Shown here: piece by piece, positions 1-56,596 of the stretch
How positions within the stretch are numbered: position 1 is the stretch's first letter
Layout of the letters: each line of letters opens with the position of its first letter
IMG/VR virus record: IMGVR_UViG_3300042292_000782
Location: 1-56,596 of that record
DNA length: 56,596 nt
From: a virus
Direction: 5' to 3' (one strand)
The notes under the pieces: model-generated
Databases searched by the model: none
Told to the model about the DNA's origin: nothing
Seen by the model: only the letters and a program-made list of their open reading frames with translations
Translations under genes and position numbers: made by a program

Positions 1-250
1 TATCTGGTTCATTTGGAGCACCACTAGTATCTACCCATAGTTGACCAGCTGTAGAATGAGGAGGTTCTGTAGGACTACAAAAATGTTCCATTAACCTTAA
101 CGTACTAGTGTTGATAATATTAGTACTGTTTAAACTATTATACGGGCATAATGTCAACGATGTCGATGTATCATCGATCTCATCGTCTTTAACAATTATA
201 ATAGGTTTAATTGTGTCAGAGAATTTAAGTATTTTATCAGTAAGAGACAT
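1..250 (-). CDS. Tail-fibre-like structural protein, N-terminal part (cut by window edge)
   Basis: Reading the complement from an ATG at 250 gives an open frame that runs off the window start. The 83 visible residues carry the N-terminal module of the large fibre proteins at the other end of the window: a 'TSTSLTL' strand, then 'LMEHF', then 'GQLWVDT'. The matching signature is 'SLTLFGKYS...LENYARD...GQLWFDT' in the protein at 38661. A late-promoter-like ACTAAATA lies on the minus strand at 284-291, 33 nt upstream. The role as a virion attachment module is inferred from paralogy. The C-terminal part is not visible. Confidence 0.7.
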   Translation of the reverse strand, partial: MSLTDKILKFSDTIKPIIIVKDDEIDDTSTSLTLCPYNSLNSTNIINTSTLRLMEHFCSPTEPPHSTAGQLWVDTSGAPNEPD

Positions 251-283
251 ACAGACTCATCATAGGTGTATTATTCAAACATA

Positions 284-291
284 TATTTAGT
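284..291 (-). promoter_or_regulatory. Candidate T4-type late promoter
   Basis: ACTAAATA on the minus strand, 33 nt before the start codon at 250. The distance matches the other late motifs in this window. Confidence 0.4.
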
Positions 292-304
292 TTCTAATAA
301 ACAT

Positions 305-337
305 AAAAAAACCTCAAGATTTTATCTTGAGGTTTTT
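305..337. terminator. Rho-independent terminator, probably bidirectional
   Basis: Stem AACCTCAAGAT / ATCTTGAGGTT with a 3-4 nt loop and T-runs on both strands. It lies between two minus-strand genes and would end transcripts from the gene at 352-621. Confidence 0.8.
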
Positions 338-351
338 AATGTTATCCGCTA

Positions 352-621
352 TTATTCAGCAGCTTCTTCTTCAGCTTCAGCTTCTACGCTTTCTGTAACT
401 TCTTCAGCGCCTTCAGCATTTTCTGTTAACCAAGCATCCACTAAGCGTGTAATATCAGCTACAAGCCATTTACTACCAGATGAAGCTAATACTAAATCAG
501 CTTCTGCTTTACGTAAACGAGATTCAGCTTCATCATAAAAAGCTACCGCTTGTTGAATGTTGGTAGGTAAATCTGCTACAGGGATCTCTTGATCTTTTAC
601 AGTAAGGGTTGTTGTTGCCAT
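352..621 (-). CDS. Small conserved phage protein, possibly DUF6447-like
   Basis: 89 residues. The N-terminus 'MATTTLTVKDQEIPVADLP' followed by a helical segment (residues about 20-70) resembles the short DUF6447-type proteins of marine T4-like phages, which have a brief beta segment and then a coiled helix. The C-terminus is an acidic Glu/Ala tail. A GGAG ribosome site sits just before the ATG. Function is unknown and the family assignment is by eye only. Confidence 0.6.
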   Translation of the reverse strand: MATTTLTVKDQEIPVADLPTNIQQAVAFYDEAESRLRKAEADLVLASSGSKWLVADITRLVDAWLTENAEGAEEVTESVEAEAEEEAAE

Positions 622-674
622 TGGAACTCCAGTTGTTTTGTTAAAAATTAATAGCTATGATATTAAAGCATAGC

Positions 675-682
675 TATTTATT
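675..682 (-). promoter_or_regulatory. Candidate T4-type late promoter
   Basis: AATAAATA on the minus strand, 53 nt upstream of the start at 621. The spacing is longer than for most of the others here. Confidence 0.3.
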
Positions 683-697
683 CAACTGTTTTTTGAG

Positions 698-2281
698 TTA
701 TAATTTATGGAGCGCGTCTTTCCACCATTGAGGTACATGAGCTTTTGTTCTGTCGTACAAATATTGAAAACTTTCATCTAAAATATACACATTTCCATAA
801 TCATCCGGTGTACGAACAATACGTCCACAACCTTGTATTACATCAGTCATAGCACGTAACAAATACCATTTTTGTGATAAGTCCATACGTGCTTTAACCC
901 ATGAATCCGTTAATGTACCAAATGGTACTTTTGCAAATATTGCAAATCTCCCCTTTTCGTCAACTAAATCTAAACCTTCTGTTATAGAAGGTGATATCAA
1001 TATAGCTGGCTTCTTACTGTTCATGAAATCGTCAATAACAGTATCACGTTTGTTTCCAGATCCTGGGTTGTGATGCATGATAATGTGAGGTAGCTTATAC
1101 AGTTCTTTTACTAGCCATTGAGCAATTGCAAAATTACCTGTATGTATTATTCCTTTTTGATCTTTATGTTCCATTATAATACTAGTCATAACTTCAATAA
1201 ATTCTTTACGTCCAGCGGTATTCTTTTGATCATTCCAATTGTAATTCATCTTCATTACAGGATTGTATATTACCGGTCTATTATTAACATCAAAATCAGA
1301 TGGCATTGAAATAAAACACGCTTTATCTAATGGAATGTTTAAATTCTCACAAAATTCTTTATGATCAAAGATTGTAGCTGATAAAAATAAAAACTTTTCA
1401 GCCATTGGTTCTAATATACTATGAAAATTTTCAGCACCAAATAAGAATTTAAACTTTAATTGTGTATCATCGACATTTAAAATATATTTGTCATCAACTT
1501 CTTCAATTGTTTTTGAAACAAATTCACCGACTAATTCAATATGATCTTTTAATTGTAAATAGTTTTTTAATTTGCCAATATCAGCTGGTGTGTGTTTATG
1601 ATCATCTTCTAATAATGGATCGCACTCATCGTCCAATTGTAACAACACATCTTTCATAGCTGGTAAGTATATGTTAACAATCCAATTATACGTGTTTAAT
1701 GATGAAGCGCTAATGTTCCATTTAATACGGTGTTTTTCACATACACTTTTTAATATTGTCAAATTGTTATAGTCAGTTAATACATCTTCTAATTTGTGGC
1801 ACTCGTCCATAATCAAAAGCTTGCGTCTACTAAAAACATCTGTATGTTTGAATGATCTTACAGCTAACGCGTAATTCAATACAACATGGCTAGCTTTAGT
1901 AGCTGCGTTAATTGCCGCACTATGAGGGCATTGCCCACATCTTGGAGCTATAATTTGACCGACATCACATGTTGTACCTTTACCTTGGCATCGGTAATTA
2001 CCTTTACCGTATAACGACTTAAAATACTTGTCATCATCTTTTTTAATAAAAGATCTTTCATATTGTGTTTGAAGTATTTTTTGTGGTGTTAATATAAAAG
2101 AAGCTTTATGTCCATCCTCACCGAGATAGTTACCTAATGTAACAGCGATAGCACTCTTACCACTACCGACAGGTAATTCACAAAAAATATATTTCTTTTT
2201 AGTGTTTTTTACGATCCATTCTAAAGTTTCAACTTGTGTAGGACGAGGCGTTTCTAATGCAAAATGCTCTAATATATTCAT
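698..2281 (-). CDS. DinG/XPD-like superfamily 2 DNA helicase
   Basis: 527 residues. Walker A is 'PVGSGKS' (residues about 37-43). Four cysteines near residues 97-121 ('YRC', 'TTC', 'RCGQC') have the arrangement of the 4Fe-4S cluster of XPD/DinG helicases. The DEAH-type box reads 'IMDECH', 'LSAT' is motif III and 'QGCGRIVR' is motif VI. Such enzymes unwind DNA 5' to 3' with ATP, with the iron-sulfur domain separating strands. Related Rad3/DinG-type helicases occur in large phages. The gene stands alone on the minus strand, and no strong Shine-Dalgarno precedes the ATG. The specific DNA substrate in this phage is unknown. Confidence 0.9.
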   Translation of the reverse strand: MNILEHFALETPRPTQVETLEWIVKNTKKKYIFCELPVGSGKSAIAVTLGNYLGEDGHKASFILTPQKILQTQYERSFIKKDDDKYFKSLYGKGNYRCQGKGTTCDVGQIIAPRCGQCPHSAAINAATKASHVVLNYALAVRSFKHTDVFSRRKLLIMDECHKLEDVLTDYNNLTILKSVCEKHRIKWNISASSLNTYNWIVNIYLPAMKDVLLQLDDECDPLLEDDHKHTPADIGKLKNYLQLKDHIELVGEFVSKTIEEVDDKYILNVDDTQLKFKFLFGAENFHSILEPMAEKFLFLSATIFDHKEFCENLNIPLDKACFISMPSDFDVNNRPVIYNPVMKMNYNWNDQKNTAGRKEFIEVMTSIIMEHKDQKGIIHTGNFAIAQWLVKELYKLPHIIMHHNPGSGNKRDTVIDDFMNSKKPAILISPSITEGLDLVDEKGRFAIFAKVPFGTLTDSWVKARMDLSQKWYLLRAMTDVIQGCGRIVRTPDDYGNVYILDESFQYLYDRTKAHVPQWWKDALHKL

Positions 2282-2437
2282 AGTATTATGTTTCTATAAT
2301 ATTGAAAAATATATTATATAATCATTATCTTATGTATTCAACAACCTGTATTATTACATAATTTTAAAATAGTTGATTTTTACAAATAACCATATAAAAT
2401 AACAAACATTGGTACTTACCGTACTAAATAGACCATT

Positions 2438-2512
2438 CGGAGCGTGGTTCATTGGTTGATCGCTAGTTTTGGGAACTAGATTAAGGGAGTTCGATTCTCT
2501 CCGCTCCGACCA
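2438..2512 (+). tRNA. tRNA-Pro (anticodon UGG)
   Basis: Acceptor CGGAGCG / CGCTCCG (2438-2444 with 2502-2508), discriminator A and encoded CCA (2510-2512). Anticodon stem CTAGT / ACTAG with loop TTTGGGA gives UGG at 2470-2472. The T-arm is GGGAG-TTCGATT-CTCTC. The C1-G72 pair and A73 match known proline identity elements. Confidence 0.93.
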
Positions 2513-2542
2513 CATTTAATAATTAATACCTTAGGAAAAATA

Positions 2543-2821
2543 ATGAACAAACCAGAATTGATTAGCGCAATTGCAGAAGCTTCAGGTCTAACGAAAGCTG
2601 ATTCTAGTCGCGCATTAGATGGGTTTATTTCATCGGTGACACATTCGTTAAGCGTAGGTGAGCCTGTCATCTTAGTAGGATTTGGTACTTTTTTAATTAG
2701 AGACAGAGCAGAACGTAAAGGTCGCAATCCAAGAACAGGCGACGAAGTATTAATTAAAGCTGCAAAAATTCCAAATTTTAAAGTTGGAAAAGCGTTAAAA
2801 GATGCTGTAAACGCTGAATAA
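2543..2821 (+). CDS. hup: HU-family nucleoid protein
   Basis: 92 residues, the usual length of HU/IHF subunits. It begins 'MNKPELISAIAEASGLTKAD', the dimerisation helices. The core is 'VGFGTFLIRDRAERKGRNPRTG', which contains the canonical DNA-intercalating arm with its RNP tip, and it ends in the C-terminal helix. HU binds and bends DNA non-specifically. A phage-borne copy may help chromatin takeover, DNA packaging or recombination. It sits between two tRNA genes with a 'TAGGA'-type ribosome site. I choose HU over IHF because nothing points to sequence specificity. Confidence 0.93.
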   Translation: MNKPELISAIAEASGLTKADSSRALDGFISSVTHSLSVGEPVILVGFGTFLIRDRAERKGRNPRTGDEVLIKAAKIPNFKVGKALKDAVNAE

Positions 2822-2829
2822 GTTAACAC

Positions 2830-2906
2830 CTCCCATTAGCTCAGTCTGGTAGGTCGATCCGTTTGGGGTGGATAGGTCGGCGGTTCAAATCCGTCATGGG
2901 AGACCA
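2830..2906 (+). tRNA. Second tRNA-Pro (anticodon UGG)
   Basis: Acceptor CTCCCAT / ATGGGAG (2830-2836 with 2896-2902), A73 and encoded CCA (2904-2906). Anticodon stem ATCCG / TGGAT (closing G-U) with loop TTTGGGG gives UGG at 2864-2866. The T-loop is TTCAAAT. The body differs strongly from the first tRNA-Pro, so this is not a recent duplicate. Confidence 0.88.
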
Positions 2907-2924
2907 ATTAAATATACGGTAATT

Positions 2925-3104
2925 ATGTCATTCGATAAAGATTATCCAAACAGAAAAGATCGTCGTAAACGATACTACAACGCTAAATCATTTGATAGAA
3001 GTTGTCGTAATCATGGGTCATGCGCTCATTGTTTGGAATCTAGAATGCATAAACACAAAAAACGTAAATTACCTGTTGATTATATTGAAGAAGACCCTGT
3101 ATAA
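2925..3104 (+). CDS. Small Cys/His-rich basic protein, unknown function
   Basis: 59 residues starting 'MSFDKDYPNRKDRRKRYYN'. An upstream in-frame ATG lies inside the tRNA, so the ATG at 2925 is chosen. The segment 'CRNHGSCAHCLESRMHKH' has three Cys and three His, so it could bind zinc, and it is flanked by Lys/Arg-rich stretches that would suit nucleic-acid binding. Similar small 'CRNxGSCxxC' proteins accompany tRNA clusters in T4-like phages. No function can be assigned. Confidence 0.75.
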   Translation: MSFDKDYPNRKDRRKRYYNAKSFDRSCRNHGSCAHCLESRMHKHKKRKLPVDYIEEDPV

Positions 3105-3118
3105 TTAAAAGATATTAT

Positions 3119-3192
3119 TGTTCCTCGGTGTAATGGAAGCACCGCAGATTTTGATTCTGCTAGTATAGGTTCGAACCCTGTAGGGACTGCCA
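3119..3192 (+). tRNA. tRNA-Gln (anticodon UUG)
   Basis: Anticodon stem GCAGA / TCTGC with loop TTTTGAT gives UUG at 3151-3153. The T-arm is ATAGG-TTCGAAC-CCTGT, G73 is followed by encoded CCA (3190-3192). Acceptor TGTTCCT / AGGGACT has a T-T mismatch at the first pair. Weak 1-72 pairing is normal for glutamine tRNA. Position 8 is C instead of the usual U. Confidence 0.85.
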
Positions 3193-3241
3193 AATTGTAT
3201 AATAAAATTTAAACTGTAAATATTTGTGTGTAACTAGTTAA

Positions 3242-3317
3242 TCCTCCGTAGCTCAGTTGGTAGAGCGCGAAACTGTTAATTTCGATGTCATTCGTTCGAG
3301 CCGAATCGGGGGAGCCA
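3242..3317 (+). tRNA. tRNA-Asn (anticodon GUU)
   Basis: Acceptor TCCTCCG / CGGGGGA (one G-U), D-arm with 'AGCTCAGTTGGTAGAGC', anticodon stem CGAAA / TTTCG with loop CTGTTAA giving GUU, variable region ATGTC, T-loop TTCGAGC, G73 and encoded CCA (3315-3317). Confidence 0.95.
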
Positions 3318-3328
3318 TATATAAATCA

Positions 3329-3363
3329 ATGACTTACTCATTTTTGTGTAAGTCATTTTTTTG
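3329..3363 (+). terminator. Rho-independent terminator ending the tRNA cluster
   Basis: ATGACTTAC / GTAAGTCAT stem with a 10-nt loop, followed by six or more T residues. Confidence 0.88.
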
Positions 3364-3392
3364 TCTTTAAAAAATCTACATTTTGACACTCG

Positions 3393-3400
3393 CATAAATA
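3393..3400 (+). promoter_or_regulatory. Candidate T4-type late promoter
   Basis: CATAAATA, 28 nt upstream of the gene at 3428. This resembles the gp55-dependent late consensus TATAAATA. Confidence 0.5.
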
Positions 3401-3427
3401 TATCAAACATTATAAAAGGTATTACAC

Positions 3428-4045
3428 ATGAAACTAAACGAATTATTTGAAAGCTCTAACTCTGAGTATAACGATGAAGCTGGTACAGCTCATAGACATT
3501 TAATCACGATTTCTCGCGCAACCACAGGTCTAATGCGTGCTATAGATCAAAATGAAAACCTACCAGAATGGGTGCAAGAAAAAATTGCCAAAGCTGAATA
3601 CATGTTAGTATCAGTTTGGGATTATTTGCAAAGTCAAGAAGACCGTGGTATAAACCCAACTGTACACGAAATGTTCGATCTCATTGAAAATATGGTTAAC
3701 GGTTTAGCAATTCAGCATAATGTTGACAGCGATGTTATATGGAAAGATTTTGAATCTGTTAGTGATCAAGAACTTTTTGAAGCAGCAGCTTGGACACGCA
3801 AAGAAGGTCAAAATAAAAATGGCGGGTTGAACGCAAAAGGTGTAGCTAGCTACCGTAAAGAGCATCCGGGAAGTAAACTACAAACAGCTGTAACAACCGA
3901 ACCAAGTAAATTAAAAAAAGACAGTAAAGCGTACAAAAGACGTAAAAGTTTTTGTGCGAGAATGGGTGGCGTAAAAGGACCCATGAAAGATGAAAAAGGT
4001 AGACCAACACGCAAAGCATTAGCATTAAAAAAATGGAATTGCTAA
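3428..4045 (+). CDS. Conserved T4-like phage protein with DUF6321-like C-terminus
   Basis: 205 residues in two parts. Residues 1-120 form a predicted helical region containing 'TISRATTGLMRAIDQNENLPEW' and 'AEYMLVSVWDYL'. Residues 125-205 are a basic domain: 'AWTRKEGQNKNGGLNAKG', 'SYRKEHPGSKL', then 'SFCARMGGVKGPMKDEKGRP' and a final 'ALKKWNC'. The second part is the DUF6321 signature seen in marine phages. Function is unknown. The high Lys/Arg content suggests nucleic-acid contact, and the late motif upstream suggests a virion or late role. Both points are inference. Confidence 0.7.
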   Translation: MKLNELFESSNSEYNDEAGTAHRHLITISRATTGLMRAIDQNENLPEWVQEKIAKAEYMLVSVWDYLQSQEDRGINPTVHEMFDLIENMVNGLAIQHNVDSDVIWKDFESVSDQELFEAAAWTRKEGQNKNGGLNAKGVASYRKEHPGSKLQTAVTTEPSKLKKDSKAYKRRKSFCARMGGVKGPMKDEKGRPTRKALALKKWNC

Positions 4046-4076
4046 TATCCAATTTAATATTGTTAACAAAGAGTAG

Positions 4077-4105
4077 TTGATAATATTACCAACTACTCAT
4101 ATAAT
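4077..4105 (+). promoter_or_regulatory. Sigma70-like promoter with overlapping inverted repeat
   Basis: TTGATA (4077-4082), 17-nt spacer, TATAAT (4100-4105). A 9-bp inverted repeat GAGTAGTTG / CAACTACTC (4071-4079 with 4090-4098) overlaps the -35 box and spacer, as an operator would. It would drive the genes from 4140 onward. Confidence 0.65.
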
Positions 4106-4139
4106 GTAATATTATCCATTACGTTAATAGGACAATATT

Positions 4140-4316
4140 ATGGCTACTGTAAGTAAATCAACAATGCCCAGAAAACAACCTAACCTATCCCGTTCAGGTA
4201 AAGTACGAATATTTGGGTTTAGTGTAGATAAATTAATTGAGTTGCGTGATAAAGCGCAAAGACCACGTGATAAACATAAATTTAATGCTAGACTTATTAG
4301 CTTAGCGTCAAAATAA
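4140..4316 (+). CDS. Small basic protein, unknown
   Basis: A 58-codon frame beginning 'MATVSKSTMPRKQPNLSRSG' and ending 'LISLASK'. It is rich in Lys/Arg. An AGGA-type site sits before the ATG and it is followed at 12 nt by the parvulin gene, so the two are probably co-transcribed from the promoter at 4077. The mid-part 'IFGFSVDKLIELRDKAQRPR' could be an amphipathic helix. I recognise no family. Confidence 0.6.
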   Translation: MATVSKSTMPRKQPNLSRSGKVRIFGFSVDKLIELRDKAQRPRDKHKFNARLISLASK

Positions 4317-4328
4317 TAGGACTATAAA

Positions 4329-4601
4329 ATGACATCAATTAAAGCAAGCCATATTTTAGTAGCTAGTGAACAAGAAGCTATCGATATTTTAACAAAAATC
4401 AACGAGGGTGCAGATTTTGCAGCACTTGCAATGACTCACAGTACTTGTCCAAGTGGTAAATCAGGTGGAGATTTGGGAATCTTTGGTCGCAACCAAATGG
4501 TAAGACCATTTGAAGAAGCTGCATTTGCGTTAGGTATCGGTAAAATTAGTCAACCAGTTCAAACCAATTTTGGATGGCATATCATTAACCGTACCGGTTA
4601 A
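4329..4601 (+). CDS. Parvulin-type peptidyl-prolyl cis-trans isomerase
   Basis: 90 residues, which is a bare PpiC/parvulin domain. It opens 'KASHILVASEQEA' and contains 'FAALAMTHSTCPSGKSGGDLG' (the active-site loop with the conserved Ser/Gly pattern), then 'FEEAAFAL', and closes 'VQTNFGWHIINRTG'. These are the standard parvulin core motifs. It catalyses cis-trans isomerisation at proline peptide bonds. There is no signal peptide, so it is cytoplasmic. A phage copy may help fold virion proteins, alongside the GroES-like protein at 37047. It lies 12 nt after a small ORF and 3 nt before the next. Confidence 0.93.
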   Translation: MTSIKASHILVASEQEAIDILTKINEGADFAALAMTHSTCPSGKSGGDLGIFGRNQMVRPFEEAAFALGIGKISQPVQTNFGWHIINRTG

Positions 4602-4604
4602 GGT

Positions 4605-4892
4605 ATGTTACAGTATTTTGAACGTCAATTAGAATCAACCTCTCCAATAGATGCTGATGAAGCAGCTAAAATGGTTACATATAGAGTAGCGACAGGTGGA
4701 GATGAAGCTGAGTTAACAGAATATTATAACTCAAAAATTGGTAAAAAATTATTATTTTACATGAAATGTGATAAACATAATTTTGAAGTTTGTAAATGTT
4801 TTGACGATGAAATTGAAGAAACATTTAAAACAGCTACTTTCATGGAAATGAACGTGGGTGGTGCAGTTCCAAAATTTGAAATGTTACCTTGA
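4605..4892 (+). CDS. Hypothetical protein
   Basis: 95 residues, acidic, starting 3 nt after the parvulin stop, so probably translationally coupled. It holds 'DADEAAKMVTYRVATGGDEAEL' and a short Cys/His patch 'KCDKHNFEVCKCF' that might bind a metal. I recognise no family. Co-expression with the isomerase is the only functional hint. Confidence 0.6.
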   Translation: MLQYFERQLESTSPIDADEAAKMVTYRVATGGDEAELTEYYNSKIGKKLLFYMKCDKHNFEVCKCFDDEIEETFKTATFMEMNVGGAVPKFEMLP

Positions 4893-4911
4893 TCAAATAA
4901 TACCCGTTTAT

Positions 4912-5105
4912 AGTTAGTGCAAATATTATATTAAAAAGTTTGATTTAACAATTTTAATATAATACAATCCACATAGAGATTCTAACTGCAATTCAACAAT
5001 ATCAACGTGTCGTGGGTTCGAATCCCACTATAACTTTACGGTTATATAATTCAGCTGGTAGAATATTTGAAAACAAATGAATCTTGTTAATGTTGCACAC
5101 TAACT
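4912..5105 (+). ncRNA. YrlA-like Y RNA candidate containing a circularly permuted tRNA mimic
   Basis: The tRNA pieces are in reversed order. First comes a T-arm GTGGG-TTCGAAT-CCCAC (5012-5028), then an acceptor 3' strand TATAACT (5029-5035), a 4-nt loop, an acceptor 5' strand GGTTATA (5040-5046; 7 bp with one G-U), then a D-arm ATTC-AGCTGGTA-GAAT (5049-5064). U8-A14, G15-C48, G18/G19 and the TTCGA loop are all present. Outside lie a stem AGATTC / GAATCT (4977-4982 with 5079-5084), a 12-bp hairpin (4925-4936 with 4952-4963) and an outer stem GTTAGTG / CACTAAC (4913-4919 with 5098-5104). No forward tRNA fits. Bacterial YrlA RNAs bind Ro60 and mimic tRNA in this way. The stem flanks match unit A of the array at 13447. 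Confidence 0.7.
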
Positions 5106-5122
5106 AAAAACAGGTAAATTTT

Positions 5123-5767
5123 ATGAGATTAGATGATTTAGCAGCAAGGTTGGTAATAGTTGAAGCAAAATTAGCCACCCTTACTGGCACCACCATCAAC
5201 GTAGCAAATGCTACAAATATTGAAGATTTAGATACAAGGTTATCAATCGTTGAAGTTCACGTTGATCAACTACTTGTCGATAAAACTCAAAGTCATATTG
5301 AATCAATTATCTCTACACCAGCAAATGAAGCTCCTGTATCAGTCGATACTGTTGTTGCATTATCTGCTAGTGCAGACGTTCCAGAAGCTGCATCTATCGT
5401 TACAGACGTTGTTCAAGCTCAAATAGAAGCTCCTGCAGTTGATCACCCTGCGGTTGCTGAAATTGTTGCAGCAGCTGTAGCAGCAGTTGTAACAGCAGAT
5501 CCATCTATTGTTACAGACCCTGAAGCAATTATCAATACTATAACAGCAGCTGTAGCTGAACTACCAACACCTCCAGCAGATGTCGCAATTGAAGCTGCTG
5601 ACGCGGTAGCTGATGTTGTTTCAATTGCTATTGGTGAAGATGTTGATAATGAAATTCATCAACAAATCGTTGAAGCAATTACTTCACCATCAGATCCAGC
5701 ATTAGACGCTATTGAAGCACGGTTAGTAGCTGCAGAAGCAAAGGTCGATAGTTTGTTGGGAAAGTAG
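5123..5767 (+). CDS. Ala/Val-rich protein with matching coiled-coil ends
   Basis: 214 residues. The N-terminus 'LDDLAARLVIVEAKLATL' and C-terminus 'LDAIEARLVAAEAKVDSLLGK' are near copies of a heptad helix, and a third copy is 'LDTRLSIVEVHVDQLL' (residues about 36-51). Between them is a low-complexity Ala/Val/Pro/Asp region with repeated 'IVTD' and 'AAVA'. This suggests a coiled-coil oligomer, perhaps a scaffold or internal virion protein. The role is inference and I recognise no family. Its leader directly follows the Y-RNA-like element. Confidence 0.6.
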   Translation: MRLDDLAARLVIVEAKLATLTGTTINVANATNIEDLDTRLSIVEVHVDQLLVDKTQSHIESIISTPANEAPVSVDTVVALSASADVPEAASIVTDVVQAQIEAPAVDHPAVAEIVAAAVAAVVTADPSIVTDPEAIINTITAAVAELPTPPADVAIEAADAVADVVSIAIGEDVDNEIHQQIVEAITSPSDPALDAIEARLVAAEAKVDSLLGK

Positions 5768-5885
5768 TAACATCGATCCAAAATTGGATTGATAGGTTGT
5801 TTAAACGTTAGTTAAAATAGTTTTTAACATTTAATAACGTTTGTCTTTATTAAAGGTTATCAAAATTGTTAATACATGTTTTATA

Positions 5886-5917
5886 AAAACTCATGGTTTA
5901 AAACCATGAGTTTTTTT
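5886..5917 (+). terminator. Rho-independent terminator
   Basis: AAACTCATGGTTT / AAACCATGAGTTT stem (13 bp, almost no loop) followed by a run of T residues. Confidence 0.9.
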
Positions 5918-5969
5918 GTCTATATTATGCTATGCTGATATAACCACGTTATATTAGATCTAATTTATT

Positions 5970-5977
5970 TATAAATA
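5970..5977 (+). promoter_or_regulatory. Candidate T4-type late promoter
   Basis: Exact TATAAATA, 29 nt upstream of the gene at 6006. Confidence 0.6.
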
Positions 5978-6005
5978 ATTGTTTTATACATTTTAAGAAA
6001 ATAAT

Positions 6006-6737
6006 ATGAAACAATCATTAACACAATTCTTAATTGAAGCTTTTAATTTTGAGTACCATGATAATTTAAATCCTAAATTATGGAGTGGCGACTCTATTAA
6101 ACCTAAGATCCGCCAACATCTTTTAAAAATTGCTAAAATCTATTTTGAATCGCTAAACCTTTCACCAGATTACAAAATAACTGATGTCGTCATGACGGGC
6201 AGTTCAGCAAACTTTAATTATACCCGCCATTCTGACCTCGATATACACGTTATGATTGATAAAAACGCCGATCACTGTAAAGTTGTTGGTCTTGAATTAA
6301 TGGACGTACTTAAATCCAAAACTTTAGGTTGGAATCAAGAACACGACATTAAAGTATTTGGCTATTCTGTTGAAGTTTATACACAATTAGCTGATGAACC
6401 TCACCATTCTACTGGTGTTTATAGCTTACAAAACGATGAATGGGTAACTAGACCAGTACGTAAAAAAGGTATTGAAAAAACAGTTAATGAATATGCTGTT
6501 AATGTAAAAGCAAAAGCATTAAAAGAACTGATTGATAGTTTTAAAGATGTTTCTGATTATACAAAAATTAAAGAAGTACGTAAAAAAATTAAAAACATGA
6601 GACAAGCTGGTCTTGAAAGGGGTGGTGAATTCTCAACAGAGAATTTAGTTTTTAAAGAATTAAGAAATGCAGGTTATCTTGATAAATTGCAAGATTACTA
6701 TCTAGAAGCATTTGATAAATCATTATCGTTAAAATAA
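6006..6737 (+). CDS. Nucleotidyltransferase-fold protein
   Basis: 243 residues. Residues about 58-78 read 'VVMTGSSANFNYTRHSDLDI'. This is the GS-x(n)-D-x-D pattern of the Pol beta-type nucleotidyltransferase superfamily, with the two metal-binding aspartates in 'SDLDIH'. A third acidic position may be the Glu in 'VEVYTQ'. The C-terminal 90 residues are Lys-rich and helical. Homologues occur in marine T4-like phages as predicted nucleotidyltransferases. The substrate (nucleotide transfer to RNA, protein or antibiotic) is unknown. With the phage tRNAs and tRNA-like RNA nearby, an RNA substrate is possible but unsupported. Confidence 0.8.
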   Translation: MKQSLTQFLIEAFNFEYHDNLNPKLWSGDSIKPKIRQHLLKIAKIYFESLNLSPDYKITDVVMTGSSANFNYTRHSDLDIHVMIDKNADHCKVVGLELMDVLKSKTLGWNQEHDIKVFGYSVEVYTQLADEPHHSTGVYSLQNDEWVTRPVRKKGIEKTVNEYAVNVKAKALKELIDSFKDVSDYTKIKEVRKKIKNMRQAGLERGGEFSTENLVFKELRNAGYLDKLQDYYLEAFDKSLSLK

Positions 6738-6767
6738 TATTGGGTACAATATATTACGAGGTTTTTT

Positions 6768-6938
6768 ATGGAAAACAACAAGTATTGCCATTGCGGTAAA
6801 TGCGTAACTGTAGACCTATTAAAGATATTTCCAATGATTATTTCTTGTAATATTTGCGGACAAAATCTATGTCCTCGAGCAGCTGATCATGATTTTGAAT
6901 GTGTTAATGTTCAAGATGAATTAACTAATCCAAACTAA
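6768..6938 (+). CDS. Small zinc-ribbon-like protein
   Basis: 56 residues from an ATG preceded by ACGAGG. The cysteines are arranged 'YCHCGKC' at the N-terminus and 'SCNICGQNLC' in the middle, with a late 'FEC', which could form a zinc knuckle. Its 3' end overlaps the convergent gene at 6925-7137 by 14 nt. No specific family recognised. Confidence 0.6.
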   Translation: MENNKYCHCGKCVTVDLLKIFPMIISCNICGQNLCPRAADHDFECVNVQDELTNPN

Positions 6939-7137
6939 TACTACGATTGAATGAATTATTAACTAACGTTTGAGCTTCATATCCATCATATGACTCAGAG
7001 TTAGTTAAATATTCAATCGCATTATTTACAACATCTTGATAAGATCCAATATTAGCAGCTTCTGCTCTACTTACTGAACTACTCGACACCAACGCGTAAA
7101 AAATATCATATTCGTTCATTTTATTTTCCTTATTCAA
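6925..7137 (-). CDS. Hypothetical protein
   Basis: 70 residues, acidic, Ser/Asn-rich. It overlaps the end of the preceding gene (7130-7501) by 8 nt and so is likely the last gene of the minus-strand operon 9378-6925. An internal ATG at 7119 ('MNEYDIF') follows the 'AAGGAAAATAAA' leader and is the better-supported start. No family recognised. Confidence 0.5.
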   Translation of the reverse strand: MNKENKMNEYDIFYALVSSSSVSRAEAANIGSYQDVVNNAIEYLTNSESYDGYEAQTLVNNSFNRSISLD

Positions 7138-7501
7138 TAATTGGGTATTTTTCTATTTTAATCGATTCTAATTCATTTGAATCAATATTTAAATTTGTAA
7201 AATCATATATACCTGAGATTTTACTACTATGCTTATTGTGACAGGTATTATACTGTGTACCTTCCATAACGTCACATAATTCAATAATGTCATATGGTGA
7301 TATCATTGCCATTTTTTTATTAAATATTTTTTCGATTTGCTTTTTGTTTTTAAATAATGCAAGCAAATCATACATATCACATGCATACGATCTTTCATCG
7401 ACACAAAATTCGATATGTGTTGTTGGATGCTTTTTCCATATAGCTCCATTTTTTGTAGTAATAAAACCTTCTACAGTATACGCAACTTGTTTAATAGTCA
7501 T
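7130..7501 (-). CDS. Hypothetical protein
   Basis: 123 residues starting 'MTIKQVAYTVEGFITTKNGAIWKKHPTT', with short beta-like segments and then 'SPYDIIELCDVMEG'. It starts 2 nt after the stop of the polymerase-like gene, so it is in the same transcript and probably translationally coupled. No family recognised. It may be an accessory to the polymerase, on position only. Confidence 0.55.
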   Translation of the reverse strand: MTIKQVAYTVEGFITTKNGAIWKKHPTTHIEFCVDERSYACDMYDLLALFKNKKQIEKIFNKKMAMISPYDIIELCDVMEGTQYNTCHNKHSSKISGIYDFTNLNIDSNELESIKIEKYPIIE

Positions 7502-7503
7502 AA

Positions 7504-9378
7504 TTAATATCTCTCAACAGATGTTTGGAATGGTTCAATTCCTAGTTTTTCAAATTCATTATTATAAACTTCCATAAATTTATCATAATCATCTGGATGA
7601 ACCATGATTGAATCGTGAATTGTAACTGCTGGATATTTCTTATGTTTAAAAAATTCTCTTACAATCGTGTTAATGAATAAAGCTGATTCAAATCGCTGAC
7701 ATAACATTGGCAAATAATGTACACCCTCGACTTCATTTAATTTATTAGATAATTCAATTAACGATGGGTATTTTTTACCAACATGATATTTGATTTGTCT
7801 AAACTGATCTTTGTTACTGAATAGAATACTCAATAAATTGATTTTAGCTTTATGTCTATCTGTACCTAAAAATTTAGCAACATATTCATAAATTTCACCG
7901 TTTCTTGTTCTTTCACAAAAATCTTTAACATCCTTTAGGTTTTTAATGATTTCAACAGCATCAATTTTAGATGCTAAATCAGCTGTTATACCTAATTTTA
8001 CTTCTGATAACAATCTCTTAGCTAATTCTGGGTGATCCATTATTGTTGCAAGTATTACCATTTGTGAATTACGAATATCTACGTTACAATATCTGGTACC
8101 TTCGTATTTTACATGACCACGTATAGCTGATTTTAAATTTGTAAAGGGTGTATGAAACCTACCACCAAAGTTATCACATGGATTAACATAAATTCCATTT
8201 TCTTTAATGCTTTCAATTGTTTCCGCTAATTGCATGGCTGACATTACATGAGGTTTTGCTAATTTTTCATGAAGTTCTTCTACTGTACTGACGTCATAAA
8301 ACTTAAATGGATCTTTTTTACAAGATTGAACCATCTCTTCCGTGTCAATTTTACCTATAATAATTTCAGCATCATCCATCATATCTAAATGCAGCTGTTC
8401 TTGTTGATTACGTTTTTTCTCACGATAATCAACCTTGAATTTTAACATCGTGTATTTGATATGGTAATTTTTATAGAAATCAACACGATGTTTACGTGTT
8501 GTTCCAGGAATAGAAAAATATTTTTCGTTTATTTTATAGCTAAAAGCTTTTTTATTATCAGCCCAATTCATGTAGATATGATCACATTCTATAATACCCG
8601 CTTCTTCTAGTGCATTCACATAATATTTGTATGTGTGTGTACTTGTATTTCGAAATAAATCCCATGAACATTGTACAAAACCTGATTTTTCTCTATATCT
8701 TGAATTCCATGTACCACGTCTAACAGCTAATTTGTATTGCATATACGTTATAGAAATCGTACTTATAACAGCTTTTGCAAAATCAACATCGAGCTTTATA
8801 TGTTTGCAGTCATGCTTGTCTTTATAAGCTACTAACGCAGCCATAATAACATTATCTTGTAAACCAATAGGTAACCGTGCTTTAACTTGAATAAATTCTT
8901 CTCTATTTGGAACATCCAACGTGTCAGCTAATTCATGGAACATTCTTTCATATCTGCCCATGTTTTGATACATTTCATTATGCACCCTAACAGGTGTTTT
9001 ATTAGGTAATGGTTGTAAGAATTCTTTTGCTTTTTCAATAGATTCAGTAGGTTCTAACGTGAGTGATTCATCAATAATTTTTTGAATCTTATTGACAAAT
9101 CTTTTTTGATATTTGTCACTGTTCTTAAATGTAGTTAGATCACCACTAACAATAGCTTGCTTTGCAACAAATAATGCTTCAACATAATCAGCAAGTTGTG
9201 ACTGTGTCCAGTCACGTACTGTATCGTATTGTGATTTATTCGTTCTTGAAGAAAAAATGTTAGGTCTCCACTTTCCTTCAACATGATCAAGAAAAAGTCT
9301 TGTTTCTTTATCGTATTTGAATAATATATGGCCAACTTTTTTTGTTACTAATTTATTTGAATATTCTATCATGTCCAC
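7504..9378 (-). CDS. Divergent PolA-superfamily (single-subunit) nucleic acid polymerase
   Basis: 624 residues. The C-terminal half holds three motifs in the order of family A DNA polymerases and T7-type RNA polymerases. 'YCNVDIRNSQMV' fits motif A (metal-binding Asp). 'DRHKAKINLLSILFSNK' fits motif B (the Arg/Lys O-helix). 'VTIHDSIMV' fits motif C, like the 'HDS' of T7 RNA polymerase. Upstream 'NFGGRFHTPFTNLKSAIRG' resembles the template-binding segment of a poorly described polymerase-like family of plasmids and phages. The N-terminal 300 residues are helical and basic with no exonuclease motif. The product may be RNA or DNA and the sequence alone does not decide. It is first in a three-gene minus operon. 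Confidence 0.7.
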   Translation of the reverse strand: MDMIEYSNKLVTKKVGHILFKYDKETRLFLDHVEGKWRPNIFSSRTNKSQYDTVRDWTQSQLADYVEALFVAKQAIVSGDLTTFKNSDKYQKRFVNKIQKIIDESLTLEPTESIEKAKEFLQPLPNKTPVRVHNEMYQNMGRYERMFHELADTLDVPNREEFIQVKARLPIGLQDNVIMAALVAYKDKHDCKHIKLDVDFAKAVISTISITYMQYKLAVRRGTWNSRYREKSGFVQCSWDLFRNTSTHTYKYYVNALEEAGIIECDHIYMNWADNKKAFSYKINEKYFSIPGTTRKHRVDFYKNYHIKYTMLKFKVDYREKKRNQQEQLHLDMMDDAEIIIGKIDTEEMVQSCKKDPFKFYDVSTVEELHEKLAKPHVMSAMQLAETIESIKENGIYVNPCDNFGGRFHTPFTNLKSAIRGHVKYEGTRYCNVDIRNSQMVILATIMDHPELAKRLLSEVKLGITADLASKIDAVEIIKNLKDVKDFCERTRNGEIYEYVAKFLGTDRHKAKINLLSILFSNKDQFRQIKYHVGKKYPSLIELSNKLNEVEGVHYLPMLCQRFESALFINTIVREFFKHKKYPAVTIHDSIMVHPDDYDKFMEVYNNEFEKLGIEPFQTSVERY

Positions 9379-9835
9379 TACCTAAAGCAATAATTATACT
9401 ATTCATTAATAATAATAAAATAGCACATATTTATCAACTACTTGTTTCATGTTGAGAATTAGCTCAAACAACAAAACAACAAATCAATACTCTATAATAT
9501 TTTAAAGTGTAAGGTCTCTCCAACAACTACTAACAACAGACAAATAAATATGAATCCGATACGATAACAATATCGGAAATACACCAATAACGTTACAACA
9601 ATTACTAACACACAAACACAAAACAACAATCATTCTATAATCTCATATAGTGCGGATTTAATAGGTAGTAATAGATATTACCTACAAAAAACCATTTAAC
9701 TAATGAAAAATATAGTAATTTTGTGTAAATTATGTTATAATTGATATCTACGGACACGAATGTATATCGCAACATAAAGGAATATGTTTAGATTAGAACA
9801 ACACAGCTATTTTAACCTTTATACTGAGAATAATA
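9379..9835 (+). other. Non-coding divergent leader with promoter-like boxes
   Basis: 457 nt between the divergent polymerase-like gene and nrdA, with no convincing ORF. It is unusually rich in CA/AAC repeats. TATAAT occurs at 9493-9498, 9636-9641 and 9736-9741, and the first two share an upstream AACAACAA context. Short hairpins occur at CCGATA / TATCGG (about 9557-9577) and GGTA / TACC around 9666-9682. This is probably a multi-promoter control region. Confidence 0.5.
9733..9741 (+). promoter_or_regulatory. Extended -10 promoter for nrdA
   Basis: TGTTATAAT, an extended -10 (TGnTATAAT) with no clear -35 box, about 95 nt upstream of nrdA. Confidence 0.5.
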
Positions 9836-11728
9836 ATGAAACAACAATATCTAGGAATAGAAGTCGACTTATCCAAAGATTCCAAATACGATGAGTTTCC
9901 GATTGAGTTGCTTAAGAAGCATTATTTGAAACCTAATGAGACGAGTCCGCAGTATGCATTTGCAAGAGCTGCTACAAATTTCTGTTACGGTGACTACGAT
10001 TTTGCACAAAGAATGTACAACTACGTATCTGATCAACTTGGTTGTTTTTCAAGTCCGATCATTTCAAACTCAGTTACAGGTACATGGAGTAATAAAATCG
10101 ATAAATGGGGCTATTCACAAGAAGATATCGATTATAGAAAAAACTCATTTGTAACAGATGATACAATTCGTGCGATGCCAATTTCATGCTTTATTACAAT
10201 GATACCTGATTCATTAAGTGGTCAGATTGAAGCTGCAAAAGAACTTGCACACTTATCTACAGTTGGTGGGGGTGTTGGTCAATATATGGGAATGAGGGGG
10301 ATTACAGAAAAATCACCTGGTGCTATCCCGTATCTTAAAACAATGGATAGTAACATCTTATATTATCATCAAGCTGGTACACGTCGCGGTACTGTTGCCG
10401 GTTATTTGGATATTACGCACCCAGATTTAATTGAGTTCTTAGGTTCGCGGGTACCATCTGGCGGTTCTGATCTTAACCGTAAAGCCTTTAATGTGAATAA
10501 CGCTGTTAATATCACATATGAGTTTTTAGATGCTGTTGAACAAGATTTAGATTGGAATTTAATTGATCCGCATTCAAAAAATGTTGTACATACTGTAAAA
10601 GCACGTGAATTATGGCACGAAATTTTGGAAACAAGATTTTTGACAGGTGAACCGTATATACATAACGTAGAAGAATCTAATATTAGACTACATCCAGCTC
10701 TTAAAGCTCGAGGGTATAGTGTAAAAGCTTCTAATATATGTACAGAAATTATCCTTATTATTGATGAGCTACATACTGCTATTTGCTGTCTACTAAGCAT
10801 CAATGGTGAAAAGTTTGATGAGTGGAAAGATACTCAGATTATTGAAGATTGTACACGGTTCTTAGATAACGTATTGCAGTGGTTTATTGATTATGCTCCA
10901 CCTGAGTTACATAAAGCTGTTCGATCTGCTAAAAATTCTCGTGATATCGGTCTTGGGTACATGGGATGGCACAATTTCTTAATGAAAAATAAAATACCTT
11001 TTGAATCTGGTGGGGTTGGTTCTGCTGCTCAATGGGCTTATAAAATTTCAAAACTAATGGACGAAAGATCTTTAGAAGCTTCAAAACTATTAGCAGCTGA
11101 ACGAGGTGAACCTGAATATTTGGTTGGATATGGTGTACGTAATGCTCATCGTATCGCTTATGCACCAAATGCTAATAGCTCTATTATTTGCCAAACAAGT
11201 GCGTCAATTGAAGCTATTAGAGCTAATATCTATGTACATAGAACCCGTATTGGTAGCTATACTGTTAAAAATAAATTCTTAGAAGCTGATGTAGAACGTA
11301 TTGCTGGTGAAAAAGGCCTTAATGTTAATGATATCTGGCTCACTATTCTACAAAATAACGGCTCAATTCAAGGTATGGACGATATCTTTACAGCTGAAGA
11401 ACAAAAATTGTATAAAATTGCTACCGAAATTGACCAACGCTACGTTATAGATCAAGCTCGTATTAGACAAGAGCATATCGATCAAGCTTGTTCTGTTAAT
11501 CTTCACTTTAATGAAGGTGTTTCAAGACGTGAACTTAATCAGCTACATTTAAGAGCATTGTCAAGAAATCCTGAATTACCCGGTAGACCATTGAAAACAT
11601 TGTACTATTTACGCGCTAACAAAGTAGATACATTTGAGACAGTATCTGGAAAAATTCAACGTTCAGCATTAAAGGATTACGAAAGCCAAGAAGTAGATAA
11701 AACTGATTGTACTTCTTGTCAAGCGTAA
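9836..11728 (+). CDS. nrdA: Class I ribonucleotide reductase, large (alpha) subunit
   Basis: 630 residues. It converts ribonucleoside diphosphates to deoxynucleotides with NrdB (12479). Visible residues: 'PISCFI' (redox Cys near 119), 'SNICTE' (radical Cys with its Asn and Glu partners near 302), 'AICCLLSING' (second redox Cys), tyrosines in 'YLRANKVDT' and a C-terminal 'CTSC' that shuttles electrons. The allosteric loop 'GGVGQYMGMRG' is present. The usual N-terminal ATP-cone is absent: the catalytic domain begins by residue 35, so overall activity control by dATP is probably lost. That also explains why the protein is over 100 residues shorter than E. coli or T4 NrdA. Confidence 0.96.
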   Translation: MKQQYLGIEVDLSKDSKYDEFPIELLKKHYLKPNETSPQYAFARAATNFCYGDYDFAQRMYNYVSDQLGCFSSPIISNSVTGTWSNKIDKWGYSQEDIDYRKNSFVTDDTIRAMPISCFITMIPDSLSGQIEAAKELAHLSTVGGGVGQYMGMRGITEKSPGAIPYLKTMDSNILYYHQAGTRRGTVAGYLDITHPDLIEFLGSRVPSGGSDLNRKAFNVNNAVNITYEFLDAVEQDLDWNLIDPHSKNVVHTVKARELWHEILETRFLTGEPYIHNVEESNIRLHPALKARGYSVKASNICTEIILIIDELHTAICCLLSINGEKFDEWKDTQIIEDCTRFLDNVLQWFIDYAPPELHKAVRSAKNSRDIGLGYMGWHNFLMKNKIPFESGGVGSAAQWAYKISKLMDERSLEASKLLAAERGEPEYLVGYGVRNAHRIAYAPNANSSIICQTSASIEAIRANIYVHRTRIGSYTVKNKFLEADVERIAGEKGLNVNDIWLTILQNNGSIQGMDDIFTAEEQKLYKIATEIDQRYVIDQARIRQEHIDQACSVNLHFNEGVSRRELNQLHLRALSRNPELPGRPLKTLYYLRANKVDTFETVSGKIQRSALKDYESQEVDKTDCTSCQA

Positions 11729-11740
11729 GGTAACAATTAG

Positions 11741-11758
11741 GCTAGCTTTAAAGCTAGC
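11741..11758. repeat. 18-bp perfect palindrome between nrdA and the next gene
   Basis: GCTAGCTTTAAAGCTAGC is its own reverse complement. There is no T-tail, so it may be an RNA-processing or stability hairpin, or a protein site. Confidence 0.5.
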
Positions 11759-11777
11759 ACCTAAATTTGGAGGGATT

Positions 11778-12206
11778 ATGAAATTAGTAGCCATACCAGA
11801 AGGTAAGACTAAATTGAAAGTGTTTCTAGGTGGTACATGTAATGATAGTAGATGGCGTGATGACTTAATCAAACTACTTACAATTGAGTACTTTAATCCT
11901 GTTGTTGATGATTGGACAGAAGAATGTTATAAAGAGGAGATAAAACAGCGTGAAACCTGCGATTATGTTTTATATGTATTATCACCTAAAATGACAGGGG
12001 TATATTCAGTAGCAGAAGTTGTTGATGATTCTAATAAACGACCTAATAAGACATTATTTTGTATTATTGATACCGATGATAATAAATCATTTGATAAAGG
12101 CCAATTGAAATCATTAGATGCTGTATCAAAACTTGTATCAAAAAACGGTGCTGTGGTGTTACCTGATCTTAAATCTGTAGCAACATATCTAAACAACCAG
12201 AGTTAA
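11778..12206 (+). CDS. Nucleoside 2-deoxyribosyltransferase-like protein
   Basis: 142 residues. 'KVFLGGTCNDSRWRDDLI' is the nucleotide-binding N-terminal loop, 'YFNPVVDDWTEECYKEE' the middle motif, and 'CDYVLYVLSPKMTGVYSVAEVVDDSNKRPNKTLF' contains the Tyr/Ser-rich active-site region with the probable catalytic Glu ('AEVV'). This is the phage type of the Rossmann-like deoxyribosyltransferase superfamily. Members exchange bases on deoxyribose or cleave nucleosides, so a salvage role between nrdA and nrdB is plausible. A GGAGG site precedes the ATG. Confidence 0.82.
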   Translation: MKLVAIPEGKTKLKVFLGGTCNDSRWRDDLIKLLTIEYFNPVVDDWTEECYKEEIKQRETCDYVLYVLSPKMTGVYSVAEVVDDSNKRPNKTLFCIIDTDDNKSFDKGQLKSLDAVSKLVSKNGAVVLPDLKSVATYLNNQS

Positions 12207-12208
12207 TT

Positions 12209-12451
12209 ATGACAAGTATTGTTAACGCTAGTATGACTATACCTAGCATGTATTCACCTTTAGTTAGATGTCATTATACACCTAATGTTAGTACAGATGT
12301 TGTTCAATATACTGACGTTATTCTAGGTTACAATGGTATTAATAAATTAGATGGGTCAAGCTCGGTAGAGATCATTAGCTACACAGTTCAAAACGGGAAT
12401 ATTCAGTTAATTCCATTATATCGTACAAACACAATTGATTTGCACGCGTAA
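12209..12451 (+). CDS. Hypothetical protein between deoxyribosyltransferase-like and nrdB genes
   Basis: 80 residues starting 2 nt after the upstream stop, mostly short beta-like and polar segments ('VVQYTDVILGYNGINKLDG', 'IQLIPLYRTNTIDLHA'). No family recognised. Its place inside the nucleotide operon suggests co-expression with ribonucleotide reductase. Confidence 0.55.
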   Translation: MTSIVNASMTIPSMYSPLVRCHYTPNVSTDVVQYTDVILGYNGINKLDGSSSVEIISYTVQNGNIQLIPLYRTNTIDLHA

Positions 12452-12478
12452 GTGCTAGTTTAATAATAAGGAACCAAT

Positions 12479-13432
12479 ATGTCAGTTTTAGAAGTAAGTA
12501 AAACATACAAACCATTTCATTATCCGTGGGCTGTGGAATTAGCATTACAGTCTGAGCGCTCTCATTGGACTCATGAAGAAACTGATTTTAGTCCAGATGT
12601 CGCTGATTGGCAAAATAACTTAACACCTCAAGAAAAAAATCTAATTCATCAAATCTTAAAATTCTTTACGCAGAGTGATGCTCAAGTTGCATCGATGTAT
12701 ACTAATAATTTGATACCAACATTTAAAAACAATGAAATTCAACAAATGTTGTTATCGTTTGCTGCACGTGAAGGTGTACATCAACGAGCGTACGCTGCAT
12801 TATTGACTACATTGAATTTACCTGAATCGGATTTTGAAGCATTCTTAGAATATGAGCAAATGTACTCAAAAATTGATTTTATGGGTGATAATGATACATC
12901 AACGCATAAAGGACGTGCATTATCATTAGTAAAAAATATTTTCTCTGAAGGTGTGTCGTTATTCGGTACTTTTATCATGTTACTGAATTTTTCAAGACGT
13001 GGTTTAGTAAAAGGTATGGGTGAAGTCAATCTTTGGTCTATTATCGATGAGCAAGCGCATTGTGATGGGTTGATTATGTTGTTGAGAACGTACCTTGAAG
13101 AGCATCCTCGTATAGTTAACGACGAGTTCAAAAAACAAGTGTATGATATTTCTCGTAAATTCTTTGAATTAGATGAAAAATTTATTGAATTAGCGTATGA
13201 AATGGGTGACATTGAAGGGTTACCAAAAAACGATGTTAAAGAGTATATGAAATATCTATTAGATCGTAGATTGATTCAAATGGGTCTCAAAGGTAATTTC
13301 AATGTTAAAGATAATCCTGTACCTTGGTTTGATGAGCTAATAGGTTCACCAGAACATACTAATTTCTTTGAAAGTAAACCTACATCGTATGTAAAAGGTG
13401 GTTTAACCGGTAGTTGGTTAGAAGCTTATTGA
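12479..13432 (+). CDS. nrdB: Class I ribonucleotide reductase, small (beta) subunit
   Basis: 317 residues. It houses the diiron-tyrosyl radical for NrdA. Ligand motifs: 'FFTQSDAQVAS' (first carboxylate region), 'REGVHQRAY' (Glu near 98, His near 101, radical Tyr near 105 with the E-x-x-H-x-x-x-Y spacing of class Ia), 'FSEGVSLFG' (Glu) and 'IDEQAHCDG' (Glu and His near 192-195). The radical tyrosine is present, so this looks like a Tyr-radical enzyme and not a Tyr-less variant. An AAGGA site precedes the ATG. It ends the nrd cluster and is followed by the structured RNA region. Confidence 0.95.
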   Translation: MSVLEVSKTYKPFHYPWAVELALQSERSHWTHEETDFSPDVADWQNNLTPQEKNLIHQILKFFTQSDAQVASMYTNNLIPTFKNNEIQQMLLSFAAREGVHQRAYAALLTTLNLPESDFEAFLEYEQMYSKIDFMGDNDTSTHKGRALSLVKNIFSEGVSLFGTFIMLLNFSRRGLVKGMGEVNLWSIIDEQAHCDGLIMLLRTYLEEHPRIVNDEFKKQVYDISRKFFELDEKFIELAYEMGDIEGLPKNDVKEYMKYLLDRRLIQMGLKGNFNVKDNPVPWFDELIGSPEHTNFFESKPTSYVKGGLTGSWLEAY

Positions 13433-13446
13433 TTATTAAATTATAG

Positions 13447-13551
13447 TTGATTTAAGTTTCTTAGATCATTATAATAAGAAATATAGATTCTACCAGCAAT
13501 TATTATACCAGACCTCTAATCTGACATTATAAATGAATCTAGTTAAATTAA
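13447..13551 (+). ncRNA. Array unit A (closest to the RNA at 4912)
   Basis: Outer stem TTGATTTAA / TTAAATTAA (13447-13455 with 13543-13551), hairpin TTTCTTA / TAAGAAA (13457-13481), stem TAGATTC / GAATCTA (13484-13490 with 13535-13541), motif CCAGCAATT, inner hairpin CAGA-CCTCTAA-TCTG (13509-13523). The order of outer stem, side hairpin and motif stem is the same as in the permuted tRNA-like RNA at 4912, and both motif-stem strands are nearly identical. Confidence 0.65.
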
Positions 13552-13561
13552 TAAAAGGATT

Positions 13562-13605
13562 GTACCAGTGATTAAAAACTCTTAATACAGTCTATTAGCT
13601 GGTAC
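13562..13605 (+). ncRNA. Array unit B
   Basis: Stem GTACCAG / CTGGTAC (13562-13568 with 13599-13605), motif variant CAGTGATTA partly inside the stem, inner hairpin TAATA-CAGTC-TATTA (13583-13597). Confidence 0.5.
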
Positions 13606-13622
13606 TTGAAATAGTTTTTTGA

Positions 13623-13678
13623 ACGATCTTAACAGCAACCAATATTCGACTCATAATCGGCAAATATTAATAGATCGT
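13623..13678 (+). ncRNA. Array unit C
   Basis: Stem ACGATCT / AGATCGT (13623-13629 with 13672-13678), motif ACAGCAACC, inner stem AATATT / AATATT capped by CGA-CTCATAA-TCG (13641-13668) with a 7-nt loop. Confidence 0.6.
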
Positions 13679-13786
13679 GTTTCTATCTTGAAAAAGATAG
13701 CATTAGGTTCAGTAATCTAATGTAATTCTGCACTAACTTTTAAATGAATCTAAACAACTTGAAAGTCGTTTAGATATTGATGTACC

Positions 13787-13874
13787 TTCTTAGGTTCGTT
13801 ATAAAACTCGCTTACAGCAATTAAACATTCTTATTGGAAAGATGAATGCGGGTTGCTAAAAACGAATCTAAGAA
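13787..13874 (+). ncRNA. Array unit E (long stem)
   Basis: A 14-bp outer stem (13787-13800 with 13861-13874, one G-U), inner stem CTCGC / GCGGG (13807-13811 with 13848-13852), motif ACAGCAATTAA, terminal hairpin CATTC / GAATG (13826-13848). Confidence 0.65.
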
Positions 13875-13879
13875 TATTG

Positions 13880-13975
13880 GTTACTTCATATTAAAAGCGT
13901 GAACAGCGATTAATACAATCTCCAAAAAGGTAACGTAGGTGGTGATAAACCTACAACGCGTTTTGATGAAGTAAC
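13880..13975 (+). ncRNA. Array unit F
   Basis: Outer stem GTTACTTCAT / ATGAAGTAAC (10 bp), second stem AAAAGCGT / ACGC-G-TTTT with one bulge, motif ACAGCGATTAA, terminal hairpin GTAGGT-GGTGATAA-ACCTAC (13935-13954). Confidence 0.65.
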
Positions 13976-14092
13976 TAACCTAATCCTTGTCATTTATGTA
14001 TTTTTAAGGATTAGACTTATGATTAACCTGCACAATGCTTCGATGGCGTAACTAACCTAATCCTATAAATTTATATGAGTTTATAGGATTAG
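13971..14092 (+). repeat. Duplicated 17-mer with two long hairpins
   Basis: GTAACTAACCTAATCCT occurs at 13971-13987 and again at 14048-14064. Each copy opens a hairpin: CTAATCCTT / AAGGATTAG (13980-14014, 9 bp) and a 13-bp stem at 14057-14069 with 14080-14092. This indicates a local tandem duplication within the RNA region. Confidence 0.75.
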
Positions 14093-14112
14093 GGTAAAAC
14101 CTAAGCGATAAT

Positions 14113-14167
14113 AGATGCTTCCAGCAATTTAAAAACTTTTTATTTGGCAAAAAGCAAACCAGCATCT
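14113..14167 (+). ncRNA. Array unit H
   Basis: Stem AGATGCT / AGCATCT (14113-14119 with 14161-14167), motif CCAGCAATTT, inner hairpin CTTTTT-ATTTGGC-AAAAAG (14136-14154) with a 7-nt loop. This is the cleanest example of the plan. Confidence 0.65.
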
Positions 14168-14216
14168 TGTTAAAGACAGTCTCTGCAATCAACCACTAAT
14201 GTCTTGGAGTATAAAA

Positions 14217-15701
14217 ATGGAATCAAATTTTCTATCAGCAATATCAAAACAAATGAATTTAACAGAAACGCAGAATGGCGCTATTACTAATAAAACATCA
14301 TTAGATAGTTGTGTCGATTTCTTTGCGCAAGGTGGATCAATTAGATCTAACAGTGAAAGTGAAATTTTAAGTCTGTTTGCAAAAGCGTTTGCACAAGATA
14401 AGACAATTGCTGTCCGTTTAATGTACATGTTTAGAGATATTCGCGGTGGTCAGGGACAAAGAAGACCTTTTCGCATACAATTACAGTGGTTGGCTCAAAA
14501 CTACCCAGATCAAACCAAACATTTATTAGATCACGTTGCTGAATATGGTAGATGGGACGATATCTATTCAGTTGTAGGTACAGCATGTGAGTCTTATGCT
14601 TTTAGTCTAATGAAACAACAAGTTGTAAAAGATTTAGATGGGCTTACAGCTAATCAACCTATATCAATTTTAGGTAAATGGTTAAAACGTATCAATACTT
14701 CAAGTGTCGAATCTGTAAAATTAGGTAACTTAACAAGAAAAGCATTTGGGTTGTCAGCTAAAGATTATCGTAAATTGTGCTCTAATTTGAACAGATATCT
14801 TCAAGTTGCAGAAAATAACATGAGTGCTAAAACGTGGGATAAAATTGAATATTCAAAATTACCAAGTCAGTGCCTATTAAAACACCGTAAAGCTTTTAAT
14901 AGAAACGATAGTGAGCGCTATCTCGAATTTATTGAATTAGCTAAGCAAGGTAAAGTTAATGTAAACGCTAGTACATTATATCCATATCAAATCGTATCAA
15001 AGATTCTTAGTAATTGGACGAGTAATATTACTCCTGGTGAAGCCGAAATCTTATGGAAAAATTTACCAAAAATTGAAGTTAATAGTAATGCTATTGTTGT
15101 AGCTGATGTTAGTGGTTCAATGACAGGTTTACCGATGGAAGTTTGTATTTCGTTAGCAATTTATTTTGCTGAACAATCAAAAGGACCATACAATAATAAG
15201 TTTATTACCTTTAGTGAAAAACCAACAATACAAGTGTTGCAAGGTAATAATATTTTTGAAAAAGTACACAGTTTATCAAGATCTGAGTGGGGTATGTCTA
15301 CAAATCTTGAAGCTGTTTTTAAAATTATTTTACAAGCAGCTGTAGCAGATGAGTTACAACCCGGTGATATGGTTGAGACAATTTATATCATTTCTGATAT
15401 GGAGTTTAATAGTATCACAAGAAATGAGATTAAAACGAATACAATTGAAACATTTTATGATACAATTAAATTGGATTTTGAACAATATGGGTATTCAATT
15501 CCTAAATTAGTGTTTTGGAACGTTAATGCTAATTCAGGTAATTTTCCAGTTGTACATAACACACCTAATACATGCATGATATCTGGTTTTAGTCCTAATA
15601 TTTTGAAGTATGTTACCGGTGAGCAAAATGAAATTTTAACACCAGAGGGTATGATGTTAGAGGTTGTAAACTCACCGAGATATTCAAATATTAATTTTTA
15701 G
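14217..15701 (+). CDS. Ro60-like TROVE/vWA protein (DUF2828 type)
   Basis: 494 residues from the ATG at 14217, chosen because GGAG lies 6 nt upstream. The earlier ATG at 14199 falls inside an RNA stem. Residues about 1-290 carry the HEAT-like signature of DUF2828/TROVE proteins: 'MYMFRDIRGGQGQRRPFRIQ', 'AEYGRWDDIYS', 'LGKWLKRINTSS', 'DYRKLCSNLNRYL'. Residues about 295-494 are a von Willebrand A domain whose metal-ion site is 'VADVSGSMTG' with a later 'IISDMEF' Asp. Ro60 is a ring that binds Y RNAs outside and misfolded RNA ends in the channel. Bacterial homologues are often encoded beside their Y RNA, as here. The function in phage (RNA quality control, host RNA decay or counter-defence) is unknown. 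Confidence 0.82.
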   Translation: MESNFLSAISKQMNLTETQNGAITNKTSLDSCVDFFAQGGSIRSNSESEILSLFAKAFAQDKTIAVRLMYMFRDIRGGQGQRRPFRIQLQWLAQNYPDQTKHLLDHVAEYGRWDDIYSVVGTACESYAFSLMKQQVVKDLDGLTANQPISILGKWLKRINTSSVESVKLGNLTRKAFGLSAKDYRKLCSNLNRYLQVAENNMSAKTWDKIEYSKLPSQCLLKHRKAFNRNDSERYLEFIELAKQGKVNVNASTLYPYQIVSKILSNWTSNITPGEAEILWKNLPKIEVNSNAIVVADVSGSMTGLPMEVCISLAIYFAEQSKGPYNNKFITFSEKPTIQVLQGNNIFEKVHSLSRSEWGMSTNLEAVFKIILQAAVADELQPGDMVETIYIISDMEFNSITRNEIKTNTIETFYDTIKLDFEQYGYSIPKLVFWNVNANSGNFPVVHNTPNTCMISGFSPNILKYVTGEQNEILTPEGMMLEVVNSPRYSNINF

Positions 15702-15734
15702 TTTTATTGTTGTTCTAATATAGTGTCCTACCTC

Positions 15735-15769
15735 AAAGCGTTGTATATTTTTATATGACGCTTTTTTTT
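15735..15769 (+). terminator. Rho-independent terminator
   Basis: AAAGCGT / ACGCTTT stem extended by GTATAT / ATATG, followed by eight T residues. It ends the Ro60-like transcript. Confidence 0.85.
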
Positions 15770-15770
15770 G

Positions 15771-15778
15771 TCTAAATA
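15771..15778 (+). promoter_or_regulatory. Candidate T4-type late promoter
   Basis: TCTAAATA, 32 nt upstream of the gene at 15810. Confidence 0.35.
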
Positions 15779-15809
15779 TGTTTTTTTTAGATAACCAGTA
15801 AGTTTTCCA

Positions 15810-16052
15810 ATGAGTAAACATAACAATAGATATTTACAACAAGTAGAAGCAGCAGTACGGAAAGATATAAATCGTATGGATAACGAAGAAATATTGTATA
15901 TGTACGGAATTACCGTCGATGAATCGTTTGCTGTATATGATACTATCAATGATATTACATATCAGTCAATCGATAGTTGGCTTGATGAATATTTGGATGA
16001 TTCGAAAGAAGATGTTAAAAGTATAGGACAAGGATATGAGTGGGACGATTAA
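15810..16052 (+). CDS. Hypothetical acidic protein
   Basis: 80 residues, very acidic C-terminus ('SWLDEYLDDSKEDVKSIGQG'), with a predicted helical start 'NNRYLQQVEAAVRKDINRM'. It overlaps the next gene by 17 nt. No family recognised. Confidence 0.55.
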   Translation: MSKHNNRYLQQVEAAVRKDINRMDNEEILYMYGITVDESFAVYDTINDITYQSIDSWLDEYLDDSKEDVKSIGQGYEWDD

Positions 16053-16278
16053 TCATTATCTGTATAAAGATATTGAAGTTCGAAGTACAGGTAGGTACGT
16101 CAATAAGCCAAATACTGTTGTACGAAAAGTAGATCATTTTATTGAAATAACACCTGTCGATGAAGAAATTAATTGGACAAAGTTTGTTAGCATTGATGAT
16201 CTGTATTTAATTCAAACAATAGCAGGTACATTGGAGAACAAAGGAGAATTAGTTCTCCTAAAGGAAATTAAGCCATAA
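16036..16278 (+). CDS. Hypothetical protein
   Basis: 80 residues, mixed beta-like pattern ('RKVDHFIEITPVDEEINWTKF'). It starts inside the preceding gene's 3' end in another frame, typical of coupled phage genes. 'GGACAAGGATATG' supplies a ribosome site. No family recognised. Confidence 0.5.
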   Translation: MSGTINHYLYKDIEVRSTGRYVNKPNTVVRKVDHFIEITPVDEEINWTKFVSIDDLYLIQTIAGTLENKGELVLLKEIKP

Positions 16279-16347
16279 TACATAACATTAAAAAATGTTT
16301 GTCATTGAAATTTGATATGGTTCCCTTTAAATTTGAATAGGTTTATA

Positions 16348-16830
16348 ATGAAGTTAATAGCATGTTGTGATATTAAGGGTGGGTTTGCAAAAGACAAGCA
16401 AATTCCATGGATTAACGAAGATATTAGTAAGATAGATTTAAAACATTTTAAAGAACTGACAACCGGTCAGTGTGTCGTTATGGGTAGAAATACTTATAAC
16501 GAGATAGCAAGTTTACGTGAAATTAAAGATTCAGTATTACCAAACCGTGAATGTTACGTAATAACATCTGACCCTGATAATGAATGTAAGGGTGCTACTA
16601 CTATCTTAACGTTGGATGATATCCAAACTGATAAAGAAATATTCATTATTGGTGGTGGAAAATTATACGGTAACACGATCAAACAATGTGACACAGTATA
16701 CTTGTCTGTTATTAATCGTGATTATGAATGCGATCAAATATTTCCTGGTCAAAATCTTATTAATTATAAATCTGAACATGTTCAAAGCGAACACCCTGAT
16801 TTGGTATTTGTAACTTATACGAAAATATAA
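16348..16830 (+). CDS. folA: Dihydrofolate reductase
   Basis: 160 residues. The start at 16348 is chosen over an in-frame ATG at 16312 because 'MKLIACCDIKGGFAKDKQIPW' is the normal DHFR opening and TAGG precedes it. Motifs: 'IPWINEDISKIDLKHFKELT' (substrate loop and helix; the catalytic Asp/Glu is in this helix), 'VVMGRNTYNEI' (NADPH-binding), 'CYVITSD', 'IFIIGGGKLYG' (pyrophosphate-binding Gly-rich segment) and 'VYLSVINRDYECDQIFP'. It regenerates tetrahydrofolate used by the thymidylate synthase at 19381. T4 also encodes this pair (frd, td). Confidence 0.93.
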   Translation: MKLIACCDIKGGFAKDKQIPWINEDISKIDLKHFKELTTGQCVVMGRNTYNEIASLREIKDSVLPNRECYVITSDPDNECKGATTILTLDDIQTDKEIFIIGGGKLYGNTIKQCDTVYLSVINRDYECDQIFPGQNLINYKSEHVQSEHPDLVFVTYTKI

Positions 16831-16863
16831 TAAAATAAATATTTTATTATAAAAGATCTTTAT

Positions 16864-17832
16864 ATGGAACAGTTAATTCGTAAATATGTAACGTTATCTG
16901 ATCATGCGAACAATAAAGGTTGGTTTACTACAAAATGCGAAGTATGTCATGATTATAAACTAAGAGGCGGCTTCTTATTATCTGATAATGAAGTCGCTTA
17001 CAATTGTTTTAATTGTGGTTGTAAATCAATATACTACAAAAATTCACATATATCAGATCAAATGATGTCTGTACTCCTTGCTTTTAGTATTCCAAAAGAA
17101 GAGATACAAAAAATCCAATTAGCTGCATTAGGTAAAACACCGACAAAGAAAACTGTTATTATACAAGATGATAACCCGGTAGTTGAAGTACCGATACCTA
17201 AATCATTCTATAAATTAATACCGGATGGTTCAGACAAATGGTCAAACGTTGCAATAGAATATCTTGATCAACGTGGTATAGTTAATGATTATAATTTCTT
17301 CTTATCCTCGGGTAAAACAACAGATTTTGAGAAGAAATGGCACGGTAGATTGATTATACCATTTTATAGAGATGGTAAAATAATTTTTTATCAAGGTAGA
17401 AGTTTTCTGAACAGTAAACAAAGATACGAAAATTCTATGGTATCTGGCAATAGTGTTATATTATATGGGTACGACCAACTTCATACTAATATAGAAGAGC
17501 CGTTGTTTATTACAGAAGGATTCTTTGATTGCTATTGCTTAAAAGGTATAGCTATCGTCGGTGGTGATTTAACATCAGCAAAGATCAAAGTAATCAATCA
17601 ATCAAGAAGACGTAAAATTTATATTCCAGATCGGTACGGTAAAGGTAAGCCTGCAGCCGTAAATGCAATAAAAGCTGGTTGGGAAGTTAGTATACCAGAT
17701 ACAGGTACATGTAAAGATATAAATGAATCAATTATGAGATTTGGTTATATGTTTGTATACCGGTCTTTATTACAGAATGCAAAGAAAGGTTTTGAAGCAA
17801 ACGTTGCTGTTAATTTATTATGTAGGGATTAA
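16864..17832 (+). CDS. 61: DNA primase, T4 gp61-like
   Basis: 322 residues. An N-terminal zinc ribbon has cysteines C25, C28 and C48, C51 (plus C53). The Toprim core reads 'LFITEGFFDCYCL' (catalytic Glu near 218) followed by 'AIVGGDLTSA' and 'KIYIPDRYGKGK'. In most relatives the acidic pair of Toprim reads D-x-D. Here the second position appears to be Tyr ('DRY'), which deserves checking. It makes RNA primers for lagging-strand synthesis, normally with the gp41 helicase, which is not in this window. It lies 2 nt from the next gene. Confidence 0.88.
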   Translation: MEQLIRKYVTLSDHANNKGWFTTKCEVCHDYKLRGGFLLSDNEVAYNCFNCGCKSIYYKNSHISDQMMSVLLAFSIPKEEIQKIQLAALGKTPTKKTVIIQDDNPVVEVPIPKSFYKLIPDGSDKWSNVAIEYLDQRGIVNDYNFFLSSGKTTDFEKKWHGRLIIPFYRDGKIIFYQGRSFLNSKQRYENSMVSGNSVILYGYDQLHTNIEEPLFITEGFFDCYCLKGIAIVGGDLTSAKIKVINQSRRRKIYIPDRYGKGKPAAVNAIKAGWEVSIPDTGTCKDINESIMRFGYMFVYRSLLQNAKKGFEANVAVNLLCRD

Positions 17833-17834
17833 AG

Positions 17835-18413
17835 ATGAAATATCTAATTATAAGTTGTGAAACAAGTGGGTTAAATCTTGGAGATTCTAGAAACCCTCAA
17901 CATGCAAGTGGTGACCTCAGTTACGCTATTCTTAGCGTAGGGTTAATTGTTGTAGATGAAGAGTTTAATAAGATTGATGAACTGTATGTTGAGATTGATT
18001 ATACAGATATACCAAACGTAGGTTGGGATAAAGGTGCGTTAGCTGTTAATGGTTTTACTCTTGAGTATTTGAAAGCTAATGGTATACCATTCTATGAAGC
18101 GATAGAAGATATGGGGTCTTTTATTCTAACACATTTTGACACGCGTGCTATTACAGTAATTGGGCACAATACAAGTTCATTTACATTACCATTCTTTGAA
18201 GCAATGTTTAAACGTGTGGATATTGATCTTAACTTCAGTTCACATGTATATGATTTAAGTACGTTGGGTTTTGCGTTGTTAGGTGTTAATAAAAAACGCG
18301 ATATATATGAAATGCTCGGTATCAAACAAGGTACACGTAACGCTTTGATTGATGCTAGAAATATATTAAAATCATTCTCGCAAATTAACAAAATGTGGAC
18401 ATCTTTACTATGA
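17835..18413 (+). CDS. DnaQ/RNase T-fold exonuclease, probably catalytically degenerate
   Basis: 192 residues with the DEDDh exonuclease fold pattern. Motif I is 'ISCETSGL' where D-x-E-T is expected: the first Asp is Ser, the Glu is kept. Motif II is 'GHNTSSFTLPFFE' where H-N-x-x-F-D is expected: Asp becomes Thr. Motif III is 'NALIDARN' where H-x-A-x-x-D is expected: His becomes Asn, Asp is kept. Three of five catalytic positions are therefore changed. Active phage relatives trim DNA or RNA 3' ends. This copy may be a binding protein only. It is coupled to the next gene by an ATGA overlap. Confidence 0.75.
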   Translation: MKYLIISCETSGLNLGDSRNPQHASGDLSYAILSVGLIVVDEEFNKIDELYVEIDYTDIPNVGWDKGALAVNGFTLEYLKANGIPFYEAIEDMGSFILTHFDTRAITVIGHNTSSFTLPFFEAMFKRVDIDLNFSSHVYDLSTLGFALLGVNKKRDIYEMLGIKQGTRNALIDARNILKSFSQINKMWTSLL

Positions 18414-18862
18414 GCGTAATTGACGATAAAAGATTTAACCAAATGATGGATACTTTATATTTGCGGTTAGAACCCAAGTATGATTGTGTTATTGGACTTA
18501 AAAGAGGTGGTTTAATACCTGCTGTGTATTTGTCACATAAGTTGAATATTCCAATGCATGTAGCAGATATTTCACATGAGCTATCTAAAGGTGATAATTT
18601 AGATTGGCATGATGATTCATTACCAACCGTATTACCCGGTAGTAGGGTTCTTATCGTTGATGATATTATTGATAGTGGGTATACAGTGTTATCTTGTGCA
18701 GATCATTACAAATTAACATGTTATGTAGATATAGCTGTATTAGTAGCTAAAACATCTGCTTTGTTAATGTGTCAAGAATCAACAAAGGTAATTTATGCGA
18801 CGGAGGTACCTGATGATGCTCCGTTTATATATTACCCATGGGAAACAAAACCAGAGGTCTAA
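18410..18862 (+). CDS. Type I phosphoribosyltransferase
   Basis: 150 residues from the ATG at 18410, which overlaps the upstream TGA. An ATG 15 nt earlier is less likely. 'VIGLKRGGLIPAVYLSHKL' is the N-terminal loop, 'VLIVDDIIDSGYT' (residues about 80-92) is the PRPP-binding motif with the two acidic residues, and a hood-like segment 'HVADISHELSKGDN' lies between them. Such enzymes attach bases to PRPP in salvage. The specificity (hypoxanthine/guanine/xanthine-like by hood) is not certain. It sits among nucleotide genes. Confidence 0.88.
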   Translation: MSVIDDKRFNQMMDTLYLRLEPKYDCVIGLKRGGLIPAVYLSHKLNIPMHVADISHELSKGDNLDWHDDSLPTVLPGSRVLIVDDIIDSGYTVLSCADHYKLTCYVDIAVLVAKTSALLMCQESTKVIYATEVPDDAPFIYYPWETKPEV

Positions 18863-18865
18863 ATT

Positions 18866-19384
18866 ATGTACGTAACGCAAAATAATGGAGACATCATTTA
18901 TATGACTTCAACATTAAAACCTGAAGATATTGTAATACCTACAGTCGCTAAACCTGTGTTTCCTCACCTATGTCTATTAAAACAATGGGTATATGATTGT
19001 GAAGAAACTCACGAACCTCATAGACGTTGGGAATTTAGATTTAACTCAGGTACGGAGTGGTTGCAGTGCACTGATACAACAGCAATGTTCATTAAAGGAT
19101 GGAGCTATCGTAAAAAAGTACCTAAAGTTTATATTAATGGTGCAGATGTTTTGTTGGGTGTTGCTACTATTGCAGAAATTCGCGCAGAACTTAAAGTTAA
19201 TACCACATTGCGTTTGTATATAGTAGATACTAACCGCAATGAGTTATATGTCGAGTTTACACCATACGATTTGTTTAATTTTAGTCGGCATGAACATCTA
19301 CTGGAATATAGATTAGTGTATTTTAATAAAGAAGATGCTATTAATCGTGCAAAAGCTATGCTTAGTTGGACAAATAACAAATGA
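18866..19384 (+). CDS. Hypothetical protein
   Basis: 172 residues. An internal ATG at 18902 ('MTSTLKPEDIVIP') is an alternative start, but GAGG lies before 18866. It overlaps thyA by 4 nt (ATGA). The content is mixed alpha/beta with Trp-rich stretches ('RRWEFRFNSGTEWLQC'). No family recognised. Its position suggests co-expression with nucleotide metabolism. Confidence 0.6.
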   Translation: MYVTQNNGDIIYMTSTLKPEDIVIPTVAKPVFPHLCLLKQWVYDCEETHEPHRRWEFRFNSGTEWLQCTDTTAMFIKGWSYRKKVPKVYINGADVLLGVATIAEIRAELKVNTTLRLYIVDTNRNELYVEFTPYDLFNFSRHEHLLEYRLVYFNKEDAINRAKAMLSWTNNK

Positions 19385-20280
19385 AAGAATATCTAAGAAT
19401 ACTACGTGATGTTTTAAGTTCGGGTGATTTACGGTCAAATAGAACTGGCACCGATACATATTCAAAATTTAACGTGAATGCTGAATATGATATTAGCGAT
19501 TATAAGTTACCGCTATTAACAACTAAAAAAATTCATTACCCTGCAATTATTCATGAGTTGATTTGGATGCTATCAGGTAGCGATAACATCAAATACCTAC
19601 AAGATAATAATGTTCGTATTTGGAATGAATGGGCTGATGAAAACGGCGATTTGAATAAAGTCTATGGAAAACAATGGCGCCATTGGGAAGATACTAGAAT
19701 TGTTGTTAATAATACAAAAGAATATGATTATTGTCAACAACATATGCGACGTCACAACAGTAACACCGAATACACTGTGTTTTATCGAGAAATTGATCAA
19801 ATTAAACAATTAGAATCAATGCTAATAAACGACCCTAATAGTCGTCGGTTAATAGTAACAGCTTGGAATGTTGCTAATATTGAAGAGATGGCGTTACCAC
19901 CTTGTCACACATTATCACAATTTTACGTTAGAACCGATAGTGAAGGTAAAAGGTATCTTGATTGTACACTATATCAAAGATCAGGTGATATATTTTTAGG
20001 TGTACCTTTCAATATAGTGTTTTATTCATTATTTGTACATATGCTATGCCATGTACATGGGTTTAACCCAGGTAAATTATACCATACAATAGGTGATGCT
20101 CATATTTACGTGAATCATATTGATCAGGTTAAAGAACAACTATCACGTGAAATTATTGAATGTGTTCCAAAAGTTGAGTTCAATAATGAGCGTGAATCGA
20201 TATTAGATATTAACTATAATGATATGAAAATCGTAGGATATGAAAGCCACCCCACGATTAAAGGTACTGTTGCAGTTTAG
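19381..20280 (+). CDS. thyA: Thymidylate synthase
   Basis: 299 residues. 'DLRSNRTGTDTYSKF' is the phosphate-binding Arg loop, 'LPLLTTKKI' and 'LIWMLSGSDNIKYL' are the folate-site helix region, and 'ALPPCHTLSQFYV' holds the catalytic Cys at residue 175. 'LYQRSGDIFLGVPFNI' contains the conserved Asp/Asn dUMP contacts, and 'HIYVNHIDQVKEQL' also matches. It methylates dUMP to dTMP using methylene-tetrahydrofolate, feeding dihydrofolate to the DHFR at 16348. A segment around residues 110-140 ('YDYCQQHMRRHNSN') looks like an insertion compared with E. coli ThyA. Confidence 0.97.
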   Translation: MKEYLRILRDVLSSGDLRSNRTGTDTYSKFNVNAEYDISDYKLPLLTTKKIHYPAIIHELIWMLSGSDNIKYLQDNNVRIWNEWADENGDLNKVYGKQWRHWEDTRIVVNNTKEYDYCQQHMRRHNSNTEYTVFYREIDQIKQLESMLINDPNSRRLIVTAWNVANIEEMALPPCHTLSQFYVRTDSEGKRYLDCTLYQRSGDIFLGVPFNIVFYSLFVHMLCHVHGFNPGKLYHTIGDAHIYVNHIDQVKEQLSREIIECVPKVEFNNERESILDINYNDMKIVGYESHPTIKGTVAV

Positions 20281-20301
20281 ATACCAGTAATAACATTAAA
20301 A

Positions 20302-20820
20302 TTATGTTACTATTCCAATACGTTTTAATTGCTGTTCTAACGCTAAAATATGTTTACATGCACCTAATACATTACTTGGGTTGACAGGAGGTCTTGTCGA
20401 TCCAGGTACTTTAATGTACTGCTCAGGTGGTTCACCAACTAATGATTTGTTTTGATAATGCTGATGAGCAAACCTATACTTAAAATCAGAACAAGTACAG
20501 TTGATATTAACATCTACTGCATTCATTGTTAACCGGTCAATAGTATGTTCTTCACCGTCTGTACCTTTAAATTTAGCTAAACCAGCTTCTTGGTAATTTA
20601 CATCATTAAATTCGATTGCTGTTTGATATTGGTTGTTATTTGATACAGTATCAGCAATAACAATCAATTTTTCTGACGGTACGTATGGTTCAAATTTCAT
20701 ACGTAAAATATTTACTAAATGGGATACATTTTGACGTTTTTTTGTACCTGGGAACCCACTTACGTTGTTTTGTTTGATAACAGGCATTGTGATTTCTGTT
20801 AAAAATTTAAACTCTTTCAT
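20302..20820 (-). CDS. SWIM-type zinc-finger protein
   Basis: 172 residues. 'NCTCSDFKYRFAHQH' followed about 40 residues later by 'GACKHILAL' gives the C-x-C ... C-x-H pattern of SWIM zinc fingers. The N-terminal 90 residues are basic and hold 'FPGTKKRQNVSHLVNILRMKF'. SWIM domains bind DNA or proteins. Its start overlaps the stop of the upstream fibre-like gene, so it is coupled to a structural gene and may be a virion or assembly factor. The role is inference. Confidence 0.7.
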   Translation of the reverse strand: MKEFKFLTEITMPVIKQNNVSGFPGTKKRQNVSHLVNILRMKFEPYVPSEKLIVIADTVSNNNQYQTAIEFNDVNYQEAGLAKFKGTDGEEHTIDRLTMNAVDVNINCTCSDFKYRFAHQHYQNKSLVGEPPEQYIKVPGSTRPPVNPSNVLGACKHILALEQQLKRIGIVT

Positions 20821-21497
20821 TATTCTGTAAACCCCATAATAACTATTGACATAGGTGACATACTACCGTATACATCTAATGTAAACTCTGTTGTTGTTTT
20901 CTCGTATGTGGTGTAATGCATCGCATTATACACACCTCTTGTTGTTTCGTTAGGCGTCGCTAATATTGAATAATTTGTATCAGCCATAGTAAATGGTAAA
21001 ACAAATATTTGTTTATTTTGTGTTGCGTACGTGTTCATTACAGTGTACTTATTAGCGAGTTTAATCCAATTAATATTATTTACTGTACCGTGCGTATAAT
21101 CTAATACTTTACTCTCTAAATATGCTCGCGATGCAATCGATGTAGCAGTAGTTGGTAAATTTGATAGTTGTAAATTGCCAGATAGTGTATCACTTTGAGA
21201 GGTAACGCATTGCGATAAATCAACAACAGGTGGTATTAACCTATACCAACCGTTATCGTAATATTTTAACTCACCAACACTATTGTCAAACCATGTTTGT
21301 CCTGTAACTGGTGTAAGGGGTGGTTCTTTATTAGAGAAATTTGTTAATAGTAATAACATATTTTTATTGAGATCAGGCCAATAATTTAATGTATTTTTAC
21401 CGTAAAGTGCTAATGAGGTACTCACATCAACATCAAAAGGTTCAATTACTATACTATCAGATTTGTTAGTAAATGGTATATTATATGTATCACTCAT
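20820..21497 (-). CDS. Fibre-like structural protein with shared N-terminal module
   Basis: 225 residues. Residues about 20-90 read 'SLALYGKNTLNYWPDLN', 'LLLLTNFSNKEPP' and 'GQTWFDNSVGELKYYDNGWY', the same module as in the giant proteins at 38661, 47460 and 54704. Then comes a short 'LSNLPTTATSIASRAYLESKV' segment similar to their repeat, and a C-terminal beta-rich domain 'FTLDVYGSMSPMSIVIMGF'. It could be a short tail fibre or baseplate-fibre connector. The late motif on the minus strand at 21529-21536 is 32 nt upstream. Confidence 0.7.
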   Translation of the reverse strand: MSDTYNIPFTNKSDSIVIEPFDVDVSTSLALYGKNTLNYWPDLNKNMLLLLTNFSNKEPPLTPVTGQTWFDNSVGELKYYDNGWYRLIPPVVDLSQCVTSQSDTLSGNLQLSNLPTTATSIASRAYLESKVLDYTHGTVNNINWIKLANKYTVMNTYATQNKQIFVLPFTMADTNYSILATPNETTRGVYNAMHYTTYEKTTTEFTLDVYGSMSPMSIVIMGFTE

Positions 21498-21528
21498 TGT
21501 TAATTCTATTAAAAATGTTACAACAATG

Positions 21529-21536
21529 TATTTATT
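21529..21536 (-). promoter_or_regulatory. Candidate T4-type late promoter
   Basis: AATAAATA on the minus strand, 32 nt upstream of the start at 21497. Confidence 0.5.
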
Positions 21537-21553
21537 GATATTAAAACAGTAAG

Positions 21554-21585
21554 AATCCTTCCAATATCAACGTACCGGAAGGATT
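21554..21585 (-). terminator. Hairpin terminator after the portal gene
   Basis: AATCCTTCC / GGAAGGATT, 9-bp stem with a 14-nt loop, followed on the minus strand by a T-rich stretch. It lies directly after the portal stop. Confidence 0.6.
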
Positions 21586-21593
21586 TTAATAGT

Positions 21594-23291
21594 TTAAACT
21601 TTTGCTGGCGCTGCCCCAGGAGCTGGCGGTTGAACCGGAGATGTAGGAGATGTTACTGCTGGTGTAGGAGATTCACCTGGGTTTTCAAGCTCTCCAAAAT
21701 CTTCTTCACCGCCCAAACCACCCCCCATGTCACCCAAACCACCACCTCCAAACCCACCTAAACCACCACCTAGTCCACCCATACCACCTTCTTCGGTTGG
21801 TGCACCGTAGATTGCCTGAAGAGTTTTATCTTTGTTATCAATACCTTTTTCTTGTTTTAATAAGTTTTCATTATCGATAAGCTGTTCTTCACTCATTTGT
21901 AGGAAGTTTCTAGCTATCCAGCGTTTGGATAACCATGAAACACCATCTGCAGTACCAATTGTAGATAATAACGCACTATCTAAATCAGCTTGTTTGTATT
22001 TTTCGTAGTTGGATGGTTTTGGTAGTGTTATCTCAAATATTGTATTATCAATTTGAATGTTGCTAGCAAATAAGAATAGTTTAAATTCACGATCTAATAC
22101 TCCTGAAACGTATACCTGCAACCGTTCTACAAATTTAGCAAATTGCTGCTCTTCAATATAAGCTGCGCCTAATTTACCGTCGTTGAATACAGCACCTGAA
22201 TCTTCTCTATGTCTACCCATCCATCCTTTCGGTATACGTAAACCACATAATACTTTATCACTGAAGTAATCCAGATCGGAATTTTCTCCCAACTGCTGAC
22301 CTCCCTGTAATACTTCAACCTTTGATCCAACTCCATCAGATCTTTGTGCGAGAAATATGTCCTCTAACATTGACTGAGGATTGTAAATAGAATCAACAGA
22401 ATTTTGACCATTCATATTATTAGAAGGTATTTTTTTCTGTCTAATCTCATTTTTAATTGTTTCTAAGTACGTTTTTACACGATGAGGGGGCATTTTACCA
22501 ACATCAATATAAAATACTCTACGCTCTGGTGCACGTTGTATACGGTAAATAATAATAGCGTCTTCTAATAGTTCTTTTTGTTTATGTGTTTTATAAACAG
22601 TACGCAAAACAGATTCACCGAAAGGTGCAGCATCTGACATATCATCATTTACAGAAAAAACAACCATATCGTCGACAGATACATTTTCGTAATACCCGGT
22701 ATCTGATACCGATCTAAACATATTCCCACCGCTACCGCTACTGTGCGCCTCTTTAGTACCAGATCGAACACGATACCCTAACACATTTGTAACATCTCTC
22801 GAATCAACAATAGCTCCAACGACCGACCCAGCAGGGATCCATTCCCATTTTTTATAGTTAGATGATTTTCTAAAAAAGCAATCACCGTATTTTACCATAT
22901 TACGTGATAGTTTAAACAACCGATTAGCATCAAATCCATGGATTTTACACCAATGGTGACATGCTGTACGTAAAGTCAATACAATTGTATCTTCTGTATT
23001 AGCGTGTTTTTCATCTAATATTTTTAATTCAATTGGTAAACTTGTTTTTGTATTTCTACCTGTCATTTCTTCAGCGATAATATCTAATGCTCGTGATACT
23101 TCAACGTCATTATCCATTATATCGTATTCATTGTATCTTGTTAATCGGGTACCACTACCTTGAATTAATTTTTGATACCATGTATAGTTACTGGTAGCTG
23201 CATATCCAGTATCCATTATTTGATTGTCTTGTACAACCGAGGTCGGTGTGGACGGTGAGACAATCTGGAAAAAATCCGTCATCTTACCCAT
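21594..23291 (-). CDS. 20: Portal vertex protein, T4 gp20-like
   Basis: 565 residues from the ATG at 23291 (AGGTG just upstream). A GTG three codons earlier is possible. Portal hallmarks of gp20: 'RLTRYNEYDIMDNDVEVSRALDIIAEE', 'KYGDCFFRK', 'ILEDAIIIYRIQRAPERRVFYIDVG' (near match; reads LLEDAI), 'EILQGGQQLGE'-type 'VEVLQGGQQLGENSDLDYF' and 'LRIPKGWMG'. It forms the dodecameric head gate for DNA packaging and joins head to tail. The last 75 residues are unusual: a Gly/Leu/Met repeat around residues 500-525, an acidic patch and a Pro/Ala/Thr tail. Confidence 0.95.
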   Translation of the reverse strand: MGKMTDFFQIVSPSTPTSVVQDNQIMDTGYAATSNYTWYQKLIQGSGTRLTRYNEYDIMDNDVEVSRALDIIAEEMTGRNTKTSLPIELKILDEKHANTEDTIVLTLRTACHHWCKIHGFDANRLFKLSRNMVKYGDCFFRKSSNYKKWEWIPAGSVVGAIVDSRDVTNVLGYRVRSGTKEAHSSGSGGNMFRSVSDTGYYENVSVDDMVVFSVNDDMSDAAPFGESVLRTVYKTHKQKELLEDAIIIYRIQRAPERRVFYIDVGKMPPHRVKTYLETIKNEIRQKKIPSNNMNGQNSVDSIYNPQSMLEDIFLAQRSDGVGSKVEVLQGGQQLGENSDLDYFSDKVLCGLRIPKGWMGRHREDSGAVFNDGKLGAAYIEEQQFAKFVERLQVYVSGVLDREFKLFLFASNIQIDNTIFEITLPKPSNYEKYKQADLDSALLSTIGTADGVSWLSKRWIARNFLQMSEEQLIDNENLLKQEKGIDNKDKTLQAIYGAPTEEGGMGGLGGGLGGFGGGGLGDMGGGLGGEEDFGELENPGESPTPAVTSPTSPVQPPAPGAAPAKV

Positions 23292-23331
23292 AATTAACAC
23301 CTATATGTTTGTTTTGTAACATTATTGATAC

Positions 23332-24335
23332 CTAATAAATTGCATACATTGGTTTCTTAAGCTCGTGTTCTAAACGATCGTTAATAAATTCTTTTATTGC
23401 AGTACGTTCTGGAACCGATAAATGAAGCATATCATTATATTGTATGCTCCCTCGCATATAATACGTCAACTCTACCACTTCTTCTATTAATCTACTAGAT
23501 TCTTTTGCTATTTGGTTTAGATGTTGAGATATGCGTTGCTTGTTGTTATATCTTAAAAGTCCAAAAAAAAAGTTAGCGGATTGATGGGAACATCAATCGT
23601 AATATCAGATCCACAGTCTTCACACTTGATTGTATATGAGTTTTCTGATCCCCATTGTGTATGCAATGACGATTTATCAGTAATCATAGAATACCAGCTT
23701 GAAGGTATTGTACGCAACCACTCTAAGATATGTTCTTTTTCAGTTACACCGTCAACAGATTTAATTAAGTGTGATGTAGAATCTAATAATTTATTTTGCA
23801 TCTCTAATTGCGATAAAGTATCATGGTCTCTTGCATCGGACATGATAGTTAAAATATCTTTATATTTCAATGGTTGCAATTGAACATGTTGACCGTTTGG
23901 TAAACTTGTTGAATACTCTTCATCGATTAAACTAGAATCAAGATATTTTGTTGCATTAATCAGATTAGCTAATATGATGTTGTATTTGTGTGTTTTAGCT
24001 TCTTCACAATCATGTTTATAATTAATAGTCATTGACGATCCATACGTTACTTTACGTAGAACCATGAATAACATATCAACGTCTTTACCCAATAATTCAT
24101 CAGGTTTTAAAATCTGAGGTATACATCTAGCGAAAACGTTTGATACTGATCGACCGTTAATGATCTCGCCTACATTTCTCATGCATATTTCGTCGTATGC
24201 ACTCATCGGGTATACAGAGATCTCTGCGTTAATAACAGTTGGGTCTAATACACCTTCCTCATAAAACCCACCACCTGAAGGTAGTCTAACAATTTCACCG
24301 GGTATTTTTAAATTTTCTGTTAATGGATTGGTCAT
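23332..24335 (-). CDS. Predicted -1 frameshift product: gp26-gp51-like tail/baseplate chaperone
   Basis: The zero-frame gene stops at 23553, but the minus-strand run of nine T residues (23571-23563) contains the slippery heptamer T TTT TTT. A -1 shift there continues for 77 codons to a TAG at 23332, giving about 334 residues. The added part reads 'LLRYNNKQRISQHLNQIAKESS', then 'LIEEVVELTYYMRG', then 'LSVPERTAIKEFINDRLEHE'. It looks like a real coding sequence, has no own start codon, and resembles gp51-type hub-assembly proteins. Tail-assembly chaperones in many phages (lambda G/GT) use the same trick. This is inference from the frame only. Confidence 0.72.
23553..24335 (-). CDS. 26: Baseplate hub/tail chaperone, T4 gp26-like (zero-frame product)
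   Basis: 260 residues. It opens 'MTNPLTENLKIPGEIVRLPSGG' and has 'VYPMSAYDEICMRNVGEIINGRS' and 'RCIPQILKPDELLGKDVDMLFMVLR', the conserved N-terminal core of gp26-like hub proteins of T4-type phages. 'CEDCGSDITIDVP' near the end is a C-x-x-C zinc-knuckle-like turn. It probably acts during baseplate hub or tail-tube assembly. A late motif on the minus strand at 24367-24374 lies 32 nt upstream. The frame ends within a poly-T slippery site that allows an extended product. Confidence 0.85.
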   Translation of the reverse strand: MTNPLTENLKIPGEIVRLPSGGGFYEEGVLDPTVINAEISVYPMSAYDEICMRNVGEIINGRSVSNVFARCIPQILKPDELLGKDVDMLFMVLRKVTYGSSMTINYKHDCEEAKTHKYNIILANLINATKYLDSSLIDEEYSTSLPNGQHVQLQPLKYKDILTIMSDARDHDTLSQLEMQNKLLDSTSHLIKSVDGVTEKEHILEWLRTIPSSWYSMITDKSSLHTQWGSENSYTIKCEDCGSDITIDVPINPLTFFLDF

Positions 24336-24366
24336 TTTTTTTGTATGGCTATAGCTGTAAAATTAC

Positions 24367-24374
24367 TATTTATT
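24367..24374 (-). promoter_or_regulatory. Candidate T4-type late promoter
   Basis: AATAAATA on the minus strand, 32 nt upstream of the start at 24335, the same distance as at 21529. Confidence 0.5.
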
Positions 24375-24419
24375 TACTATCCTTTTAAACAATATGTTTT
24401 TGCGTATAAGATAATAAGT

Positions 24420-24449
24420 TTGATAAATCTAACAATAGAATAATATAAT
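24420..24449 (+). promoter_or_regulatory. Sigma70-like promoter
   Basis: TTGATA (24420-24425), 18-nt spacer, TATAAT (24444-24449), upstream of the plus-strand genes from 24521. Confidence 0.6.
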
Positions 24450-24520
24450 ACCAAAGTGATGTCAAGATTTATAACTCATGTTTGTACATATTAAATACTT
24501 ATTTTGATCTATAGGATTTA

Positions 24521-24727
24521 ATGATGCAGGGATACACACAAACGATTGATAATCTTGTTTATTATGCGATTAACACTTTACGTAGTCAAAACGATGAACA
24601 TTGGCAGTTATTAGATGATATTGTGTGTGAATGCGCTGTTACTTATAATGTACCTCTAGAAGATGTTTATGACGACTATAAGATCAAATTACGAAAACAA
24701 CTATTAACACTAATATATGATGTATAA
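24521..24727 (+). CDS. Hypothetical small protein
   Basis: 68 residues, helical and acidic ('QLLDDIVCECAVTYNVPLEDVYDDY'). Its last 11 nt overlap the next gene's start (24717), so the two are coupled. No family recognised. Confidence 0.5.
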   Translation: MMQGYTQTIDNLVYYAINTLRSQNDEHWQLLDDIVCECAVTYNVPLEDVYDDYKIKLRKQLLTLIYDV

Positions 24728-25409
24728 ACCGTCCAATGCACAAGACCTACTTACTGATGCTGTAAAGTTATTAGTTTTTCTAAAACAACAAAATATAAAA
24801 GTAAAAGATGGGCTTGAAGTTGTAGAATTAATAGATACATTATTGTCCTACTACCCCGATCTAGATATTCATTCAGCAATCGTTGGCGAAAACTTTAAAG
24901 ATTTTATTCAATACATTTACAAATCGTTTTCAACGGACGAATTCAACGAATCAAAATTAGTATTACCTTACTTAAGACATAATATTAGACACGGGGTGTA
25001 CGCATCGTTGATGGGGATGATGGGTGAATTTATCTCGTTAAAAGTAGTACGAGATAATTTTGAAAGTGGTATGATACTTCAAGATAAGAGTAGTCAACGT
25101 ACTGGTAAAGATATTTGGTACAAACAATCACCTACAATGAGTTTTACAGCTGATATTAAAATATCTAACACAGATTGGACTAATGGTAGATGTGTTGTTG
25201 CTCATAAAGACTGGTTCTGTGAGATTAAAAATTCAACCAGATTTCATTTAGTTGATATTGGTAATAGTACCCATATAATAACGAGTAGGTCTATATTAGA
25301 GCTGGAGTATGATAACGCTCGAAAAGAACCGATACTTATTTCTAATCTTAAAAAGCGTAAACCCTTTTTAGAGCATGACATCCAATACATAACGCAATCG
25401 TTCTTATAG
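24717..25409 (+). CDS. Hypothetical protein, possibly PD-(D/E)XK nuclease-like
   Basis: 230 residues. The middle has 'MGEFISLKVVRDNF' (Glu), 'SSQRTGKDIWYKQ' (Asp) and 'FTADIKISNTDW' (D-x-K). This order of Glu, Asp and D-x-K resembles the catalytic set of PD-(D/E)XK nucleases, but the match is by eye and weak. The N-terminal 90 residues are helical. It is the second gene from the promoter at 24420 and is followed 8 nt later by a secreted HNH-like nuclease. Confidence 0.45.
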   Translation: MMYKPSNAQDLLTDAVKLLVFLKQQNIKVKDGLEVVELIDTLLSYYPDLDIHSAIVGENFKDFIQYIYKSFSTDEFNESKLVLPYLRHNIRHGVYASLMGMMGEFISLKVVRDNFESGMILQDKSSQRTGKDIWYKQSPTMSFTADIKISNTDWTNGRCVVAHKDWFCEIKNSTRFHLVDIGNSTHIITSRSILELEYDNARKEPILISNLKKRKPFLEHDIQYITQSFL

Positions 25410-25417
25410 GATTTATA

Positions 25418-25876
25418 ATGAAAAAGATAGTAGCTGCAAGCTTAATGCTATTTTCTGTAAATGCATTTAGCGTGCCAAATATTTTTACACCTGGTGCCAT
25501 CAACCCTGATGTAACTCAAGATAATATCAAAACTACAATTTGTGTTGTTGGGTGGACTAACACTGTTAGACCACCAACTTCATATACAAATAGATTGAAA
25601 ACAAAACAGTTGGCACAATATGGGTATAGTGATAAAAAATTAGCTGATTATGAAGAAGATCATTTAATTCCTCTGAGTAGCGGGGGACACCCATCTAATG
25701 AACAAAATCTATGGCCACAACCATATCGCAGTGGTTTGATTACAGCATATAATAAAGATACATTAGAAAGAAAAATACATAAAGATATATGTAGTGGTAA
25801 GATTTCTCTAAAAGATGCTCAAAGTATTTTTATGGGTGATTGGGTTGGCTATTATTTAAAAAATATTAAAAAATAA
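25418..25876 (+). CDS. Exported HNH-like endonuclease
   Basis: 152 residues. Residues 1-18 'MKKIVAASLMLFSVNAFS' are a classic Sec signal peptide (basic start, hydrophobic core, small residue at the cleavage site). The mature part contains 'YEEDHLIPLSSGGHPSNEQNLWPQP', an HNH/beta-beta-alpha-metal nuclease signature (the D-H pair, then N-L-W-P). It would therefore act in the periplasm or outside. Possible roles are degrading extracellular DNA, blocking superinfecting phage DNA or nutrient scavenging. None is proven. An 'AGGA' site precedes the ATG. Confidence 0.85.
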   Translation: MKKIVAASLMLFSVNAFSVPNIFTPGAINPDVTQDNIKTTICVVGWTNTVRPPTSYTNRLKTKQLAQYGYSDKKLADYEEDHLIPLSSGGHPSNEQNLWPQPYRSGLITAYNKDTLERKIHKDICSGKISLKDAQSIFMGDWVGYYLKNIKK

Positions 25877-25885
25877 GGGTATTAT

Positions 25886-26563
25886 ATGAGCAACAACGTA
25901 TCAAAGTTACAATTAATTAAAACCATGTTTACAATGCAAGATGATTTTAATAAACAAGTTCATCCGCAATGGAAAGAACAAAATTTTGCATGGCATGAAG
26001 CTATCTTAGTCGAAAGTGCTGAATTACTTGACCATCTTGGATATAAATGGTGGAAATATCAAGAACCAAATGTCGATCAAGTTATTATGGAAATGGTAGA
26101 TATTTGGCATTTTGCAATGAGTTTTATTATCAGTCAATCACCCAATGTTGTCGATTTTGAAGATCTAATTGATGTAATTGATGGTGTAGAAGAGAATTAC
26201 AAGGTTTTAGATGCTGCTGAAATACGTAGTGATATTTGTGAAATCGTAAACAATATTACATTTGAAGATCCGTATGAACAGTATTTTTGTGTTGAATCGT
26301 TTTTTGCGATTTGGTACGGGTTAGGTAAAAATTTTAACGATCTATATAAAATGTATATTGGTAAAAATGCATTGAATATCTTCCGTCAAAATAACGGCTA
26401 TAAAGATGGTTCGTATGTTAAGATCTGGAATGGTAGAGAAGATAATGTGTTTTTAACTGATTATCTTGAACGCGCTGATATTAATGAACAATTAATGTTA
26501 AACGTATTAGAACATTTGCAAGATCTATATATTCACCGCGATGAACTCTTTATTCCAAATTAA
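25886..26563 (+). CDS. Dimeric all-alpha dUTPase-like pyrophosphohydrolase
   Basis: 225 residues. 'EAILVESAELLDHLGYKWWK' has the first metal-binding helix (E-x-x-E), and 'QVIMEMVDIWHFAMSF' has the second (E-x-x-D). This matches the dimeric dUTPase/MazG-like fold seen in many phages. It would hydrolyse dUTP to dUMP, keeping uracil out of DNA and feeding ThyA. The C-terminal part 'FVESFFAIWYGLGKNFNDLYKMYIGKNALNIFRQNNGY' (reads VESFFAIWYG in place) fits the family's second half. It is convergent with the HNH gene at 26550-26870. Confidence 0.85.
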   Translation: MSNNVSKLQLIKTMFTMQDDFNKQVHPQWKEQNFAWHEAILVESAELLDHLGYKWWKYQEPNVDQVIMEMVDIWHFAMSFIISQSPNVVDFEDLIDVIDGVEENYKVLDAAEIRSDICEIVNNITFEDPYEQYFCVESFFAIWYGLGKNFNDLYKMYIGKNALNIFRQNNGYKDGSYVKIWNGREDNVFLTDYLERADINEQLMLNVLEHLQDLYIHRDELFIPN

Positions 26564-26870
26564 TATAATCAGATAAGTTGTTAATTTCTGATTGTGATGC
26601 ATCACTCTTCAATCGGTTTGCACGAAAACTGATAACTTTAATGTTATCAATAGTGTAACCGATTGAAGAATCAACTCTATCTATTGAATAGCTATTATCT
26701 TGTGGTCCACCTCTATTAAATTTGAGAGGTATACCAAGTACAGGACAAGAAATGGGGAACGATAGATCGTACAAATCTACTAAACTTAATGTAAATTCAA
26801 TATTGCGTTTTGCTGCAGAATTTTTTATTCTGTTATATAACGTTTTAATTTCAGGGTCGCGTTTAACCAA
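26550..26870 (-). CDS. Phage HNH-type endonuclease (free-standing homing-like)
   Basis: 106 residues. 'LYDLSFPISCPVLGIPL', 'YSIDRVDSSIGYTIDNIKVIS' and 'RANRLKSDAS' are the hallmarks of the short phage HNH endonucleases (H-N-x-N-x-K style with 'SIDRID...GY...DN'). The zinc-cysteine set is reduced to one Cys. Such genes usually move as selfish elements between phages, and this one is on the opposite strand to both neighbours, as expected of an insertion. It overlaps the 3' end of the dUTPase gene by 14 nt. Confidence 0.8.
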   Translation of the reverse strand: MVKRDPEIKTLYNRIKNSAAKRNIEFTLSLVDLYDLSFPISCPVLGIPLKFNRGGPQDNSYSIDRVDSSIGYTIDNIKVISFRANRLKSDASQSEINNLSDYINLE

Positions 26871-27048
26871 GCAGTAATTCTCTATTATCGTCAGACGTAA
26901 CGACTACTACAGTAGCGCTTTCGTAAAGATCAGGGTAACTTTGTCTTAATGTAGATAGCTGATAATTAGCTTCTTCAGGTGATGTAAATTTTTGTTGTAT
27001 GGAACCGTTAACTTTAATTCCGTATTGTTGATTTATTTGTAAGTTCAC
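26863..27048 (-). CDS. Hypothetical small protein
   Basis: 61 residues from a GTG at 27048, which has GAGG 8 nt upstream. The frame is open back to an ATG at 27114. The sequence 'QINQQYGIKVNGSIQQKF' and 'EEANYQLSTLRQSYPDLY' suggests a small alpha/beta protein. It overlaps the HNH gene by 8 nt. No family recognised. Confidence 0.5.
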   Translation of the reverse strand: MNLQINQQYGIKVNGSIQQKFTSPEEANYQLSTLRQSYPDLYESATVVVVTSDDNRELLLG

Positions 27049-27116
27049 AGATAAAACCTCATGATGATTGATAATAAATATATAGTCTGCAAAAATCTTA
27101 GTTTGAGGGTACAATT

Positions 27117-27269
27117 ATGCAATTAACGATAGACCAATACAATGAAATCTACGGAACAGACATTAAAGAATTTACGCAAATCGAATTTACTGACTATATC
27201 GCATTTTTGATGGAGCAAGTAAAACTAAATTCTAGCGACACTGATAATTTTATTAACTTTAAAAATTAG
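27117..27269 (+). CDS. Hypothetical small acidic protein
   Basis: 50 residues, 'MQLTIDQYNEIYGTDIKEF...' through 'FINFKN', with a strong GAGGG site before the ATG. It lies just ahead of the gp32 promoter. No family recognised. Confidence 0.5.
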   Translation: MQLTIDQYNEIYGTDIKEFTQIEFTDYIAFLMEQVKLNSSDTDNFINFKN

Positions 27270-27270
27270 T

Positions 27271-27298
27271 TTGAATAATTTTAAAATAAAGATATAAT
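27271..27298 (+). promoter_or_regulatory. Sigma70-like promoter for the ssDNA-binding protein gene
   Basis: TTGAAT (27271-27276), 16-nt spacer, TATAAT (27293-27298). The start would lie about 100 nt before the coding region, giving a structured leader. Confidence 0.65.
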
Positions 27299-27332
27299 TA
27301 TAACGCTATCATAGTAATATGGTAGTAATTTT

Positions 27333-27370
27333 AGGTGTATCGGTTCACCTTTAGAGATAAACCTCAAACC
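27333..27370 (+). promoter_or_regulatory. Candidate structured leader (possible autoregulatory element) of gp32
   Basis: Hairpin AGGTG-TATCGGTT-CACCT (27333-27350). The loop GGTT can pair with AACC at 27360-27363 or 27367-27370, giving an H-type pseudoknot. T4 gene 32 mRNA is autoregulated through a leader pseudoknot. The resemblance here is structural only. Confidence 0.35.
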
Positions 27371-27407
27371 TAGTTTTAATACTAATCGTAATTATAGGTA
27401 TACTAAT

Positions 27408-28340
27408 ATGGCAACAAATAGAACTTTTGATATGAATGCGCTAAGAGCTCGCTTCAAATCTAACGCACGCACCACAACACGCAGCAACTCTCCTTCTGAT
27501 TCCAGATATTATCCATTCTTTTTAGCTGAAGTAGGTACTGAATCAATTGTTAGGTTCCTTCCAGATAAAAACGAAGACAATCAATGGTTTTTTCTTGAAC
27601 GTGATCTTCATCAAATTCCAGTAAACGGTGAAATTAAAAAAGTACCATGTCTTAAAATGTATGGTCATTCATCGTGTCCGATATGTGAATCTAGTAGATT
27701 ACACTATAAGAAAGAGGGTAAGCAATCTGCAACAGGTAAACAACTTTACCGTAAGCGTGATTGGTTAGCTCAAGTTTATGTTAAAAAAGATGCACTCCCG
27801 ATGAATGCTGAAGCTAATGAAAATTTCGAAGGTAAAGTAAAAGCTGTGGTTGTAACATCACAGGTTTATGAAGCTATCGATATTTCATTAGAAGATGTTG
27901 ATGAGCCACCACATTTGTATAAAGGTGGTTGTGATTTCATTATTCGTCCAACACAAGACGGTAATTATAGAAGTTACGTGAGAAGCCGCTTTGCAAAAGC
28001 TCCGTCTGATTTAGACGATGATATTATCGATTATATCGAAGAAAATATTGTCGACTTAAAAACATTGTTACCAGCTGAACCTAACATTGACGAAATAAAC
28101 GGTTATCTAACTTCATTTTTAAGTGGATCTGAATATGCTCCCGCGAATGAAAATCATGAGACTCACGAATCCGTATCGTCGACATCTGATTTATTACAAG
28201 CTACGGCTACTGTTTCAAAACCTGTTGCGCAACCTGCACCTGCTGCAGCTGTATCAATATCTAGCAACGATGAAGACGAAGAAGCAGAAGCGGTGTTAGA
28301 ACGCATGCGTCAAGCAAGACGTGCTCGTTCAGCCGGTTAA
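27408..28340 (+). CDS. 32: Single-stranded DNA-binding protein, T4 gp32-like
   Basis: 310 residues. The N-terminus 'MNALRARFKSNARTTTRSNS' is basic, like the cooperativity domain. The core has 'FFLAEVGTESIVRFLPDKNE', the zinc site 'KMYGHSSCPICESS' (His and two Cys, with a further Cys in 'PCLKM'), then 'LYRKRDWLAQVYVKKD'. The C-terminus is acidic and Ala/Pro-rich ('NDEDEEAEAVLERM'), the usual protein-docking tail. It coats ssDNA in replication, recombination and repair and recruits UvsY and others. It is flanked by a promoter and a strong hairpin, so it is a single-gene transcript. Confidence 0.95.
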   Translation: MATNRTFDMNALRARFKSNARTTTRSNSPSDSRYYPFFLAEVGTESIVRFLPDKNEDNQWFFLERDLHQIPVNGEIKKVPCLKMYGHSSCPICESSRLHYKKEGKQSATGKQLYRKRDWLAQVYVKKDALPMNAEANENFEGKVKAVVVTSQVYEAIDISLEDVDEPPHLYKGGCDFIIRPTQDGNYRSYVRSRFAKAPSDLDDDIIDYIEENIVDLKTLLPAEPNIDEINGYLTSFLSGSEYAPANENHETHESVSSTSDLLQATATVSKPVAQPAPAAAVSISSNDEDEEAEAVLERMRQARRARSAG

Positions 28341-28351
28341 CATTTTTAATT

Positions 28352-28385
28352 TAGTGTGCACTAACATGTTAGTGCACACTATTTT
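28352..28385 (+). terminator. Strong hairpin terminator after gp32
   Basis: TAGTGTGCACTAAC / GTTAGTGCACACTA, a perfect 14-bp inverted repeat with a 2-nt (or CATG) loop, followed by ATTTT. Confidence 0.8.
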
Positions 28386-28395
28386 GGAGGTTATA

Positions 28396-28569
28396 GTGTT
28401 AACAGATTTAAGAAATTTTATTTTATGGGTCGTTTTTATATGTTTAGTAATTGGAATTATTGATACTATTGTGTATAAAAAACCACGAGATAATGAAACA
28501 GAAAATATAATTATTAGACCAAGCTACGACCATAGCTTGTGGATAGTAATAACAGGCAAACAGGAATAG
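28396..28569 (+). CDS. Small single-pass membrane protein
   Basis: 57 residues from a GTG at 28396 preceded by GGAGG at the correct distance. 'FILWVVFICLVIGIIDTIVY' is a clear transmembrane helix, followed by a positively charged turn and a soluble tail. No family recognised. The single-helix size would fit an inner-membrane or lysis-accessory protein, but there is no further evidence. Confidence 0.65.
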   Translation: MLTDLRNFILWVVFICLVIGIIDTIVYKKPRDNETENIIIRPSYDHSLWIVITGKQE

Positions 28570-28571
28570 CT

Positions 28572-28946
28572 ATGAAATTTACAGTATCAGATGTTGTAGA
28601 AATGGGACATAGTAAGTATATTGGTGGATCAGTTAAAATTGATTTAACATTTGAACATGTTGTTGATCCAAAACCTTATTTACAAATTATTGATTCACTA
28701 GATCATTGTTTAATTACAGATAGTACCGAAATGGCTTATTATAGTTTAAGACATTTCTTGATAGATGAATCAAAAAATATTTTTTATGATGTGTGCGGAG
28801 TAATTAAGCACATGCTAAAAGAAAATAACCTTAGTGTGTATGATACACCTTCAGAAATTACTGTAACGTTATGTAAGGGATCGTTAGTCGGTCAAACTAG
28901 CTATACAGGCTACCCTACAGTTATCAGCTACCACATCGAAGGTTAA
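28572..28946 (+). CDS. Hypothetical protein next to QueD-like gene
   Basis: 124 residues from the ATG at 28572 (AGGA upstream). An earlier in-frame ATG lies inside the previous gene. Beta-strand-like 'IGGSVKIDLTFEHVV' and 'SEITVTLCKGSLVGQTSYTG' flank helices. It lies 5 nt before the QueD-like gene. No family recognised. Confidence 0.6.
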   Translation: MKFTVSDVVEMGHSKYIGGSVKIDLTFEHVVDPKPYLQIIDSLDHCLITDSTEMAYYSLRHFLIDESKNIFYDVCGVIKHMLKENNLSVYDTPSEITVTLCKGSLVGQTSYTGYPTVISYHIEG

Positions 28947-28951
28947 AAGTC

Positions 28952-29590
28952 ATGTTAATTAGAAAACAATTTCAGTTCAATAATATGCATATCGTTAGAA
29001 ACTGCTCTAGCGAGCGCTGCAAACGTAGCATACATTCTCATACATATTCCGTTGAAGTGGTATTATCGGGTGATAAACTGGATAATGGTCAAATGTTAAT
29101 GGATTTTGGTCTATTTAAAACTACTATCGGTGAATTTGTTAAGTCGTTTGATAACGCTTATACAATTTGGAATGCTGAACCTGAATCATTTAAAGAAATG
29201 GTATCTAGACATTGTCCACGTGTTATTATTACACCAACCTCACCTAGTGCTGAAGCGTTATCGTTAACATTTTATCATGTCATTGATGCAATTCTTAAAA
29301 ATACTCAGTTTAATAATGGTGAATCATCCTCATCGTTTAAATTGCATTCAGTTCGTGTACATGAAACGACCTCAGGTTGGGCTGAAGCGTCTGATAAAAC
29401 CTGGGGATCGCAGAACGGTCTTTGGGATTATGATGTGTCAGATGTCAAAATTAGTGATGCAATTGTACAATCGTGGAAAGATCCAGAATTTTGGAATAAG
29501 TTATTAAATTCTATACCTTATGTGAACCCTGTTGTAGAACAACAGATTATTGTATTAAATAGTAATGTTTCACAATTAGAGTTAGTTTAA
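28952..29590 (+). CDS. queD: 6-pyruvoyl-tetrahydropterin synthase / QueD-like protein
   Basis: 212 residues. 'QFNNMHIVRN' and 'RSIHSHTYSVEVVLSG' supply the zinc-binding histidines (M-H, then H-S-H) of the T-fold PTPS/QueD family. 'QMLMDFGLFKTTIGEFV' is the conserved M-x-x-D-F segment, 'TSPSAEALS' the N-P-T-A-E-like motif, and 'SVRVHETTSGWAE' the late Glu. QueD makes 6-carboxy-tetrahydropterin on the 7-deazaguanine (preQ0/queuosine) route, used for tRNA or for modified phage DNA. It is longer than typical QueD (about 120 residues), with a C-terminal extension. No other que genes are in the window. Confidence 0.85.
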   Translation: MLIRKQFQFNNMHIVRNCSSERCKRSIHSHTYSVEVVLSGDKLDNGQMLMDFGLFKTTIGEFVKSFDNAYTIWNAEPESFKEMVSRHCPRVIITPTSPSAEALSLTFYHVIDAILKNTQFNNGESSSSFKLHSVRVHETTSGWAEASDKTWGSQNGLWDYDVSDVKISDAIVQSWKDPEFWNKLLNSIPYVNPVVEQQIIVLNSNVSQLELV

Positions 29591-29628
29591 TAGTGTAGTG
29601 TTTAAGATTTGCAATTACTCTCTTGTAT

Positions 29629-29636
29629 AATAAATA
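29629..29636 (+). promoter_or_regulatory. Candidate T4-type late promoter
   Basis: AATAAATA, 54 nt upstream of the gene at 29690. Confidence 0.35.
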
Positions 29637-29689
29637 CAAAGCATGTCAAACGACTTGATGTGTATTCAAAAATATAAGGGAGTAGTAAT

Positions 29690-29989
29690 ATGGCGGAGAA
29701 CCAATCAAATTCATCAGTTGATTATGTAGATATACTCGACGATGCAGATAATGACGATGAAGTTAGTTCTAAAGAAGGATGTTATGGTCAACCTTCTGTT
29801 GTTAGACTTAGTAAAGGTGATGTAATTGTGGTACGTGTGAATCGTGGCGAATTAACCGCTGCTAAATTTCATACGTTAGCTGAACAAACAGCTGCTAAAT
29901 TTAAAGCTGTTTTTCCAAGTAACAATATTCTTGTTATACCCGATTCAACCAATTTTACAGTAGTAAAACAACCTGAGGTACATGTATGA
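29690..29989 (+). CDS. Hypothetical protein
   Basis: 99 residues with an acidic N-terminus ('YVDILDDADNDDEVSSKEG') and an alpha/beta second half ('DVIVVRVNRGELTAAKFHTL', 'NILVIPDS'). GGGAG lies before the ATG. It overlaps the next gene by 4 nt. No family recognised. Confidence 0.55.
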   Translation: MAENQSNSSVDYVDILDDADNDDEVSSKEGCYGQPSVVRLSKGDVIVVRVNRGELTAAKFHTLAEQTAAKFKAVFPSNNILVIPDSTNFTVVKQPEVHV

Positions 29990-30258
29990 ACGACACACCT
30001 AACTTTGAATTTTTAAATTGTGCAATTAAGCATTACGCTTGTTATTCGTTTATGCATTACAAAAACATAACAATTGATGATAAAGCTGTTGCAGCTGTTT
30101 TAAAATTAGTCACCCCTACCTATGTAGCAGATCTAAACACCGTAGTTAGTACAGATGGTTTGAATTTGTATGTATATCACAGTTTAAGTAAAATCCTGAA
30201 AGATGAAGCAACATTCTTACCATTAACATTTTGGAACACAAACGGAATAGTAACTTAG
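29986..30258 (+). CDS. Hypothetical protein
   Basis: 90 residues, starting in an ATGA overlap with the gene before it. Contains 'CAIKHYACYSFMHYKNITID'. No family recognised. Confidence 0.5.
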   Translation: MNDTPNFEFLNCAIKHYACYSFMHYKNITIDDKAVAAVLKLVTPTYVADLNTVVSTDGLNLYVYHSLSKILKDEATFLPLTFWNTNGIVT

Positions 30259-30307
30259 TTATTCTTTATAGCATACATTGCTATACTGTTCCTTAATGTA
30301 TCCTGCG

Positions 30308-30370
30308 GGAGATTCAATGAGAATATTTTTTTAATATCTTGTATTAGTGTTAACCACTCATTGAATCTCC
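30308..30370 (+). repeat. Perfect 14-bp inverted repeat before uvsX
   Basis: GGAGATTCAATGAG (30308-30321) and CTCATTGAATCTCC (30357-30370), separated by 35 nt that contain an AATATT / AATATT inner hairpin. The full element could be a terminator-antiterminator or processing structure, or a mobile-element footprint. The 3' arm is followed by TTTATTT, so termination of upstream transcripts is possible. Confidence 0.65.
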
Positions 30371-30406
30371 TTTATTTAACATTAAGAATTTAATAGGTAG
30401 TTGGCA

Positions 30407-31525
30407 ATGGATTTTTTAAAAGATTTCAAAAAAACGGTTAGTAAAATGGAAGGTGTGAGTACTGATACCTCACCTCCTAGATATTGGTTTGGATCAGGAA
30501 ATTACGTTTTAAATAAAATAGTAAGTGGTGATTTTAATCATTGTATACCTCAAGGTCGCGTAACAGGGTTAGCAGGTCCATCTGGTGCAGGTAAAAGTTT
30601 CTTATTAGCTAACTTTATTAAACAAGCACAAAAAGAAGGTGCTTTTATTCTATTGTTAGATAGTGAAGGAGCTTTTGATACACAATTTGCATCAGCTATT
30701 GGTATTGATACAGAAGATCCAAATTATTTTCCAATTCAAGTTACAACAATCCCACAAGTAATCAAAATCGTTAGTTCGTATATTAAAGGTTATAGAAAAG
30801 ATTACGGAGATGATGTCGAAGCTCCTAAAGTGCTAATTGCAATCGATAGTTGTGATATGCTTCAAACTGAAACAGAAGCAGATAAGTACGAAAAAGGTGA
30901 CGCTAATGCTGATCAAGGTCAACACCCTAAACAAATTAAACAAATGCTAAAAACATTTGTTGGTGATGTTAAAGGTTTGAATATCAGTATGATTGTTACC
31001 AAACAAGTTTATGCAGCTTCACGTGATCAGCTAATGAAGGGTGAAGGAGCTTGGGTGGTTAATGATGCTATTCGGTATAGCTTGTCACAAATCATTTTAA
31101 TTACAAAATTAAAATTAAAAGGCGTTACAGCTGATGATGGCGTTACCGGTATTCGTATGAAATGTGAAGCGTTTAAAACAAGATTTACAAAACCCTTTCA
31201 AACAGTTACCGTTGAAGTACCATATGATACAGGTATGAACCCGTTAAGTGGTTTATCAGATGTAGCTGTCGGGTTAGGTGTTTTGAAAAAAGCAGGTTCG
31301 TATGTTTATATCGACGGCGATGAAAAAAATAAATGGTATGCAAGAGATATTGCACTACATGCTGAACAAATTATTGCTAAATGTGATGAACGTACAAACG
31401 TATTCTTACAAATTTCAAAAGAAGATGAAGAATTAGAGGAAATTCCGGTACCAGCCGCTGTTTATGTACCTCTTACAAGTTCAACAGACACTACTGGATA
31501 TGATGATGATTTCATTATAGAATAA
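30407..31525 (+). CDS. uvsX: RecA-like recombinase, T4 UvsX
   Basis: 372 residues from the ATG at 30407 (a TTG two codons earlier is less likely). Walker A 'GPSGAGKS' is at residues 57-64, 'ILLLDSEGAFD' carries the catalytic Glu region, 'VLIAIDSCDML' is Walker B, and 'GLNISMIVTKQVYAAS' is the loop preceding the DNA-binding segment. It forms filaments on gp32-coated ssDNA and drives strand exchange for recombination-dependent replication. The acidic C-terminus 'EDEELEEIPVPAA' resembles the regulatory tail of RecA. It is followed by UvsY and UvsW. Confidence 0.96.
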   Translation: MDFLKDFKKTVSKMEGVSTDTSPPRYWFGSGNYVLNKIVSGDFNHCIPQGRVTGLAGPSGAGKSFLLANFIKQAQKEGAFILLLDSEGAFDTQFASAIGIDTEDPNYFPIQVTTIPQVIKIVSSYIKGYRKDYGDDVEAPKVLIAIDSCDMLQTETEADKYEKGDANADQGQHPKQIKQMLKTFVGDVKGLNISMIVTKQVYAASRDQLMKGEGAWVVNDAIRYSLSQIILITKLKLKGVTADDGVTGIRMKCEAFKTRFTKPFQTVTVEVPYDTGMNPLSGLSDVAVGLGVLKKAGSYVYIDGDEKNKWYARDIALHAEQIIAKCDERTNVFLQISKEDEELEEIPVPAAVYVPLTSSTDTTGYDDDFIIE

Positions 31526-31536
31526 GGTTTTTAAAA

Positions 31537-31593
31537 ATGAGTGCTTTCAATGGAAGCACTCGTCTTTTATGGTACAAATATGCATGGAATTGA
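31537..31593 (+). CDS. Possible 18-codon leader peptide overlapping uvsY start
   Basis: ATG at 31537 with AAGG upstream encodes 'MSAFNGSTRLLWYKYAWN' and stops at 31591. It overlaps the uvsY start region in another frame. It might couple or attenuate uvsY translation, or be meaningless. There is no protein-level evidence. Confidence 0.25.
   Translation: MSAFNGSTRLLWYKYAWN
31539..31561 (+). promoter_or_regulatory. Hairpin holding a uvsY start codon in its loop
   Basis: GAGTGCTT / AAGCACTC, an 8-bp stem whose 7-nt loop TCAATGG contains the ATG at 31550. It would hide or present this start, and may also be a weak terminator for uvsX. Confidence 0.5.
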
Positions 31594-32041
31594 TTTAATA
31601 AAAAAAGATATCAATAATCTCGATAGGGTTATCGAGGTATATCAGGGTTATCTTGATGATGTTGAGCAAATCATTGAGACAAAAGGTAAAACATTAAGTG
31701 TAGCAAACGCTGAACATGCTGGTTGGGTTTACTATTTTCTTGTTAAAGCAAATGAAGTTAAAACGATGTACAACTACATGGAAATTATACATGATGAAGT
31801 GCATGGCAGATTATGGCAAAAATATACAGAAAAAATGGATAGAGCTTTATCACCTAAAGATAAAGAATGCTATATTAAACATGACCCGACGTATTTGAAC
31901 GTGTTAGAGCAAATACGTAAAGTAGAAGAGTTAGTAGGTTTGTACAAAAGTGTAACTACTGCTTTTGAATCAAGAGGTTATGTGTTAAAAAATATAACAG
32001 GTGCGGTATTAGCAGATAAAAATAATTTTCTAATCAACTAG
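31550..32041 (+). CDS. uvsY: Recombination mediator, T4 UvsY-like
   Basis: 163 residues from the ATG at 31550. A GTG at 31541 and an ATG at 31580 ('MHGIDLIKKDINN') are alternatives. The long helical body ends 'LYKSVTTAFESRGYVLKNIT', matching the C-terminal signature of UvsY, and the Lys-rich N-terminal helices fit ssDNA and UvsX binding. UvsY helps UvsX displace gp32. Its position between uvsX and uvsW supports the call. Confidence 0.82.
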   Translation: MEALVFYGTNMHGIDLIKKDINNLDRVIEVYQGYLDDVEQIIETKGKTLSVANAEHAGWVYYFLVKANEVKTMYNYMEIIHDEVHGRLWQKYTEKMDRALSPKDKECYIKHDPTYLNVLEQIRKVEELVGLYKSVTTAFESRGYVLKNITGAVLADKNNFLIN

Positions 32042-32053
32042 GGTATATTGGGA

Positions 32054-34081
32054 ATGGCGATTGATTCAAAAGTAAACGTAACGATACACGATGAGGTTAA
32101 TTGTACATTTACCGGTATATTAAGACAGCATTTAGATTTTCTAAACGACCGGTACGCAGTGTTTGTTGAAGGATTTAAGTATATGCCATTGTACCAAATT
32201 GGTGCGTGGGACGGTAAAATAAGATTTTTTAACACTACAGGTATCACGTACGTTTATTTGGTACCTGAAATTGTCACATCGTTGCGTAGTTTAGGATATA
32301 AACATATTGACATTATAGATAACAGACGTGGAATGTTTTACGATGTTATTCCAGATGTTACAAAAGATTATTTTAGTCATATTACTAATCCAAAAAATGG
32401 ACAACCATATGAGTTAACAGACCATCAAATTGAAGCAGCTAATACTATGCTTTCAGCTGGTAGTGGTATAGCGTTAGCTGGTACAGGTTTTGGAAAGGCG
32501 CAACCGTATAGTTGTAAAATCATGACACCATACGGCTGGTCTACAATGGGAGATATTCAACCTGGTGACCTAGTATGTACTCCTAAAAATACAATAGCTC
32601 AAGTAATAGATACATTTGAACAAGGTGTTACAGATGTATATAAAATCACAATGTCAGATGGTACATTTACATATGCACACCCTGACCATATCTGGATGAT
32701 ATCGAACCCTGATCTCGCAAAAGCGTCAGTTGTAGTTAATTCAAAATACACAAAATTAACAACACTAGAGCTTAAAGCACAAGTTGAAAAACGTATTACG
32801 TGGATACCAGCGTTACCAGTTGCAATAAGCTTATCTAAAACCGAACTTGAAATACACCCATATATTTTAGGTAGTATTCTTCCATTTGTACGATGTGAAA
32901 ACACAAATTTGTATATTGATGTAGCTTGCACGTTTTCAAAATATGAGTATACTTTTGAGCATATTAATAAAGTTCTAAGAACATATGGAATAACATTACG
33001 TAAAATATCAAATGCATATCAAAAAGAAAGAATACTACTTACTGCAAAGAAGGGACGAGGCAACAAAGCGTTGCAGTTTGTAAGAAAATGTATGAAAAAA
33101 AGGTATCGTATACCACATGAGTATATTTTTGGTACATCTGAAGATCGTTTGTTATTTTTACAAGGTATGTGTGATATTAGTGGGTATATGTCCAATATAG
33201 GTGACCTCACTATTGTTGTAGCTACTAGCTTAGCGTTAGTAGAACAAATAACAGAAATGCTATTAATGCAAGGTAGTATTCTTCGGTACCCAAGTGAATG
33301 TAGATCTCATATTGCGTACACAATGTATTTTAGACATAGAGTCCCAGGTTTATTCTTCTTAAATCCAGCTAAAAAAATTAATTGGATTAAAGCAAATGAT
33401 GATATGGTGAATGAAAAAACACGTCAAGCGTTATACCGTACAGTTAAAACCGTTGAGCTCGTAGATCAAGAACCAACAAAATGTATATACATAGATGACC
33501 TTGATCATTTGTATATAACAGATGGATGTATTATTACTCATAATACTATTTTAAATGCTGCTCTTGTTGATAAATATCGACGGCACGGATGTAAAACGCT
33601 AACTATTGTACCAGCCGCATCGTTAGTAACACAAACAATAAAGCAGTTTAATATATTAGAGTTAGATGTTTCACATTTTAATTCTAATAACCCAAGTTTA
33701 GATCATGATCATATCATCACGACCTGGCAAACATTACAAAATTACCCACTACTCATTAATGAGTTTCAAATGGTAGTGGTAGATGAATGTTTATCTGAAA
33801 ATACTAATATAACATTAGCTAATGGTGATAAAAAAGAGATAAAAGATATTAAAGTTGGTGAAAAAATAATATCATATAATGAAGATTTACGTATTTTTGA
33901 AGAAGATGATGTAGTTCAAGTTTATATGAATTTATTAAAATCCATTGATGCTAAAATGTATTCTTTGGAGTTTGATAACGGTGAGGTAGTAGAGGTTACA
34001 GGTAATCATTTGTTTCTAACGAATGATGGATTTATTAGGGCGGATGAACTCAAGGATGAACATGAAATAATTAGTTATTGA
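32054..34081 (+). CDS. uvsW: UvsW helicase N-terminal part with in-frame intein and IntN of a split intein
   Basis: 675 residues from the ATG at 32054 (TTG at 32048 possible). Order: UvsW N-terminal domain and helicase start (to 32497); an intein inside Walker A (32498-33544); the second extein 'TILNAALVDKYRRHG' up to 'MVVVDE' (33545-33787); then the N-terminal half of a second, split intein (33788-34078) that ends at a stop. After removal of both inteins and trans-splicing with the product at 34340, the helicase would have 'GTGFGKT' and 'VVDECH' restored. UvsW is a superfamily 2 branch-migration and R-loop helicase that remodels replication intermediates. It follows uvsX and uvsY. Confidence 0.92.
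   Translation: MAIDSKVNVTIHDEVNCTFTGILRQHLDFLNDRYAVFVEGFKYMPLYQIGAWDGKIRFFNTTGITYVYLVPEIVTSLRSLGYKHIDIIDNRRGMFYDVIPDVTKDYFSHITNPKNGQPYELTDHQIEAANTMLSAGSGIALAGTGFGKAQPYSCKIMTPYGWSTMGDIQPGDLVCTPKNTIAQVIDTFEQGVTDVYKITMSDGTFTYAHPDHIWMISNPDLAKASVVVNSKYTKLTTLELKAQVEKRITWIPALPVAISLSKTELEIHPYILGSILPFVRCENTNLYIDVACTFSKYEYTFEHINKVLRTYGITLRKISNAYQKERILLTAKKGRGNKALQFVRKCMKKRYRIPHEYIFGTSEDRLLFLQGMCDISGYMSNIGDLTIVVATSLALVEQITEMLLMQGSILRYPSECRSHIAYTMYFRHRVPGLFFLNPAKKINWIKANDDMVNEKTRQALYRTVKTVELVDQEPTKCIYIDDLDHLYITDGCIITHNTILNAALVDKYRRHGCKTLTIVPAASLVTQTIKQFNILELDVSHFNSNNPSLDHDHIITTWQTLQNYPLLINEFQMVVVDECLSENTNITLANGDKKEIKDIKVGEKIISYNEDLRIFEEDDVVQVYMNLLKSIDAKMYSLEFDNGEVVEVTGNHLFLTNDGFIRADELKDEHEIISY
32498..33544 (+). 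other. Ala1-type intein in UvsW Walker A, with decayed homing endonuclease
   Basis: 349 residues. It begins Ala ('AQPYSCKIMTPYGWSTMGDI', intein block A with Ala instead of Cys/Ser) and ends 'YITDGCIITHN' (blocks F-G with His-Asn) before Thr+1. It splits 'GTGFGK' from 'TIL'. The middle keeps two LAGLIDADG-like helices: 'PYILGSILPFV' (acidic residue lost) and 'LLFLQGMCDISGYM' (Asp kept). The nuclease is therefore probably inactive while splicing may persist. Ala1 inteins are known to splice by direct attack of the +1 residue. Confidence 0.88.
33788..34078 (+). other. IntN fragment of a split intein in the DECH box
   Basis: 97 residues from Cys1: 'CLSENTNITLANGDKKEIKD', then 'IKVGEKIISY', block B 'VTGNHLF' and 'DGFIRADELKDEHEIISY' before a stop. 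Size and blocks match the N-halves of phage split inteins such as gp41-1. The insertion point is between Glu and Cys of the helicase DECH motif. Confidence 0.88.
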
Positions 34082-34091
34082 GGTAATACCG

Positions 34092-34343
34092 ATGTCACGA
34101 TCAATCGTTAGTGTTAAAAGATATGAACCGGGAATGGAAGATGGCTTTATGGTAGTAAGCAATTATAAACGATATAAAACTTTACCAAACCCTAATTGTA
34201 GTACAAAGCTAATGTTGGTTCCGTATATATTTGATTCAGATGGTAATAAAAATATCATTCGTGAGGGTGATTTAATATCTATAATTAACGATGATAAACG
34301 AATTTATCATATCGTCCCCAATAAATTTAAAAAATACGCATGA
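34092..34343 (+). CDS. Unknown 83-aa ORF inserted between the two UvsW halves
   Basis: 83 residues, basic, with many Lys/Tyr ('MSRSIVSVKRYEPGMEDGF', 'VVSNYKRYKTLPNPNC', 'EGDLISIINDDKRIYHIV'). It begins 10 nt after the IntN stop and its end overlaps the IntC start (ATGA at 34340), so all three are coupled. In previously described fractured split-intein loci this place holds a homing endonuclease. I see no nuclease motif here, so it may be a remnant or an unrelated factor. Confidence 0.55.
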   Translation: MSRSIVSVKRYEPGMEDGFMVVSNYKRYKTLPNPNCSTKLMLVPYIFDSDGNKNIIREGDLISIINDDKRIYHIVPNKFKKYA

Positions 34344-35245
34344 AATTAATTAACCGTGTTGAGATCTCTAAACCAGAGGTTGTTTATAATTTACAAGTTA
34401 AGAAAAACCACAACTATATTGCTAATAGCGCAGTTGTAAGCAATTGTCATGGGTCAAAAGCAACAAAATTATTTCAATTATTGACTGAACACGGTAAAAA
34501 TTTAGTACACCGGTACGGGCTAACAGGTACATTACCCGCACCGGAAGCTGATAAACTAAACGTACATGTAGCATTAGGTGCAGTGCTTTGCGAATATTCA
34601 GCGTTTTCTCTAATTCAAAAAGGTTGGTTAGCGACTCTAAACATCAATGTTATTCAATTAAATGATATCCAATATTTGATTGATAGGGGGTTACCCGAAG
34701 AATATGTGTTTAAAATGATGTACGAAGAGGAAAATAATTTTTGTAAAACCAATGTAACGAGACAAAAATGGATATCTAAGTTTATTGGTGGAAATAGAGA
34801 TAATAATAAACTCGGAAATACACTGGTATTAGTTAATAATATTAAGTACGGTAGACAATTAAGCAAACAGATAGAAGGTTCATACTTCTTAAATGGCGCT
34901 GATGATGTTAAAGTTCGCGATGAAGTCTATAGTATGTTTGAACGTAATGATGACCTTATCGTCATTTGTACTAAGCAAATCGCTGGTGTGGGATTATCAA
35001 TTGATAGGATTTTTAATTTAATTTTCATAGACAGTGGAAAATCTTTTGTAGTTACTATACAATCAATTGGTAGAGGACTAAGAAAAGGTAAAGATAAAGA
35101 TTCTGTTAATGTCATTGATATTTGCAGCAATCTTTCAACTGCTCCAAGTCGTATGAAAAAACGTATTTCCTACTATAAAACAGCACATTATCCTTATAAA
35201 GTAATCAAAATGGATTATTCTAAAGAGGTCGATGACGACGAATGA
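34340..35245 (+). CDS. uvsW: IntC fragment plus UvsW C-terminal helicase part
   Basis: 301 residues. Residues 1-35 are the intein C-half: 'VVYNLQVKKNHNYIANSAVVSN' carries block F and the terminal Asn, but the usual penultimate His is Ser. Cys36 is the +1 residue, and 'CHGSKATKLFQLL' continues the DECH box interrupted at 33787. The rest has 'YGLTGTLPA' (motif III), 'LGNTLVLVNNIKYGRQL' (motif IV), 'VICTKQIAGVGLSI' (motif V) and 'QSIGRGLRKGKDKDS' (motif VI) of UvsW. It is active only if joined to the product at 32054. Confidence 0.9.
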   Translation: MKLINRVEISKPEVVYNLQVKKNHNYIANSAVVSNCHGSKATKLFQLLTEHGKNLVHRYGLTGTLPAPEADKLNVHVALGAVLCEYSAFSLIQKGWLATLNINVIQLNDIQYLIDRGLPEEYVFKMMYEEENNFCKTNVTRQKWISKFIGGNRDNNKLGNTLVLVNNIKYGRQLSKQIEGSYFLNGADDVKVRDEVYSMFERNDDLIVICTKQIAGVGLSIDRIFNLIFIDSGKSFVVTIQSIGRGLRKGKDKDSVNVIDICSNLSTAPSRMKKRISYYKTAHYPYKVIKMDYSKEVDDDE

Positions 35246-35269
35246 TATTTCTTTAAGCGAAGGTGAATA

Positions 35270-35761
35270 ATGATATTGCATGATGAGAATGGAAGCCCCT
35301 TAGTAATCAATAATATATACGATAAAATTACAACCAATTATGCATGGTGCCTTGATTTAAAATCGCAAGATTTTACAATTAATTATTTTAAGGTTGTTGA
35401 GGAGTGTACATGTAATACGGTTACAATACGTGTTAACGGTCAATATATTGATTTACCATCTTACTGGTATGTTTTAGTATGTGATCCAGAAACAACTCAA
35501 CTCGATACAGTACCTGTTGGTAATTTATCTAACAATACGTTTTACGCGTTTGTTTACGGATCAACAATAGCTGTACCCGAATATTTACAAATTGACGTTG
35601 TTGATTGGAAAGCGCGTTGTATACATACATACCCAACACATTCAAGAGGTATTATGCTATGTCTTGATGTTGGTGATAGTAAATGGATAACATGTTCTTT
35701 TTCTGATACGTATACTAGGTTTTTAAAAAATAAAATATCAGGTGATTTAACCGGTTACTAA
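35270..35761 (+). CDS. Hypothetical protein
   Basis: 163 residues, beta-rich with many Cys/Trp ('CTCNTVTIRVNGQYIDLPSY', 'YWYVLVCDPETTQLDTVPVG'). No signal peptide and no family recognised. It follows uvsW by 24 nt and so may share its transcript. Confidence 0.55.
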   Translation: MILHDENGSPLVINNIYDKITTNYAWCLDLKSQDFTINYFKVVEECTCNTVTIRVNGQYIDLPSYWYVLVCDPETTQLDTVPVGNLSNNTFYAFVYGSTIAVPEYLQIDVVDWKARCIHTYPTHSRGIMLCLDVGDSKWITCSFSDTYTRFLKNKISGDLTGY

Positions 35762-35787
35762 AATATAACTTGAAAAAACACCGTTTA

Positions 35788-35809
35788 AATATTACAATAT
35801 TGTAATATT
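35788..35809. repeat. 22-bp perfect palindrome upstream of the gene at 35831
   Basis: AATATTACAAT / ATTGTAATATT, exactly self-complementary. It lies about 20 nt before the start codon at 35831 and could be an operator for a dimeric regulator or an RNA hairpin. Confidence 0.55.
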
Positions 35810-35830
35810 ATAAAATAAGTGGACACTGTT

Positions 35831-36202
35831 ATGAAAAAACCAAGTAAAAAAACAAATTATATTTCTGTTAGTGAATTTAAAAGCTGGATGTCCGGCGTTG
35901 AAGATATGCAAGATACCGGTTGGGTACCAAGCAAACCTCAATGGGAAAGAATTAAATCAAAAATTGCATTATTGTCAGACGAAATGGTTGAAAAATATGA
36001 ACAAGTTTATGACCCTGCTCAACCTCCAGCTATTACTCAGCAATATCAGTATAATCCTCCAACATACCAAAGCACACCAATGGGTGTAGAATTATCTACA
36101 CAAGCTGCAACGTATTATGAACCACAACAGTTTGTAACACCACAATTTAACGCAAATGATAATATTGCTTATATGTCTGGAGAAAAATTAGACTTTTTAT
36201 GA
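35831..36202 (+). CDS. Small conserved phage protein with possible clamp-binding tail
   Basis: 123 residues from the ATG at 35831 (AAGTGGA ribosome site). A GTG at 35819 is in frame but has no better site. 'SVSEFKSWMSGVEDMQDTGW' and 'PSKPQWERIKSKIALL' form a compact helical domain found in marine T4-like phages. A Pro/Gln/Tyr-rich linker follows, and the last residues 'SGEKLDFL' look like the sliding-clamp-binding tails of T4 gp33/gp55-type late factors. A late-transcription accessory role is an inference, not an assignment. Confidence 0.55.
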   Translation: MKKPSKKTNYISVSEFKSWMSGVEDMQDTGWVPSKPQWERIKSKIALLSDEMVEKYEQVYDPAQPPAITQQYQYNPPTYQSTPMGVELSTQAATYYEPQQFVTPQFNANDNIAYMSGEKLDFL

Positions 36203-36729
36203 AAACCGTTTTAAAAAATAGAACATTATGGTACGATGGAACTATTCAAGTACCTACTAATAATTTAATGAAATGGTTATCATATAACAAGGTTGCTGTT
36301 ACAGAATTAACAGATGATATACTAAAATATAACAAAAATGTTATGAACAGTAATAAGATTCTTGTTAAAGATAGTATGTCACAATTAGATACGTCGTGGA
36401 ATATCCCACAATTTTACCATGATATTGATATTGAAACATATATTAATGACGCGCTAATAAGAGTAGGTATTAGTGACGAGTTATCTGATACCGAGTTTGT
36501 TGATAGGTATAAACGAGTACAAAACGAGTTAACAGTGTTTATTCAGTTAGAATTAATTGAATTATTGAAGACACTGATTTATATTATCGATTCATTTAAG
36601 GACAATAATGTTGTTTGGGGTGTTGGACGAGGTAGTTCGGTATCCAGTTATATTTTATATCTCTTAGAAGTACATGATATCGATAGTGTTACATATGAAT
36701 TAGATTTTAATGAATTTTTGAGGTATTAA
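36199..36729 (+). CDS. Bacterial DNA polymerase III alpha (DnaE)-like fragment
   Basis: 176 residues. The C-terminal third 'WGVGRGSSVSSYILYLLEVH' followed by 'DIDSVTYELDFNEFLRY' matches the palm entry of DnaE, where 'GRGSSAGS', 'YLL.IHDIDP' and 'FERFL' occur in this order. The catalytic aspartates of DnaE lie downstream of this point, and the protein stops there, so it cannot polymerise alone. Similar fragments appear in T4-like cyanophages. It is coupled by ATGA to the previous gene. Function is unknown. It might bind DNA or host replisome parts. Confidence 0.7.
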   Translation: MKTVLKNRTLWYDGTIQVPTNNLMKWLSYNKVAVTELTDDILKYNKNVMNSNKILVKDSMSQLDTSWNIPQFYHDIDIETYINDALIRVGISDELSDTEFVDRYKRVQNELTVFIQLELIELLKTLIYIIDSFKDNNVVWGVGRGSSVSSYILYLLEVHDIDSVTYELDFNEFLRY

Positions 36730-36732
36730 ATA

Positions 36733-37047
36733 ATGTCAAAAGTAAAGTCAGTATTAGGTGATGTTGTAGATTTTGAAATGATGAGAATTATGGAAGAATA
36801 CGGCGCAACCAACATATCCACAGTAACGCCAGCTAGACCCACCACAACTACAGTCAACCCAGCAGCTTTAGTTATAGACAACATTGCCGCTCAGGTAAGC
36901 ATCATAGGTAGACCGGAATATATTTCATCTACTGTACCGGTAACAGAACAAATTATTGAACTTGTTGTAGAACCACAAATTACAATTGTAGAACCAGAAA
37001 CCGCTACAAAAAATGTAAAACCCGCTACTAAAAAAGGAGAAATTTAA
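36733..37047 (+). CDS. Hypothetical protein upstream of groES
   Basis: 104 residues. The N-terminus 'SKVKSVLGDVVDFEMMRIME' is helical and the rest is a Thr/Val/Pro-rich, probably unstructured tail. Its stop overlaps the groES start by 1 nt. No family recognised. Confidence 0.55.
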   Translation: MSKVKSVLGDVVDFEMMRIMEEYGATNISTVTPARPTTTTVNPAALVIDNIAAQVSIIGRPEYISSTVPVTEQIIELVVEPQITIVEPETATKNVKPATKKGEI

Positions 37048-37340
37048 TGAATTTTCGTACTCTTTATGATAAGATTTTGTTTACGTTTGACGATGCGCAT
37101 GGGTCAACAGGGTTTAATAATGTATCCACTGGCGGTATTGTTTTTTCAAGTTTTCACCACGACGCTAGTTCTCCAAGATGGGGCACTGCTATTAAAATTG
37201 GCGACGATGTAAAAGATGTAGCTGTTGGTGATAAAATTTTAATTGAGCCGTTGAAGTGGACAGAAGCACATAAAATTGACGGCGTTGAATTTTGGATGAC
37301 AACAGAAGAACAAGTAATGTGCGTGGATAAAAAAGAATGA
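37047..37340 (+). CDS. GroES/gp31-like co-chaperonin
   Basis: 97 residues, the GroES size. 'LYDKILFTFDD' matches the opening strand, 'VSTGGIVFSS' the mobile-loop end ('T-x-G-G-I-x-x'), 'WGTAIKIGDDVKDVAVGDKIL' the 'G-x-V-x-x-V-G ... V-x-V-G-D-x-V' core, and 'IDGVEFWMTTEEQVMCV' the closing strand. It caps the host GroEL ring. In T4, gp31 replaces GroES to fold the capsid protein gp23. It has the expected dome-strand pattern but a lengthened mobile loop. The next small ORF overlaps by ATGA. Confidence 0.9.
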   Translation: MNFRTLYDKILFTFDDAHGSTGFNNVSTGGIVFSSFHHDASSPRWGTAIKIGDDVKDVAVGDKILIEPLKWTEAHKIDGVEFWMTTEEQVMCVDKKE

Positions 37341-37483
37341 AATATTCAATAACAGTATTACCAAAATATCAAACTAAATTACTAGGTAAATACGATAATT
37401 GGAATAATCTTAATAGATTAGAATTAGGTTTTTCAAGTTCTGTTAATATAGTAAATTGTAATTATCAAGTTTATTATAAATAA
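37337..37483 (+). CDS. Small ORF coupled to groES
   Basis: 48 residues ('MKYSITVLPKYQTKLLGKYD' start), beginning in the ATGA overlap with groES and ending just before a terminator. No family recognised. Confidence 0.45.
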   Translation: MKYSITVLPKYQTKLLGKYDNWNNLNRLELGFSSSVNIVNCNYQVYYK

Positions 37484-37486
37484 TTT

Positions 37487-37513
37487 AAACACCTAGCAAT
37501 GCTAGGTGTTTCT
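37487..37513 (+). terminator. Rho-independent terminator
   Basis: AAACACCTAGC-AAT-GCTAGGTGTTT, 11-bp stem with a 3-nt loop and a short T-tail, ending the groES transcript. Confidence 0.88.
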
Positions 37514-37548
37514 ATGTTTAGACGATCGTTTGTTCGTTAAATAACCTA

Positions 37549-37556
37549 CCTAAATA
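37549..37556 (+). promoter_or_regulatory. Candidate T4-type late promoter
   Basis: CCTAAATA, 28 nt upstream of the gene at 37584. Confidence 0.4.
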
Positions 37557-37583
37557 TTTAAAATAATTTAGTAGAGAATAATA

Positions 37584-38615
37584 ATGAAAATATTTGAAAT
37601 TTTACAAATCGATGAAAAACGTGCTAACCCACAAAGTAACGTAAAACAAAGCGCTTATGAACAAGTTAGAAAATATTTAAACGAGCCTGACACGTTTATT
37701 CATTTTTCACAAATACAAAAAATTGGCGTTAACCCCGGTCAATCATATAAAACAACACCATTTGGGGTATATGGCTATCCAATCCAAGATTTTTGGAATG
37801 CGTACAAAATGGACACAGTAAAAGATTTTAAAAAGACAAAAATGTTTGCTACCGGGTACAAATATATTATTATTTTTAAATGGAGTGGGAAGGGACGGTT
37901 TGTTAGTGATATGAATCAATACTCTAAAGAAGATTTCCAACAAGATATTATTAAGTTGCGTGAATTCTTTACACCTGAGCAAATTAAAGCATCTATGCCA
38001 GATCAACGTGGTAAAATTGAAAAAAAACTCACCGACATTAAATATAAACTTACCGGGATGAGCCATTTAATTGATAATAGACCAATTAAAACCTTTTGGG
38101 GTTTAACGTATCTGTTGGTAGGTAAAAATATTGTACAGTGGTCAAATTTATTACGTAAACTTGGTTATGCTGGTTTTTGTGATCACGGTACATCTACCAT
38201 TCACCCAGGTGAGCCATTCCAAGGTGTATTTTTTGATCGTTCGTATATAACAGAACTTGATTTTGTGTATAATCAGTCATTTAATAAAATTGATTATATG
38301 GGTAGTTCGACAGACGGTACCCGTGAAAGACCAAAAGATCACCATGATATGTACCACCCGGTAACAAAAGGGTACAACCTTGATTACGCTGATAAAAAAG
38401 AATTACTTCAAAATGCAATAAAACAATTAGATAGTGTTAAACGCGCAATTAAATCAAAAACAGAAACATTGAAAGCGTATCAATCAGCTAATATAACAAA
38501 TAGCCCTGAAATTAATCAAGAGATCAATAAACTTGCTGCAGAACTTAAACAACTTAGAAACCAATATGTCAAATATGACGCTAGTGTAAAAAATATTCAA
38601 GCAAGTATGAGTTAA
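37584..38615 (+). CDS. Large conserved phage protein, possibly ADP-ribosyltransferase-like
   Basis: 343 residues. 'FIHFSQIQKIGVNPGQSYKT' and 'TPFGVYGYPIQDFWNAY' are the recurrent signature of a phage family that I recall being linked to ART-like (NAD-binding) or polyvalent-protein domains. 'LGYAGFCDHGTSTIHPGEPFQ' and 'GVFFDRSYITELDF' resemble the core of such domains. The C-terminal 60 residues are a coiled coil. It has a late motif 28 nt upstream, so it may be virion-associated and injected. The enzymatic call is uncertain. Confidence 0.5.
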   Translation: MKIFEILQIDEKRANPQSNVKQSAYEQVRKYLNEPDTFIHFSQIQKIGVNPGQSYKTTPFGVYGYPIQDFWNAYKMDTVKDFKKTKMFATGYKYIIIFKWSGKGRFVSDMNQYSKEDFQQDIIKLREFFTPEQIKASMPDQRGKIEKKLTDIKYKLTGMSHLIDNRPIKTFWGLTYLLVGKNIVQWSNLLRKLGYAGFCDHGTSTIHPGEPFQGVFFDRSYITELDFVYNQSFNKIDYMGSSTDGTRERPKDHHDMYHPVTKGYNLDYADKKELLQNAIKQLDSVKRAIKSKTETLKAYQSANITNSPEINQEINKLAAELKQLRNQYVKYDASVKNIQASMS

Positions 38616-38619
38616 TATC

Positions 38620-38627
38620 TATAAATA
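38620..38627 (+). promoter_or_regulatory. T4-type late promoter of the fibre locus
   Basis: Exact TATAAATA, 34 nt upstream of the giant gene at 38661. The following TATTATCC is shared with the motif at 47418. Confidence 0.65.
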
Positions 38628-38660
38628 CGGTATTATCCACCTCATAGACTGCAATGAATT

Positions 38661-41600
38661 ATGGCACTTAATGATTATATTATAAAATACAGTTCAACAG
38701 ACGATGTTAGTAAGGCCGGAGCGTACTCCAAACCATCATTCGTTGTCAGTGAGCGTTCTACTAATACTTCATCTTCATCTTTAACATTATTTGGAAAGTA
38801 TAGCTTATCGTACGGTGAAAACCTACAAACCGATCTAGTACGAATGCTAGAAAACTATGCTAGGGATACATCACCAGCAAACCCAACTGTTGGTCAATTA
38901 TGGTTCGATACTAATACTAAAATCTTAAAAGTGTATACACCGACCGCATCAGCACCTGTTTGGAATGCCGTAGGTGGTGGATCGTCAAGTGGTACCGGTA
39001 CAAGTACTGGTACATTAGCAATTGCTACAATATCATCGTTAGGTGGGATTATAGTAGGTGCACCTTTTGAGATATCCTCATATGGCACTCTGTCCTTACC
39101 GAGTATTACATTTTCACCAGCAGTAGCGGCAATATCAGCTCCAGCTGAGTACACTTTTGCATCCAACTTACAAATAAGCGGTGGTGCTTATAGCTCTGAT
39201 AATAATAATTTTATTGTGCCGACGGTTTCAAAACCTGCATCGTATTTTAACAAATATTTTATTACTAAATCGTACGCTGACGCTAATTATGTAAAAACAG
39301 TTAGTGCCACATCATTACCTGCTTGGTTACCCACAATTACACCAACAAAAGGTGTATTGATTTATGATGGTACAAACGCTGTATGGAGTAAAGCTGGAGC
39401 AGCTAATCAGGTATTAACATGCACCGATAATGCTGGTACGGTCAGTTGGACAACACTAACTGGTGGTAGCGGTAGTGGTGTTTTACCTGTTGCCACTAGA
39501 ACTATTTTAGGTGGGGTGAGACCTCAATACCCGTTATCTGTAAATGGTACTGGTGATATTGCATTAACGGATGTTTTATTCCGACCTTATGTAGCAGTTG
39601 TTGGTAATACACCTTCTGTACCAGCTGAGTATGATTTTGTAGCTAACGTAAAAACTACCGGTGATGCATATAGTGCTGATTTAAATAATAATATTGGCGT
39701 TGATATTACAAAAGCACCAGCAGATTTTGACCCGTATTTTGTTACTAAAAAATACGCAGATATGCATTACGCTGCACTTGGTTCAGCTGGAGGAGGTGCA
39801 TCAACGATCGCTACAGCCACAGTATTAGGTAACATTATTGTAGGTGCACCGTTTGCGGTATCACCAACTGGTACATTAACATTGCCAGGTGTTACATATG
39901 CGCCCGCATCATCTGAATATACGATTGACGCAATTACTAAAATGTCAAAACCGTTGTATAGCTCAGATCAAGATAATACGGTAGATGCTGATAATTCAAA
40001 ACCATCGACTTATTATGATGGGTATTATATTACTAAACATTATGCAGAAAGTAAATACGCTAAATTAACCGGTGGTGGATCGGGGAGTGGTACATACCTT
40101 TTACCAACAGCTACCCCTACTGTTATGGGTGGTATAAAAGTTGGTGACCCGTTGACAGTTTCAGCACTGGGTGTGTTATCTTTAGCTAACGTAACATATG
40201 ATTCAACGAAGTCAGTTTATACGTTTGCGGCATCAATTGCTTCAAGTTCAGAATTATATAGCAGCGACGTAAGAAACAAAGTCGATTCCGATACAACCAA
40301 ACCAGCGAACTATTATGACGGATATTTCATTACTAAAAATTATGCTGATACGCGGTATGCTCCTATTGGTGCTGGTGGCGGCGGTGGTGGAACTGGTACG
40401 ATCGCATCAGTTTCTGTAGTAGGTGGTATTAAAATTGCTGCACCGTTTGCAATCGATACAACTGGAGTTCTTGCATTACGTCAAGTTACCTACACTGATG
40501 CAATTACAGCTAACCCGACTGCTACCCCACCGGTATTAGCTAAAGCAGCAGAATATGTTGTTGACGCAGCTATTAAATCATCAAAATGGGCTTATAGCAC
40601 TGATGTTGATAATACCATTGGAACTGATTCAACACAGAGTGCGACATATTACGATGGGTTCTTTGTTACTAAACATTATGCTGATTTGCATTATGCGCCA
40701 ATTAGTGGTTCGGGTGGTACCGGTGGTACAAATCCTTATACTTTAACGGTTGCAACAGCTACAGCGTTAGGTGGTGTTAAAATTGGAGCACCATTTACAA
40801 TTGATGTAGCTGGTGTGTTATCTTTACCAAACTTAACATATACTACAGCTGGTACAGTTAATACGTATGAGTTTGCTGCAGGTACTAAAACATTCGAAAT
40901 CTTTAGTACTGACGACGATAATAAAATCTTTAGTGATACCACTAAAGCTGCTACATATTATGACAAATATTTTGTAACAAAACATTTTGCTGATACGCGT
41001 TATATGTTAGCTACAGCTAACTATACATTACCTCCTGCATCCGCAACCGGATTAGGTGGTGTAAAAGTATTATCGCCGTTGAATGTATCTGTTAGTGGTG
41101 AATTATCACTACCATATTTTACTTTAGATAATGTAAAAACAGAATATAGTATTGCAGCTAATATCAAAACAACATTAGATGCGTATAGCTCTGATACGGA
41201 CAACAATATAGGTAAAGATGCTACTAAACCTGCATCAGCTTATGACCCGTACTTTGTTACTAAACATTATGCAGATGCTCGTTACGCTCCAATTGCTTCT
41301 AGTGTATTACCTGGTTCTGCGAATTTTACTGTAACTGAACCGTTAATGGTAACAGGTACGGTTCTATCATTAAGAAAAGTTGTATACGATAGTGTTCATG
41401 ATGAATATAGATTTGCTGCTAATATTAAAGCATTAGCAGGTGCGTATAGCGCAGACCTTGATAATGGTATTTTAAAATCTGCTACTATACCAGCTGCTGA
41501 TTATGAATATTATTTTACAACAAAACATTATAATGATGCTAATTACCTAAAAGTTGGTACAGCAATTGATACATCAGCTACAGCAAAATCAAAAAATATA

Positions 41601-42476
41601 ATTGAATATGCTACAGGTTTTCAGTTATCAGATTTAGATGGTAAAGATGGTGCGTTAGTAACTAAAAAATATGTTGATGATAAAACAGTTGGACCAACAA
41701 CAAAATCAACATTTGCTGACAAATCAGTAATATTCTCATCTGGAACAACATTAGCTGAATCGTCGAGTTTCAAATACGATACTGCTAATAATGTATTATC
41801 TGTTAAAAATCTTGTATTAGAATCAATAACAACTGATACAACAGCTGCATTAACAATTTATAATCCAACAGCATCAGCTACATCTGGTGCAACGGTTAAT
41901 TTATTCTCAAGTCCAGTACCTGTAACACCTGTTGTCGCTAAACCAGCTAATGCATCAGGTACATTATTAGGGTCAGTTAAATTTGGTGGTTGGGACAGTG
42001 CTGCACCATTTGTTGGTGCAAAATTAGAGGCATTTAGTTCTGAATTGTGGACAAGTACAGCGCACGGTTGTAATTTAGTCCTTAGTGTTACTAAAAACGG
42101 TCAAAGAGATCCTGTACCAGCATTAACAGTTAACAATGATAATTCAGTTAGCTTCCCTGGTGGTATCGTTGAGACGGTTTATAATACTGGTAGTGCAACT
42201 TGGACGTTAGATCCATCACAAGGTTCTATGCAGATATTAACAACAGCTGCGAATACAACAATTACGATGCCGGCTGCTGCAGCATTAACAGGTAAAAGCG
42301 TTACAGTGTTGATAAAATACACAGGAACGCATACAATTACATGGACTGGAGCTATTAGCTGGGAAAGTAATGTTGTGCCTGTTCCAACATCAATCGCTGG
42401 CACAACTGATTTATTCTCATTCTTTGGTGACGGTACTAAAATTTATGGTTTGTGCGGTGGTCAAGCATTTCCATAA
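38661..42476 (+). CDS. Giant tail-fibre-like protein with eight internal repeats
   Basis: 1271 residues. The N-terminal module (residues about 1-95) has 'SSSLTLFGKYSLSYGENLQ' and 'GQLWFDTNTKILKVY'. Then at least eight repeats of about 110-130 residues follow, each with a 'GG(I/V)xVGxPF' start, a 'G(V/T)L(S/T)LPxxTY' strand, 'YSSDxxN', 'Y(Y/F)DxYF(I/V)TKHYAD' and 'RYAP'. The C-terminal 250 residues differ, with 'LTIYNPTASATSGATVNLFS' and 'ITMPAAAALTGKSVTVLIKY'. Glycine/serine linkers separate the repeats. This is a long beta-rich fibre, probably trimeric. The N-terminus would attach it to the baseplate, shared with the proteins at 1, 20820, 47460 and 54704. Confidence 0.8.
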   Translation: MALNDYIIKYSSTDDVSKAGAYSKPSFVVSERSTNTSSSSLTLFGKYSLSYGENLQTDLVRMLENYARDTSPANPTVGQLWFDTNTKILKVYTPTASAPVWNAVGGGSSSGTGTSTGTLAIATISSLGGIIVGAPFEISSYGTLSLPSITFSPAVAAISAPAEYTFASNLQISGGAYSSDNNNFIVPTVSKPASYFNKYFITKSYADANYVKTVSATSLPAWLPTITPTKGVLIYDGTNAVWSKAGAANQVLTCTDNAGTVSWTTLTGGSGSGVLPVATRTILGGVRPQYPLSVNGTGDIALTDVLFRPYVAVVGNTPSVPAEYDFVANVKTTGDAYSADLNNNIGVDITKAPADFDPYFVTKKYADMHYAALGSAGGGASTIATATVLGNIIVGAPFAVSPTGTLTLPGVTYAPASSEYTIDAITKMSKPLYSSDQDNTVDADNSKPSTYYDGYYITKHYAESKYAKLTGGGSGSGTYLLPTATPTVMGGIKVGDPLTVSALGVLSLANVTYDSTKSVYTFAASIASSSELYSSDVRNKVDSDTTKPANYYDGYFITKNYADTRYAPIGAGGGGGGTGTIASVSVVGGIKIAAPFAIDTTGVLALRQVTYTDAITANPTATPPVLAKAAEYVVDAAIKSSKWAYSTDVDNTIGTDSTQSATYYDGFFVTKHYADLHYAPISGSGGTGGTNPYTLTVATATALGGVKIGAPFTIDVAGVLSLPNLTYTTAGTVNTYEFAAGTKTFEIFSTDDDNKIFSDTTKAATYYDKYFVTKHFADTRYMLATANYTLPPASATGLGGVKVLSPLNVSVSGELSLPYFTLDNVKTEYSIAANIKTTLDAYSSDTDNNIGKDATKPASAYDPYFVTKHYADARYAPIASSVLPGSANFTVTEPLMVTGTVLSLRKVVYDSVHDEYRFAANIKALAGAYSADLDNGILKSATIPAADYEYYFTTKHYNDANYLKVGTAIDTSATAKSKNIIEYATGFQLSDLDGKDGALVTKKYVDDKTVGPTTKSTFADKSVIFSSGTTLAESSSFKYDTANNVLSVKNLVLESITTDTTAALTIYNPTASATSGATVNLFSSPVPVTPVVAKPANASGTLLGSVKFGGWDSAAPFVGAKLEAFSSELWTSTAHGCNLVLSVTKNGQRDPVPALTVNNDNSVSFPGGIVETVYNTGSATWTLDPSQGSMQILTTAANTTITMPAAAALTGKSVTVLIKYTGTHTITWTGAISWESNVVPVPTSIAGTTDLFSFFGDGTKIYGLCGGQAFP

Positions 42477-42488
42477 TAGTTAGTAATT

Positions 42489-42510
42489 GAGGGTTGTATG
42501 TACAGCCCTC
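42489..42510 (+). terminator. Hairpin between fibre genes (weak terminator)
   Basis: GAGGGTTGTA / TACAGCCCTC, 10-bp stem with a 2-nt loop and no T-tail. It could be an RNA-stability or processing site between 38661 and 42561. Confidence 0.5.
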
Positions 42511-42560
42511 ACAGCTAAAAATAATTAATGAGATTTAAATATTTTTCCTAGGTTTATTAT

Positions 42561-45500
42561 ATGCCAATATCATCCGCATTAAAGGTAAGAAATAAAAGTA
42601 TTAGAGCTACATATGCGACTATTACAGGTGGGACCGTACATTGTAGAAAAAATATAGCTGTTACGCCTTTTACTCCTATAACTGGTCTAAATGGTAAACC
42701 ATTCGTAGATGTCGTCACAAACGAGACGTATTATGACTACTATGTTGATCCAACAGGTAATCCTCTACCAGCTGGATTATCATTAAATAGTAGAACAGGG
42801 CAAGTTACGGGTACACCTACGGTTTCAACTGTTGTTAGTGCGACATCGTTCGGGATTGATTGTAAGTTTGCAGTTCGCGATTCAAGAAACAAACGTGCAT
42901 ATAAAGAAAGTACAGTAACATTTGTAATTACTGAACCGTTAGCAGCGACAGTACCAACCGATAAGAAAATAGTAGGTATTGTTAACCAAGTTGTAGTCGA
43001 TAAATCAATATTTGCGACAATAACAGGTGGTCGTCCACCATACGTATACACAGTTACACAAGGTGTGTTACCTGCTGATGTTGAAATCGATCAAACAACC
43101 GGTAAACTAACAGGTACACCATCTGAAACAAAACGTACGTTTACAGACCCATCACAAACAGATGTATTACCAATAACATCAGCGGTATTAATTGAAGCTC
43201 AAGATTTTTACGGCGATGTTGTAACTTCTACGTTTGATTTTGATGTCATTGATTCTGTTATCGCTATACCTAGAATGGATACGTTAGATATAACAAAGAA
43301 TTTTGTTATTAAAGGTGTGATCCCGTTAGCTATTAGTTACCAATCGTTTAATAGTGTTGTTTCAGGTACACCACCATATACGTACTTTATTTCTACTAAA
43401 CAGAAAGATCCTTTACCCGCTGGTATAACCCTTAACGCAACAACTGGTTTGTTTTCAGGTACCTATGGGAGTACTTCAGAATATACAGGTACAATTCAAA
43501 TTTCTGTAAAAGATTCAACAAACGCAATTGCTGCAAAAATTGCAAAAGTGGATATCAATGCTTATTTACCGTTTGTGGTCGTAGTTACAAATAAAGTCGG
43601 CACCACCGATAAAACAACGTACGATAGTATTGAACTTAAGGCTATTGATGTTAAAGCTTTAAAAGGTCAATATGGTGCTCCTCCCTATACATTTTCAGTT
43701 ACTTCATGTAAGTATACTAGCAAAACAAACGTTATCACCACTACTTCAACATTACCGACAGGTGTTACGTTAACAGCAATAGATGGTACCGTAAAAACAA
43801 CAACAGGTTTACCGACAGGTACATATGAATTAACATATAGAGTTGTTGATTCTGCTGGTACAGTCGCAGCAAACGTACCTGTAATAACGTTAGCTGTATC
43901 AGATGCAGTTGCCGCTAATTCATTAGTAACCGTAAAAAATTATGAAATGTATGTTGGTACCTCACCTTCAGCATTCTCAGTAGGTTTTGACGTATTAGGA
44001 GCTGAATTAGGTATACCACCATATACGTTTAAAGTAGAACCAGCTCTACCTTCAGGTATGTTGATGACAACATTACCTACCAAATGTTTTATTAATGGTA
44101 TTCCTAACGAACCAGTCGATAAAGCATATGTATTTTCTGTTAAAGATAGTACAGGGATGCAGGCAAAATATACAGAAACTCTTAATTTTAAAATTGTCGC
44201 ACATTTAACATCATCTGCTAATGTAACAGATATCGATGGATATATCGATACGTTAGTTGAACCGGTTGATATTTTTGATTCGATCACTGGTGGTTACCCT
44301 CCATACACTGTTACACAGTTAACTGGTTCACTTAGACCTGAACTATCCATTGTAGCAATGGGTTTTGTGTATAATGATACAAATACCGGTAAAGATGTCA
44401 CGGTTGATATACCTAAAATTTGGGGTAATGCACTAATAACCGGTTCAGGAACAGGTACACCAATATTAGGTATAAATAATACGTATGGGTACGCAAGTCA
44501 AGATACTTATACATTTAGAGTTACAGATTCGAGAGGTGAAGTTAGTCCAAATATTGCGACATTAAATTATAATATCTATAGACCAATTCGCGGTGTAGCG
44601 ACACGTATCCCGCCTGTTGTGACCGGTATTGCAGAATCTACTAGTGTATCGTTTGTACCAATAACGCCAATCGACGGTGTACCACCATATACTATCAATG
44701 TTACTAAAACAATAACAGATAGATCTAAAAAACCTCCTGTAAAAGTTACGTACCCAACGTTAGGTCTTAAAACAGTTCAACCTAATAAAATAGCTGGAAC
44801 ACCTAATGCAGGTTATTCAGGTTATTTGTATTATTATCTTACTGATAGCACGGGTGGACGTACTAATAATATACCTGTACGTTTTGAAATTACCCCTAAA
44901 ATATCCGCTGTAAAATATACAAAACCAATTGAAGTTATGTATGTTAAAGGTTATCCAAAGTTTGAAATTACAGATAGAACAGGTACTGGTGATCCTGTTG
45001 TAACACTTGTAGACAATTTTAAATACCCATTCTTTAAATCTGTAATTGGTGGGTCAACACCGTACGTTTATTATGAAACGGATTCTACCGGTAAATCTGT
45101 AGCAACATCGCAAATACCACCAGGGTGGAGTATTGATTCCTTTGGCAACTTAGCAACTATCGGTGGTGATCATTGGAGTCTGTTCCCAACAAAAATATTA
45201 TATTGCGCGGTAGCTGATGCTAATTTAGTTAAAGCAGCAGATGTTAGTGGTATACAGATAACGTTAAATGATGCGTTTACAACAGAATTGGTAGATAATA
45301 CATCAGAAAATGCTTCTAGTGTAACCAGCTTTAATAGCACTATATCTAATACGTTAGTTACTAAACAAACCGGTGACAACTTTACATCGTTTATACCTGT
45401 TAGAGGTAAAAATGGGTCAGGTAGATACGGTTATATGTTTGATTTAACAACAGTATCTCCCACACCTGTACTAAATTACTTACAAATTAATGGGACGACA

Positions 45501-47336
45501 GGTGAAATTAAATTAAAACCTTTACCAAACGGTACACCTGTCACTAAGTTTACCGATATTGTTGATTTGAAAATTGGCATTAAAGTTACTGATAACTTCA
45601 CTAACGAGTCAATTGTGGTCTCAGGTGCTACACGTATCGTAACAGTTAATCCAATGACAGTAACTGCTATTAATGCGACCGTTAATTTTGATAAAGATAC
45701 AACACATAACAACGATCCAATATTTACAGTAGCGGGTGGTTCTGGTACGTACCAATTTGATTCAATTGATCCGCCGATGCCTACTAACCCATTAGCGTTT
45801 ACCAGTACAGGTGGTCTAACTGGTGCAGCAAATGTTATTATACCAGAAACAAGATTTAAAGTTACGTTTAAAGATATCGTATATGGTACTAAAGTGTTCG
45901 GGTATGTTACGTTCTCTGTAACATCTGGTTTTATTGTTGTACCAGTAGCTTCATCTGGACCTGTTGCTGTTACCGGTCTTGGTAAACCCGCTCTTATTAA
46001 TCTTAACACGATTAAAACAATATCACAATTAACGTCTACACAATTACTTAACAATCCGGTAAAAATACGTATAGATATTGATACAAATGTATCATCGGTT
46101 AATACAACCATACCAGCTTTAACTGTTAGTATTCCGACCGGTTTACACCCCGATACAACGATTAAACTTATAACAAAAACTGGTAGTATTGTGGGTGCTG
46201 GCGGTAAAGGTGGTGTACCTAGTACTAACCCTGTTACCGCAAACGGTGGGGGAGGTGGCCCAGCTTTAAAATTAGATACAGGCTCAATTGTCGTTGATGT
46301 TGAATGTTTACCTGGTACCTTTATCGGTGGGGGAGGTGGGGGTGGTGGCGCAAGTGGTGCCAGTTGGAGATATTATAAAGGTCCAATAGTTCGTATGTAT
46401 GCAACAGAAGATTATACAAACGGTTCTGTACAGGTTTATAATGGTTCAAATTGGGTAGCGATTGGACAAATAAGTAATAACCCTGAGTATATGCGTATGA
46501 CTTACGTATTGGACACAACCTACGGTGATTTAAACTATATTAATTCGGGTCCGACAGGTAGAAATACATCTCTGGATTATAGTATACCAACGCCAATGCC
46601 TTCGCCAATACCATCAGGTACACAAAAAATAACGTATCAAGCTTACACCAAAATGTTGTGGATAACGTTTAAAAACTTACCGTTACCTAACGCTCGCCAA
46701 ACAGATAAGCCATACTACGCTAGTACGTATTTTACAAGCGGTCAAGGTTTTGGTGGTAATGGATATGGATACAATGGAGCTATGGTAGCAACAGCTGGTT
46801 ATAACGGCGCTAAAGGCGCTCCAGCTAACTTATTAGGTAATTCAGATCCGCGAGGTACAGCTGCGTACTTAATAACATTTACGGATCCAAGCACCATTAA
46901 TACATCCAAACTATTATTAAACGGTGTTGGATCTGCTGCAAACCCAACGGTAACCTATCTTAAATCTCTTGGTATTACCAATAGCGCTAACGGGTCAGTA
47001 TGGGTTAAAGATAGTTTGCTGTATTCAGCTGGCACCTCTGCATCCGCAGGCGAAGGTATTACACCAGGTCTTGGAGGTTTGAATATCGATGAAACGACAA
47101 TAACAGATCGGTACAATTGGTTGCCATACTATGGTGCTGGTGGGGGAGGTGGTGCTGGGGGTGTAGGTGGTGATGGTGGTAGTGCAGCATCAGCGCCTCC
47201 AAGTGACGCACCGGTTCTTTCAGCGTTACCATTAGGTGGTGTCGGTGGCGCTCCAGGTCCTGCAATTGTAACCGCTACAACGACACCGCTACCAAATTTG
47301 ATAACACCTTCGTTGGTTCATGGTGACGTTCTTTAA
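42561..47336 (+). CDS. Giant adhesin with Ig-like (He_PIG) repeats and glycine-rich C-terminus
   Basis: 1591 residues. About ten repeats have 'GG.PPYTY' followed by 'LP.G..L...TG...GTP', the hallmark of putative Ig-like (He_PIG/cadherin-like) domains, from residue about 40 to 1180. After this come Gly-rich stretches near 'GSIVGAGGKGGVPS', 'GGGGGGGGASGASW', 'AGGGGGAGGVGGDGG' and 'LGGVGGAPGPA'. Polyglycine-rich C-termini occur in adhesin tips of T4-like phages, where they form receptor-binding loops. A role as distal receptor-binding fibre is likely by analogy. It lacks the 'GQLWFD' module, so it may be carried by the protein at 38661. AGG precedes the ATG. Confidence 0.78.
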   Translation: MPISSALKVRNKSIRATYATITGGTVHCRKNIAVTPFTPITGLNGKPFVDVVTNETYYDYYVDPTGNPLPAGLSLNSRTGQVTGTPTVSTVVSATSFGIDCKFAVRDSRNKRAYKESTVTFVITEPLAATVPTDKKIVGIVNQVVVDKSIFATITGGRPPYVYTVTQGVLPADVEIDQTTGKLTGTPSETKRTFTDPSQTDVLPITSAVLIEAQDFYGDVVTSTFDFDVIDSVIAIPRMDTLDITKNFVIKGVIPLAISYQSFNSVVSGTPPYTYFISTKQKDPLPAGITLNATTGLFSGTYGSTSEYTGTIQISVKDSTNAIAAKIAKVDINAYLPFVVVVTNKVGTTDKTTYDSIELKAIDVKALKGQYGAPPYTFSVTSCKYTSKTNVITTTSTLPTGVTLTAIDGTVKTTTGLPTGTYELTYRVVDSAGTVAANVPVITLAVSDAVAANSLVTVKNYEMYVGTSPSAFSVGFDVLGAELGIPPYTFKVEPALPSGMLMTTLPTKCFINGIPNEPVDKAYVFSVKDSTGMQAKYTETLNFKIVAHLTSSANVTDIDGYIDTLVEPVDIFDSITGGYPPYTVTQLTGSLRPELSIVAMGFVYNDTNTGKDVTVDIPKIWGNALITGSGTGTPILGINNTYGYASQDTYTFRVTDSRGEVSPNIATLNYNIYRPIRGVATRIPPVVTGIAESTSVSFVPITPIDGVPPYTINVTKTITDRSKKPPVKVTYPTLGLKTVQPNKIAGTPNAGYSGYLYYYLTDSTGGRTNNIPVRFEITPKISAVKYTKPIEVMYVKGYPKFEITDRTGTGDPVVTLVDNFKYPFFKSVIGGSTPYVYYETDSTGKSVATSQIPPGWSIDSFGNLATIGGDHWSLFPTKILYCAVADANLVKAADVSGIQITLNDAFTTELVDNTSENASSVTSFNSTISNTLVTKQTGDNFTSFIPVRGKNGSGRYGYMFDLTTVSPTPVLNYLQINGTTGEIKLKPLPNGTPVTKFTDIVDLKIGIKVTDNFTNESIVVSGATRIVTVNPMTVTAINATVNFDKDTTHNNDPIFTVAGGSGTYQFDSIDPPMPTNPLAFTSTGGLTGAANVIIPETRFKVTFKDIVYGTKVFGYVTFSVTSGFIVVPVASSGPVAVTGLGKPALINLNTIKTISQLTSTQLLNNPVKIRIDIDTNVSSVNTTIPALTVSIPTGLHPDTTIKLITKTGSIVGAGGKGGVPSTNPVTANGGGGGPALKLDTGSIVVDVECLPGTFIGGGGGGGGASGASWRYYKGPIVRMYATEDYTNGSVQVYNGSNWVAIGQISNNPEYMRMTYVLDTTYGDLNYINSGPTGRNTSLDYSIPTPMPSPIPSGTQKITYQAYTKMLWITFKNLPLPNARQTDKPYYASTYFTSGQGFGGNGYGYNGAMVATAGYNGAKGAPANLLGNSDPRGTAAYLITFTDPSTINTSKLLLNGVGSAANPTVTYLKSLGITNSANGSVWVKDSLLYSAGTSASAGEGITPGLGGLNIDETTITDRYNWLPYYGAGGGGGAGGVGGDGGSAASAPPSDAPVLSALPLGGVGGAPGPAIVTATTTPLPNLITPSLVHGDVL

Positions 47337-47352
47337 AATACTTTAGTTACAT

Positions 47353-47383
47353 AACAGCTTAAGACTAAAAATCTTAAGCTGTT
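47353..47383 (+). terminator. Hairpin after the first adhesin
   Basis: AACAGCTTAAGA / TCTTAAGCTGTT, 12-bp stem with a 7-nt loop. The T-tail is weak. Confidence 0.6.
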
Positions 47384-47417
47384 CCTATGTGTGCCAAAAA
47401 TGCTAAAGAATTTCCTT

Positions 47418-47425
47418 AATAAATA
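47418..47425 (+). promoter_or_regulatory. T4-type late promoter of the second fibre gene pair
   Basis: AATAAATA, 35 nt upstream of 47460, with the same downstream TATTATCC as at 38620. Confidence 0.55.
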
Positions 47426-47459
47426 AGATATTATCCATTTCATATAAAATAATGATATC

Positions 47460-50036
47460 ATGGCGCTAAATGATTATATAATTACCTACAGTTCAACCGA
47501 TGACGCAAGTACAACGGGCGCGTTTTCAAAACCTGCTTTTGTTGTTTCTGAGCGTTCTACTAATACATCAGATACATCACTGACTTTAATTGGAAAGTAT
47601 AGTCTCACATCGGGTGCAGAATTACAAACCAGTCTTGTACATTTATTAGAAAATCACGCCAGAGATACACCTCCACCGAACCCCACAATTGGTCAAACGT
47701 GGTTTGATACTAATGCAAAATTATTAAAAGCGTATACACCGATACCAACTGGTGCTAGATGGGTAGCAGTCGGTAGTAGCTCAACAGATGTTAGCACATT
47801 ACCAATTGCATCTTTTTCAACGTTGGGTGCAATTAAGATAGGTGACCCGTTTGAGGTAACAGAAAGTGGTGTACTAACGTTACCAGATATAGTACATATA
47901 TCTCAAGATTTAATCGCTAAAACAACAGCTGAGTATATATTTACATCTAAAGTAACTGTCACAGGTGCATTAAACAGTGGTAGTCCAGATAATTTTATCC
48001 TTGATGATCCTACATTGCCTGCAGAATGGTTTGTAGGTTCGTTCATAACTAAAGGTTACGCTGACCGCATATACGCAAAAATTAATACAAATGATCCAAA
48101 CGCTGCTGTTATGCCATCAGCTTCAAAAAATACAGTCGGTGGAGTAATTGTTGGTACACCGTTTGCGTTGGCAGATAACGGGATGATATCACTACCGAAC
48201 ATGTATTTTAATAATGCTACAACAGCTAAACCTACCGGTGAATATAATATAAACGCTAGTTTATTAACATCATCTGCAGCTTATAGTATTGATGGTAATA
48301 ATTTTATTGGTATTGATCCAACAAAAACATCTGCTGATTACGCGTGTTATTTTACTACAAAAGGTTATATAGAAGATCATTTCATCCGTAAAGGTGATAT
48401 GAGTGTCATTTATAATTTACCGACCGCGAATAATGTTGAGTTAGGTGGTGTAATAGCTAGACCACCAATCATTGCAAATACACAAGGTGTATTATCATTA
48501 TCGTCGGTAACGTACGATGGTACACTATTCGCTTATACGTTTGATGCAGATATTAATGCTAAAAAATTATCAACGTCAGGTAAAGCTACTTTCAATGAGA
48601 TAGTTGAAACGAAAAAATCAATTTATAGTTTCGATAATGATAATTTTATATCAAAAGATCCAACAAAAACAGCAGCTGACTATAACAATTTCTTTGTTAC
48701 TAAACATTATGCTGATAGTAGATACTTTTTAGATCCAAATGCTGGAACATCAAACGTAGGTGTTAGACCTAATGTTGCAACAGCTACACAAATCGGTGGT
48801 GTTATACCAGGTAAACCTTTTACTGTATCATCAACCGGCGCTTTAACAATTCCTAATATGGAATATTCAGCTGGTACCACCGTAACAGGTGAAGATACTG
48901 TCCCGGGCGGTAGTAACACACCTAGCTTAGAATTTAAATCAAAAGTTAAAATGTCTGGTATTGTGTTTAGCAGTATTGAGGATAATGGTATTTTTGCTGA
49001 TCCAAGTAAGTCAGATACATTTTACGATTCTTATTTTACGACTAAAAAATTCAATGATGATCATTACTTAGCTGGTGGTGATGTATTTGTAACAGGTACA
49101 ATTAGCAAGTCTACATACGTTATTGAATACGCTCCTGGCTTCTCGCAAAGTGAGTTTGAAGGTAAAGATAATGCACTAGTTAATAAAAAATACGTTGATT
49201 CATTAACGCAAACAACGTCTATTGGTCCAACATCAACATCAGTCTTTCCTGAAGATTCTATTATTACTACAAAAAATGGCGTTTTAAGTAGTATTAGTGG
49301 TTTTGCGTTTGATCCTACATCAGGTGAAATTAAAACAAGTAAAGCTAGTTTAGTAAGTACCGCAACTGATGATGCACAAAGTGCGTTAACCGTCTATAAC
49401 GATCAACCATCAGCTACAGCTGGTTCAAGTATAAGTTTATGTGCCAGTGAACCGGTACCACCTATTATACCAGGTCAAACACCTACAGCTAAACCAGCTA
49501 TTAATTCGACAACTAAGCTTGGCGCTGTTAAATTGGGCGGGTGGAATGGTACAGCAACCGTTACCGGAGCTACAATTGAATCACATAGTACAGAAACATG
49601 GTCTCCAACAGCAAACGGTACAAACTTAGTATTAAAAGTAACTAAAAAAGGTACAAATACCGCTGTACCAGCAATGATTATTAATGACGATAGATCAATA
49701 CAGATATATCAAGGTTTTATTGAAACAATTAATAATACGACAAACGCTACGTGGTCGGTTGATTTTAGTACTGGATCTATTCAGGTTTTAACTACTAGTG
49801 ACCATACTACTATTACAATGCCATCTGTTGCAGAGTTTACAGGAAGAAGTATTACTATGGTAATCAAATATACCGGAACGCATACCATTTCATGGGCTGG
49901 TGGTGCAGTTAGTTGGCCGGATAATAACGCTGCTCCGTTGACAACTTCAGCAGCTGGTGCAACAGACGTGTTTATGTTCTTCGGTGATAGTACTAAAATC
50001 TATGGTAGTACTGCTGGTCTATCTTACGTACAATAG
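47460..50036 (+). CDS. Tail-fibre-like protein, shorter paralogue of 38661
   Basis: 858 residues. The N-terminal module is near-identical in pattern to that at 38661 ('ALNDYIITYSSTDDASTTG', 'SLTLIGKYSLTSGAELQ', 'GQTWFDTNAKLLKAY'). It has about five of the same repeats ('YFTTKGYIEDH', 'FFVTKHYADSRYF', 'YFTTKKFNDDHY') and the same C-terminal domain ('ALTVYNDQPSATAGSSISL', 'TITMPSVAEFTGRSITMVIK'). It is followed 15 nt later by its own adhesin paralogue, so the fibre-adhesin pair has been duplicated as a unit. Confidence 0.8.
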   Translation: MALNDYIITYSSTDDASTTGAFSKPAFVVSERSTNTSDTSLTLIGKYSLTSGAELQTSLVHLLENHARDTPPPNPTIGQTWFDTNAKLLKAYTPIPTGARWVAVGSSSTDVSTLPIASFSTLGAIKIGDPFEVTESGVLTLPDIVHISQDLIAKTTAEYIFTSKVTVTGALNSGSPDNFILDDPTLPAEWFVGSFITKGYADRIYAKINTNDPNAAVMPSASKNTVGGVIVGTPFALADNGMISLPNMYFNNATTAKPTGEYNINASLLTSSAAYSIDGNNFIGIDPTKTSADYACYFTTKGYIEDHFIRKGDMSVIYNLPTANNVELGGVIARPPIIANTQGVLSLSSVTYDGTLFAYTFDADINAKKLSTSGKATFNEIVETKKSIYSFDNDNFISKDPTKTAADYNNFFVTKHYADSRYFLDPNAGTSNVGVRPNVATATQIGGVIPGKPFTVSSTGALTIPNMEYSAGTTVTGEDTVPGGSNTPSLEFKSKVKMSGIVFSSIEDNGIFADPSKSDTFYDSYFTTKKFNDDHYLAGGDVFVTGTISKSTYVIEYAPGFSQSEFEGKDNALVNKKYVDSLTQTTSIGPTSTSVFPEDSIITTKNGVLSSISGFAFDPTSGEIKTSKASLVSTATDDAQSALTVYNDQPSATAGSSISLCASEPVPPIIPGQTPTAKPAINSTTKLGAVKLGGWNGTATVTGATIESHSTETWSPTANGTNLVLKVTKKGTNTAVPAMIINDDRSIQIYQGFIETINNTTNATWSVDFSTGSIQVLTTSDHTTITMPSVAEFTGRSITMVIKYTGTHTISWAGGAVSWPDNNAAPLTTSAAGATDVFMFFGDSTKIYGSTAGLSYVQ

Positions 50037-50051
50037 TTGGAATAATACACA

Positions 50052-53000
50052 ATGGCGATTAATTCAGTACGAAATCGACGTAATCATGTAGGGTTATCTG
50101 CTGATACCGTACCTCAAACTGTAAAATTTGTTACAAATCAATTAATTACACCGGTTACTTCAATAATAGGAAGACGTGGTAAACCTTTTACAGATGGTAA
50201 TACAGGTGAGAAATATTATAATTATTATTTAACTCCAAACAGTGATCCATTACCGATTGGGTTAGCATTAAATGAGCGTACAGGTGAGATAACAGGTACA
50301 CCAACAGCTGTAACACTTATTGATGAATTGCATTTTAGTGTAACGATACGAATAGCTGTAAAAGATTCTATTGATCATGTTGCGTACAAGAAAAGTGTTT
50401 TAACGGTAGTTGTTGTTGATCCACTTAGTGTACAAGAAAAAATGTTAACTTACGACGGTAAGGTTAATAAATTAACAATAAATGAATCACTGTTTACGAG
50501 TGTGATCGGCGGTAGACAACCGTACGTATATACGATAACACAAGGTTCGTTACCAGCTGGTGTTACTATTGATCAAGTTACAGGTACAATATCTGGAAAA
50601 CCTACTGATCTTAAACGTACGTATACGTCAATAACACAAGTCGGTGAGATAACTGTTGAAGATCGTATTATTGTAACGGTTACGGATTTTTATAATACAG
50701 TTGTTATTAATAATACTATTATTGATTTCAATATTGAAGAAGTTATTGTAGCTGTACCAACACCTAATGTAAAAATTAAAGGTGTAGTACCATTAACCGT
50801 GAATTTCCCTGGGTTTAGTTCTGTAACATTAGGTACAGAACCGTACGTTTACTTTACACCTACCGCACAGCAGAATCCAATGCCGCTAGGTGTAACATTA
50901 AACACTGAAACGGGTATAATATCTGGTGTTTTCACTGGTGATGTTAGTACGACTGTCAATGACGTTACTACAACAACACATGAAGAATATACCGGTACCT
51001 TACAAATAGCTGTACAAGATCAAGATGGTAATATTGCTTCTAAAATAGCTAAAATTGATATTGAAGCTTATTTACCGCTAGTTACAGCTGCTAACCACCA
51101 AGATAGTAGCGGCGTTGATGTTTTAACGTTTAATTGGATAGCTACAAAACCGGTTAACCATACACCACTAAAAGCGTTATATGGTAATAAACCTTATACG
51201 TTTCAATTATGGTTCTGTAGTTATTTTGATAAACAGCAACACGTTACACAATATGATACAGCTATACCAGGTATAGTGATTAATAGTGCTACTGGAGCTA
51301 TTACAGCTGCTAATGGGTTGTTAGCAGGTATGTACCTTATTGATTTAAAAGTAATTGATTCATCTGGTACAGTAAATGAATCTGCTCCAAGAATTATATA
51401 CACTGTCGATGATGCTATCATTGCTACAGTATTAACGGATAACGCTGATTATCAAATATATATCAACAATCAATCTTCAAATTTAGCTGTTGGTTATACT
51501 GTCTTGCGTGCTGAATTAGGTATACCGCCGTATACATTTAAAGTATCGCCGGATTTACCAACAGGTTTAACGTTTACAACAACAGAAACAACATGTCATA
51601 TTCAAGGTGTAGCAACTAAATCTGGCCAAACAACTTGTGTATTCAGTGTAAAAGATTCAACTGGTATGGAAGCTGTTACAAAACATACTATAACTTTCAA
51701 TATCGCTGATGAATTGGTAACGTCTGCTGATACTATTGAGATAGTTAAAGTATTAGGAGAACCAACAGGTATTGTTGATATTTTTAAAACTATAACTGGT
51801 GGATTTCCACCTTATGATTGTACATTAATGGTTGGGCAATTACCTCCTGAGTATACTTTTAAAGGTGCTAATTTCTCATATTTTCCAGTTGGTTCTCAAA
51901 CCGCTGTTACTGTCGCAAAACCAAAATTGTGGGGTAATGATTGGACTGATGTTCCAGGTGGTGTTTCACCAAATCCAGCAAACATCTTTAACCATCTAGG
52001 ATCGTATACATCGTATTATACGATATCAGATAGCAAAGGTGCAGTGAGTAGAAATAGAGCTTCTGTTAAATTTACAGTATTAACACCTATTTCAGCAACT
52101 GCTAACACTGTACCTACAATAACAGGTAAAGCAGGTATAACAAATGTTAAATTTAAACCTATTACTGTTAATGGTGGTGTACCTCCCTACACCATGCGTA
52201 TTGCTACATCAGGTTTAAACACGGATACAGGCGTAGAAGAGCAATGTCCTACATTAAATTTAAAAACAGCTCAACCTGATACCATTTTTGGTGTACCTAA
52301 TAGGGGTTATACCGGGAAAATGTATTTCTATATTACAGATTCACATAACGGTGCTACACCTAAGTTTCCGGTTAATGTTGATATATCTTCTGCTTTGACA
52401 GGTGTTACACCAGATGCGATACCTATTATCATGTGTGTTGAAGGTTTTCCATTATTTGAAGTAATACATATGAAAAACGGTGTATCTGTTACTGAGACAT
52501 TTAGTGAATTAAATGAACCGTTATTTTTATCTGTTAGTGGTGGTACACCACCTTATACGTATTATGAAAGTGATGATAATAGAAATGTTGCTCCTGAGTC
52601 TAAACAGACACCTCGTGGGTTTTATATTAACCCCAATACAGGTATAGTATCAGGTAACGTTTTCCGTACAACACCAATTGTGCGAACTGCTTTTAAATGT
52701 TCTGTTGCTGATAAAGAAAATATTAAAACAGGACCATCCCCATTTGTATTAACGATTAATCCTCCATTAACGACTGAAAAGTACAACAATGTAATGTACA
52801 GTTCATTCTTTATAAGCGCTGATAATGTAAAATACCCTGATAAAGTAACAAAAGTTGTTGGAGATAATATTAGTGATTTTAAAGTATCTGTGGGTAAGGG
52901 TGGATCTGGAAGGTATAGTTACCAATTAGTGTTTCTTTATGGAGAAATTAGCTTCTATACTAATTTTGTTTTCAATGCTAATACTGGTTCCATATCAGCT

Positions 53001-54653
53001 GCAGATTCATCTTCAAATTTGATAACTCCAGTATCTGCAAAAATAACTGTAAAAGTTACAGATAAGTTTACTGGAATGTTTCTATATTCTTACGATTATA
53101 TAGAAATTACTGTTTATCCAAAGTTGGTACTTACCCGAGATCCTGCATGTGTACCAAATTTGACGTTATTTACTGGTAAAATCATCACGTACGATAATTT
53201 CGCTCCTATACATATATCAGGCGGTTCAGGTTATTATATTGTTACAACAACACCACCGTTGCCAGCTGGTCTTAGCATTGACAACAACGGTCTATTAGTT
53301 GACGCTCCTAACAATATGACCGGTATAGCAGCTTATAAAGTGTTTGTTGATGATGCTATATTTCCCGGTGTTTCAGCAAACATGACGTTTATTATGCTTG
53401 TCGCAACAGTTAATGTTGTTATTGAAGTACCAAAAAGTGTTCAGAAGAAACTAGACATTCAATATTTAATGGCTCAAGCTGGTATGACGTACGATGATGT
53501 ACAAAACACTCCAATGAATATTAAAATTAATGTAACAGGTACAGTGTCATCAGCTACACCATTAGCACCTGCATTTACAATCGATTGGGGTGTTATTCAT
53601 CCAATGACTACCGTACTAATTGACATTATAGGTGGTGACGGTATTGTTGGTGGGGGTGGGGCAGCAGGAACATACAGCGCATCTGATGCAAAGATTCGTA
53701 ACGGTAAAGATGGTGGTCCAGCGATGAAACTCAATTTAGGTCAAGCTCAAATTACCATTAAAGGTAATGGTAAACTTGTCGGTGGAGGGGGTGGTGGTGG
53801 AGGCGCTGGTGGAGCTGATTGGATACAAATAGCTCTAATGAATGCCTCACGTTACCTAGTATCTGAAGAAACAACATTTAATACAGCACCTTATAAAGTA
53901 ACCGGGTATAATATTGTCACAATTGATGATGGTACCAAAGTAACTTGCGGTAACGGTATATGGAAGTCGCCACCCATCGTAATTGATAAGGTTAACCGTA
54001 CGGGGTCAAACATATACTTATACTCGATGGCAAGAGAACCTAATGCATTGGCAACAGCTAAAGATCAAGCACCAGGTAAAGCAAAACCTGCAGTAGTGAT
54101 GACAGGTTCTGCTGGTGGTAGAGGAGCAGGTGATTCAAGTGGTGCAACTCCAGGTCAAAAAGGAGTAAAAAGTGTGAAAGGTGCAGGTCAACCAAGTAAA
54201 CCTGTAGAGCCTTCATTACCATCTGATGCAGCGTTTAATAAAGCTAATACTAACCCGTTCATCGCTGGTATAACACCTCCTGTTAAACGAGGAATGCCCG
54301 TCATAACATTAACGTATGCAGGTTCTTTATCTTGCGGTGATAGATCTGGTGCAAACGATGGAAGTGGTATTCTTCCAGGACCTGCTGGTGAAGATTTCTT
54401 CAGCTATGAAGGAATTCTATACGGGTGTGCAGGAGGAGGTGGAGGTGGTTTCGGAGGTATGGGAGGCGATGGTGGTACATCAAGTAAACCACCTGGCCTT
54501 ACCGCTAAACTTGTACCTGGTGGTTTTGGTGGTAAACCTGGTCTAGCAATTGATGCATCGGATTGCTTTCTTGCACCTATCATTCATCCATCAACTGTGA
54601 TCGCTGGCGATATTAAATTGTTTGTTGATGATCCAATTGTACCTACACCTTAA
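50052..54653 (+). CDS. Giant adhesin, paralogue of 42561
   Basis: 1533 residues. It shares the Ig-like repeat plan: 'GGRQPYVYTITQGSLPAGVT', 'GIPPYTFKVSPDLPTGL', 'GGFPPYDCTL', 'GGVPPYTMRI', 'GGTPPYTYYE'. The C-terminus is again glycine-rich: 'GGDGIVGGGGAAGTYSASDA', 'LVGGGGGGGGAGGADW', 'AGGGGGGFGGMGGDGG' and 'GGFGGKPGLA'. Sequence divergence from 42561 is greatest in the loops and in the region just after the polyglycine, as expected for receptor-binding parts under selection. Its role as a second receptor-binding protein is inferred. Confidence 0.78.
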   Translation: MAINSVRNRRNHVGLSADTVPQTVKFVTNQLITPVTSIIGRRGKPFTDGNTGEKYYNYYLTPNSDPLPIGLALNERTGEITGTPTAVTLIDELHFSVTIRIAVKDSIDHVAYKKSVLTVVVVDPLSVQEKMLTYDGKVNKLTINESLFTSVIGGRQPYVYTITQGSLPAGVTIDQVTGTISGKPTDLKRTYTSITQVGEITVEDRIIVTVTDFYNTVVINNTIIDFNIEEVIVAVPTPNVKIKGVVPLTVNFPGFSSVTLGTEPYVYFTPTAQQNPMPLGVTLNTETGIISGVFTGDVSTTVNDVTTTTHEEYTGTLQIAVQDQDGNIASKIAKIDIEAYLPLVTAANHQDSSGVDVLTFNWIATKPVNHTPLKALYGNKPYTFQLWFCSYFDKQQHVTQYDTAIPGIVINSATGAITAANGLLAGMYLIDLKVIDSSGTVNESAPRIIYTVDDAIIATVLTDNADYQIYINNQSSNLAVGYTVLRAELGIPPYTFKVSPDLPTGLTFTTTETTCHIQGVATKSGQTTCVFSVKDSTGMEAVTKHTITFNIADELVTSADTIEIVKVLGEPTGIVDIFKTITGGFPPYDCTLMVGQLPPEYTFKGANFSYFPVGSQTAVTVAKPKLWGNDWTDVPGGVSPNPANIFNHLGSYTSYYTISDSKGAVSRNRASVKFTVLTPISATANTVPTITGKAGITNVKFKPITVNGGVPPYTMRIATSGLNTDTGVEEQCPTLNLKTAQPDTIFGVPNRGYTGKMYFYITDSHNGATPKFPVNVDISSALTGVTPDAIPIIMCVEGFPLFEVIHMKNGVSVTETFSELNEPLFLSVSGGTPPYTYYESDDNRNVAPESKQTPRGFYINPNTGIVSGNVFRTTPIVRTAFKCSVADKENIKTGPSPFVLTINPPLTTEKYNNVMYSSFFISADNVKYPDKVTKVVGDNISDFKVSVGKGGSGRYSYQLVFLYGEISFYTNFVFNANTGSISAADSSSNLITPVSAKITVKVTDKFTGMFLYSYDYIEITVYPKLVLTRDPACVPNLTLFTGKIITYDNFAPIHISGGSGYYIVTTTPPLPAGLSIDNNGLLVDAPNNMTGIAAYKVFVDDAIFPGVSANMTFIMLVATVNVVIEVPKSVQKKLDIQYLMAQAGMTYDDVQNTPMNIKINVTGTVSSATPLAPAFTIDWGVIHPMTTVLIDIIGGDGIVGGGGAAGTYSASDAKIRNGKDGGPAMKLNLGQAQITIKGNGKLVGGGGGGGGAGGADWIQIALMNASRYLVSEETTFNTAPYKVTGYNIVTIDDGTKVTCGNGIWKSPPIVIDKVNRTGSNIYLYSMAREPNALATAKDQAPGKAKPAVVMTGSAGGRGAGDSSGATPGQKGVKSVKGAGQPSKPVEPSLPSDAAFNKANTNPFIAGITPPVKRGMPVITLTYAGSLSCGDRSGANDGSGILPGPAGEDFFSYEGILYGCAGGGGGGFGGMGGDGGTSSKPPGLTAKLVPGGFGGKPGLAIDASDCFLAPIIHPSTVIAGDIKLFVDDPIVPTP

Positions 54654-54659
54654 GTAACA

Positions 54660-54667
54660 GTTAAATA
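54660..54667 (+). promoter_or_regulatory. Candidate T4-type late promoter
   Basis: GTTAAATA, 36 nt upstream of the gene at 54704. Confidence 0.35.
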
Positions 54668-54703
54668 CATAATGAATACAATTTACTAATATGGTAAAAA
54701 TAA

Positions 54704-56596
54704 ATGACAGATACGTACTCTATTAAATTTACATCAGATGGTGAAACTTCTGGTAAACCTGCAATTTCGATTGCACCGACCGCTGTTGATAATAGCACAT
54801 CTATAACTATTCATGGAAAATATAGTACACCATTTGGTGAAGATCTATGGACTAGTATTTTGCATGTTATGGAAAATTTTTGTAGTACTACTGGTCCAAG
54901 TTCTACAAAAGTTACAATGGGTCAATTATGGTTTGATTCAGGTACACAAACATTAAAAATATGGAGAGTGCTTAGCGTTTCTCCGTATACGGTCGGTTGG
55001 GCACCTGTAAATTCATTTGATAGTAGTGGTACCTTAACAGTAGTACTGAAAACATCTGTAGTAGATAATGGAATATTAGACGATTCAGCTACGTATGATG
55101 GGTATTTTACAACAAAAAGCTATTCAGATGCGCATTACTTGCCCAGAGGTAATTATGTATCGGGAACAACCGCATTATCGAAAGCTAAAATTAAATATAG
55201 TACTGAAGTAACATTTGATACTGGTGACACTACAGCGTTAGTTACAAAAAAATATGTAGATGATAAAATTGGTGTTGTTGGGTCGCTTAGTATTACTGTT
55301 GATGCAGACGGTAAGATGACTGCTACAAAAGCATTTTTAGGTTCACCTAATAATTTTATATTAAATGATACCCCAGCTTTTGATGATTATTTTGTAACAC
55401 GGGATTACGCAGATGAACGGTATTTTCTCGTTGGTACGTTTGATAATAGTGTACGTAGACAATCTAGATCTAAAATTCAATATAGCTCTGATGTCATTTA
55501 TGCTACAAATACCGATGATGATTATACATTAGTACATAAAAAACATGTCGCTGATGCTATTGCAGCAGCTGGTAGTGGGTCATCAATAACTGTTCCCGCT
55601 GGTGGTTTGGTACTTAGTGATGGAACAGCGTTAAATAATTTTGCGTATACCACTGCTAATTCTGGTAAATTTTTATCTGTAACTCAAGCAGGTGCTTTAT
55701 CATGGGCTAATACAGGGTTACCCACATGGTTGACAGGAACAATAACCGAGGGTGTATTAGTTAGTGATGGTAGTACGGTAACTTCAACTATAGGTACAGG
55801 TGGACAGGTATTAAAAACAGTAGATGTCGGAGGTGTGTTATCTATAGAATGGGGTGGTGCGGGGTTACCGTCGTGGTTCCCACAAACCGTACCTTCAAAA
55901 GGTGTTTTGGTTAGTAGCGGGACAGCTGTAACATCATCTTTTGGTACAGCTGATACCGTATTAACAGTAGATTCTAGTAACAACATACAATGGATTGCTA
56001 AATCATCATTGGGTGGAGGAGGTGCATCACTACCATCATCAAAAGGTGTGTTGTATGTTAATAACGCTGGTGCAGCTGATGTTGTTAGCTCTGAATCAGC
56101 TGATACGGTATTATCTATAGATGGTACAGGGGCGTACAAATGGTTAGCTAAATCGTCGTTAGGTGGGAGCGGTAGTGGCCCAACTGCAACAAAATTATCT
56201 GTATATGGTACAGTCGTTAGTGTACCTGCATCTCGTACGACATTACCGACAACACCTAGTAGTACAATAACGTTACCAATACCATCTACAACTAACGCAA
56301 TAGATTATGAAATAAGGTTCGGTGGTAGACTGACAACGACAGGTACACTATCTACTGGGTTAGCATCACCTCGAGTTCGTTATATTGTTAAAGCAAACGG
56401 AACAACTGTATACGATGTAGCTACTGGTGGGATTGGCGGATATACAATTAAAAACTCAGAACCTGTCGATGACTTACATACCTTCAAGTATGCTGTACCA
56501 GCAAACACCACTCAAACCCTGTCAGTTGAAATATACGCCTACTGCTACACGTTGCAAGGTGGGTTCCCCAATGGTTACGATATCTCACAATGGCTT
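54704..56596 (+). CDS. Third fibre-like protein, 3' end outside the window
   Basis: Open from an ATG at 54704 to the window end (631 codons, no stop). The N-terminal module reads 'STSITIHGKYSTPFGEDLWT' and 'MGQLWFDSGTQTLKIW'. Repeats follow, such as 'TYDGYFTTKSYSDAHYLP' and 'AFDDYFVTRDYADERYF'. Then come short 'GVLVSDGSTVTSTIGTGGQV' and 'GVLVSSGTAVTSSFGTADTV' repeats of about 45 residues, a type common in collar or fibre proteins, and a beta-rich C-terminal part beginning. It is the start of another fibre gene of the same family. Confidence 0.78.
   Translation, partial: MTDTYSIKFTSDGETSGKPAISIAPTAVDNSTSITIHGKYSTPFGEDLWTSILHVMENFCSTTGPSSTKVTMGQLWFDSGTQTLKIWRVLSVSPYTVGWAPVNSFDSSGTLTVVLKTSVVDNGILDDSATYDGYFTTKSYSDAHYLPRGNYVSGTTALSKAKIKYSTEVTFDTGDTTALVTKKYVDDKIGVVGSLSITVDADGKMTATKAFLGSPNNFILNDTPAFDDYFVTRDYADERYFLVGTFDNSVRRQSRSKIQYSSDVIYATNTDDDYTLVHKKHVADAIAAAGSGSSITVPAGGLVLSDGTALNNFAYTTANSGKFLSVTQAGALSWANTGLPTWLTGTITEGVLVSDGSTVTSTIGTGGQVLKTVDVGGVLSIEWGGAGLPSWFPQTVPSKGVLVSSGTAVTSSFGTADTVLTVDSSNNIQWIAKSSLGGGGASLPSSKGVLYVNNAGAADVVSSESADTVLSIDGTGAYKWLAKSSLGGSGSGPTATKLSVYGTVVSVPASRTTLPTTPSSTITLPIPSTTNAIDYEIRFGGRLTTTGTLSTGLASPRVRYIVKANGTTVYDVATGGIGGYTIKNSEPVDDLHTFKYAVPANTTQTLSVEIYAYCYTLQGGFPNGYDISQWL

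What the first reader, a model, noticed from the sequence alone, without database searches (positions are those of the whole stretch)
13447..15701. Phage Ro60-like protein directly behind an array of Y-RNA-like structured units
Seen: about 760 nt without an ORF, packed with at least seven stem-loop units that keep one plan (stem, short gap, C(A/T)GC(A/G)AY motif, inner hairpin often with a 7-nt loop, closing strand). The stem sequences differ but pairing is preserved (for example ACGATCT/AGATCGT, AGATGCT/AGCATCT, TAGATTC/GAATCTA, GTACC/GGTAC). Immediately downstream is a TROVE/vWA (DUF2828) gene. Known: bacterial Ro60 proteins are often encoded next to the Y RNAs they bind. Inferred: the array yields several Ro60 ligands or one polyvalent scaffold RNA. 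An array of this size in a phage would, to my knowledge, be undescribed. Possible purposes are handling damaged or host RNA in infection, or defence evasion.
Basis: partly seen in the sequence, partly recalled or inferred. Interest (0 to 1): 0.92.

Follow-up and report, generated by a model that had tools for sequence, protein, structure and literature searches.

The report
Phage Ro60-like protein with tRNA-mimic RNAs
This phage carries a Ro60-like RNA-binding protein together with a row of small RNAs that share one handle and display copies of tRNA pieces, and the same pairing recurs in many phages and bacteria, which suggests a widespread, modular RNA-protein system that may bait tRNA-handling enzymes.

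Summary
Window 13484-14205 is a non-coding array of at least seven stem units on one plan: stem, 0-4 nt, CAGCAAY (or a variant), variable insert, closing stem. It directly precedes a DUF2828/DUF7788 gene (14217-15701) whose predicted fold matches TROVE/Ro60. The plan is widespread: in 95 phage loci with this gene, 134 of 208 same-strand motifs within 1.5 kb have a closing stem, against 3 of 33 on the opposite strand; in 80 bacterial/archaeal loci, 116 of 155 against 7 of 38. The stem co-varies strongly. A covariance model finds units in 6 of 7 held-out phages with the gene and in none of 8 without it (E<=0.01).
Inserts mimic tRNA parts: anticodon arms (31 of 163 phage units carry a real anticodon loop, 2.0 expected), D-arms, T-arms, or tRNA cores whose acceptor stem is replaced by the handle. 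Another unit in the window (4976-5085) matches bacterial Y RNA (YrlA). Unexpectedly, Rfam's Dictyostelium Class I RNA model, an RNA thought unique to social amoebae, also hits these units.
So this is a Y RNA/Ro60-type system, a new variant with a new shared motif and swappable tRNA baits. RNA binding and the decoy function are inferred, not shown.

The parts
13447..13475 (+). sigma-70-like promoter TTGATT-17-TATAAT, about 8 nt before the first unit
   Evidence: 10 of 12 matches; both hexamers identical in L003; consensus match only
13484..13541 (+). Y-like unit A: stem TAGATTC/GAATCTA, motif CAGCAAT, inner hairpin CAGA-CCUCUAA-UCUG (anticodon-arm-like, UCU, C at position 33)
   Evidence: held-out hit of model R2, E 1.8e-7; hairpin identical in L003
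13562..13605 (+). unit B: stem GTACCAG/CTGGTAC, variant motif CAGTGAT
   Evidence: fold z -2.6; variant motif, weaker
13623..13678 (+). unit C: stem ACGATCT/AGATCGT, CAGCAAC, inner hairpin UCGA-CUCAUAA-UCGG (anticodon arm with CAU)
   Evidence: R2 35.6 bits (training member)
13683..13775 (+). plain hairpins without the motif, between units
   Evidence: fold z -2.7
13787..13874 (+). unit E: enclosing 14-bp stem around unit 13805-13854 (AACTCGC/GCGGGTT, UUACAGCAAU)
   Evidence: fold z -4.7; held-out R2 hit 13805-13854 E 5.5e-4; both stems kept with changes in L003
13877..13978 (+). unit F: enclosing 13-bp stem around an inner unit with variant motif CAGCGAT (13904-13910)
   Evidence: fold z -4.6; counterpart in L003
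13979..14096 (+). two long hairpins without the motif
   Evidence: fold z -5.5
14113..14167 (+). unit I: stem AGATGCT/AGCATCT, CAGCAAT, possible inner hairpin CUUUUU-AUUUGGC-AAAAAG
   Evidence: training member; Dictyostelium Class I model 18.6 bits
14173..14205 (+). unit J: stem AAGACA/TGTCTT with CTGCAAT; its 3' strand abuts the Shine-Dalgarno of the Ro-like gene
   Evidence: kept in L003
14217..15701 (+). Ro60-like protein, 494 aa, DUF2828 + DUF7788 (vWA with DVSGSM); phrog_850
15735..15772 (+). terminator-like hairpin with T-run after the gene
   Evidence: consensus match only
4976..5085 (+). separate Y-like unit: stem GAGATTC/GAATCTT, CTGCAAT, insert with T-arm, hairpin and D-arm as in YrlA
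   Evidence: RF02553 35.2 bits, E 1.2e-7 for the record, alignment

Best explanation
The locus is a phage Ro60/Y RNA operon. Shown by sequence: a promoter-like site, an array of short structured RNAs, a gene for a protein with predicted TROVE fold, and a terminator-like hairpin, in one line; every RNA unit has the same outer part (closing stem plus CAGCAAY or a variant next to its 5' strand) and a different inner part, in many cases copied from a piece of tRNA. Inferred: the outer part is the handle bound by the Ro60-like protein, and the inner part is a bait held away from it. Inferred further: the baits catch enzymes that handle tRNA. The most likely use is to occupy host anticodon nucleases and similar tRNA-cutting defences (Lys-UUU and Pro-UGG loops are the commonest baits in the phage set), possibly as non-cleavable look-alikes; several loops have the universal U33 changed. 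The array then gives one protein several specificities.
For: Units accompany the gene across unrelated phages: 134/208 same-strand against 3/33 opposite-strand motifs with a stem within 1.5 kb, permuted motifs 0-5; again in bacterial/archaeal loci, 116/155 against 7/38. Model R2 finds units in 6 of 7 held-out gene-bearing records at E<=0.0015 and in 0 of 8 gene-less records at E<=0.01. Stem co-variation 0/500 shuffles. TROVE fold: mean pLDDT 88.6, Foldseek 9kop E 8.4e-8 and phage phiLo Ro60 9l5y E 5.4e-6, probability 1.00. tRNA mimicry: 31/163 phage units hold a hairpin whose 7-nt loop equals a real anticodon loop, shuffles 2.04 (max 8); genome loci 21/125 against 0.90; opposite-strand units 0/32. 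CU-NNN-AA loops 17 against 0.43; T-loops 33/131 against 0.09. YrlA matches in this phage and relatives. Published precedent: YrlA's tRNA-like domain was proposed as a competitive inhibitor of an anticodon nuclease (PMC7790460); PARIS cleaves tRNA-Lys and phage T5 escapes it with a tRNA-Lys altered in the anticodon stem-loop (PMC11455837).
Against: No RNA-binding, expression or infection data. The protein does not match Pfam TROVE by sequence, and classical Ro60 entries are not among the 50 best structural matches shown. Most inserts are not recognisable anticodon arms; many are D-arm- or T-arm-like or unassigned. The YrlA model (RF02553) has no anticodon arm, and the demonstrated partner of the Deinococcus Y RNA is PNPase, not an anticodon nuclease (PMC7790460). 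Bacterial genomes carry the system too, which a purely anti-defence role does not predict unless these are phage-derived. In 29 of 95 phage loci no strict unit was found within 4 kb.
Confidence: 0.62

Rival explanations
1. Same RNP, other purpose: the tRNA-like baits tether Ro60 to exoribonucleases or RNA-repair enzymes (PNPase, RtcB, RNA ligases), directing decay or repair of damaged tRNA during infection.
For: Deinococcus Rsr is tethered to PNPase by Y RNA (PMC7790460); jumbo-phage TROVE proteins are grouped with RNA repair (PMC7824862); RtcB lies 1.3 kb downstream of the gene in Listeria phage List-36 and RNA ligase 2 a few kb downstream in Aeromonas phage LAh_6.
Against: No RNA ligase, RtcB or known RNase partner was recognised among the window proteins scanned. 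The wide range of different anticodon loops is not needed for one fixed partner.
Confidence: 0.22
2. The stems are cis-acting elements of the mRNA (leader, attenuator or autoregulatory sites for the Ro-like gene), not separate RNAs.
For: The array is co-linear with the gene and the last unit abuts its Shine-Dalgarno, so autoregulation by that unit is plausible.
Against: Units also lie downstream of the gene, kilobases away, and inside tRNA clusters; the inserts copy tRNA parts; a further unit is at 4976-5085.
Confidence: 0.08
3. They are decayed or unusual tRNA genes from phage tRNA clusters.
For: Many loci lie in tRNA clusters and some inserts hold a nearly whole tRNA core.
Against: L003, L005 and L009 have units but no tRNA in the held stretch; the handle stem and CAGCAAY are conserved while the tRNA part changes; gene-less phages, some with tRNA clusters, have no units at E<=0.01.
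Confidence: 0.03
4. They are simply canonical YrlA Y RNAs, already described in bacteria and phages.
For: RF02553 matches at 32-50 bits in several records, one in the window.
Against: All matches stay below the family cut-off of 69 bits; the array units themselves are not matched by RF02553; the Ro-side stem and CAGCAAY differ from the YrlA consensus; most units are 50-70 nt without the T/D-arm module.
Confidence: 0.05

Closest known systems
Bacterial Y RNA YrlA (RF02553) with Rsr/Ro60
   Same: Encoded beside a Ro60-fold protein; ends closed by a stem; tRNA-mimicking inner module; unit 4976-5085 aligns over the T-arm/D-arm module
   Different: Scores below the cut-off; different Ro-side sequence (stem plus CAGCAAY); array units are short and carry single tRNA arms, anticodon arms included
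Ro60/TROVE proteins (9kop, Thermus phage phiLo Ro60 9l5y)
   Same: Predicted fold over the whole chain (TM 0.50-0.57, probability 1.00)
   Different: 15-16% identity; no Pfam TROVE match; the family is DUF2828 + DUF7788
Dictyostelium Class I RNA (RF01414)
   Same: 42-65 nt, stem joining the ends, conserved motif with ACAGCAA next to the 5' stem, variable rest; starts AAG and ends CUGU, against AAGRY...RYCUUGU as commonest ends here
   Different: Eukaryotic; known partner is the RRM protein Rnp1A; whether it has a DUF2828 partner could not be tested here
Phage-encoded tRNAs that evade anticodon nucleases
   Same: Often in the same clusters; anticodon-loop variation
   Different: These units have no acceptor stem and cannot act in translation as tRNAs

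Membership tests
Ro60 / TROVE protein | TROVE fold (helical-repeat ring) plus vWA domain | tested here: met
   AF2 pLDDT 88.6; Foldseek top two hits are TROVE/Ro60 structures
Ro60 / TROVE protein | Pfam TROVE (PF05731) sequence match | tested here: not met
   No TROVE match up to E 10; DUF7788 and DUF2828 instead
Ro60 / TROVE protein | vWA metal site D-x-S-x-S, T, D | tested here: met
   D297, S299, S301, T362, D394 invariant in 49 sequences
Ro60 / TROVE protein | binds Y RNA | not testable with these tools
   needs a binding assay
Bacterial Y RNA (YrlA) | encoded near a Ro60 gene | tested here: met
Bacterial Y RNA (YrlA) | Rfam RF02553 above its cut-off (69 bits) | tested here: not met
   best 50.3 bits (L075), window 35.2 bits; array units unmatched
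Bacterial Y RNA (YrlA) | tRNA-like inner module with T- and D-arms | tested here: inconclusive
   met for unit 4976-5085, L054 and L075; the short array units carry other tRNA arms or none recognisable
Bacterial Y RNA (YrlA) | canonical YrlA Ro-binding stem sequence | tested here: not met
   stem plus CAGCAAY in its place
Dictyostelium Class I RNA (RF01414) | above the family cut-off (41.5 bits) | tested here: not met
   best 31.8 bits, yet 19 of 20 hits at E<=0.1 lie within 5 kb of the gene on its strand
Dictyostelium Class I RNA (RF01414) | stem joining the ends plus conserved motif next to its 5' strand | tested here: met
   description in PMC7919456
tRNA | full cloverleaf with acceptor stem | tested here: not met
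   ARAGORN finds no tRNA in the array; 9 units in all loci overlapping a called tRNA were set aside

The most novel reading that the evidence does not exclude
A modular RNP system in which one Ro60-like protein uses one RNA handle (stem plus CAGCAAY) and a bank of interchangeable tRNA-part baits to neutralise tRNA-targeting defences; the same handle is used by Dictyostelium Class I RNAs, so those orphan RNAs would be Y-type RNAs with a DUF2828 partner.
Probability: 0.25. Interest if true: 0.95.

Novelty: new variant of a known kind. Interest (0 to 1): 0.86.

Why it matters
It gives a likely RNA partner and a testable role to a common phage protein of unknown function (phrog_850/DUF2828, 672 of 50,697 phage records), and a conserved handle that annotators can search for. 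It extends tRNA mimicry by Y RNAs from one module to single anticodon arms of many tRNAs, which fits the finding that some phage defences work by cutting tRNAs. The match with Dictyostelium Class I RNAs, reported as unique to social amoebae, makes a long-standing question (what those RNAs are) directly testable.

Tried and rejected
Rfam at curated thresholds on the whole window: only four tRNAs. Model R1 was built with a misplaced structure line and dropped. KVP40 was chosen as a gene-less control but has the gene, so it was moved to the gene-bearing set. T4, a gene-less control, rings once with RF01414 (E 0.0024) and once with R2 (E 0.02), at different places; the RF01414 hit lies mostly inside the CDS of gene 31.2, so both are taken as chance. 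The R2 hit at window 20292-20344 minus strand (E 0.066) is taken as chance. Plain tRNA remnants and cis-only elements were considered and rejected as main explanations (see rivals). Several primary papers on bacterial Y RNAs and on Class I RNA are not held, so the YrlA consensus was judged only from the Rfam model, and no paper on the phage phiLo Ro60 structure was found.

Full report
What is in the window. The record is a 56,596-base virus contig with a T4-type portal, ribonucleotide reductase, thymidylate synthase and four tRNAs. Between nrdB (ends 13432) and a DUF2828/DUF7788 gene lies a stretch without an ORF of 80 aa or more that folds much better than shuffles (z -5.04). It holds at least seven units on one plan: a stem, 0-4 nt, CAGCAAY or a near variant, an insert, and the closing strand. 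The likely gene start is 14217 with SD TTGGAG, not 14199. A promoter-like site (13447-13475), identical in its two hexamers in the relative L003, and a terminator-like hairpin (15735-15772) frame the array and gene as one transcription unit (consensus matches only).

Conservation. The phage of L003 (81% identical protein) keeps the array with altered stem letters and kept pairing, including the two units with an extra enclosing stem. L005 (60%) keeps at least two clear units.

Generality. The gene family is phrog_850, present in 672 of 50,697 phage records. A simple scanner (CAGCAAY with a closing stem of at least 6 bp) was run on 95 phage loci. On the gene's strand within 1.5 kb, 134 of 208 motifs have a stem; on the other strand 3 of 33; six permuted motifs give 0-5. 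66 of 95 loci have a unit within 4 kb on the gene's strand and 6 on the other. A few of these loci are near duplicates. In 80 bacterial and archaeal loci, mostly Clostridia, Treponema and Synergistes MAGs but also the complete genome of Oscillibacter valericigenes, the figures are 116 of 155 and 7 of 38; there the gene end was approximated for loci with the default position.

Structure evidence. On 42 aligned units the seven stem pairs are formed in 94.3% of cells, with a covariation score of 0.749 against 0.230 in shuffles and 0.03-0.21 in slid versions. Many of these units were picked by a scanner that demands a stem, so the percentage paired is high by construction; the variety of pair types is not. 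The model R2 made from them was run on whole records. Of seven gene-bearing records not used for training (Enterococcus VRE9_3, Synechococcus B23, Campylobacter QDYZ, Vibrio XZ1, Aeromonas Aeh1, Fusobacterium Fnu1, Vibrio KVP40) six have a hit at E<=0.0015, the seventh at 0.0975. Of eight gene-less records none has a hit at E<=0.01; T4 has one at 0.02. A protein-profile search confirmed the absence of the gene in those eight. They include phages with tRNA clusters (phiCbK), so tRNA clusters alone do not explain the units. In the window, units 13484-13541 and 13805-13854 were not in the training set and are found at E 1.8e-7 and 5.5e-4.

The protein. AlphaFold2 with 49 sequences gives pLDDT 88.6 and pTM 0.89. 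The two significant Foldseek matches in the PDB are a Trove domain (9kop, E 8.4e-8) and Ro60 of Thermus phage phiLo (9l5y, E 5.4e-6), over the whole chain. The metal-site residues of the vWA domain are invariant. Pfam TROVE does not match, so by sequence it is outside the curated family while the fold is that of Ro60.

The inserts. Between motif and closing strand many units carry copies of tRNA parts. Using 175 anticodon loops of 673 tRNAs found in the same loci, 31 of 163 distinct phage units have a hairpin of at least 4 bp whose 7-nt loop is identical to a real anticodon loop, against 2.04 in shuffles (maximum 8 in 300); genome loci 21 of 125 against 0.90; opposite-strand chance units 0 of 32. 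Loops CU-NNN-AA number 17 against 0.43. In the phage set Lys-UUU and Pro-UGG loops are commonest (six each). The window's unit C shows UCGA-CUCAUAA-UCGG, and Aeromonas phage LAh_6 shows nearly the same hairpin. Other inserts look like D-arms (AUUGG loops; by eye), and in genomes many hold D-arm, anticodon arm and T-arm with the acceptor stem replaced by the handle (T-loops 33 of 131 against 0.09). Some anticodon-like loops have U33 changed (window unit A CCUCUAA; L025 and L048 CAUUUAA; L053 CGGUUAA).

Links to known RNAs. RF02553 (YrlA, bacterial Y RNA) matches window 4992-5094 with 35.2 bits (E 1.2e-7 for the record), L075 with 50.3 bits, and in L054 a stretch that contains a CAGCAAC unit, always below the 69-bit cut-off. 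That ties the handle to Y RNAs proper. RF01414 (Dictyostelium Class I RNA), searched on 15 whole records, gives 20 hits at E<=0.1, of which 19 lie within 5 kb of the gene on its strand; several coincide with R2 hits, as at KVP40 176664. Class I RNAs are described as 42-65 nt with a stem joining the ends, a conserved 11-nt motif beside the 5' stem and a variable rest, starting AAG and ending CUGU, and as absent outside Dictyostelia (PMC7919456). The units here are followed by G, then U, after the stem in most cases. Shared descent or convergence cannot be told apart here, and eukaryotic proteomes could not be searched.

How it probably works. Inferred: the Ro60-like protein binds the stem plus CAGCAAY; the insert projects as bait. 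YrlA's tRNA-like domain has been proposed as a competitive inhibitor of an anticodon nuclease (PMC7790460), PARIS acts by cutting tRNA-Lys and T5 escapes with an altered anticodon stem-loop (PMC11455837). A bank of anticodon-arm baits fits that conflict. Tethering of nucleases or repair enzymes is the main rival; RtcB or RNA ligase genes lie near the gene in some phages. The last unit abuts the gene's Shine-Dalgarno, so feedback on translation is possible too.

Limits. No expression or binding data exist here. Unit counts depend on a strict motif and undercount variants. E-values of R2 are rough because of short calibration. The literature held is incomplete for bacterial Y RNAs, so an earlier description of the short units cannot be ruled out.

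Noticed in passing
L098-L177, e.g. L175 5777, L126 4637, L151 3535: Bacterial (and one Lokiarchaeota MAG) genomes carry DUF2828 genes with units whose insert is a tRNA core lacking only the acceptor stem, replaced by the CAGCAAY handle; origin (prophage or native) not settled.
   Followed up: partly
window 14173-14209: The last unit's 3' stem abuts the Shine-Dalgarno of the Ro-like gene and is conserved in L003: possible autoregulation of translation.
   Followed up: no
L025 7920, L048 6570, L053 7858, L090 10350, window 13484-13541: Anticodon-like loops in which the universally conserved U33 is replaced by A, G or C; could be non-cleavable look-alikes.
   Followed up: partly
window 6006-6737: Nucleotidyltransferase-like gene (NTP_transf_2, phrog_36119 of unknown function) downstream of the YrlA-like unit and of the tRNA genes.
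   Followed up: no
L012 7849-9060, L017 10097-11020: RtcB and RNA ligase 2 genes close to the Ro-like gene in Listeria phage List-36 and Aeromonas phage LAh_6.
   Followed up: no
L169 5778, L177 5620: Butyrivibrio units with an unusually long, conserved insert that is not an obvious tRNA (GGGACGCGTTGAAAAGTCAGCTG...).
   Followed up: no
L013, L015, L179 (records W08, W10, W14): In Vibrio XZ1, Aeromonas Aeh1 and KVP40 the units found lie about 7-11 kb away from the gene on its strand, instead of beside it.
   Followed up: partly

What the first reader, a model, noticed from the sequence alone, without database searches (positions are those of the whole stretch)
33788..34447. UvsW gene fractured at the DECH box by a split intein
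Seen: the first ORF ends in a 97-residue IntN starting at Cys after 'VVVDE'. The second ORF begins with a 35-residue IntC followed by 'CHGSKATK', which completes DECH. Known: fractured genes with split inteins (such as gp41-type) were found in environmental phage sequences. Inferred: an active UvsW requires trans-splicing. Here the IntC ends Ser-Asn instead of His-Asn, so it is a useful variant for studying the C-terminal cleavage step.
Basis: partly seen in the sequence, partly recalled or inferred. Interest (0 to 1): 0.85.

Follow-up and report, generated by a model that had tools for sequence, protein, structure and literature searches.

The report
Phage helicase gene split by intein
A virus of bacteria keeps its UvsW DNA-repair helicase as two separate genes broken inside the active-site motif, each carrying half of a self-splicing protein (a split intein) that should stitch the enzyme back together; the arrangement is real and widespread in environmental viruses, but its kind is known.

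Summary
The fracture is real. UvsW is encoded as two in-line ORFs (32048-34081 and 34340-35245) broken between DE and CH of the DECH box. The first ends in a 97-aa IntN (33788-34078); the second begins with a 35-aa IntC (34340-34444). A diverged independent contig has the same layout and 18 in-frame stops separate the halves, so sequencing error is excluded. I surveyed 83 loci with an intein at this site, including ones in sequenced Salmonella (S16) and Proteus (PM2) phages whose records do not mention an intein. Catalytic residues are invariant, so trans-splicing is very likely, though not shown.

(2) ORF1 also carries a contiguous class-3 (WCT) intein in Walker A, so active UvsW needs two splicing reactions. 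(3) In one relative the split intein has rejoined into one ORF.

Verdict: new variant of a known kind.

The parts
32048..34081 (+). ORF1: UvsW N-terminal half (listed from TTG 32048; the ATG at 32054 fits the start of the L007 homologue better) + contiguous intein + middle extein + IntN; stop TGA 34079-34081
32498..33544 (+). Contiguous 349-aa class-3-type intein in Walker A (GFGK|A...THN|T): A1, W216, C479, +1 Thr500 of ORF1
   Evidence: WCT residues line up with the class 3 DnaB intein 6BS8; coordinates; also in L007 and L019-L023
33545..33787 (+). Middle extein of UvsW, from T of Walker A to VVVDE
33788..34078 (+). IntN, 97 aa, Cys1, block B TGNH
34092..34343 (+). 83-aa ORF in the break; not an endonuclease by profile; Shine-Dalgarno-like GAGGT upstream; its stop overlaps the start codon of ORF3 (ATGA)
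34340..34444 (+). IntC, 35 aa, own ATG, ends Ser-Asn
34445..35245 (+). UvsW C-terminal half (C-extein), begins CHGSK, helicase C domain; stop 35243-35245

Best explanation
This is a UvsW (T4-like recombination helicase) gene fractured by a class 1 split intein in motif II. ORF1, the 83-aa ORF and ORF3 are read from one strand. The IntN tail and the IntC head associate and trans-splice through Cys1, block B Thr/His, terminal Asn and Cys+1, which restores VVVDE-CHGSK. A second, contiguous class-3 intein in Walker A must excise in cis from ORF1. Shown: anatomy, recurrence in independent contigs, invariant catalytic residues, purifying selection and phylogeny. Inferred: co-transcription, splicing itself, and that the phage needs the product.
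For: Domain and residue matches. Same arrangement in L007 with dN/dS 0.10-0.43 in each UvsW and intein part. 83 loci: Cys1 in 83/83 and +1 Cys-His in 80/80; block B Thr, Asn and His in 51/51 distinct IntNs; terminal Asn in 46/46 distinct IntCs, whose start codon is ATG in 75/75 split loci. Closest relatives without an intein read DECH through in one ORF (L002-L006). A model of the contiguous relative L080 matches inteins, among them gp41-1 and Npu DnaE. No terminator-like site lies between the halves.
Against: No splicing data. The intein structure model has only moderate confidence (pLDDT 68). The penultimate His that usually aids Asn cyclisation is Ser, though this is tolerated in DnaE inteins.
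Confidence: 0.9

Rival explanations
1. Sequencing or assembly error: UvsW really holds one contiguous intein.
For: A single contig was read. Contiguous versions of this intein exist in five related contigs (L080-L083, L085).
Against: The gap frame of ORF1/ORF3 has 18 stops in the window and 13 in L007. The break contains an unrelated conserved ORF. L007 and L019-L023 have the same kind of break.
Confidence: 0.02
2. The two halves assemble without splicing, like the split NrdA of Aeh1 or gp43 of phage 25 (PMC2988022), and the intein halves are decaying remnants.
For: Non-covalent gene-in-pieces enzymes are known in T4-like phages. IntN shows the weakest constraint of the UvsW and intein parts (dN/dS 0.43).
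Against: Catalytic residues are invariant in 46-51 distinct sequences, and IntN/IntC dN/dS is mostly below 0.2 in L019-L022. The cut lies inside the DECH catalytic motif.
Confidence: 0.05
3. The fracture is a dead gene: UvsW is no longer used.
For: No expression data.
Against: Exteins are under strong purifying selection (dN/dS about 0.1), and both halves keep their helicase motifs.
Confidence: 0.03

Closest known systems
Fractured UvsW of Salmonella phages S16, STP4-a, CF-SP2 and of Proteus phage PM2 (Straboviridae)
   Same: Same DE|CH break, 97-98-aa IntN, 35-aa IntC with +1 Cys; IntN plus flank 39-42% identical
   Different: A 291-aa endonuclease-like ORF lies in the break; IntC ends His-Asn; no Walker-A intein; the features shown in the records do not mention an intein
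'Fractured genes' with split inteins (Dassa et al. 2009, NAR 37:2560; e.g. gp41, NrdA, NrdJ, IMPDH; loci recalled from memory)
   Same: Two host-gene halves with split-intein tails at an active-site motif, usually with a free-standing endonuclease gene between
   Different: Here a small non-nuclease gene occupies the break and a second, class-3 intein lies in the same protein. The paper was not held, so whether it lists UvsW was not checked
Split PolB of Pseudomonas phage MIJ3 (PMC6892783)
   Same: Phage gene fractured by a putative split intein
   Different: DNA polymerase B, with an HNH endonuclease in the break
Npu/Ssp DnaE split inteins
   Same: Class 1 split intein without a penultimate His
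   Different: Host gene is a cyanobacterial polymerase; the sequences are only distantly similar

Membership tests
Fractured gene with split intein | Two separate in-line ORFs carry the host-gene halves, the first ending in IntN and the second starting with IntC | tested here: met
Fractured gene with split intein | Insertion in a conserved active-site motif of the host gene | tested here: met
   DE|CH of motif II; compare T4 UvsW DECH in 2OCA and intact relatives
Fractured gene with split intein | Free-standing endonuclease gene in the break (usual, not required) | tested here: not met
   The 83-aa ORF does not match the endonuclease profile that 49 relatives carry
Fractured gene with split intein | The two halves splice in trans | not testable with these tools
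   needs protein expression or mass spectrometry
Class 1 intein (DECH split intein) | Cys/Ser1, block B Thr and His, terminal Asn, Cys/Ser/Thr +1 | tested here: met
Class 1 intein (DECH split intein) | Penultimate His (common, not essential) | tested here: not met
   Ser; the family norm; DnaE inteins also lack it (PMC5874633)
Hint fold | Fold matches solved inteins | tested here: met
   Model of the contiguous relative L080: Foldseek hits are inteins and Hint domains, best E 1.7e-6; VIA Z up to 7.6 on 63 residues; pLDDT 68
Class 3 intein (Walker A) | No Cys/Ser1; Trp-Cys-Thr motif | tested here: met
   A1, W216, C479, T500 align with 6BS8; definition from PMC7664689
UvsW helicase | UvsW_N domain, SF2 motifs, uvsX/uvsY neighbourhood | tested here: met

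The most novel reading that the evidence does not exclude
The 83/76-aa protein family, found only in the break of split-intein UvsW, is a functional replacement for the homing endonuclease: a mobility, splicing or helicase partner that makes the fracture worth keeping.
Probability: 0.12. Interest if true: 0.65.

Novelty: new variant of a known kind. Interest (0 to 1): 0.5.

Why it matters
It adds UvsW as a common host gene for phage split inteins. It gives dozens of natural IntN/IntC pairs, nearly all without a penultimate His, for comparing trans-splicing. It also captures stages in the life of a split intein: with endonuclease, with broken or lost endonuclease, with other genes in the break, and rejoined into one gene. 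The window's UvsW would need one cis and one trans splicing reaction of different chemical classes to make one active enzyme.

Tried and rejected
Sequencing error: rejected. Ser-Asn as an unusual variant: rejected. The 83-aa ORF as an endonuclease remnant: no match to the 37-sequence endonuclease profile. The 83-aa ORF as a relocated ordinary phage gene: no copy seen in five intein-free relatives, which are partly fragments; Pfam and PHROGs gave no significant hit. Its structure model was too poor for a fold search (pLDDT 48.7). No relative of the intein in the bacterial and archaeal genome collection. The endonuclease profile gave no significant match to solved structures, so it is not assigned to a named fold. 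The 2009 'fractured genes' paper was not held. No held paper has both 'UvsW' and 'split intein'.

Full report
Observation. The two ORFs, the 97-aa IntN and the 35-aa IntC are at the stated coordinates. Independent profile libraries call the ends of the ORFs intein N- and C-terminal splicing regions. A six-frame scan of the whole window finds exactly one match to each of these two profiles, at these places. The host protein is UvsW: UvsW_N domain, T4 UvsW structure 2OCA, PHROG 16, and uvsX- and uvsY-like neighbours. The virus has a T4-like core: gp32-like SSB, portal, NrdA/NrdB.

The break is real. Contig L007 (IMGVR 3300042505_001173) has ORFs of 673, 83 and 301 aa in the same order; its exteins are 68-80% identical to the window's, IntN 65%, IntC 71%, the break ORF 66% and the Walker-A intein 45%. 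In the ORF1/ORF3 frame the gap holds 18 stops in the window and 13 in L007. So one wrong base cannot explain it. The halves are separated by an 83-aa ORF with a GAGGT site upstream, whose stop overlaps the ATG of ORF3 (ATGA). No terminator-like site lies in the region, and promoter-like sites are not above chance. This fits one transcript with coupled translation (inference).

How widespread. A scan of viral contigs with the IntN region gave 80 loci. Together with the window and reference phages, 83 loci were surveyed. IntN starts with Cys in 83/83, and the C-half starts Cys-His in 80/80. In 49 loci a full-length, roughly 300-aa ORF lies between the halves; it matches endonuclease PHROGs and shows a weak NUMOD3 match. 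In 11 this ORF is shortened or lost. In 9 the halves are nearly adjacent. In 5 the intein is contiguous. In 7 (window, L007, L019-L023) other genes are present. In 2 the IntC lies beyond the contig end. Sequenced phages S16, STP4-a, CF-SP2 and PM2 have the endonuclease-type layout, recorded as separate 'DNA helicase' genes around a 'hypothetical protein'. PHROGs 16259 and 9690 look like families of these half-genes. Lak phages with TAG read as Gln have it too.

The Ser-Asn point. The penultimate residue of 46 distinct IntCs is Ser 30, Ala 9, His 3, Glu 2, Thr 1, Gln 1. Cyanobacterial DnaE inteins have Ser or Ala in that place (PMC5874633), and inteins lacking these His residues can still splice (PMC7664689). 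The loci were chosen by similarity to IntN, not IntC, which limits bias on this count.

What is unusual here. First, the break contents. The 83-aa ORF is related to a 74-76-aa ORF in L019-L023 (about 40% identity), where two further genes (149-159 and 107-126 aa) share the break. All are under purifying selection (dN/dS 0.10-0.33). None matches the endonuclease profile. Further scans found each of the three families only in these breaks. The 83-aa family is absent from five intein-free relatives, one 178.8 kb long; those scans are seeded by short patterns and some records are fragments, so absence is not proof. Second, ORF1 carries a contiguous class-3 intein in Walker A with the WCT residues. 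The same two-intein design is in L007 and L019-L023.

History. In the UvsW C-half tree, window, L007 and L019-L022 form one clade (100/99). It nests among relatives whose UvsW is uninterrupted at DECH (L002-L006; 100/97 with L002/L006). The simplest reading is one gain of the split intein in this virus group, followed or accompanied by replacement of the endonuclease. In the intein tree the same set is one group (89/73). Adjacent forms arise at least four times. The contiguous form L080 sits inside split forms (99/96 in the host tree). Its linker DNA (AAAAATTAAGACACTGT-ATG) resembles the spacer before the IntC start codon of split relative L032 (AAAAATTAAGACGTTAT-ATG). This points to deletion of the endonuclease gene and fusion of the two halves: a split intein turned back into a contiguous one (inferred).

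Mechanism. Shown: anatomy, conservation, phylogeny and a Hint-like model of the contiguous relative (pLDDT 68). Inferred: cis-splicing of the Walker-A intein, trans-splicing at DECH, and an active UvsW only after both. Splicing was not tested.

Noticed in passing
window 32498-33544: Contiguous class-3 (WCT) intein in Walker A of the same UvsW; related loci L027/L030 carry a Cys1 intein at the same Walker-A site.
   Followed up: partly
window 36199-36729; also L002-L007: Short (176-aa) DNA polymerase III alpha fragment ending ...SVTYELDFNEFLRY, conserved as a separate gene near UvsW. A 172-aa truncated version is mentioned for phage CBB (PMC5259590).
   Followed up: no
L013 1-2814 (contig of L007): The same virus contig has a second fractured gene: DNA polymerase B broken at YGDTD|S, IntN and IntC ORFs adjacent with no gene between.
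   Followed up: partly
L080 2935-3351; L081-L083, L085: The DECH intein as one contiguous mini-intein whose linker keeps the old IntC start and spacer: apparent reversion from split to contiguous.
   Followed up: partly
L006 3-2295: A nucleotidyltransferase-like gene is broken by an endonuclease-like ORF (579-1646) without intein parts; it is one ORF in L004 and L005.
   Followed up: no
L019 5366-5590: An extra 74-aa ORF (MESFEYRVHD...) in the break of L019/L020; only a short remnant in L021.
   Followed up: no
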